Of a stretch of DNA of 28,120 nt, positions 1-28,120 are shown in pieces. Made by a program: the position numbers and the translations under genes. How positions within the stretch are numbered: the first letter of the stretch is position 1; each line of letters begins with the position of its first letter. Under the pieces are notes generated by a model. That model did not search any database and was not told the origin of the DNA. It worked only from the letters and a program-made list of their open reading frames with translations. The DNA lies in IMG/VR virus record IMGVR_UViG_3300017917_001748, positions 1-28,120 of that record; one strand, given 5' to 3'. Origin of the DNA: a virus.

Positions 1-1
1 C

Positions 2-565
2 TTGATTGCAAACACTGCAGGTCAAGTAGCTCAACAAATTGAATTAAACATCTGGAGCGGTAGCGCTGCAGTAAATGGTCAATTTGCTGGTTTAATCAAT
101 CAATTATCTGGATCTGGTGCAAACTTTGTAACAGCTTCAGCTCAAGTAACTTCAAGCAACGTTGTTGCTGAATTAACTAAAGTAGTAAACGCTATCCCTA
201 ACACAGTATACGGTAAGGAAGACTTATACATCTACGTTCCAACTAACGTTGTAAAAGCTTACCAAGTTGCTTTAGGTACTGCTAACTACCAATTCAATGC
301 ATTCACTGGATTTGCTCCATTGAACTTCCAAGGTATCAACTTAGCATGGTGCCCAGGTATCCCATCTAACATTATGTTAGCTGCTCAAAAATCTAACTTA
401 TTCTTTGGTACAGCTTTAATGTCTGACAAGAATGAAGTTAAGGTATTAGATATGGCTGATTTAGATGGTTCTCAAAACGTACGCGTTATCATGAGATATA
501 CAGCTGGTGTTCAGTACGGTATTGCTTCTGATATTGTAGTATACGGTCCAGCAGGATTAATCTAG
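2..565 (+). CDS. Major capsid protein, C-terminal part (truncated by window start)
   Basis: About 187 residues are visible; the frame is open at the left edge, so the TTG at base 2 is probably just a Leu codon and not the real start. The protein forms the icosahedral head shell. The call rests on the capsid-like C-terminus: a stretch around residues 70-125 with LYIYVPTNVVKAY and an end reading VRVIMRYTAGVQYGIASDIV, which resembles the terminal strands of capsid proteins in Bacteroidota phages. The position just before a portal and connector cluster agrees. A hairpin follows the stop, suggesting heavy separate expression. It could be another abundant head protein, but capsid is the best reading. 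Confidence 0.72.
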   Translation: MIANTAGQVAQQIELNIWSGSAAVNGQFAGLINQLSGSGANFVTASAQVTSSNVVAELTKVVNAIPNTVYGKEDLYIYVPTNVVKAYQVALGTANYQFNAFTGFAPLNFQGINLAWCPGIPSNIMLAAQKSNLFFGTALMSDKNEVKVLDMADLDGSQNVRVIMRYTAGVQYGIASDIVVYGPAGLI

Positions 566-585
566 TAGATTAGAAAGAAAAATAT

Positions 586-606
586 AGCGGGAGTTTATCT
601 CCCGCT
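586..606 (+). terminator. Stem-loop after the capsid gene
   Basis: An 8-bp perfect stem, AGCGGGAG pairing with CTCCCGCT around a 5-base loop, sits 20 bases after the capsid stop. The tail is AT-rich (TTAAATTAA) but not a pure T run, so it may be a partial terminator or an mRNA 3'-end stabiliser. Confidence 0.5.
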
Positions 607-627
607 TAAATTAACTCAATATAATTA

Positions 628-642
628 AATTATAATAACATG
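628..642 (+). promoter_or_regulatory. TTATAATAAC element at gene start
   Basis: AATTATAATAAC abuts the ATG at 640. Similar elements precede the genes at 1291, 4674, 11620 and 21812. It may be a phage promoter box or a translation-initiation element; the role is inferred from recurrence only. Confidence 0.3.
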
Positions 643-1185
643 GCTTGTAACATTTCATTAGGATATAATGAACCTTGTAAAGACAGTATAGCTGGTCTTC
701 AAGCTGTGTACTTCATTAACTTCTCAACCGGTAGCTACACATTAAATGCTACTGATGTTGTAACTGCATTTCCTTCAGGAACTGTAGCTTACAAATATGA
801 GTTGAAAGGAACTAACGGATACACAGAGACAGTAAACACTTCTAGAGATAATGGTACAACATTCTTCAGCCAAGAGTTAAGCTTACAATTGAAAAAATTA
901 ACTGCGGAAGCAACTAAAGAATTCAAATTATTAGCTTACGGCAGACCTCAGATTGTTGTATGGACTAGAGATGGAGAAGCATTGTTAGTAGGTAAAAATT
1001 ATGGTGCTGATATGACTGCAGGTACAATTACAGCAGGCACAGCATACGGTGATTTATACGGCTACACTGCAGTATTTACTGGTCAAGAACCTTTACCAGC
1101 TAATTTCATTAGCGGTTCAACTACTTCAAACCCATTTGCAGCGGTATCAAACCCTCCAACTGTGGTTTTAGGAACAAATAGTTAA
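640..1185 (+). CDS. Virion structural protein (tail tube or decoration candidate)
   Basis: 181 residues with no signal peptide or membrane segment. It is rich in Thr, Ser, Gly and aromatic residues, with strand-like alternation throughout. The N-terminus (MACNISLGYNEPCKDSIAGL) and the later segment with VGKNYGADMTAGTITAG followed by GDLYGY and FTGQEPLPANF match a pattern I associate with abundant virion proteins encoded next to the capsid in Bacteroidota phages. It has its own flanking hairpins (586-606 and 1221-1253), as expected for a highly expressed protein. Tail tube and head decoration are both possible; the sequence alone does not decide. Confidence 0.55.
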   Translation: MACNISLGYNEPCKDSIAGLQAVYFINFSTGSYTLNATDVVTAFPSGTVAYKYELKGTNGYTETVNTSRDNGTTFFSQELSLQLKKLTAEATKEFKLLAYGRPQIVVWTRDGEALLVGKNYGADMTAGTITAGTAYGDLYGYTAVFTGQEPLPANFISGSTTSNPFAAVSNPPTVVLGTNS

Positions 1186-1220
1186 TGCAGGGGTTTTAAA
1201 TAATACCCTGTCTCTATAGC

Positions 1221-1253
1221 AAAGTGCCTCCCACCAACCCGGGGGGCATTTTT
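1221..1253 (+). terminator. Rho-independent terminator
   Basis: AAAGTGCCTCCC pairs with GGGGGGCATTTT (with two G-T wobbles) around an 8-base loop and ends in a T5 run. It is the most convincing intrinsic terminator in the left part and closes the capsid/structural transcript before the gene at 1291. Confidence 0.75.
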
Positions 1254-1276
1254 ATGCTCAAATAAAATCAAAATTA

Positions 1277-1293
1277 GTGGTTATAGTAACATG
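1277..1293 (+). promoter_or_regulatory. GTGGTTATAGTAAC element
   Basis: GTGGTTATAGTAAC lies directly before the ATG at 1291 and after a strong terminator, where a new transcript would have to begin. It shares GTGGTTATA with the element at 21794. This placement is the best argument that the motif is a promoter. Confidence 0.4.
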
Positions 1294-1650
1294 AATATAG
1301 TAACACCAGATACTTCAGGTTCAATTTACTTTAGCGTTAAAACTAGACCAACACAATCATATAGCCCATTTAGAGTTAAGATGAATTGGACTAATGAAGA
1401 AACAAACGCTACTGGTAGTCAAGTTGTAACCGCATCTTATGACAGTAATGATTTTTTAAACGTTACTGCGTCATTATACGCTTCATCATCTCAATTCTAC
1501 AAATTACAACTTATACAGTTAAGTGGTAGTGTTGAATGTAATGAAATATACCGTGGTGAATTATTACCAACAACTCAATCAGCAATAATTAGAAACAGTG
1601 ACCCATACTTCTCATACACTGGATCTAATGATGTTTATATATTATATTAA
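1291..1650 (+). CDS. Small structural-region protein, unknown function
   Basis: 119 residues, not recognised. It is Ser/Thr/Tyr-rich with alternating hydrophobic residues, so probably all-beta, and has one Cys and no signal or membrane segment. It ends 2 bases before the portal gene and follows a terminator and the GTGGTTATAGTAAC element, so it heads the portal-connector operon. Position suggests a minor virion or neck protein; that is inference. Confidence 0.55.
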   Translation: MNIVTPDTSGSIYFSVKTRPTQSYSPFRVKMNWTNEETNATGSQVVTASYDSNDFLNVTASLYASSSQFYKLQLIQLSGSVECNEIYRGELLPTTQSAIIRNSDPYFSYTGSNDVYILY

Positions 1651-1652
1651 TT

Positions 1653-2960
1653 ATGGAAAATAAAAACATAGTACCAAACGGAAACGCTAAAGGTGTAACC
1701 AAAGTAGTTAACCTATCAGGTGGATACATTTTACCTAAGATTTCTGAATCATCTAAATCCAGAAAAGCATGGGTAGAGATTGGTATTGAAGGACAAGATG
1801 ATTTTTTTGCAACGCTAATTAAGCGTTATGAAACATCACCTACTAACCAATCATGTATTGATGGAACTACAGACTTAATCTATGGTAAAGGTATTAAAGC
1901 TAAAGATAGATTAGATTTAGAAGAATACATCTACACATTAACTACAGATGATGAAATTAGAAAAATTGTATTTGATTACAAACTATTTGGTAATGCAGCA
2001 ATACAAGTGGTATTTAATGATTCTAGAGACAGAATTATTAACTTTTATCATTTACCTGTTGACACATTAAGAGCAGAGAAAGTAGATGAAATGGGTAATG
2101 TACCTGGTTATTACTACTCACCTGACTGGACTAATAGACAAATTAAACCAAAATATATTCCAGCGTTTGGTCAAAATGAATTTGAAGAAGATGTTCAAGT
2201 AATTTTCTTTAAAAAATATTCACCAGGTAAATTCTACTATGGTGTTCCTGATTATTATAGTTCAATTCAATATGCTGCAGTTGAGGAAGAAATTTCTAAC
2301 TTACACATCAGCAATATTTTAAATAACTTTATGCCTTCAACTATCATTAACTTTAACGGTGGTGTTCCGCCAGTTGAAGAACAATTTATGGTTGAAAACA
2401 GCATTATAAATAAATTCACTGGTACTAGCAACGCAGGTAAATTCATTTTATCATTTAATGAAAATCCTGAATACAGAACAACTGTTGAAATGTTACGTCC
2501 AGAAAACTTACACCAACAATATGATTTCTTAGCTGAAGAATCAACACGCAAAATCATGTTAGCACACCGTGTAACATCACAAATGTTATTTGGTATCAAA
2601 TCAGCATCTGGATTTAGCTCAAACGCTGATGAATTAAAAACAGCATATGAAATCTTCTACGCAATGGTTATTCAACCATTCCAACAAGATGTTATTCAAC
2701 AAATTCAAGGTATTTTAGAATACAATGGTATTGATGGTGAAGACATTTACTTTGCTCCATTGATTCCATTTGGATTCTTAGCTGAATTAATGGATGACGC
2801 TGGTGCTGCTCAAGCAAAAGAAATTATTGAAAATCCTAATGATGTTCCTGATGCAGTTGCTGAGCCTGCTCAACCAACAGAAGAAGACCAACCAGAAAAT
2901 CCAAATGAAACAATTGGACAGGTTACAGGACCAGAAAATACAGGAATACAAGGTACATAA
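1653..2960 (+). CDS. Portal protein
   Basis: 435 residues, a usual portal size. The dodecameric portal sits at one capsid vertex, is the DNA channel and anchors the terminase and tail. Visible family features are an N-terminal region (residues ~45-80) leading to a GKGI turn, a central segment with FGNAAIQVVF and LPVDTLRAEK (~110-150), a YGVPDYYSS element (~195), then the long helical stem region with HISNILNNFMPS. A late segment around STRKIMLAHRVTSQMLFGI is typical of PBSX/SPP1-type portals in Bacteroidota phages. The acidic, Pro/Glu/Asn-rich C-terminus (~395-435) is probably disordered. The antisense open frames here are shadows. Confidence 0.85.
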   Translation: MENKNIVPNGNAKGVTKVVNLSGGYILPKISESSKSRKAWVEIGIEGQDDFFATLIKRYETSPTNQSCIDGTTDLIYGKGIKAKDRLDLEEYIYTLTTDDEIRKIVFDYKLFGNAAIQVVFNDSRDRIINFYHLPVDTLRAEKVDEMGNVPGYYYSPDWTNRQIKPKYIPAFGQNEFEEDVQVIFFKKYSPGKFYYGVPDYYSSIQYAAVEEEISNLHISNILNNFMPSTIINFNGGVPPVEEQFMVENSIINKFTGTSNAGKFILSFNENPEYRTTVEMLRPENLHQQYDFLAEESTRKIMLAHRVTSQMLFGIKSASGFSSNADELKTAYEIFYAMVIQPFQQDVIQQIQGILEYNGIDGEDIYFAPLIPFGFLAELMDDAGAAQAKEIIENPNDVPDAVAEPAQPTEEDQPENPNETIGQVTGPENTGIQGT

Positions 2961-2976
2961 AATAAAATTATAAGAA

Positions 2977-3501
2977 ATGCAATCAGGAAGTAAACCATAC
3001 TTATTTTGCTCTAGAAATGATATAGTAAAACGTACACCATTAGGCGGTAACGTTGACCCAGAAAAAATCATTCCATTTGTTAAAACAGCTCAAGACAAAT
3101 ATATCTTGATTACGTTAGGTACTGTTTTGTACTCTAAATTACAAGAAGATGTTAAAAACGGAACATTGACTGGTCAATATAAAACATTAATGGATGAGTA
3201 TATTGTAGATACATTAGTACACTATGCATTAGTAGAAGCACTACCATTCTTAGCTTATTCAATTACTAATGGTGGTATTGTTAAAAATATCAGTTCAGAA
3301 CAAGCAACATCACCTAGTAAGGTTGATATTGACTTTTTACTACAAAAAGAATTACAAACAGCACAGTTTTATTCTGAGCGTTTAGTGACTTATTTGATTG
3401 CATATTCACAAAACTATCCAGAATACTTGGCTACTACAGGATACAGTGATAACGTGTATCCAGATAAATCACAACAATATAAAAACGGTTGGGTATTATA
3501 A
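2977..3501 (+). CDS. Head-tail connector (adaptor)-like protein
   Basis: 174 residues, mostly helical. It lies immediately after the portal, where the first connector (gp6/gp15-like adaptor) is normally encoded. The pattern, an N-terminal loop then helices around DPEKIIPFVKTAQDKYI and LMDEYIVDTLVHYALVEALP, and a C-terminal YPEYL segment, resembles the Bacteroidota phage family I know as DUF6712; the family name is from memory. It likely forms the ring below the portal. The stop overlaps the next start as TAATG. Confidence 0.6.
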   Translation: MQSGSKPYLFCSRNDIVKRTPLGGNVDPEKIIPFVKTAQDKYILITLGTVLYSKLQEDVKNGTLTGQYKTLMDEYIVDTLVHYALVEALPFLAYSITNGGIVKNISSEQATSPSKVDIDFLLQKELQTAQFYSERLVTYLIAYSQNYPEYLATTGYSDNVYPDKSQQYKNGWVL

Positions 3502-3668
3502 TGGAACAAAACAAATCATATTTAGGCTATAAACCTAAAGACAATAATTTAGTTAAGTTAGCACAGTATTTGCGCGTTAAAAACGCAAATAAAACGGTAA
3601 AAAACGCAGAACTAACTAAGTCAATTAGTTTGTCACAAAATAAAGTACTTCAAAATAAACGCTTCTAA
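3501..3668 (+). CDS. Small basic protein, unknown function
   Basis: 55 residues, Lys/Asn-rich, starting MEQNKSYLGYKPKDNN and ending VLQNKRF. It is joined to both neighbours by TAATG overlaps (3499-3503 and 3666-3670), which strongly supports it as real despite its size. It lies within the connector cluster, so a neck or assembly role is possible. No family recognised. Confidence 0.65.
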   Translation: MEQNKSYLGYKPKDNNLVKLAQYLRVKNANKTVKNAELTKSISLSQNKVLQNKRF

Positions 3669-4189
3669 TGCAAACATATTATTCATTTACCAATTTCTTT
3701 AATAATGTATGTTTATCACATCCAAACATTACTACATTCACTATGGGTGATTTGTATAATGTAGACATGGCTAAGCAAACATTATTTCCATTAGCGCATT
3801 TGATTGTGAATAATACAACAATTGCTTCTGGTTTAATGCAATACAATGTTACGTTATTAGTAATGGACAGAGTAGTAGATATAACTGATAATTCAGAAGG
3901 TCATTACAATACATTGATTAAGAACTATAAGGATGTAACTAATATAGTTGACGTACATAATACATCATTATCAACATTAAATGATATTACATCTTACATT
4001 TACAGAAATCCACAAGCATACCAGTACAATGTAATTGGTGATTCATTAGCTACACCATTTGAAGAACGTTTTAATAACTTACTTGCTGGATGGGCTATTG
4101 ATTTGAATATAGCAGTTGGTAATGTAAACCCAATGTGTGTAATCAATATTAGTGATAACCAAGCAAACGGAGGTGATAATGTATGTTAG
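3668..4189 (+). CDS. Tail-completion / neck protein candidate
   Basis: 173 residues. The early part holds HPNITTFTMGDLYNVD and the hydrophobic strands FPLAHLIVNN, YNVTLLVMDRVVD, then a helical section and a C-terminal strand INISD. This layout (N-terminal helix, DxD-like turn, alternating strands, long helix) resembles small tail-terminator or tail-completion proteins encoded between connector and tail genes. It overlaps the next gene by 7 bases. The call comes from position and fold-like pattern, not from a signature motif. Confidence 0.5.
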   Translation: MQTYYSFTNFFNNVCLSHPNITTFTMGDLYNVDMAKQTLFPLAHLIVNNTTIASGLMQYNVTLLVMDRVVDITDNSEGHYNTLIKNYKDVTNIVDVHNTSLSTLNDITSYIYRNPQAYQYNVIGDSLATPFEERFNNLLAGWAIDLNIAVGNVNPMCVINISDNQANGGDNVC

Positions 4190-4656
4190 AACCAGAAGTA
4201 TTACAAGCGGAACAAGCATGGGCTCAGCAAGTAGTAACTAATGCTAAGTCAATCTTAATCCGTAATAATAAAAGAGCAAGTGGTAAACTAATTAATTCAA
4301 TTAGATACCAAGTAGCACCTGACGGCAAGATTAAATTCTTTTATGCTGAAGAAGGTAAATACGTTGAGCAGGGGAGAAGACCTGGAGATAGGTTTCCACC
4401 ACCTGCTCCCATTGAAAGATGGATTAGACAAAAAGGAATTAAGGGTATAAGTAGAGATGGTAGAGCAATTAGTGATAGATCATTAACATTTTTGATTAGT
4501 AGATCCATAGCTAGAAAAGGTATTAGACCACTACCATTTATAAGAGATGCTGTTAAAAAAGCAGTTAAAGAATTTGCACCTAAATTAGCTAAAATTAAAG
4601 CTAAAGCAATGGTACAACGTTTAAAAACTGATTTGCGTAGCACCCTAAAAAAATAA
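4183..4656 (+). CDS. HK97 gp10-like tail-completion protein
   Basis: 157 residues, very basic at the C-terminus. The HK97-gp10-like pattern is visible in order: SGKLINSIRY (~32-41), strands leading to YVEQGRRPG (~60-68), PPPAPIERWIRQKGI (~72-86), then LISRSIARKGIRPLPFIRDA (~108-127) and a Lys-rich terminal helix. Such proteins complete or stabilise the tail end at the neck. It fits directly before the tail genes. The antisense open frame is a shadow. Confidence 0.75.
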   Translation: MLEPEVLQAEQAWAQQVVTNAKSILIRNNKRASGKLINSIRYQVAPDGKIKFFYAEEGKYVEQGRRPGDRFPPPAPIERWIRQKGIKGISRDGRAISDRSLTFLISRSIARKGIRPLPFIRDAVKKAVKEFAPKLAKIKAKAMVQRLKTDLRSTLKK

Positions 4657-4661
4657 TTTAA

Positions 4662-4676
4662 TGTTATAACAACATG
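4662..4676 (+). promoter_or_regulatory. TGTTATAACAAC element at gene start
   Basis: TGTTATAACAAC abuts the ATG at 4674, in the 17-base gap between the neck and tail genes. It matches the elements at 628, 1277, 11595 and 21794. Confidence 0.35.
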
Positions 4677-5891
4677 GCAATATCAATTACTCAAACTCCA
4701 TCTAATATACAACCGGCACAATCACCGCTTGTATTTTCTGTGACTGAAACAACTCAGGCATATACAGGTAGTGAGTTTCAATATACAGCAAATTTATATA
4801 TCTGGAGCGGTAATATAAACGCATCAGGATCAACATACGCTTATCAATTAAGAAAATACCCAAACCAAGTAGGTACTGGTATTTTTGATTTTGGACGTAT
4901 GGTTAATTCTACATTACAAGATTTATCAGCTACTAACGGCAGCAATGTCAAATATTATAAGGCTGATTTTGGATACAGATATTTTAACGGTACAACATAC
5001 GTTACATCTAGTTTAACATTAGGCACACCTTATAAAGCATATGATGGATACGCAGTATTTCCAGATACAATTAATGAGTCATTACAATCACAAGATGTAT
5101 ATTGGCCAATTATGTCTGATGCTGGTCAAGTAACACAATCAGTATTAATTACAGATAAATCAAATGTTGGTGGTAATGCTAAAGGATTAAGTATTTGGAC
5201 TGGTGCTGCTGCAGGTAGTACTTTACCAACATCAGTTGAATGTACTGCTAGCTATGCTAATGGAACTACATTAAGTTCAACAACAGCATTAACAACGGGA
5301 GCAACTAATTCAACTGGATCTATTACTCATTTACCATCTGCACCAGCAGACGGTGATTGGAGCAGTTACTGGCCTACTACTAACAATTTAATAGCTTATA
5401 CTTTTGTAGTTAAAAATGGATCTACAATAATGGCTAGAAATAGTTATGAAGTGGTTTGTGAGCAATACTATATACCAGTAAGAATTGCTTATAAAAACAG
5501 ATATGGTCAATTTGACTTTATTAATTTCTATAAACGTCATGATACAACATTTAATACAGATCAACGTTTATACCAACCACAATTAGGTAACTGGAATGAT
5601 GGTACTTCATTATCATACAATCAATTCCAAACTAGACAACAACGTTATATTGTTGACTCAACAGAACAAATTAGTTGTAATACAGATTGGTTAGAAGAAG
5701 GATACAATAACTTAATGAAACAATTAATGGTATCAGATGAGATATACTGGTGCTATGATCAAATAAATAATTTAGTTAGACCTTTAACTATTCAAACTAA
5801 TAGTTTACAATTCAAAACACACATCAATAATAAATTAATACAATACACAATTGCGTTTGATTTAGGTCAGCCATTTAAGTTAATACTATAA
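4674..5891 (+). CDS. Tail/baseplate structural protein
   Basis: 405 residues, Ser/Thr/Tyr/Asn-rich and probably all-beta, with no signal or membrane segment. The N-terminus (SPLVFSVTETTQAY then FQYTANLYIWSG) looks like the opening of Bacteroidota phage tail proteins with Ig-like strands. The C-terminal third has conserved-looking WLEEGYNNLMKQLMVSDEIY and a final strand TIAFDLGQPFKLIL. It lies between the neck genes and the large tail protein, separated from the latter by one base. The exact part (distal tail, hub or tube) cannot be told from sequence. Confidence 0.6.
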   Translation: MAISITQTPSNIQPAQSPLVFSVTETTQAYTGSEFQYTANLYIWSGNINASGSTYAYQLRKYPNQVGTGIFDFGRMVNSTLQDLSATNGSNVKYYKADFGYRYFNGTTYVTSSLTLGTPYKAYDGYAVFPDTINESLQSQDVYWPIMSDAGQVTQSVLITDKSNVGGNAKGLSIWTGAAAGSTLPTSVECTASYANGTTLSSTTALTTGATNSTGSITHLPSAPADGDWSSYWPTTNNLIAYTFVVKNGSTIMARNSYEVVCEQYYIPVRIAYKNRYGQFDFINFYKRHDTTFNTDQRLYQPQLGNWNDGTSLSYNQFQTRQQRYIVDSTEQISCNTDWLEEGYNNLMKQLMVSDEIYWCYDQINNLVRPLTIQTNSLQFKTHINNKLIQYTIAFDLGQPFKLIL

Positions 5892-5892
5892 T

Positions 5893-8800
5893 ATGGGAGT
5901 TATAAGTGCACAAGGATATAGTGGCAAATTAGTTGCTAAGGAGTCAGGATTAATTCTTGACACTTTTGCTGATGAGTCAATTAAGGTATCAAATAATATT
6001 CTTGATTTATTTGATTTAGGACAAGTACCAGGTACATTTTCTAGAACAATTACATTACCAGGAACAAAAAAGAATGATGCTTTCTTTGAGCAATATTATG
6101 ACGTATCAGTTTATTTCCCAGATCAATTCAATACTAACCAAAAAGTAGAAGCATATCTAGATTTTGATGCGTTTTATTTACTTGATGGTTTTATGCAATT
6201 AAATAAGGTAAATGTAAGAGCAAATAAGTTTATTGACTCATATGAAATTACTTTATTTGGTTCAATTACTAATTTTAGCGTTGATACAAGATCATCTTTT
6301 CTAACAGATATTAGTTCTTTACGCGCTTATAATCATACGTCTTCTTTAACTAATATTACAGCAAGTTGGCAACGTAACTTATTTAATGGTGATATTGTTT
6401 ATCCAATGGCTGAATATGGTCAACAAATATTTTATTCACAAGACGGACAATTTGGAATTAATACAACTAGTGGATCATTAGATGTTCAAGATTATAAACC
6501 AGCTATCCGTTTAAAGAAAGTATGGGATGCTATTTTTGATGAATTTGGTTACACATATACTGGATCATTTTGGAATCAGTCATGGTTAAATGATGTTTAC
6601 TTACTTGCTAATAACAATTTAAGAACACCTGTATATCAACCAAGCATTGAAACATTTGGTCAAGGTAAAATTAATTCAGTATCATCATCTCTTTATGTTG
6701 TTTTAACATCATCTGCTTCATTAGATTTTACAGCTGAGGCTATTGAGTATGATTATAACGGTAAATTTACATTAGGCACACCAGCAACTTATACAGTTGA
6801 TTCTGTTACTACATTAGATTGTGAAGTTAAATTTGGATATTCTTTTGCAGGATATACTGCAACAGATACAATGGTAAATTTTAATGTTTATTTTGTTACT
6901 GGTTCAACAGCATATACATCATCATTAACTTCACTTAACACTCAATTAAACACAATAACACCTCCTACTACTTTCTCTACACGTAATGATAGTACTGTGT
7001 TTAAATCACCTGCATTGCCAGCAGGTACATATCAAATAAAATATGGTGTATATAGTCCTATTAATGTTAGTTTTTATTATCAACCAAACCCAAATCCAGA
7101 AAGTACAAGCTGGTTTAAAGTAAATAAAGTAAATCAAGCTGCTGATAATAAAATACTTGATTTAACTAATAACATGCCATTTGGTACGTCTGGAATTAGA
7201 GTAATTGATTTTATCACATCAGTACAAAAGAAATTTAATTTAGTTATTTACCCATCTAAGGTAAATCCTAATCAATTTATAGTTGAATCATTTAATAACT
7301 GGTATAATTCAGGTGATACAGTTGATTTTAACAAATACATCAATCTAAATGAAAAAATTGAAGTTTTACCTGCTAACCAATTAGGTTACAGACAACTTAG
7401 ATTCAGTGATGCAGATGATTCTGATTATATTGAAACAATATTCAAACGCACAAACAATAGAGTATATGGTGAATCAAATTATTATGATTCAGGTTCATTC
7501 TTTTCTCAAGGTAAATTAGAAGTACTTAGTAATGTAATTGCTTCTGGTCCGTTAGGATTAATACCAGGATCAGTATTTACTGGATCAGCATCAGCTGTAG
7601 GAACAGGAATATGTACAACATATGAATTTAATAATCCATCTTCAGATAATATTGCTTTTTTAAATATTACATTATGTGATGGAACTCCATTAAGTACAAC
7701 AGTAGATAGAAATTCTCTTCAAAACTACTGTGTTTTAAGTGATTCTTATATTGATTTTTATAATAATGATGGTCAAAATCCAGTTCAAATAAATAGTTTA
7801 GGTGATTGTTCACCAGCACCAACAGGAAGTGTTTCTATAGGCACTGCTTATCCAACATATGTTCCTTATTATGTTGCAGATGATAAGTACAAACCAGCAA
7901 GAGTATTACCACGTATAATGTTTTATAATGGATTAGTTAGTGCATCTGCTTATTATGTAGACGCTGCTAATTCAACTAATACTGCAGTGCAATCAGTACA
8001 ACTTAACAAATATCCTTATTTTGACAATTATAGTACTGGTAGTTTAAATGGTACTGCTTCTATATTTCCACAATTAAATTCTAAATCATTACTTTATAAT
8101 AATGAACAAGCAGTATGGGGTACAACTCCAACTGCATCTTTAGTATCTGAGTATTGGTCTGATTATTTAAGTTTATTATATAATCCAAGAACAAGATTAT
8201 TAAATGCAGCAGCGGTAATTCCGTTATCTGATTATTTTGAATTAGAATTAAATGATGTTGCTCAATTTAGAGGCAACTATTATCATTTACGTGCTATTAA
8301 TGATTATGATTTAAAAACAGGTGAATGTTTAGTTCAGTTATTAGGACCATTGTTACAGGAAACTCCATTAACAACATTTGTAACACCTACAACTTCAACT
8401 ACAACAACAACTACAACAGCTGCAACAACAACTACAACAAGTACTACTACTACTACAACAACAGGGGCTGCAACTACAACTACAACAACTACTACAACAT
8501 CAACAACTACAACAACAACAACATACAGAACACAATATTTAGTTGAATTATGTGGTGGTGGTTTAGGTCCATACATTGTAACTAGAGCAACTGGTGATAC
8601 TCCAGCTGGTATAGGTCAAGCATTTAGAATTTCAGGAAATTCAGGAGCTGGATTTAATGGTACTAATTGTTGGACAGTATTAGAAATTGATCCAGTTGGT
8701 TCAATTGATTATGCTGATTTAGCATTTGGAACTGTATTTAGTACTTGTGAAGCTTGTGTACCAACTACAACATCAACAACTACAACTACTACAACAATAG

Positions 8801-9903
8801 CTGTTAACTTTGGTGGTTCAACAGGATGTTCTAATGGTTCAGATGGTCAAATAACAATTACATCATTTAGTGGTGGTGGAGGTACTTATCAAGCATCAAG
8901 TACAACATATTCAAGTGAAACAAATGCTTTAAATGGTACTTATACAGATGTAAGTACATTAAGAACATATACTGGATTAGCAGTTGGCACTTATTGGGTT
9001 GCTTTAAGAGATAAAAATCAAACAAGTAATAGAATAGCTAAACCATTTACTGTTAATGCTTGTCCTACAACAACTACAACTACACAAGCTCCAGTTACAT
9101 TTGATATTACTGGTGTTTGTACAGGTACAACTCAAACTATTACAGTAAATAACTTTGGTGGTGGTGATGGTTCAACATACTATGTATCAACTACAACTTA
9201 TGGTGATGCAGGTTCTGCAGCAATAGGTGCAGTAACATTAGAAACTGGTGGTTCTAGAGTATTCACAAACCAACCAAATGGAACAAGATATGTTAGAGTA
9301 GCTTCAACAATTAGTGGTTTAGTTAAAGGTGGTGGTCAAACAAATTGTACAACTACAACAACAACAAGTACTACTACAACTACTACAACATTATTAACAT
9401 ATCAAGTTGAAGTGTGTGGTGGTGGTATTGGACCATATTGGGTAACTAGAGCTAGTGGAGATATACCTGCAGGTATAGGTCAAGCATTTAAGATTTCTGG
9501 TAATAGTGGTGCTGGATTTAACGGTACTAACTGTTGGGAAGTATTAGATAGTAGTACATCACAAGTTCCTGATTACACTAACTTAGCATTTGGTACAGTG
9601 TTTAGTAACTGTGAAGCTTGTATTCCTACAACTACAACTACTACTTCAACTACAACAACAACTACAACAGCAGCTCCTGATTGTGAATGTTACTCAATCT
9701 TTAATGAAGGTGGAACAACAGGTAATTACTCTTATCAAAGATGTCCAGATGGTGTAGTTGTTAGTCCAAATATCTTAGCTGGAACTATTCAAACAAGATG
9801 CGTATTAGCAGGAACAACTATCACAATTAACTCTGGTCTCCTAACGGATGTTCAATGTGGAACACCTTGTAATACATCAGGAGATTGTAGTGATTGTATA
9901 TAA
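5893..9903 (+). CDS. Large modular tail protein with poly-Thr linkers and adhesin-like C-terminus
   Basis: 1336 residues. Residues ~1-830 form the tail part; TFSRTITLPGTKKNDAFF near residue 50 is a motif seen at the N-terminus of large tail proteins of Bacteroidota phages. From ~833 the protein becomes beads on Thr-rich strings: linker (833-877); Cys domain A1 (~879-956, ELCGGG..GPY, GIGQAF, NCW, CEAC); linker; SprB-like domain B1 (~970-1056, DGQITI, GLAVGTYWV); linker; B2 (~1066-1150); linker; A2 (~1165-1244, a diverged copy of A1); linker; and a Cys-rich end domain (~1263-1336, CECYSIF to CSDCI). The C-terminal beads probably project and bind host surface glycans or adhesins. Out-of-frame Asn- or Val-rich open frames here are by-products of the ACA/ACT repeats. 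Confidence 0.7.
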   Translation: MGVISAQGYSGKLVAKESGLILDTFADESIKVSNNILDLFDLGQVPGTFSRTITLPGTKKNDAFFEQYYDVSVYFPDQFNTNQKVEAYLDFDAFYLLDGFMQLNKVNVRANKFIDSYEITLFGSITNFSVDTRSSFLTDISSLRAYNHTSSLTNITASWQRNLFNGDIVYPMAEYGQQIFYSQDGQFGINTTSGSLDVQDYKPAIRLKKVWDAIFDEFGYTYTGSFWNQSWLNDVYLLANNNLRTPVYQPSIETFGQGKINSVSSSLYVVLTSSASLDFTAEAIEYDYNGKFTLGTPATYTVDSVTTLDCEVKFGYSFAGYTATDTMVNFNVYFVTGSTAYTSSLTSLNTQLNTITPPTTFSTRNDSTVFKSPALPAGTYQIKYGVYSPINVSFYYQPNPNPESTSWFKVNKVNQAADNKILDLTNNMPFGTSGIRVIDFITSVQKKFNLVIYPSKVNPNQFIVESFNNWYNSGDTVDFNKYINLNEKIEVLPANQLGYRQLRFSDADDSDYIETIFKRTNNRVYGESNYYDSGSFFSQGKLEVLSNVIASGPLGLIPGSVFTGSASAVGTGICTTYEFNNPSSDNIAFLNITLCDGTPLSTTVDRNSLQNYCVLSDSYIDFYNNDGQNPVQINSLGDCSPAPTGSVSIGTAYPTYVPYYVADDKYKPARVLPRIMFYNGLVSASAYYVDAANSTNTAVQSVQLNKYPYFDNYSTGSLNGTASIFPQLNSKSLLYNNEQAVWGTTPTASLVSEYWSDYLSLLYNPRTRLLNAAAVIPLSDYFELELNDVAQFRGNYYHLRAINDYDLKTGECLVQLLGPLLQETPLTTFVTPTTSTTTTTTTAATTTTTSTTTTTTTGAATTTTTTTTTSTTTTTTTYRTQYLVELCGGGLGPYIVTRATGDTPAGIGQAFRISGNSGAGFNGTNCWTVLEIDPVGSIDYADLAFGTVFSTCEACVPTTTSTTTTTTTIAVNFGGSTGCSNGSDGQITITSFSGGGGTYQASSTTYSSETNALNGTYTDVSTLRTYTGLAVGTYWVALRDKNQTSNRIAKPFTVNACPTTTTTTQAPVTFDITGVCTGTTQTITVNNFGGGDGSTYYVSTTTYGDAGSAAIGAVTLETGGSRVFTNQPNGTRYVRVASTISGLVKGGGQTNCTTTTTTSTTTTTTTLLTYQVEVCGGGIGPYWVTRASGDIPAGIGQAFKISGNSGAGFNGTNCWEVLDSSTSQVPDYTNLAFGTVFSNCEACIPTTTTTTSTTTTTTTAAPDCECYSIFNEGGTTGNYSYQRCPDGVVVSPNILAGTIQTRCVLAGTTITINSGLLTDVQCGTPCNTSGDCSDCI
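8389..8523 (+). repeat. (ACA/ACT)n repeat coding the main poly-Thr linker
   Basis: 45 codons, nearly all ACA or ACT, broken only by a few Ser, Ala and Gly codons. It encodes the long flexible linker at residues 833-877 of the tail protein. Being a trinucleotide microsatellite, it can change length without shifting frame. Confidence 0.9.
8764..8796 (+). repeat. (ACA/ACT)n poly-Thr linker
   Basis: Eleven codons, all Thr except one Ser, joining domain A1 to SprB-like domain B1. Confidence 0.85.
9067..9084 (+). repeat. Short (ACA/ACT)n poly-Thr linker
   Basis: Six Thr codons between the two SprB-like domains B1 and B2, the shortest linker of the series. Confidence 0.75.
9349..9390 (+). repeat. 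(ACA/ACT)n poly-Thr linker
   Basis: Fourteen codons, Thr with one Ser (six Thr, one Ser, seven Thr), joining B2 to domain A2. Confidence 0.85.
9628..9669 (+). repeat. (ACA/ACT)n poly-Thr linker
   Basis: Fourteen codons, Thr with one Ser, joining domain A2 to the Cys-rich end domain. It has the same six-Thr, Ser, seven-Thr plan as the linker at 9349. Confidence 0.85.
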
Positions 9904-9912
9904 AAATATAAT

Positions 9913-10062
9913 ATGACACACAATATAGACATAGAGACAATTGTTACAATGTTAGATATAGTACCTAAAAAATACTATACTAATAATATAGCAATAGCAA
10001 AAGGTAAATATAAATTACCTAAAACATTAAAAGAACGTTTTAAAAAAATGATCAATGGCTGA
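9913..10062 (+). CDS. Small basic protein before tape measure, unknown function
   Basis: 49 residues, starting MTHNIDIETIVTMLDIVPKK and ending RFKKMING, Lys-rich and probably helical. It fills the gap between the large tail protein and the tape measure, with 9 bases before its ATG and an 8-base overlap into the tape measure start. Tight packing supports translation. Its position is where a tape-measure partner might be encoded, but no family is recognised. Confidence 0.6.
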   Translation: MTHNIDIETIVTMLDIVPKKYYTNNIAIAKGKYKLPKTLKERFKKMING

Positions 10063-11596
10063 TGAAACAATAGACATAGACGTTAATACCAATGCGGATG
10101 AAACTGGTGGTAAATTTGTAAGCTTAAGAACACAAATTAGAGAAACTACAGTTGCACTTCAGAAATTAGAAGCAGCGGGTAAGACTGGTACTACAGAATT
10201 TAAAAATTTATCTGATAAATTAGATAACTTACAAGACGCTCAAAAACGCGTTGCATTTCAATCTAAACAAATTGAAGATAAATTAGCAGCATTACCTGGC
10301 CCATTAGGTACAGTAGGTAAAGGTATTGCTAGTGCTAAAGATGCAATGGATACGTTTGGTAAAACAACTACTGTTGCATTAGGTGTTGTTGGCTTAGTTA
10401 TTACTGCTTTTTTTGCAATGAAAAAGGCTTTAGAATCAACTAAAGAAGGTCAAGAAACACTTAACCGTATAACTCAAGCATTCTCTAAAGTATTAGGTCC
10501 ATTATTAGCATTAATTGAAGATTTAGCAATTCCTGTATTTAATGCATTTGCTAAATACCTTGAATTTGTAGCTAGTGGTATTACTAAGTTTGTTAAATTT
10601 TTAGGTATATCAGATTCTAAAATTAAGGAATCAACATTATCAGTAGATAAGGTTCAACAAGAAGCTAACAAAAAGGAAAAAGAACGTCAAGAAGAAGCAC
10701 AAAAGAACCGTGAGGAAGCAGCTAAAAAAGAAGAAGAACGTAGAAAAAAAGCAGCTGAAAAACAAAGAGAAATTGATGAAGATAATAGACGTTTAGCGTT
10801 TGAACAGGAAAAGAAAGATTTAGAGTATCAATTAGCTGAATCAGCTAAGCTACAGGCTAAAATGAAGAAAATAGGTCTTCAAGTTGTTAAAGAAGAAACA
10901 CTTGCTGATCAAAAGAAAATATATGATGAGGAACAGAGGAGAGAGAAAATGTTCCAAGAAGACATCACTAAGTTAAAGATTAATACTTTAGATGAGCAAA
11001 ATGCTGCTATTAAGAAAATGGGCACTCCAGTATTAATCCAAGAATTAGATTCACAACTAACGGCATATAGAGCATCTAAAGACGCTGAAAAACAATATGC
11101 TAAATTAACTGAAGAAGGTAAAGCACAAATTGTATCTAACGCATTAGGTACATTAGCATCAGCGGTAGGTGAAGCAACAGTAGCAGGTAAAGCATTAAGT
11201 ATTGCTCAAGCAACAGTTGATACATACGCTGGTGCCAATAAAGCATTAGCTACATATCCACCTCCATTTGGTGCAATTGCAGCAGGTACAGTTATATTAG
11301 CTGGTTTGTTAAACGTTAAAAAGATATTATCTGTAAGAATACCTAAAGCAGGACCAAGCGGAGCAGGTAGTGCACCACAAGCACCTAATGTATCATTTAG
11401 TCAACCAAATTTAGCTGCACCACAAATTGGTGCTACAGCAGGTCAAACTGGTACATTAGCTGGCATAGTTGGTAATGCATTAAATCAGAATAATTCACAA
11501 TTAAGACCAATTCAAGCATATGTTGTAGGTGATCAAGTTACTTCACAACAACAATTAGATAGAAGAGTATCACTTGCGGCTAGATTAGGCGGATAG
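10055..11596 (+). CDS. Tail tape measure-like protein
   Basis: 513 residues. The N-terminal ~100 residues are helical with LRTQIRETTVALQKLEAAGK, typical of tape measure starts. A hydrophobic segment (~105-125, VALGVVGLVITAFFAMKK) and a second (~148-172) follow, then a long charged coiled coil rich in Lys/Glu (~200-310). The C-terminal region holds GKALSIAQATVDTYAGANKA and FGAIAAGTVILAGLLNVKKI, the usual end-of-tape-measure signature. It spans the tail lumen and sets tail length; at roughly 1.5 angstrom per residue this implies a short tail of about 75 nm (rule of thumb). No peptidase domain is visible. Confidence 0.75.
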   Translation: MADETIDIDVNTNADETGGKFVSLRTQIRETTVALQKLEAAGKTGTTEFKNLSDKLDNLQDAQKRVAFQSKQIEDKLAALPGPLGTVGKGIASAKDAMDTFGKTTTVALGVVGLVITAFFAMKKALESTKEGQETLNRITQAFSKVLGPLLALIEDLAIPVFNAFAKYLEFVASGITKFVKFLGISDSKIKESTLSVDKVQQEANKKEKERQEEAQKNREEAAKKEEERRKKAAEKQREIDEDNRRLAFEQEKKDLEYQLAESAKLQAKMKKIGLQVVKEETLADQKKIYDEEQRREKMFQEDITKLKINTLDEQNAAIKKMGTPVLIQELDSQLTAYRASKDAEKQYAKLTEEGKAQIVSNALGTLASAVGEATVAGKALSIAQATVDTYAGANKALATYPPPFGAIAAGTVILAGLLNVKKILSVRIPKAGPSGAGSAPQAPNVSFSQPNLAAPQIGATAGQTGTLAGIVGNALNQNNSQLRPIQAYVVGDQVTSQQQLDRRVSLAARLGG

Positions 11597-11608
11597 TGTT
11601 ATAATAAT
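11595..11608 (+). promoter_or_regulatory. AGTGTTATAATAAT element
   Basis: AGTGTTATAATAAT sits in the 23-base gap before the protease gene, 11 bases upstream of its ATG. It shares GTTATAA with the other start-proximal elements but has wider spacing, which fits a promoter box better than a ribosome-binding element. Confidence 0.3.
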
Positions 11609-11619
11609 ATAATTTAACT

Positions 11620-13107
11620 ATGGCAAAGAAAGTATATAAAATGTTTATTGATGAGGAAGATCAAGAAAGTGGCGTATTTGCTATTTCATTGGTTGAGAAT
11701 CCAGCAATTGAAAGTAACTGGGTTTACTTATCTAAACATCATAAAATTGAATTAGCAACGGCTAATAATGATAAGCAATTATTAATTGGTCCAGTATTAA
11801 TTCCAAATAAAGAAATACCACGTATTGATCAGGAAACTGGTGAAGAATACAGTATTGTATTTGATGAAGATGTTATTGAAAAAGCAGCACAATTATTTTT
11901 ACAACGTCAATACAATAATTCATCAACACTAGAACATGATGAGCCATTAGATGATATATCATTTGTTGAATCATGGATTGTAGCTGACCCTAAAGCAGAC
12001 AAAACAAACGCATACGGATTAGAATATCCTAAAGGTACTTGGGTTGTAATGGCTAAAGTTAACAATGGAGATATTTGGGCTGATTATGTTAAAACAGGTA
12101 AAGTTAAAGGATTTAGCTTAGAAGGATTATTTGGACATAACTTAGTAGAAGCATCAAGTCAAGCGCATTTAATAGCCTTATCTGAGTTGAATGATATTCT
12201 TGATAATGAGTATGCTGAGGAAATGTTAGCAACAATCAAAGGCATTATTAAGAGAGACGGACGCATGAAAGATGGTAAGTATCTAGAATTAGAAACTTAC
12301 AATGATTATCCAGACACAGTTAAAAACGCCGCACAACGTGGCATAGATTTAAATGCAAAAGTTAATAATAGATGTGCAACAGAAGTTGGGAAAATCAGGG
12401 CACAGCAACTGGCTAACGGTAGAAATATTAGTGTGCAAACCATCAAGCGCATGTATGCCTACACTAGCAGAGCTAGAGAGTTTTACAACCCAGATGATAC
12501 TGAAGCATGTGGAACTATCTCTTACCTATTGTGGGGAGGAGATGCTGCTAATAGATGGAGTGCAGCTAAATTAAAAGAATTAGGATTGTTTACTGAAAAT
12601 GAAACAGCAGTATCTGTTAGTTCATCTTACTCAGGACAATTTGGAGATGGTAAAGGTAAAAAACCAAAGAAAGATAACTATATAGCACCTGAATTATTAG
12701 CTGGTGTTAAAGTTGGATTTGATTTCAATGACGTACTAACTACACAACGCGGTAAGGAATTAGCAAGACAATTAGTTTTAGAACAATATGATGTATACAT
12801 TGTAACTGCTTTAAATCCAGCTAACCGCAATGTAGTAGAACGTATAGCTAAAGAAGTTGGTATTGATACTGATAAGATATTTTTTACTAATAATCAACCA
12901 AAAGCACCTGTAATTAACAGATTAGGTCTTAGAAGATTTTATGATAATAATGCTAATGTAGTTAAAGAAATTCAAGATGCATTACCAATGGTAGATGTAG
13001 TTAAATTTGCTGGATTAGAAGATGCATGTTGGGAAGGATATGAGGCAATTGGAACTAAAATATTAGATGGTAGAGAAGTACCTAATTGTGTACCAATTAA
13101 AGAATAA
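11620..13107 (+). CDS. XkdF-like prohead protease fused to unnamed domain and HAD-like domain
   Basis: 495 residues in three parts. Residues ~15-175 match XkdF-like head maturation proteases: SLVENPAIESNW, LIGPVLIPNKEIPR, LEHDEPL with His106, and KVKGFSLEGLF with Ser166 as likely catalytic pair. Residues ~218-322 form an unnamed domain (KNAAQRGIDLNAKVNN, CGTISYLLWGG). Residues ~362-465 look like a HAD fold: GFDFNDVLTT (Asp368), IVTA (Thr396), a Lys at 428 and FYDNNANVV (Asp442). The last 26 residues, with CWEGYEAIGTKI and VPNCVP, resemble a tail peptide I recall from other phage proteins. The HAD motif has Asn370 where phosphatases carry the second Asp. The protease is encoded far from the capsid gene, after the tape measure. 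Confidence 0.7.
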   Translation: MAKKVYKMFIDEEDQESGVFAISLVENPAIESNWVYLSKHHKIELATANNDKQLLIGPVLIPNKEIPRIDQETGEEYSIVFDEDVIEKAAQLFLQRQYNNSSTLEHDEPLDDISFVESWIVADPKADKTNAYGLEYPKGTWVVMAKVNNGDIWADYVKTGKVKGFSLEGLFGHNLVEASSQAHLIALSELNDILDNEYAEEMLATIKGIIKRDGRMKDGKYLELETYNDYPDTVKNAAQRGIDLNAKVNNRCATEVGKIRAQQLANGRNISVQTIKRMYAYTSRAREFYNPDDTEACGTISYLLWGGDAANRWSAAKLKELGLFTENETAVSVSSSYSGQFGDGKGKKPKKDNYIAPELLAGVKVGFDFNDVLTTQRGKELARQLVLEQYDVYIVTALNPANRNVVERIAKEVGIDTDKIFFTNNQPKAPVINRLGLRRFYDNNANVVKEIQDALPMVDVVKFAGLEDACWEGYEAIGTKILDGREVPNCVPIKE

Positions 13108-13274
13108 TGAATTTAAATACACCTGAAGCAAATACAGCTGGAGCAATTACAACATGTCTAACAGCATTAAACTCATTTTTTGTAATGTTTAACCCAGTGT
13201 TAACTGGCATATTTTACATTGCATCAATTGGATGGTTATTAACTCAAATATACTATAAAGTAAAGAAAAAATAA
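13107..13274 (+). CDS. Small holin-like membrane protein
   Basis: 55 residues. A polar N-terminus is followed by a hydrophobic stretch (~24-50, with FFVMFNPVLTGIFYIASIGW) that could form one long or two short transmembrane segments, and the C-terminus is KVKKK. Size, topology and charged tail fit a small holin. Start and the previous stop overlap as TAATG, and a lipoprotein gene follows 4 bases later. No endolysin is recognised in the window, so a lysis role is inference. Confidence 0.6.
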   Translation: MNLNTPEANTAGAITTCLTALNSFFVMFNPVLTGIFYIASIGWLLTQIYYKVKKK

Positions 13275-13278
13275 AAGT

Positions 13279-13425
13279 ATGAAACAATTATTAGTATTAG
13301 TATCTGTATTAACATTAGTTGCTTGCGGTACTGCTTCAACTGAAGTAAAAACGGATTCAACTATGGTAGCTGCAGACACAACAGCTATTGATACAACTGC
13401 TAAAATAGCAGATACAGTAAAATAA
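13279..13425 (+). CDS. Small lipoprotein, possible lysis-cassette partner
   Basis: 48 residues. A Lys-containing N-terminus and hydrophobic core lead to a lipobox, LTLVAC, with Cys16 as the lipidated residue. The remaining ~32 residues are Thr/Asp/Ala-rich and low in complexity. After processing it would be a short lipid-anchored peptide in the periplasm. Following a holin-like gene it could serve an outer-membrane (Rz1-like) function, though it lacks the Pro-rich composition of classical Rz1. It is the last gene before the terminator at 13468. Confidence 0.65.
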   Translation: MKQLLVLVSVLTLVACGTASTEVKTDSTMVAADTTAIDTTAKIADTVK

Positions 13426-13440
13426 GAATTTGGCATTAGC

Positions 13441-13467
13441 CATCTTGTGTGTTTATTATTGTGTAAG
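13441..13467. repeat. Imperfect direct repeat, left copy (flanks lipoprotein gene)
   Basis: CATCTTGTGTGTTTATTATT followed by GTGTAAG resembles the right copy at 13759-13788 (CATCTTGTGTTTATTTTGTG then TGTTGTGTAA). Read on the - strand, each copy is an AC-rich leader ending in ATG; the right one is the leader of the lipoprotein gene at 13761. Confidence 0.5.
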
Positions 13468-13498
13468 AGAGCCGCTCAGCATCCCGCTGGCGGCTCTT
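13467..13498 (+). terminator. Rho-independent terminator between convergent genes
   Basis: AGAGCCGC (13468-13475) pairs perfectly with GCGGCTCT (13490-13497), followed by TCTTT on the + strand. It ends the long late transcript from the left. The stem would also form in transcripts arriving from the reverse gene at 13537, so it may act both ways. Confidence 0.75.
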
Positions 13499-13536
13499 CT
13501 TTACAACGCATGGTTAAATCCTACTAAAACCATTTG

Positions 13537-13761
13537 TTAAAAACATATACTGGATCCTGTATAATATGATCTGTATGTCTTCTCATCAACATACACCCTT
13601 TTTATGTTGTCTCCAAATTTAACTCTTAAAACATACCATCTACATTGTGGTATCATTGTGTCACATTCTATATAACCACCTACAACCGTTCCGCAACCTA
13701 ATTCTTTCTGGCAGCTACTTAGCAATACTAAGCATAACGCTGCAATCATTAATTTTTTCAT
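13537..13761 (-). CDS. Reverse-strand lipoprotein with Bacteroidota surface-export-like signal
   Basis: 74 residues from the ATG at 13761; the open frame extends upstream but MKKLMIAALCLVLLSSC is a textbook lipoprotein signal peptide, so this start is preferred. Lipidated Cys17 is followed by Q-K-E, close to the C-x-K-(D/E) surface-export signal described for Bacteroidota lipoproteins. The mature part has four further Cys and strand-like YVLRVKFG and RVYVDEK. It is the only clear gene on the - strand and lies between a terminator and a repeat-rich intergenic region, so it behaves like a moron: an independently expressed gene, perhaps altering the host surface or blocking superinfection. Function is not recognised. 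Confidence 0.7.
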   Translation of the reverse strand: MKKLMIAALCLVLLSSCQKELGCGTVVGGYIECDTMIPQCRWYVLRVKFGDNIKRVYVDEKTYRSYYTGSSICF

Positions 13762-13788
13762 CTTGTGTTTATTTTGTGTGTTGTGTAA
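13759..13788. repeat. Imperfect direct repeat, right copy (leader of reverse gene)
   Basis: Partner of 13441-13467. On the - strand it reads as an AC-rich leader (CACACAAAATAAACACAAG) running into the start codon at 13761. Confidence 0.5.
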
Positions 13789-14106
13789 TCCGTAACGCCG
13801 TTTGCACGGTTTTATTATTTCTACAGGTGTGCTTAACAGTAAAACATCCCAACCCGGACATCCAAACCGGTCTGAAATCATCATTGTGATTCCCGTGTTA
13901 CTATACTCCAACCCGTTAACTAGTATAGGCACGTTGGCATTACAGCCGTTATGTTTTACTATTAAACACGTAATGTATTTCTACAGTATGTGCTTGAACG
14001 GTCATAAATATAATAAGAAAATGGAAGACAACAAAAGAAGAAAGAAGATATTTCTCTGCGGTTTCCATATTTTTCATATATTTATTGTCACACAAATAAT
14101 AGCACA
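13762..14106. other. 345-base intergenic region with nested repeats
   Basis: No convincing gene fills this stretch, which looks less AT-rich than its surroundings. It holds an imperfect direct repeat (13816-13840 and 13976-14002, sharing TATTTCTACAG then GTGCTT and AAC-GT). It also holds a long-range inverted repeat of 15 bases with one mismatch (13833-13847 TTAACAGTAAAACAT against 13951-13965) and a 7-bp hairpin CTATACT/AGTATAG at 13901-13928. A short hairpin CCGT-TTGC-ACGG runs into TTTT near 13799-13814. It separates a leftward gene from a rightward operon, so it probably carries divergent promoters; no standard Bacteroidota TAnnTTTG box was seen. Confidence 0.6.
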
Positions 14107-14116
14107 ATGGAATTAA
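14021..14116 (+). CDS. Possible short membrane peptide (tentative)
   Basis: 31 residues: MEDNKRRKKIF, a basic head, then a hydrophobic His/Phe/Ile stretch ending IIAQWN. The ATG follows an AT-rich leader and the stop overlaps the start of the next gene by 10 bases. It may be a leader peptide or chance; there is no family evidence. Confidence 0.22.
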   Translation: MEDNKRRKKIFLCGFHIFHIFIVTQIIAQWN

Positions 14117-14676
14117 CGTTAAAAAAAGAATTGTTTGAACAAGAATTCTTTAAAAACACATTCAAACAGAAACTAAACGGAGCAAAACAATATGACTTTA
14201 ATAGTCAAGCTACGTTTACTGATTTAGAAGCTAAATACTATTACTACGGACGTGCAGTTAAAGGCACATTAGCAGATATGGGCGCACTTGCCTATTTTAT
14301 GTCACAAGATATTCCATACAAATACTATGAAAAAAATGGTGGTAGAGGAAAGTATGTTGGATATGATTTCAAATTATATGATAAAATTAAAGTAGACGTT
14401 AGATCATCTCAGTCATTTTGGCAGATGAAAAAATCTAACGTTGATTATATTGTTGTTTGTACGGCTCATTTAAACGGAATGGATGGCGTGTATGAGAAGG
14501 CTGGCGCTACGCTAGTTGAATCATACCGCCGTTTATTTAAAAATGATATTAGAGTAACGCTTTTAGGATATCAAACAGCTCAATTTATTCAAGAAGCAGG
14601 ACCTTTGGCGTTCACATACAAATTAGAAAATATAGATACTTTAAAAGCAGATTTAAACTTAATGAATCAATTATAA
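14107..14676 (+). CDS. PD-(D/E)XK nuclease-like protein
   Basis: 189 residues and the first full gene of the accessory operon. Residues 86-100 read YDFKLYDKIKVDVRS, followed by a polar turn and the strand VDYIVVC (~112-118). This is the core layout of PD-(D/E)XK nucleases: Asp87, then Asp97-x-Arg99 on a strand, then another strand; the usual Lys is Arg here. An acidic helix with Glu41 could supply the helix-A residue. Possible roles are resolvase-like processing or host-DNA cleavage. The Lys-to-Arg change leaves catalytic activity open. Confidence 0.4.
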   Translation: MELTLKKELFEQEFFKNTFKQKLNGAKQYDFNSQATFTDLEAKYYYYGRAVKGTLADMGALAYFMSQDIPYKYYEKNGGRGKYVGYDFKLYDKIKVDVRSSQSFWQMKKSNVDYIVVCTAHLNGMDGVYEKAGATLVESYRRLFKNDIRVTLLGYQTAQFIQEAGPLAFTYKLENIDTLKADLNLMNQL

Positions 14677-14677
14677 T

Positions 14678-15094
14678 ATGGAACAAACTAAAAAATGCGG
14701 TAAATGTAGCACTGAAAAACCAGTAACTGAATTTGTGAAGAACAAATATCAAGCAGACGGATATCACTGGGAATGTAAAGCATGTGTTAAAGTATATCAA
14801 ACTGCAAATAGAGAAAAATTTAAAGAATACCAAAAAGAATATCAAAAAGTATATAAACAAGAAAAAAGAGAAAAATTACTTGAATATACAAAGCAATGGC
14901 AAAAAGAAAATAGAGACAAAACACGTGCATATGCTAGAAAATCAATGGCACGTCCTGAAGCTAAAGCACGTCAAAGAGAATACATGAAAGAATATAATAA
15001 GTTATGGCGCTTAAATAATCCAGAAAAGCATAAAGCATCTGTTGCTAGATACAATGCTAAAGTAAAAGCCAGAAAAGAAAATGAACAACAATAA
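14678..15094 (+). CDS. Zinc-ribbon protein, HNH-associated type without HNH core
   Basis: 138 residues. Cys7-x2-Cys10 and Cys33-x2-Cys36 form a treble-clef/zinc-ribbon motif in the setting KCGKCSTEKPVTEF ... GYHWECKACVKVYQ, which commonly opens phage HNH endonucleases. The remaining ~100 residues are a highly basic coiled region rich in Tyr, Gln, Lys and Arg (EYQKEYQKVYKQEKREK). The C-terminal His-Asn-His core expected of the nuclease is absent, so this is a probable nucleic-acid-binding protein. One base separates it from the previous stop. Confidence 0.55.
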   Translation: MEQTKKCGKCSTEKPVTEFVKNKYQADGYHWECKACVKVYQTANREKFKEYQKEYQKVYKQEKREKLLEYTKQWQKENRDKTRAYARKSMARPEAKARQREYMKEYNKLWRLNNPEKHKASVARYNAKVKARKENEQQ

Positions 15095-15596
15095 GATGGT
15101 AGAACACACATACCGTAAACACAACACATGGTTGCTTCAAGTTGCTTATAATTTTACTAATGACAAAGATAATGCTGAGGAATTAGTTCAAGATTTATAT
15201 CTTAAAATGATGGAAATAAAAGATATCACCAAAATAATGTATAAAAATGATATCAATTTATTTTACTTATACAAAATGTTAAGATCAATTCACTTAAACG
15301 GTTTAAAAAAACAAACTAATCATTTACCAATAGATGATGATTTACTTAATTTAAGCGCAGATGAATATTCTTATGACGCTGATAGTGAATTTGAACAAAT
15401 GTTAGCATTATCAAATGAAGCATTAGATAGTATGCACTGGTTTGATGCTAAATTATTACGTGTGTATCTTGATGATAACCATTCAATCCAGTCTTTACAT
15501 GATGCTACTGGAATATCAAATAGCACAATTTGGACATCAATGAAAAAAACAAAACAATATGTTAAAGAATATGTTGACAAAAATAAAATTAGGTGA
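15081..15596 (+). CDS. RNA polymerase sigma factor-like protein
   Basis: 171 residues. The N-terminal part has a sigma region 2-like helix pair: AYNFTNDKDNAEELVQDLYL (~22-41) matches the DAEDLVQEVFLK pattern of ECF-type sigma factors, which binds the polymerase clamp helices. After an acidic linker, residues ~130-165 (LDDNHSIQSLHDATGISNST) look like the region 4 helix-turn-helix that reads the -35 element. It probably redirects host polymerase to phage promoters. The start at 15081 overlaps the previous gene by 14 bases; the ATG at 15096, one base after that stop, is an equally good start. Confidence 0.6.
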   Translation: MNNNKMVEHTYRKHNTWLLQVAYNFTNDKDNAEELVQDLYLKMMEIKDITKIMYKNDINLFYLYKMLRSIHLNGLKKQTNHLPIDDDLLNLSADEYSYDADSEFEQMLALSNEALDSMHWFDAKLLRVYLDDNHSIQSLHDATGISNSTIWTSMKKTKQYVKEYVDKNKIR

Positions 15597-15750
15597 TTTA
15601 GTTGAAAAAATAATAGCAATAGTTACGCTTGGCTACGGCCACTCAATTGCAACGTGGGTAGCTAAAAAAATGGGCTACTCCACTTGCGGTTGTGAAACAC
15701 GTAAAGAATGGTTAAATACATTATTCAACAAACAAGATATTAAATTATGA
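15571..15750 (+). CDS. Small Cys-motif protein (CGCxxRKEWLN), unknown function
   Basis: 59 residues from ATG 15571; ATG 15559 would add four. The N-terminal helix is amphipathic (KLGDLVEKIIAIVTLG), followed by GYGHSIATWVAKKMGY and the striking C-G-C-E-T-R-K-E-W-L-N. I recall similar short CGCxxRxxxLN proteins in other phages, without known function. It overlaps the sigma-like gene by 26 bases and joins the first glycosyltransferase by ATGA, so it is translated with the operon. The Cys pair could bind a metal or form a disulfide. Confidence 0.55.
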   Translation: MLTKIKLGDLVEKIIAIVTLGYGHSIATWVAKKMGYSTCGCETRKEWLNTLFNKQDIKL

Positions 15751-16676
15751 TTTACATGTGCGCACAGCCAGGTATAAAATATTATATGTGGCAAGTAGAA
15801 GTTATGCTTTACAATTTTGAAAAACACGGTATTGATATGAATAATGTTCATATTGTGTTTGCTAAAAATAGTACTGAACCTGAAGGTATATATAGATATA
15901 CTGAAGCAGAAGCATTACAAAAACGTTATGGTGCTCAAATATTCTGGTATGAAGATACTAGACCAAATATTAGATACATTTCATCTATTAGACCAAATGT
16001 ATTTAAACAACATTGGAAAGCACATCCTGAATTACAAACTGAAACTATATTCTATCATGATTGTGATGTTATATTCACTAAAAAACCTGATTGGAGTAAA
16101 TTTGAAAATGATGATGTTTGGTATTTAAGTGATACTAACAGCTACATTAACTCAGACTATATTAGATCTAAAGGTGATGATGTGTATGAATTAATGTGTG
16201 AAATAGTAGGCATACATCCATTTACACCATTAAAATACAATGAACATTCTGGTGGTGCACAATATATTTTAAAGAATGTTAACTATAAGTTCTGGGACAA
16301 AGTAGAACGTGATAGTCAAGATTTATTTGAAAAAGTAACTGCACATGAAATGGCTAAAAAACAAGCTAACCCATCATATCATGAATTACAAATTTGGTGT
16401 GCTGACATGTGGGCTGTATTATGGAATGGATGGATGCAAGGTAATGAAACAAAATGTGTTCCAGAAATGAATTTTACATGGGGTACAGATCCAATTAGTA
16501 ATTGGGGTACAAATGTAATTTATCATAATGCAGGTGTAGTAAATGCTCAAAATGGATTTTATAAAGGCATTTATCAAGCAGAATACCCATACAATAAAAA
16601 CTTAAGTGTGTTAAATAACTGTTCACTCAAGTATTATGAAGAAATTAAAGAAGTAGAAAAACAAAGCGTGATATAA
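15747..16676 (+). CDS. Glycosyltransferase-like protein 1 (GT-A fold)
   Basis: 309 residues, cytoplasmic. The central FYHDCDVIF (Asp105-Cys-Asp107) on a strand after ETI is the DxD metal/nucleotide-sugar site of GT-A enzymes. Later, NEHSGGAQYILKN (~165-177) fits the acceptor-loop region, and NVIYHNAGV (His260) fits the late His that binds the metal or diphosphate. The N-terminus (YYMWQVEVMLYNFEKHG) resembles the first helix of family-8-like or unclassified GT-A proteins. Start and previous stop overlap as ATGA. The substrate is unknown; phage virion proteins, host surface glycans or DNA are all possible. Confidence 0.6.
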   Translation: MIYMCAQPGIKYYMWQVEVMLYNFEKHGIDMNNVHIVFAKNSTEPEGIYRYTEAEALQKRYGAQIFWYEDTRPNIRYISSIRPNVFKQHWKAHPELQTETIFYHDCDVIFTKKPDWSKFENDDVWYLSDTNSYINSDYIRSKGDDVYELMCEIVGIHPFTPLKYNEHSGGAQYILKNVNYKFWDKVERDSQDLFEKVTAHEMAKKQANPSYHELQIWCADMWAVLWNGWMQGNETKCVPEMNFTWGTDPISNWGTNVIYHNAGVVNAQNGFYKGIYQAEYPYNKNLSVLNNCSLKYYEEIKEVEKQSVI

Positions 16677-17353
16677 TGAAGATAAAAGCGTTTATTATAA
16701 TGTATAATAGGCTAACAATACCTAAAAAATTAGCTGAGAATTTAGCTGATACAGGATGTGAACCTATTTTACTAGATAATTCATCTACTTATCCACCGTT
16801 GTTAGAATGGTATAAAACATGTCCTTTTAAAGTACACACATTTGATAAAAGATATGGTGAAAGAGTATTTTGGGAATCTGGATTATTTGATAAATACAAT
16901 GATGAATATTATATTGTTACTGATCATGATTTAGATATTTCAAACGTACCAGCAGATTATACTGATAAATTAATCAACGGATTAAATAATAAAGAAATAA
17001 CTAAATGTGGTTTATCATTAGATATATTTGATGTACCAAATACTGAATACGGTGAGATTGTAAGAGGATGTGAATTAAAGTATTGGAATGAAAAAGATTA
17101 TTTAGGCAATTATATAGCAGGTGTAGATACTACGTTTGCAATGTATGATAGAAAACGTCAAGGTGAAGGATGGAGTTATGGAGATAATTTCTACTATGCA
17201 ACTAGATTACCTCAGCCTTATACTGCTAAACACATGCCTTGGTATTTAAATGAGGACTCATTAGAATTAGATGATGAAGAAAGATATTATCATACTGGAT
17301 GTGATAATTTTTGGTCATTAGTTTACAAAAGAAAACATAATATAAATTTATGA
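16676..17353 (+). CDS. Glycosyltransferase-like protein 2 (short GT-A)
   Basis: 225 residues. The N-terminus MKIKAFIIMYNRLTIPKKLA is a typical GT-A first strand and helix, with LLDNSS (~32-37) as the second nucleotide-binding strand. YYIVTDHDLDI (Asp83-His-Asp85) is the DxD site. GVDTTFAMYD (~149-158) and AKHMPWYL (His186) fit the later acceptor and metal sites. It is short for the family but all core elements are present. The TAATG overlap with the previous gene and the 4-base overlap with the next tie it into one translational unit with two other candidate transferases. Confidence 0.6.
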   Translation: MKIKAFIIMYNRLTIPKKLAENLADTGCEPILLDNSSTYPPLLEWYKTCPFKVHTFDKRYGERVFWESGLFDKYNDEYYIVTDHDLDISNVPADYTDKLINGLNNKEITKCGLSLDIFDVPNTEYGEIVRGCELKYWNEKDYLGNYIAGVDTTFAMYDRKRQGEGWSYGDNFYYATRLPQPYTAKHMPWYLNEDSLELDDEERYYHTGCDNFWSLVYKRKHNINL

Positions 17354-18213
17354 AAATAATAAATGCAAATTACGGTGGTACTGATTGTACAGACGTAGTA
17401 AAAAGTAAAATAAACGGAGATAAACTCATACTTAAAGTAAGTAATGATATTATTGGAGATCCTATTCCTGGAACAGTTAAATACCTTACTGTAACATATG
17501 AAATAGATGGAGTTGAAAAAACAGAAACATGGCAAGAAGGAACAATATGTTCATTGCCAAAAACTGAATTAAAACGTTTAGGTATATTTTATTCAAACAA
17601 TGATAATTCAAAAATATTTCCTACAATCAAACAATCATTAGATAGTATTGCTAAAGCAGCTGATGGTAAAGCAGATATTATTACTTGTATGTGGAATCCA
17701 TTTGAAGGCAATCCATTTCAAGAAATTATTAGTTGGTATAGATCACAATCACATCTAAATCAATTACTACAAATCATGCAGTGTCTATACACAGCGCGTG
17801 AGATTAAAGAATATGATTACGTTAGTTTCTTAGAACATGATGTGTTATATCCAGAAGGGTATTTTGATTATCCTGAATTTGATGAGGGTGAGATTTACAC
17901 TAACATGCACTATATGGGTGTAAATAAAGATGGTTGGCAACAACGTAAACAAAATGATGAGCCGTTTCACCAAATGACAATGCGTTTTAATTCAGCAATA
18001 GAGCATTGTGAAAACATACTTCCAAATGCTTTGGTTAGGAACGCGGGTATGATTGAGAGCCAAACAGTAACTAGAAAACAATGGTATTCAACTCAACCAG
18101 CAGTACACGTAAATCATGGTTATCATTTCACATCACATAACTCAATTTACGGTACACCAACTCCTGAATTGCAACCATATTGGGGCAGTCATGAAAAATA
18201 TAAATTAGATTAA
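17350..18213 (+). CDS. DUF3395-like domain fused to glycosyltransferase-like domain
   Basis: 287 residues. Residues 1-70 (MKIINANYGGTDCTDVV, NGDKLILKVSN, GDPIPGTVKYLTVTY) match the domain I know as DUF3395, a small beta domain mostly known from larger proteins. Residues ~75-285 look like a GT-A enzyme: IFYSNN, then YDYVSFLEHDVLYP with Glu162-His-Asp164 in the DxD position, and AVHVNHGYHFTSHN with several His near the end. The beta domain may bind carbohydrate or partner protein and guide the transferase; this is inference. It overlaps the previous gene by 4 bases and closes the three-gene transferase set. Confidence 0.55.
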   Translation: MKIINANYGGTDCTDVVKSKINGDKLILKVSNDIIGDPIPGTVKYLTVTYEIDGVEKTETWQEGTICSLPKTELKRLGIFYSNNDNSKIFPTIKQSLDSIAKAADGKADIITCMWNPFEGNPFQEIISWYRSQSHLNQLLQIMQCLYTAREIKEYDYVSFLEHDVLYPEGYFDYPEFDEGEIYTNMHYMGVNKDGWQQRKQNDEPFHQMTMRFNSAIEHCENILPNALVRNAGMIESQTVTRKQWYSTQPAVHVNHGYHFTSHNSIYGTPTPELQPYWGSHEKYKLD

Positions 18214-18214
18214 A

Positions 18215-18391
18215 ATGAAAAAAGCAATTAAATTAATTCAAATAGCACTATTATTTTTAGTGTACTTGGTTATAGATAGTATTAACATAGCAATAATGGG
18301 CCTTAGTGTAATTTTAACACATATAGCTAAGCCATTTGATGCCGTAGCAAAATATATAGTAAATAAAATAAACAATATTAATTTTAAATAA
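18215..18391 (+). CDS. Small membrane protein, unknown function
   Basis: 58 residues. The basic start MKKAIKLIQI runs into a long hydrophobic region (~8-35) able to form one or two transmembrane segments, ending in a Lys/Asn tail. It begins 1 base after the third transferase and ends 1 base before the next gene. It could anchor a transferase at the membrane or be a second holin; neither is shown. Confidence 0.55.
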   Translation: MKKAIKLIQIALLFLVYLVIDSINIAIMGLSVILTHIAKPFDAVAKYIVNKINNINFK

Positions 18392-18392
18392 C

Positions 18393-18656
18393 ATGACACA
18401 ATCACAAGCACAAGAAGTTAAAAGCGTATTATTAGAAATAAGAGATACTATTCCAGCATCACATGTAGATAGAATATTTCATTATTACAAGTCATACATT
18501 GATCCAAACGCAAGCAAACCATGTACATGTACTCCTAGATACTGGAATGATATGTTAGTGGCATTAAAAAATAAAGTAGAAGCAACATTAGCAAGTTATG
18601 AAGCAATTAGTAATACATCAGAACATAATAGGGAAGAGGGAATTGATGGAGTTTAA
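18393..18656 (+). CDS. Small protein with CxC motif, unknown function
   Basis: 87 residues, mainly helical, with SKPCTCTPRYWNDML (~41-55) as the only distinctive motif. I have seen similar C-x-C-x-P-x-x-W segments in small phage proteins, without function. It is preceded by AAATAAC at the ATG and begins the run of small genes leading to terminase. No family assigned. Confidence 0.5.
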   Translation: MTQSQAQEVKSVLLEIRDTIPASHVDRIFHYYKSYIDPNASKPCTCTPRYWNDMLVALKNKVEATLASYEAISNTSEHNREEGIDGV

Positions 18657-18870
18657 CATTATATTAGATGATATAAAATCAGGTAAAATCAAATATAATG
18701 CTAAAGCAGCAGATGAATTTAGACGTATTAATAAAGTGGGTGAATATAGAGAATGGGAAATAGATTTTAAACGCATTGAAGAAATAGAACAATTAGTAAA
18801 ACGCAATGAGGCACATATGCATCCATCTTATCATGAATATCATCAAACAAGAAAATTAGAAAATGGCTAA
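18646..18870 (+). CDS. Small charged protein, unknown function
   Basis: 74 residues from ATG 18646. A longer frame begins at 18598 inside the previous gene, but the later start gives a normal short overlap (11 bases). It is Lys/Glu-rich and helical (DEFRRINKVGEYREWEIDF, IEEIEQLVKR), with a His/Tyr-rich C-terminal segment MHPSYHEYHQ that might bind metal. No family recognised. Confidence 0.5.
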   Translation: MEFNIILDDIKSGKIKYNAKAADEFRRINKVGEYREWEIDFKRIEEIEQLVKRNEAHMHPSYHEYHQTRKLENG

Positions 18871-18994
18871 ATCAAAATCAGCAAGCAGCAACAGAAAAGT
18901 AACATTTGGTAAACGTAAAAGCGGTAGCGCTAAAAAAACCTATAACAAACATGACTCAAAATCAAGCTATCATAAGCGTAACGCAAGCAGATAA
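18863..18994 (+). CDS. Small very basic protein (VTFGKRKSG type)
   Basis: 43 residues, extremely rich in Lys, Arg and Ser, containing RKVTFGKRKSGSAKKTYNKH. I recall short proteins with this VTFGKRKxGxAKKxxNKHD pattern encoded near terminase genes in Bacteroidota phages; their function is unknown. Its charge suggests binding DNA or RNA. It overlaps the preceding gene by 8 bases and, in another frame, the following gene by 44 bases. Confidence 0.6.
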   Translation: MAKSKSASSNRKVTFGKRKSGSAKKTYNKHDSKSSYHKRNASR

Positions 18995-19172
18995 TGAACA
19001 AGAAGCTGTACGTGAATACGTTGACGGATTAGAGAATAATATTGAATACTATAAAGAATGGGCTGCAATATATAAAACTCAGCGTGATATAGCACGTAGC
19101 AAAGTATCACAATTAGAAATGAAAGTAATACAATTACAACATATAATTTTACAACAAGATAAAACACAGTAA
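18951..19172 (+). CDS. Small coiled-coil protein, unknown function
   Basis: 73 residues from ATG 18951. An upstream TTG at 18906 is possible but would lie deeper inside the basic protein gene. Residues ~20-73 form a likely coiled coil (LENNIEYYKEWAAIYKTQR, KVSQLEMKVIQLQHIILQQ). It probably oligomerises. Its place ahead of the terminase genes would suit a packaging accessory, but nothing is diagnostic. Confidence 0.5.
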   Translation: MTQNQAIISVTQADNEQEAVREYVDGLENNIEYYKEWAAIYKTQRDIARSKVSQLEMKVIQLQHIILQQDKTQ

Positions 19173-19173
19173 C

Positions 19174-19458
19174 ATGAAAGAAAAAACACAAGCAGACTAT
19201 GAACAAGCAATGTTAGGTGCACCTGAAGAACAACCAATTGATCCTAAAGGATTTTACTACATTGACTTTGATAAGATAACACAAGCGGAAGATATTGTAG
19301 CAATATTAGCCGCGGTTAATTTTAGTTTTGTTGGTTCACATCCACGTGTACATTTGATTGCTCATTTATTAGATAGAGACAATGTACAATACCCTAAAGA
19401 TGAATTTACGGTGCCTGTTGATACAGTAGAGAATGAAGATAACGCTGATGTGTTATAA
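19174..19458 (+). CDS. Small acidic protein, unknown function
   Basis: 94 residues, acidic, one base after the previous stop and preceded by CAGTAAC at the ATG. It has a central strand-helix unit (GFYYIDFDKI, EDIVAILAAVNFSF) and an acidic C-terminus (DTVENEDNAD). No family recognised. A 27-base gap with a 10-base tandem repeat separates it from the small terminase. Confidence 0.5.
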   Translation: MKEKTQADYEQAMLGAPEEQPIDPKGFYYIDFDKITQAEDIVAILAAVNFSFVGSHPRVHLIAHLLDRDNVQYPKDEFTVPVDTVENEDNADVL

Positions 19459-19485
19459 TACGTAGACAACGTAAATCAACGTAAT

Positions 19486-19800
19486 ATGCCATTCACATCA
19501 GAAACAGCAACAGGTAGACCTAAAGGCGCTGAAGGTAAAGACACTAAGAAATTACGTGAAGCAATTGCTGCTATCACTAATGGTGGTGTTGAGGATTTTC
19601 AACGCGCATTAGGTGAAGTATTGGAAGAAAATCCAGCTAAATACCTTGAATTATACCTTAGATTATTAGAATACACAATGCCTAAACTACGTTCAATAGA
19701 CACAAACATAGAATTAGGTGACAACACAATACAAAAAATAACAGTAGAAGTAAATGCCAAGAGAACTGAACATACAAGCAACGGAAGTATTTCAGCGTAA
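19486..19800 (+). CDS. Terminase small subunit-like protein
   Basis: 104 residues. The N-terminal GRPKGAEGKDTKKLREAI follows the GRPKGS...K pattern of small terminase-type proteins in Bacteroidota phages. A helical middle (~30-70, EDFQRALGEVLEENPAKYLE, LLEYTMPKLRS) is suited to oligomerisation. It lies directly before and overlaps the large terminase by 47 bases. Its role would be recognising phage DNA and loading the large subunit. The sequence is short, so the call leans on position plus the GRPKG motif. Confidence 0.6.
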   Translation: MPFTSETATGRPKGAEGKDTKKLREAIAAITNGGVEDFQRALGEVLEENPAKYLELYLRLLEYTMPKLRSIDTNIELGDNTIQKITVEVNAKRTEHTSNGSISA

Positions 19801-20986
19801 TTGGGATGCTACAACAAGATTTATAGCTAACATTGGTGGCTCCCGTTCCACAAAGACCTATTCCATACTACAATTACTCATAGTGAAGGCTTTGGAATCT
19901 GAGGAGCCACTTGTTATCTCTATTGTTAGAAAGTCAATGCCATCAATGCGTATCTCAGTAATGCGTGATTTTTTTGACATACTTAAATCATATGATTTAT
20001 ACAACGTAGAACTGCACAATAAAACAGAAAACACATATCAGCTAAATAATACGTTAATTGAGTTTTTTAGTATTGATGATGCGCAGAAACGCCGTGGTAC
20101 TAAACGTGATATACTATTTGTTAATGAGGCAAATGAATTAAGTTGGGAGGATTTCTTTCAGTTAAATATTAGAACAACACAACAAGTATTCATTGACTTC
20201 AACCCATCAGAACAATTCTGGTTTAATGAAAATTTACAGAGTAGAGATGACATTACAATTATTCACTCAACATATAAAGATAATCCATACTTAAATGATG
20301 ACCAAATTAATGAAATTGAAAGACTACAGTATACAGATTTACAATACTATCAAATCTATGCATTGGGACAGTTTGCTGGTGCTTTGGATTTGGTATATAG
20401 CTATACTTTGGTTGATCATATCCCTGTAGAGCAAGCTAAATTAGTAGCGTTAGGAATGGACTTTGGTTTTACAAATGACCCAACTACATTAGTAGAAGTA
20501 TGGCAATGGAATGATGCTATTTATCTTAATGAATTAATCTATGAACGTAACCTAACTAATCAGGATATTGCTGATAGATTAAATGCATATGAAGTAGACA
20601 AATACATTGAAATAATAGCTGACTCAGCTGAACCAAAATCAATTGAGGAAATAAGAAGATATGGTTTTAACATTAAACCAGCATTTAAGGGCCCTGACAG
20701 CGTTTTAAACGGTATTGATATATTAAAGCGTAAACGCATTCACGTTACAAGACAATCCGTAAACATGATTAAGGAATTAAATGGTTATAAATGGGTAACA
20801 GATAAAAACGGCAATAAGTTAAACAAACCAATTGATATGTTTAACCACTCACTTGACGCCGCACGTTATGTTGCACTAAACAAATTAAAACAAGGTAATG
20901 TTGGTAAATACAATATCAGCATTGTTGGTAGAGATGGTGATGTAAGCAGATTAAACACAGGAAATAAATTATACGCAATAAGATAA
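19754..20986 (+). CDS. terL: Terminase large subunit
   Basis: 410 residues, the packaging motor ATPase and nuclease. Walker A is GGSRSTKT (28-35), Walker B is DILFVNEA (119-126) with catalytic Glu125, and the coupling region FIDFNPS is at 146-152. The RNase H-like nuclease domain shows LGMDFGFTNDPTT (Asp236), IIADSAEP (Asp290) and DMFNHSLDAARY (Asp361/Asp368). The type is PBSX-like (Terminase_3). The 47-base overlap with the small subunit is needed because no later Met precedes Walker A. Confidence 0.9.
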   Translation: MPRELNIQATEVFQRNWDATTRFIANIGGSRSTKTYSILQLLIVKALESEEPLVISIVRKSMPSMRISVMRDFFDILKSYDLYNVELHNKTENTYQLNNTLIEFFSIDDAQKRRGTKRDILFVNEANELSWEDFFQLNIRTTQQVFIDFNPSEQFWFNENLQSRDDITIIHSTYKDNPYLNDDQINEIERLQYTDLQYYQIYALGQFAGALDLVYSYTLVDHIPVEQAKLVALGMDFGFTNDPTTLVEVWQWNDAIYLNELIYERNLTNQDIADRLNAYEVDKYIEIIADSAEPKSIEEIRRYGFNIKPAFKGPDSVLNGIDILKRKRIHVTRQSVNMIKELNGYKWVTDKNGNKLNKPIDMFNHSLDAARYVALNKLKQGNVGKYNISIVGRDGDVSRLNTGNKLYAIR

Positions 20987-20989
20987 CAT

Positions 20990-21679
20990 ATGAAAATTAC
21001 AGTTAAATACCCTGAAACATGGGCAGACATTACATTAAATGATTACTTACGTTTTTATCATGACGTTAAGGATCATATTAATACAGAAGATTATTTTACT
21101 AAAGCATTAGAATCAGCAGCAATACATTTTTTTAATGTACCAACTGATTTACTTTATTTGTTACCACAATCAACATTTAATAAAATATCAACTAGAGTAG
21201 CTAATTTAATTAGTTCAAGTGTAGACCACCCGTTGGTATTGTCTTTCACACTTGGTGATACTGAATATGGTTTTATACCTAAGTTAGATGAAATGACTTA
21301 CGGTGAATATCTTGATTTAGTAGCATACAGCAAAGATATATGGGCTAATATGCCTACAGTATTGAGTATATTATATAGACCAGTTATTAAACGTAAAGGG
21401 TTAGAATACAACATTTCAACATACTCAGGAACAAATCAAGACACAATTGATATGTTTGAAGAATTAATTACAATGGATGCCGTGTTTGGCGCAACTAGTT
21501 TTTTTTTGGATTTGCAAATGGACTTACTAAACGCTACCCTGACTTATTCAATGGAGATGATAGTGAAGGATCAAACACCAGAGACTTTAGCGGTACTGGA
21601 AACTTTGAAAAAAAGTGGTCTGGATATCACACAATTGCCCTCCTATCAAACAATGATATCACAAAATTTGACTCAATAA
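20990..21679 (+). CDS. Tail-assembly chaperone, short (G-like) product
   Basis: 229 residues in the 0 frame. The N-terminus ITVKYPETWADITLNDYLRF follows a W-x-D-(I/V)-T-x-x-x-Y/F pattern I associate with tail chaperone-like proteins of Bacteroidota phages. It is largely helical with a mid-region KLDEMTYGEYLDLVAYSKDI. Near the 3' end lies a T9 run, from which a -1 frame stays open for 93 codons beyond this gene's stop, giving a longer chaperone. Codon use after the T9 run is unusual for this genome (CTG, CCC, TCC, ACC), as expected where two frames are constrained. It is encoded after terminase rather than beside the tape measure, which is atypical. Confidence 0.6.
   Translation: MKITVKYPETWADITLNDYLRFYHDVKDHINTEDYFTKALESAAIHFFNVPTDLLYLLPQSTFNKISTRVANLISSSVDHPLVLSFTLGDTEYGFIPKLDEMTYGEYLDLVAYSKDIWANMPTVLSILYRPVIKRKGLEYNISTYSGTNQDTIDMFEELITMDAVFGATSFFLDLQMDLLNATLTYSMEMIVKDQTPETLAVLETLKKSGLDITQLPSYQTMISQNLTQ
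21499..21508 (+). promoter_or_regulatory. Probable -1 ribosomal frameshift slippery site
   Basis: Nine Ts then G: in the 0 frame T-TTT-TTT-TTG, a perfect X-XXY-YYZ slippery heptamer in two registers. The last stop in the -1 frame (TAG, 21496-21498) lies immediately upstream, and the frame then stays open to 21780. An A7 run at 21608-21614 is a weaker alternative. Confidence 0.6.
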
Positions 21680-21780
21680 CGGCTTTACCCATGCACCAGT
21701 GTTTGACATACTTGTCATACAGTAAAGATTTAGAACAGGTACAACAACAGCAAATGAAACAATTTCAGCCACTTGCATAA
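21499..21780 (+). CDS. Tail-assembly chaperone T-like extension, read by -1 frameshift
   Basis: This -1 frame has no ATG, GTG or TTG start until 21709, so it needs frameshifting from the gene at 20990; the fusion would be 263 residues. The extension is linker-like at first (GDDSEGSNTRDFSGTGNFEK), then has a compact helical domain: KWSGYHTIALLSNNDITKF, DSITALPMHQCLTYLSYSKD, LEQVQQQQMKQF. The order KW-x-x-Y, (N/G)DIT-x-F, then hQCLxxLxYxK matches T-type extensions of tail chaperones as I know them. The long product would bind the tape measure while the short product coats it, as for lambda gpG/gpGT. A sequencing error in the T9 run could mimic this, but would not explain why both frames look coding. 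Confidence 0.6.
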   Translation, partial: FFFGFANGLTKRYPDLFNGDDSEGSNTRDFSGTGNFEKKWSGYHTIALLSNNDITKFDSITALPMHQCLTYLSYSKDLEQVQQQQMKQFQPLA

Positions 21781-21793
21781 ATGAAACCATAAA

Positions 21794-21814
21794 ATGTGGT
21801 TATAACACTGAATG
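21794..21814 (+). promoter_or_regulatory. GTGGTTATAACAC element
   Basis: ATGTGGTTATAACACTGA precedes the ATG at 21812, in the gap after the chaperone frameshift product ends. It shares GTGGTTATA with 1277-1285 and GTTATAACA with 4663-4671. Confidence 0.35.
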
Positions 21815-22075
21815 AAGAAGTATTTTAGCAACCCTAACACAGCCAAATCAAGTACTGAGTATAAGAAAGTAGCACCTGCTCACTCATATGGTAGAGCGGT
21901 ACCATTAGCTGGTAGTTTAGAAGCATGTTTATGTGCTGACCAATTAACATACAGTAAAAAATGTTGTAAAGGATACTTAATTAACCAAGGAATTGGTCAA
22001 ATTCAATCACCATATCCAACATATAACCAACCAGGTAGAGCGTTCAGTGATGGATTTAACTTAGGATTTGAATAA
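21812..22075 (+). CDS. Small Cys-containing protein upstream of fibres
   Basis: 87 residues with a Cys cluster: LEACLCADQLTYSKKCCKGY (~36-55), then GIGQIQSPYP and a Gly/Phe C-terminus. I have seen short C-x-C-x(8-10)-C-C proteins of this kind next to tail genes in Bacteroidota phages. The four Cys could bind zinc or form disulfides in a virion protein. Preceded by the GTGGTTATAACAC element, it opens the fibre operon. Confidence 0.55.
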   Translation: MKKYFSNPNTAKSSTEYKKVAPAHSYGRAVPLAGSLEACLCADQLTYSKKCCKGYLINQGIGQIQSPYPTYNQPGRAFSDGFNLGFE

Positions 22076-22094
22076 AATAAAAATGATTAAATAG

Positions 22095-25000
22095 ATGGGA
22101 TATTCTAAAAATGACATGCTATCACAGAACGTGAATAGCTTCCCTAACAACAACTCAGGTCAAATTACACCTGCTGATTTAAGAGATTTCAATGCAAATT
22201 TGATCAACTCAATTCAGTTTACTGATACACCTACTCCGCAAGCAGTTTCAGCTTCATATGCTGCTACTGCTACTTCTGCATCATATGCTAGTGTTGCTGG
22301 TACTGCTATCAGTGTTGTTTCAGCATCATATGCTAATGTTGCAGGCACTGCTATTAATACTCCAAATGCATTTGTAAGTGTAATTAATGCTCCTTTACCT
22401 AATATTGTTACATTAACTAAAGGTGATGGTAGCACTACATCTGTAACAGTTAATGATGTAGCACACGCTATAAATGCTGATACTGCAATTAACGCTACTT
22501 CATCTTCATTTGCAGATAATGCTAATAATGCTTTATTTGCTGTAACAGCTTCTTACGCTGCAAATGTTCCAGCAACAGCTTCTTATGCTGCTTATGCTGC
22601 TCAAGCGGGTAGTGCTTCATATGCAACTACAGCTTCATTTGCTTTAAACGTACCAGCAACAGCATCATTTGCTACAACTGCTTCATACGCTATAGTAGCT
22701 CAAACATTATTAGGTTCAGTTCAATCAGCATCATATGCTTTAACTGCATCATATTCTGAAAATGCAGCTGGTATTAACAATTACTTGTTAACGTCTTCAT
22801 TCAACGCATACACAGCTTCAACAAACACATTTACATCTTCAATGAATGCATTTAGTGCATCAATGAGATCATTTAGTGCTTCAATTAATTTAGCTACTGC
22901 ATCATTAAATACGTTTACCAGCTCAATACAAGCGCAAGTAAACGGTTTACAGTCAGCTACCTCATCTTATGTTAGAAATGCTCAAACTAGCAGTATGAGC
23001 GTTTTAAGCGCTTCATTTGCTACTACAGCTTCATTTGCAAATAATATTGCAGGTGGTTTAAATATATCAGCATCAAACATTACTATAGCAAATAACTTAG
23101 TTGTAAACGGTACAGCATCATTTGCATATACAAGAACAACAACAGGATCAGCAGTAGTAATTGGTGATGAATTTATTATATTAAACGCAGATACACCTTA
23201 TTCTCCATTTGCTGGTATTAAAGTTTATGATACTGGTTCAAACGCAACCGCTTCATTTGAATGGAATGGTAACAATGATTACTGGATTACAGTAGAAGAG
23301 TCAGGTGCATCAGCAGGTGTATTAACAGGTGCTTCAGGATCTAAAGGATCAGAAGTATTCCCTTCATTAAATAGATTAACTAAAGGTACAGGCAATAACA
23401 CAATCATTAATTCTAATATTAGTGATAATGGAAGTATTGTATCAATTAATTCAAATACGCAAGTAACTGGTTCCTTACTAGTATCAGCAGGTATTACTGG
23501 TAGTTTAAATGGTACAGCAGCAACTGCATCATTTGTTAATACGTTAAATCAAAATGTAGTAATTACAGGTTCATTAAACGTATCAGGTGCTATTGGTGCA
23601 AGTAATATTATTCAAAATAATACAGATACATTTACATCATTACCTAAAATTTTTGAAATTGTAACTTGTACTCAAGCTGAGTATGAATCAGTTTCTGGTA
23701 GTGTAAATGCTCAAAATACATTATATATAATCAGTGGTTCAGAATCAAGTGTGGTATCAGCATCATATGCTTTATCTGCTTCTTACGCTGCAACTGCTCA
23801 ACAAGCAACATCTGCTTCATTTGCTACAACAGCTAGAAATGCAGATACAGCTTCATTTGTTACTACTGCTCAAACAGCTAGTTACGTTTTAAATGCAGTT
23901 AGTGCTTCATTTGCAACTTCTGCTTCACAAGCATTAACAGCATCATTTGTAAGAAATGCCCAAACAGCATCTTATGTACTAGGTTCAAATGTATCAGGAT
24001 CAGTATTAAGTGCTTCATACGCTAACAATGCTCAAACAGCATTTAGTGCTACTTCAGCTTCATTTGCTGCAACAGCACAACAAGCAACATCTGCTTCATT
24101 TGCTAGTGTTGCTCAAACAGCTACATCAGCATCTTTTGCTACATCAGCTTCTCAAGCGTTAACAGCATCTTTTGTTAGAAATGCTCAAACAGCATCTTAT
24201 GTATTAGGATCTAGTGTATCTGGATCAGTAGTAAGTGCATCATATGCTTTAACTTCTTCATTTGCAACACAAGCAGCTAATGCAGCTGGTGTTAATACTA
24301 TTACTTCAACTGCTAATCAGGATTTCCACTTAGCATTTGTTGATGGTGCAGATGGTAATAATCAACAAGTTTACTATGATGCTGATGGTGTTACTTACAA
24401 CCCATTTGATGGTTTAATTACTGGTTTAATTTCAAATGCAGTAACAGCTTCATTAGTATTAACTGCATCATTTGCAACCACAGCAGCAACAGCTCAACAA
24501 GCAACATCTGCTTCACAAGCAGCTCAATCAACAGCAGTAAGTGTAGCTACAGATAATGGTAATACTAATCATAAAGTATTATTTACAAATTCTTCAACAG
24601 CTGTTCCTAATGCTACTTTATTAATTGATCCTAGTGCTGGTGAATTTACTTACAACCCAAATACTAATCAATTATCAGTAACAGCATCATATGCTAACAA
24701 CGCTAACGTTGCTAGTACAGCTACTTCAGCATCATATGCTTTAACAGCATCATATGCAATGAATGGTGGTAGTGGTGGATCAGGATTTCCATTTACTGGA
24801 GACGCTGTTATATCTGGTAGTTTACAAATTAACTCATCAGTATCAGCTAGTAATGTTATCACAAACCAATTTGATACATTTACAAGTTCACCTATAATCA
24901 CTAATGTTGTAAGTTGTACTTATGCTGAATACTTAACTGTATCAGGTAGTACAGAAGCTCAATACACAATGTATATTGTAAGTGATGGTCCAATACCTCC

Positions 25001-25850
25001 ACTTCCAACAACAACAACAAGTACAACAACTACAACTACTACAGCTAATCCATTTGTTTCAATTACTGGTGCTTCTTCTGAAATTACTAGTGGTAGTTAC
25101 AAGATTTTAACAGTAACAGGTTCAACTAACTTAACTGTTACAAATGGTGGTGATGTTGAAATTTTAGTAGTTGCTGGTGGTGCTGGTGGTGGTGGAAATA
25201 CTGCTGGTGGTGGTGGTGGAGGTGGTGTTATTTATAGCGCTTCTTTCTCATTACCAACAACAGCTTCTTTACCAGTAACAATTGGTGCTTTTGGAGCAGG
25301 TGCTCCTACAGGTGGTGGTGGAGCTATAGGTTCAAATGGTGGAAATACAATCATCTATACATTAACTGCTATTGGTGGTGGTGGAGGTGGTTCTTATGGA
25401 TCTAACGCTGGAAATGGTGGTTCTGGTGGTGGTGCTGGATCAGGTGATCCAACAGCAGCATTACCAGGTAACGGTACTGCAGGTCAAGGTAACAATGGTG
25501 GTACTGGTCAACCAGGCAACACTTACACTGGTGGTGGTGGTGGAGGTGCTACTGCAGTAGGTGGTAATTCATCTTCAAGTGGTGGTAACGGTGGTGCTGG
25601 TTTCACTACTTCAATAAGCGGTACTTCTACAGCTTATGGTGCTGGAGGAGGTGGTGGTAACTACAACGCTGGTTCACCAGGTACTGGTGGTTCAAGTGTT
25701 GGTGGTAACGGTGGTAACTTCTCAGGAACTACAAAAGGTCAAAACGCTACTGGATACGGTAATGGTGGTGGTGGATCTGCAGCTGGTGGTGCTAATGGAG
25801 GTGGTGATGGTACTCCAGGTATAGTAATTATTAAATACCAATTTCAATAA
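22095..25850 (+). CDS. Large repetitive tail fibre with glycine-rich tip
   Basis: 1251 residues. The N-terminal ~50 residues (SQNVNSFPNNNSGQITPADL) resemble fibre attachment ends. The shaft is two long arrays of an A-S-(Y/F)-A repeat (~50-330 and ~550-895), where Ala and Ser alternate with Tyr/Phe at steps of about 7-14 residues; such arrays suggest a trimeric or solenoid shaft. Between them lies a globular domain (~345-420, VVIGDEFIILNADTPYSPFA, DYWITVEE). A ~48-residue module appears twice (near 502 and 917). A poly-Thr linker (972-983) then leads to a Gly-rich receptor-binding domain (~985-1251) that opens YKILTVTGSTNLTV, DVEILVVAGG and closes GTPGIVIIKY. It is probably the main host-binding fibre. 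Confidence 0.75.
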   Translation: MGYSKNDMLSQNVNSFPNNNSGQITPADLRDFNANLINSIQFTDTPTPQAVSASYAATATSASYASVAGTAISVVSASYANVAGTAINTPNAFVSVINAPLPNIVTLTKGDGSTTSVTVNDVAHAINADTAINATSSSFADNANNALFAVTASYAANVPATASYAAYAAQAGSASYATTASFALNVPATASFATTASYAIVAQTLLGSVQSASYALTASYSENAAGINNYLLTSSFNAYTASTNTFTSSMNAFSASMRSFSASINLATASLNTFTSSIQAQVNGLQSATSSYVRNAQTSSMSVLSASFATTASFANNIAGGLNISASNITIANNLVVNGTASFAYTRTTTGSAVVIGDEFIILNADTPYSPFAGIKVYDTGSNATASFEWNGNNDYWITVEESGASAGVLTGASGSKGSEVFPSLNRLTKGTGNNTIINSNISDNGSIVSINSNTQVTGSLLVSAGITGSLNGTAATASFVNTLNQNVVITGSLNVSGAIGASNIIQNNTDTFTSLPKIFEIVTCTQAEYESVSGSVNAQNTLYIISGSESSVVSASYALSASYAATAQQATSASFATTARNADTASFVTTAQTASYVLNAVSASFATSASQALTASFVRNAQTASYVLGSNVSGSVLSASYANNAQTAFSATSASFAATAQQATSASFASVAQTATSASFATSASQALTASFVRNAQTASYVLGSSVSGSVVSASYALTSSFATQAANAAGVNTITSTANQDFHLAFVDGADGNNQQVYYDADGVTYNPFDGLITGLISNAVTASLVLTASFATTAATAQQATSASQAAQSTAVSVATDNGNTNHKVLFTNSSTAVPNATLLIDPSAGEFTYNPNTNQLSVTASYANNANVASTATSASYALTASYAMNGGSGGSGFPFTGDAVISGSLQINSSVSASNVITNQFDTFTSSPIITNVVSCTYAEYLTVSGSTEAQYTMYIVSDGPIPPLPTTTTSTTTTTTTANPFVSITGASSEITSGSYKILTVTGSTNLTVTNGGDVEILVVAGGAGGGGNTAGGGGGGGVIYSASFSLPTTASLPVTIGAFGAGAPTGGGGAIGSNGGNTIIYTLTAIGGGGGGSYGSNAGNGGSGGGAGSGDPTAALPGNGTAGQGNNGGTGQPGNTYTGGGGGGATAVGGNSSSSGGNGGAGFTTSISGTSTAYGAGGGGGNYNAGSPGTGGSSVGGNGGNFSGTTKGQNATGYGNGGGGSAAGGANGGGDGTPGIVIIKYQFQ
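23916..24023 (+). repeat. Fibre shaft long repeat, copy 1
   Basis: A 36-codon unit (SQALTASFVRNAQTASYVLG then SNVSGSVLSASYA), larger than the basic A-S-(Y/F)-A repeat. Copy 2 is at 24141-24248; the copies differ mostly at silent positions. Confidence 0.75.
24141..24248 (+). repeat. Fibre shaft long repeat, copy 2
   Basis: Second copy of the 36-codon unit (SQALTASFVRNAQTASYVLG then SSVSGSVVSASYA). Silent divergence from copy 1 shows the duplication is old and the protein sequence is conserved. Confidence 0.75.
25008..25043 (+). repeat. (ACA/ACT)n poly-Thr linker in fibre
   Basis: Twelve codons, Thr with one Ser, joining the fibre shaft to its Gly-rich tip. It has the same type as the linkers in the tail protein at 5893. 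Confidence 0.85.
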
Positions 25851-25853
25851 TAT

Positions 25854-26159
25854 ATGGGATATTTTGCTAAATTAAATCAAAGAAGAGAAGTAACAAATGT
25901 TGTTGTTGCTGATGAAGAATACATAGACGGATTAACAGGTGTTTGGGTTGAAACATACCCAAATGATCCTATTAGAAAAAACTTTGCAGGAGTAGGTTTT
26001 ACTTATGATTATGGAAAAGATGCATTTATTGCTCCAAAACCATATCCATCATGGGTATTAAATGAAACTACTTGTCAATGGGAAGCTCCAATTCCTGTTC
26101 CAAATCAACCTTATGTAGGTTGGGATGAAGAAAAACAAGAATGGATTTTAATACCATAA
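25854..26159 (+). CDS. Small fibre-companion protein, copy 1
   Basis: 101 residues. Features in order: MGYFAKLNQRREVTNVVVAD, TGVWVETYPNDP, RKNFAGVGFTYD, DAFIAPKPYPSW, LNETTCQWEAP, and a C-terminal GWDEEKQEWILIP. It is a paralogue of the protein at 27185 and resembles a family common in marine and freshwater phages (MAHFAxI...RKNYAGIGYTYD...PYPSWxLNE). In those phages it accompanies tail-fibre genes; capping, assembly or receptor binding are possible. It is 3 bases after the fibre and 13 before the next, so co-translated. A 15-residue segment present in copy 2 is shortened here. Confidence 0.65.
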   Translation: MGYFAKLNQRREVTNVVVADEEYIDGLTGVWVETYPNDPIRKNFAGVGFTYDYGKDAFIAPKPYPSWVLNETTCQWEAPIPVPNQPYVGWDEEKQEWILIP

Positions 26160-26172
26160 ATTAAAAACACAC

Positions 26173-27174
26173 ATGGGATATTTAACATTATATAAAGGTG
26201 ACCAAGTAGTATATACAGTAGCTAACAGCTATGATTGGAGTGGAGGTAATCAAACAACTACTTCAACAACTACAACAACTACTACAGCTGGATTTATGTC
26301 AGCAACTGGTGGTGTAACAAGTTCATTTACTACAGGTAGTATTACATATAAAGTTCACACATTCAATTCATCTGATACATTTACAATTACTTCTTTAGGT
26401 AATGGTAATGTAGAATACGTTGTAGTAGCAGGTGGTGGAGGTTCATCAGGTGGTGGTTATTCAGGTGGTGCAGGTGGAGCTGGTGGTTATAGATCATCAG
26501 TAACAGGTGAAATGTCAGGTGGTGGATCTGCAGCTGAATCACAATTAAATTTTACATCAACAGGTGCTTATTCAATTACAGTAGGTGCAGGTGGAACATA
26601 TGGTTATAATTCACCTGGTACTCAAGGTAATAATTCATCAATTGCTGCTTTAGTAGTTTCAACTGGTGGTGGATATGGAGGTGGTGGTACTGCTGGTCCA
26701 AATCCAGGTGGTACAGGTGGATCTGGTGGTGGTGGTGCTTCAACTGATGGATCAGGTGGAGTAAGTACTCCAGCTGGTGGTGGTGGAACATCTAATCAAG
26801 GATATGCTGGTGGTACAAACGCAGGATATACTTCAGGTAACTACCCAGCAGGTGGTGGTGGTGGAGCTGCTGCACCAGGTGGCAACGCTACAACATCTAA
26901 TGATGGTGGTAGTGGTGGTAATGGTGTTCAATCTTATATTAACGGAACTGGTACTTACAGAGCTGGTGGTGGTGCAGCAGGTACTTATAATGGTACTGGT
27001 GTTGGTACTCCTGGTTTAGGAGGTGGTGGTGAAGGTGGAACTACTCTTACTAGAGGTGGAGCTGGAACTGATGGTACAGCAAACACAGGTGGTGGTGCTG
27101 GTGGTTCTAACGTTTCTGTAGATGGTAGAACTGGTGGTTCTGGTGTAGTAATAATCAGATATAGAATAGCTTAA
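26173..27174 (+). CDS. Glycine-rich tail fibre/adhesin 2
   Basis: 333 residues: a short N-terminal domain (MGYLTLYKGDQVVYTVANSY), a poly-Thr linker (28-38), then a Gly-rich domain. The domain opens ITYKVHTFNSSDTFTI, NVEYVVVAGGGG and closes GGSGVVIIRYRIA, matching the fibre tip at 22095 in plan. Long Gly stretches suggest polyglycine-II-like packing as in phage S16 gp38-type adhesins, known from structure; its application here is inference. The short N-terminal domain probably attaches to another tail part, so this is a second, shaftless receptor-binding protein. Confidence 0.7.
   Translation: MGYLTLYKGDQVVYTVANSYDWSGGNQTTTSTTTTTTTAGFMSATGGVTSSFTTGSITYKVHTFNSSDTFTITSLGNGNVEYVVVAGGGGSSGGGYSGGAGGAGGYRSSVTGEMSGGGSAAESQLNFTSTGAYSITVGAGGTYGYNSPGTQGNNSSIAALVVSTGGGYGGGGTAGPNPGGTGGSGGGGASTDGSGGVSTPAGGGGTSNQGYAGGTNAGYTSGNYPAGGGGGAAAPGGNATTSNDGGSGGNGVQSYINGTGTYRAGGGAAGTYNGTGVGTPGLGGGGEGGTTLTRGGAGTDGTANTGGGAGGSNVSVDGRTGGSGVVIIRYRIA
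26254..26286 (+). repeat. (ACA/ACT)n poly-Thr linker in adhesin 2
   Basis: Eleven codons, Thr with one Ser, between the N-terminal domain and the Gly-rich domain; third protein to carry this linker type. Confidence 0.85.
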
Positions 27175-27184
27175 TAAAAACATT

Positions 27185-27511
27185 ATGGCACATTTTGCAA
27201 AAATAGAAGACGGGATAGTAACACAAGTTATTGTTGCTGAACAAGAATATATTAATACCCTTGAAGGTACTTGGCTACAAACATCATATAACACAAGAAT
27301 GGGCCAACACATATTAGGTGGAACACCATTGAGAAAAAATTATGCTGGAGTAGGTATGATTTATGATATTGCTAGAGATGCTTTTTATATGCCTCAGCCT
27401 TATCCATCATGGACTTTAAATGAAGATACATGTCAATGGGAATCACCCGTACCTTATCCAATTGATGGTGAAAAACATATTTGGGTAGAGAAATTACAAC
27501 AATGGATTTAA
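27185..27511 (+). CDS. Small fibre-companion protein, copy 2
   Basis: 108 residues, paralogue of the protein at 25854. It has the fuller family pattern: MAHFAKIEDGIVTQVIVAEQ, GTWLQTSYNTRMGQHILGG, PLRKNYAGVGMIYD, DAFYMPQPYPSW, LNEDTCQWESPVPYP. The TSYNT...GGTPLRKNYAG part is the more usual form, so copy 1 is probably the derived one. It lies between two Gly-rich adhesin genes, 10 bases after one and 9 before the next, which points to a protein paired with each adhesin. Confidence 0.65.
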   Translation: MAHFAKIEDGIVTQVIVAEQEYINTLEGTWLQTSYNTRMGQHILGGTPLRKNYAGVGMIYDIARDAFYMPQPYPSWTLNEDTCQWESPVPYPIDGEKHIWVEKLQQWI

Positions 27512-27520
27512 ATATAACAC

Positions 27521-28120
27521 ATGCCAGTAGCAAAAGCATATTTTAACGGTCAACAAATTATTACTGAAAGAGTAGGTACAAGTATTACTCAATTTGTTTA
27601 TGATGTATTTCCTTTCATATCAGCATCTGGTGGTCAAATATCTTATTCAGGTAGCTATGCTATACATACATTTACAGCATCAGGTGAATTCACTGTAATA
27701 CTTGCAGGTAAAGATCCATATGTTGAAACTTTAGTTGTAGGTGGTGGTGGTTCTGGAGGTTCTAGCACTAGCGGAAATGGTGGTGGTGGTGCAGGAGGTG
27801 TATTTTATACATCATCTTTTGGTATTACTCAAGCTACTACTTACAATATTGTTGTAGGTGCTGGTGGTGCTAATACTGCTGGAACAACAGGACGCAATTC
27901 TGGAAGTAATTCATCATTTGGATCTATCATTGCTCTTGGTGGTGGTGGTGGAGGTTTAAACTCTTCTAACGCTACTTTAAGAAATGGACAAGATGGTGGT
28001 TCTGGTGGTGGTGGTGGTGGTAATACTGGAGGTCCTACTTTAGGTACTTCTGGTACTGGATCTGCAGGACAAGGAAATAATGGTGGTATAGCTGCATTCT
28101 ACGCTAATAATAATGGATTA
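27521..28120 (+). CDS. Glycine-rich tail fibre/adhesin 3 (truncated by window end)
   Basis: 200 residues visible and open at the right edge. The N-terminus MPVAKAYFNGQQIITERVGT is similar in size and role to that of adhesin 2 but not in sequence. The Gly-rich domain follows without a poly-Thr linker: YAIHTFTASGEFTV, YVETLVVGGGG, then GGGAGG and GAGG repeats with TTYNIVVGAGG. It is a third receptor-binding candidate in the array. Confidence 0.7.
   Translation, partial: MPVAKAYFNGQQIITERVGTSITQFVYDVFPFISASGGQISYSGSYAIHTFTASGEFTVILAGKDPYVETLVVGGGGSGGSSTSGNGGGGAGGVFYTSSFGITQATTYNIVVGAGGANTAGTTGRNSGSNSSFGSIIALGGGGGGLNSSNATLRNGQDGGSGGGGGGNTGGPTLGTSGTGSAGQGNNGGIAAFYANNNGL

Follow-up and report, generated by a model that had tools for sequence, protein, structure and literature searches.

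Tail assembly genes with a conserved frameshift are a textbook example of ribosomal recoding. Lambda gpG/gpGT and the other siphophage chaperones consist of a short and a long form with a common N-terminal part; a -1 shift adds a small C-terminal domain to the long form, and the lambda gene lies between those of the major tail protein and the tape measure. A run of A or T can also give two products from one gene through slippage of RNA polymerase, as in Shigella mxiE, where an extra U yields the long form (PMC1088944), and in Thermus dnaX, whose run consists of nine As. In IS elements the orfA-orfB fusion is made by transcriptional slippage at an A/T run located in the overlap of the two ORFs. 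A run of nine A/T makes bacterial RNA polymerase slip efficiently, and a large proportion of genomes show selection against runs of that length (PMC5009743, PMC1088944).

The phage gene analyzed here, hereafter the slippage gene, shares with the lambda system a short and a long form, here predicted, with a common N-part, the -1 shift and a small C-domain added to the long form, and in most relatives it is a tail-module gene. It differs from lambda because it has no detectable homology to gpG/gpGT, follows the terminase gene, carries nine or ten Ts of apparently selected length with no RNA-structure signal, and has distant homologues without a shift. With mxiE, dnaX and the IS elements it shares an A/T run that joins two frames; however, mxiE and dnaX are cellular or plasmid genes and IS elements encode transposase, whereas here slippage, which is putative, concerns a phage morphogenesis gene encoding a tail-module protein in 57 lineages. 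A tblastn search against phages matched only the Nonlabens phages P12024S and P12024L, whose genes 38/39 and 40/41 (phrog_32199, phrog_38404) are homologous, have the same T9 and also come after terminase. These two genomes carry no annotation of the frameshift and list each frame as a hypothetical gene of its own.

The window is a stretch of viral DNA of 28,120 nucleotides (IMG/VR record IMGVR_UViG_3300017917_001748), and the slippage gene with its sites, the terminase and tape measure genes and the homologues of genes 41 and 42 given below are on its + strand. The 0-frame ORF (20990-21679; family phrog_32199) encodes a short product of 229 aa, composed of about 172 aa of shared N-part and a 0-frame tail of 57 aa. 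The T9 run at 21499-21507 is read in this frame as AGT TTT TTT TTG, with an in-phase heptamer T TTT TTT at 21499-21505. The last stop of the -1 frame, TAG at 21496-21498, abuts the 5' side of the run, and from there the -1 frame is open until the stop at 21778-21780; N-part and extension (21499-21780), joined on the basis of tblastn, the alignment of 57 lineages and hhalign, would give a long product of 263 aa. The original prediction, a programmed -1 frameshift producing a two-form tail chaperone, had placed the gene, the run, the heptamer and the preceding stop exactly at these positions. It had also stated that the -1 frame has no start codon before 21709, but the first is an ATG at 21691, still past the conserved KW-GY motif. 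An A7 run proposed as a second slip site does not qualify, since it reads TTG AAA AAA AGT and contains no in-phase 0-frame heptamer. A second in-phase T TTT TTT, absent from that prediction, is present at about 21128, and a -1 stop follows it at 21133. As for the prediction that 8 or 10 Ts would leave one uninterrupted frame, ten Ts do fuse the two frames, but eight lead to the +1 frame, whose first stop past the run is at 21528-21530, 9 codons on.

The -1 frame stays open for 86 codons at the T9 site, against a median of 6 at upstream in-frame positions. When codons were resampled synonymously, however, it remained open over the 0-frame tail in 14% of trials, so the open frame alone is modest evidence. 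The two-frame observation is instead confirmed by conservation. Besides the Nonlabens phages, scans of IMG/VR and GTDB genomes yielded many further relatives, the GTDB ones on MAG contigs with the labels Winogradskyella, Bacteroidetes and Epsilonproteobacteria; the clade is broad and consists mostly of marine, Bacteroidetes-type tailed phages. The conservation set comprised 164 loci holding both parts, corresponding to 143 distinct sequences and to 57 lineages at 80% identity. In all 164 the C-terminal domain is encoded in the -1 frame and the run at the junction is T9 or T10, lengths of 7, 8 and 11 never being found, and tblastn joined the N-part and the -1 domain across frames in relatives. 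The run and the -1 frame are thus conserved in related phages, which is the check that the original prediction had suggested. Synonymous change at four-fold sites of the fused frame is 0.37 in the N-part, 0.20 in the overlap and 0.24 in the non-overlapping C-part; since the last value is also low, the overlap value is no firm sign of dual-frame constraint, and for the 0-frame tail constraint is no more than suggested.

Distant homologues indicate what the complete protein looks like. A structure search with the 0-frame model reached Flavobacterium phage 6H, and from 6H onward Duneviridae, Helgolandviridae and Microcystis phages were found (FPSV-F7, laban6-1, Ingeline_1, Leef_1 and Microcystis phage Mea-Yong924-1; the flavophages are cultured). 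In these phages both domains are shared but are encoded by one ORF without interruption, 259-301 aa long. Aligned with these homologues, the fused profile matches over 232 columns (hhalign, E 1.1e-12, probability 97.8%); the -1 domain alone matches them weakly (E 6e-4, probability 28%). Because the match covers both parts, the trans-frame fusion is, judging from homology, a true protein. Moreover the single-ORF homologues are unbroken and contain no T run of 7 or more, so that the frame shift is, in the genomes compared, a property of one clade. The 6H homologue (10352-10927 in locus L168) is shortened by apparent indels, while FPSV-F7 and other near relatives are intact, and we treat it as a quirk of that record.

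How the two frames are joined was addressed through the run itself. All relatives have an in-phase T TTT TTT, as expected if ribosomes shift on it, but one is present in any T9 run irrespective of phase, and the heptamer therefore adds no evidence of its own. The Ts exceeding the heptamer move from one side of it to the other among the 57 lineages: one before and one after in 27, one and two in 12, two and one in 7, none and two in 4, two and none in 4, and none and three in 3. As a consequence of this distribution, all three codon phases are seen for T9 and likewise for T10, which suggests that selection acts on run length and not on the heptamer. The total is 9-10 in 57/57 lineages, while 100,000 permutations of the flanks gave 43.9 lineages on average and 53 at most; these statistics carry the caveat that the lineages are related to one another and that the tree is modestly supported. 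Mapped onto the tree, the two flanks require a minimum of 9 and 7 changes. In simulations with independent flanks, P for all totals falling at 9-10 was 0.03 when the rate produced fewer 5' changes than the real lineages show, and the outcome was 0/400 when the rate came closer to the counts seen. No RNA-fold signal was found around the site, the mean z being about 0 to +0.4 (pseudoknot-free folding of 70-nt windows with starts from 0 to +60), and an RNA stimulator downstream or upstream of the run was rejected on this ground. Finally, in 57/57 lineages a stop closes the +1 frame 2-9 codons on, although +1 stops are frequent at upstream positions too, where one occurs within 9 codons in 66%.

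The constancy of run length, the lack of a fold signal and the early closure of the +1 frame lead us to regard transcriptional slippage as the probable mechanism, in preference to ribosomal -1 frameshifting. The ribosomal reading, in which the long form is made at T TTT TTT and the surplus Ts reflect an amino-acid preference or aid the slip, is a serious possibility but a doubtful one. Besides the in-phase heptamer, the -1 direction and the C-terminal extension are those of classic tail chaperones (PMC5009743). The heptamer, however, needs only 7 Ts and totals of 7 or 8 never occur; this, together with the occurrence of T9 and T10 in all three phases and the missing downstream structure, disfavours it. 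The two-form -1 arrangement of the original prediction therefore stands and is strongly conserved, but it is not best explained by ribosomal frameshifting at a canonical heptamer. The two kinds of slippage may also both act at the T run.

In the model that we favour, with a probability of about 0.58 as a whole, one gene gives rise to two proteins with a common N-part, both of them made and needed. Standard expression would produce the short form, which ends in the 0-frame tail. On part of the transcripts RNA polymerase would slip at T9, and an extra U would bring the -1 frame into register, so that these transcripts would encode the long form with its conserved KWGWY-type helical domain; translation of transcripts in the +1 register would terminate after a few codons. 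The protein would be a member of the tail/neck assembly module and most likely act like gpG/gpGT, with the short form present in multiple copies and the rarer long form using its extra domain for a second contact.

The chaperone role is our best guess and is plausible from gene position and predicted structure. In most relatives the slippage gene heads the tail module, the usual order being terminase, slippage gene, gene 41, gene 42 (Neck1-like), 44, 45 and tape measure, with the tape measure gene about 5 kb downstream. In the window the gene for the terminase large subunit (19754-20986; phrog_2, E 7.5e-42) is directly upstream of the slippage gene, as had been noted, but the tape measure gene (10055-11596; phrog_3336, E 2.5e-12) starts about 10.9 kb upstream, not about 9 kb. 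The window's own clade has its tail block upstream of terminase, to which the slippage gene is still adjacent; the homologues of P12024S genes 41 and 42, in most relatives the next genes after the slippage gene, are located elsewhere in the window, at 3668-4656 (phrog_30964; phrog_29822/Neck1). The slippage gene is not between the genes of the major tail protein and the tape measure, and in most relatives several genes separate it from the latter.

Other features of the surroundings were recorded. Away from the slippage site there are only 14 T9 or longer runs in 527 kb, and 11 of these precede the slippage gene by 39-62 nt (loci L016, L095, L096, L108, L124, L135, L136, L149, L150, L156 and L161); some of these T9/T10 runs follow GC-rich stretches, as in an intrinsic terminator, and the slippage gene may be the first of its own transcription unit in these phages. 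Near the tape measure gene a 495-aa ORF (11620-13107) looks by eye like a head protease in its N-part and, in a stretch at the C-terminal end, like a HAD-type phosphatase (VGFDFNDVLTT). In the C-terminal third of a 1336-aa ORF (5893-9903) there are long linkers made of threonine-rich repeats, and similar linkers are present in the ORFs at 22095 and 26173. Three consecutive ORFs at 15747-18213, between the structural genes and terminase, look by eye like glycosyltransferases.

The AF2 model of the 0-frame product has a pLDDT of 87, with values exceeding 90 in most of the N-part, and the -1 domain is predicted with modest confidence as four helices. The N-part model has no fold match in the PDB. 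In BFVD the 0-frame model has weak matches to proteins that carry the label tail assembly chaperone (best E 0.17, probability 0.75), and these are the only named phage-protein structure matches outside the family. Searches of Pfam and PHROG gave no chaperone match for the slippage protein, and its profile had no useful match to lambda gpG with hhalign. Leucine-rich repeat proteins, obtained as PDB sequence matches with a first alignment, vanished with a larger one, and a weak match to phrog_166, 'tail protein', was dropped because it had no counterpart in P12024S or FPSV-F7. As the slippage gene has neither the position nor the sequence homology that define the gpG/gpGT chaperones, we do not file it as a member of them. 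The tail chaperone of the original prediction, favoured by position in most relatives and by the weak fold hits and weakened by the single-ORF distant homologues, is kept as plausible.

The protein could instead be a neck, tail-completion or connector component whose long form is structural. The distant homologues are single-form, that of Ingeline_1 adjoins the portal and adaptor genes, and in the window the slippage gene itself adjoins terminase; yet a two-form arrangement has been kept in 57 lineages, and the named weak fold hits are all labelled tail assembly chaperone, and we consider such a role possible but less likely. That the two frames encode separate proteins, the -1 ORF being started alone by reinitiation near the 0-frame stop, is very improbable. 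It corresponds to the annotation of P12024S/L, where an ATG overlaps the 0-frame stop and reinitiation may be possible, and a -1 ATG is located within 30 nt of that stop in 31/57 lineages. The -1 frame, however, is conserved from the run on, which in most cases precedes the first start codon by about 60 codons, and the fusion matches the single-ORF homologues throughout; an independent start was rejected for this early conservation. An error of sequencing or assembly in the run, or a decayed gene, deserves almost no weight: homopolymers are error-prone and the distant homologues are unbroken, but the T9/T10 run and the -1 relation hold in all 164 loci, in 143 distinct sequences from many samples including the cultured P12024S and P12024L, and error is therefore out as a general explanation.

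In the part of the literature that was searched, no paper beyond general reviews and surveys links a tail assembly chaperone gene with transcriptional slippage. If run length, and not codon phase, is what is conserved in this large and mostly uncultured clade, it would be a case of natural transcriptional slippage for virion assembly. Polymerase slippage on T9-10 might then set the ratio of two tail-module protein forms, in place of a lambda-like ribosomal frameshift, a proposal that we advance tentatively, at slightly less than even odds. PHROG families 32199 and 38404, both 'unknown', would be explained as the two halves of one protein, which gene callers split or truncate wherever the slippage gene is present.
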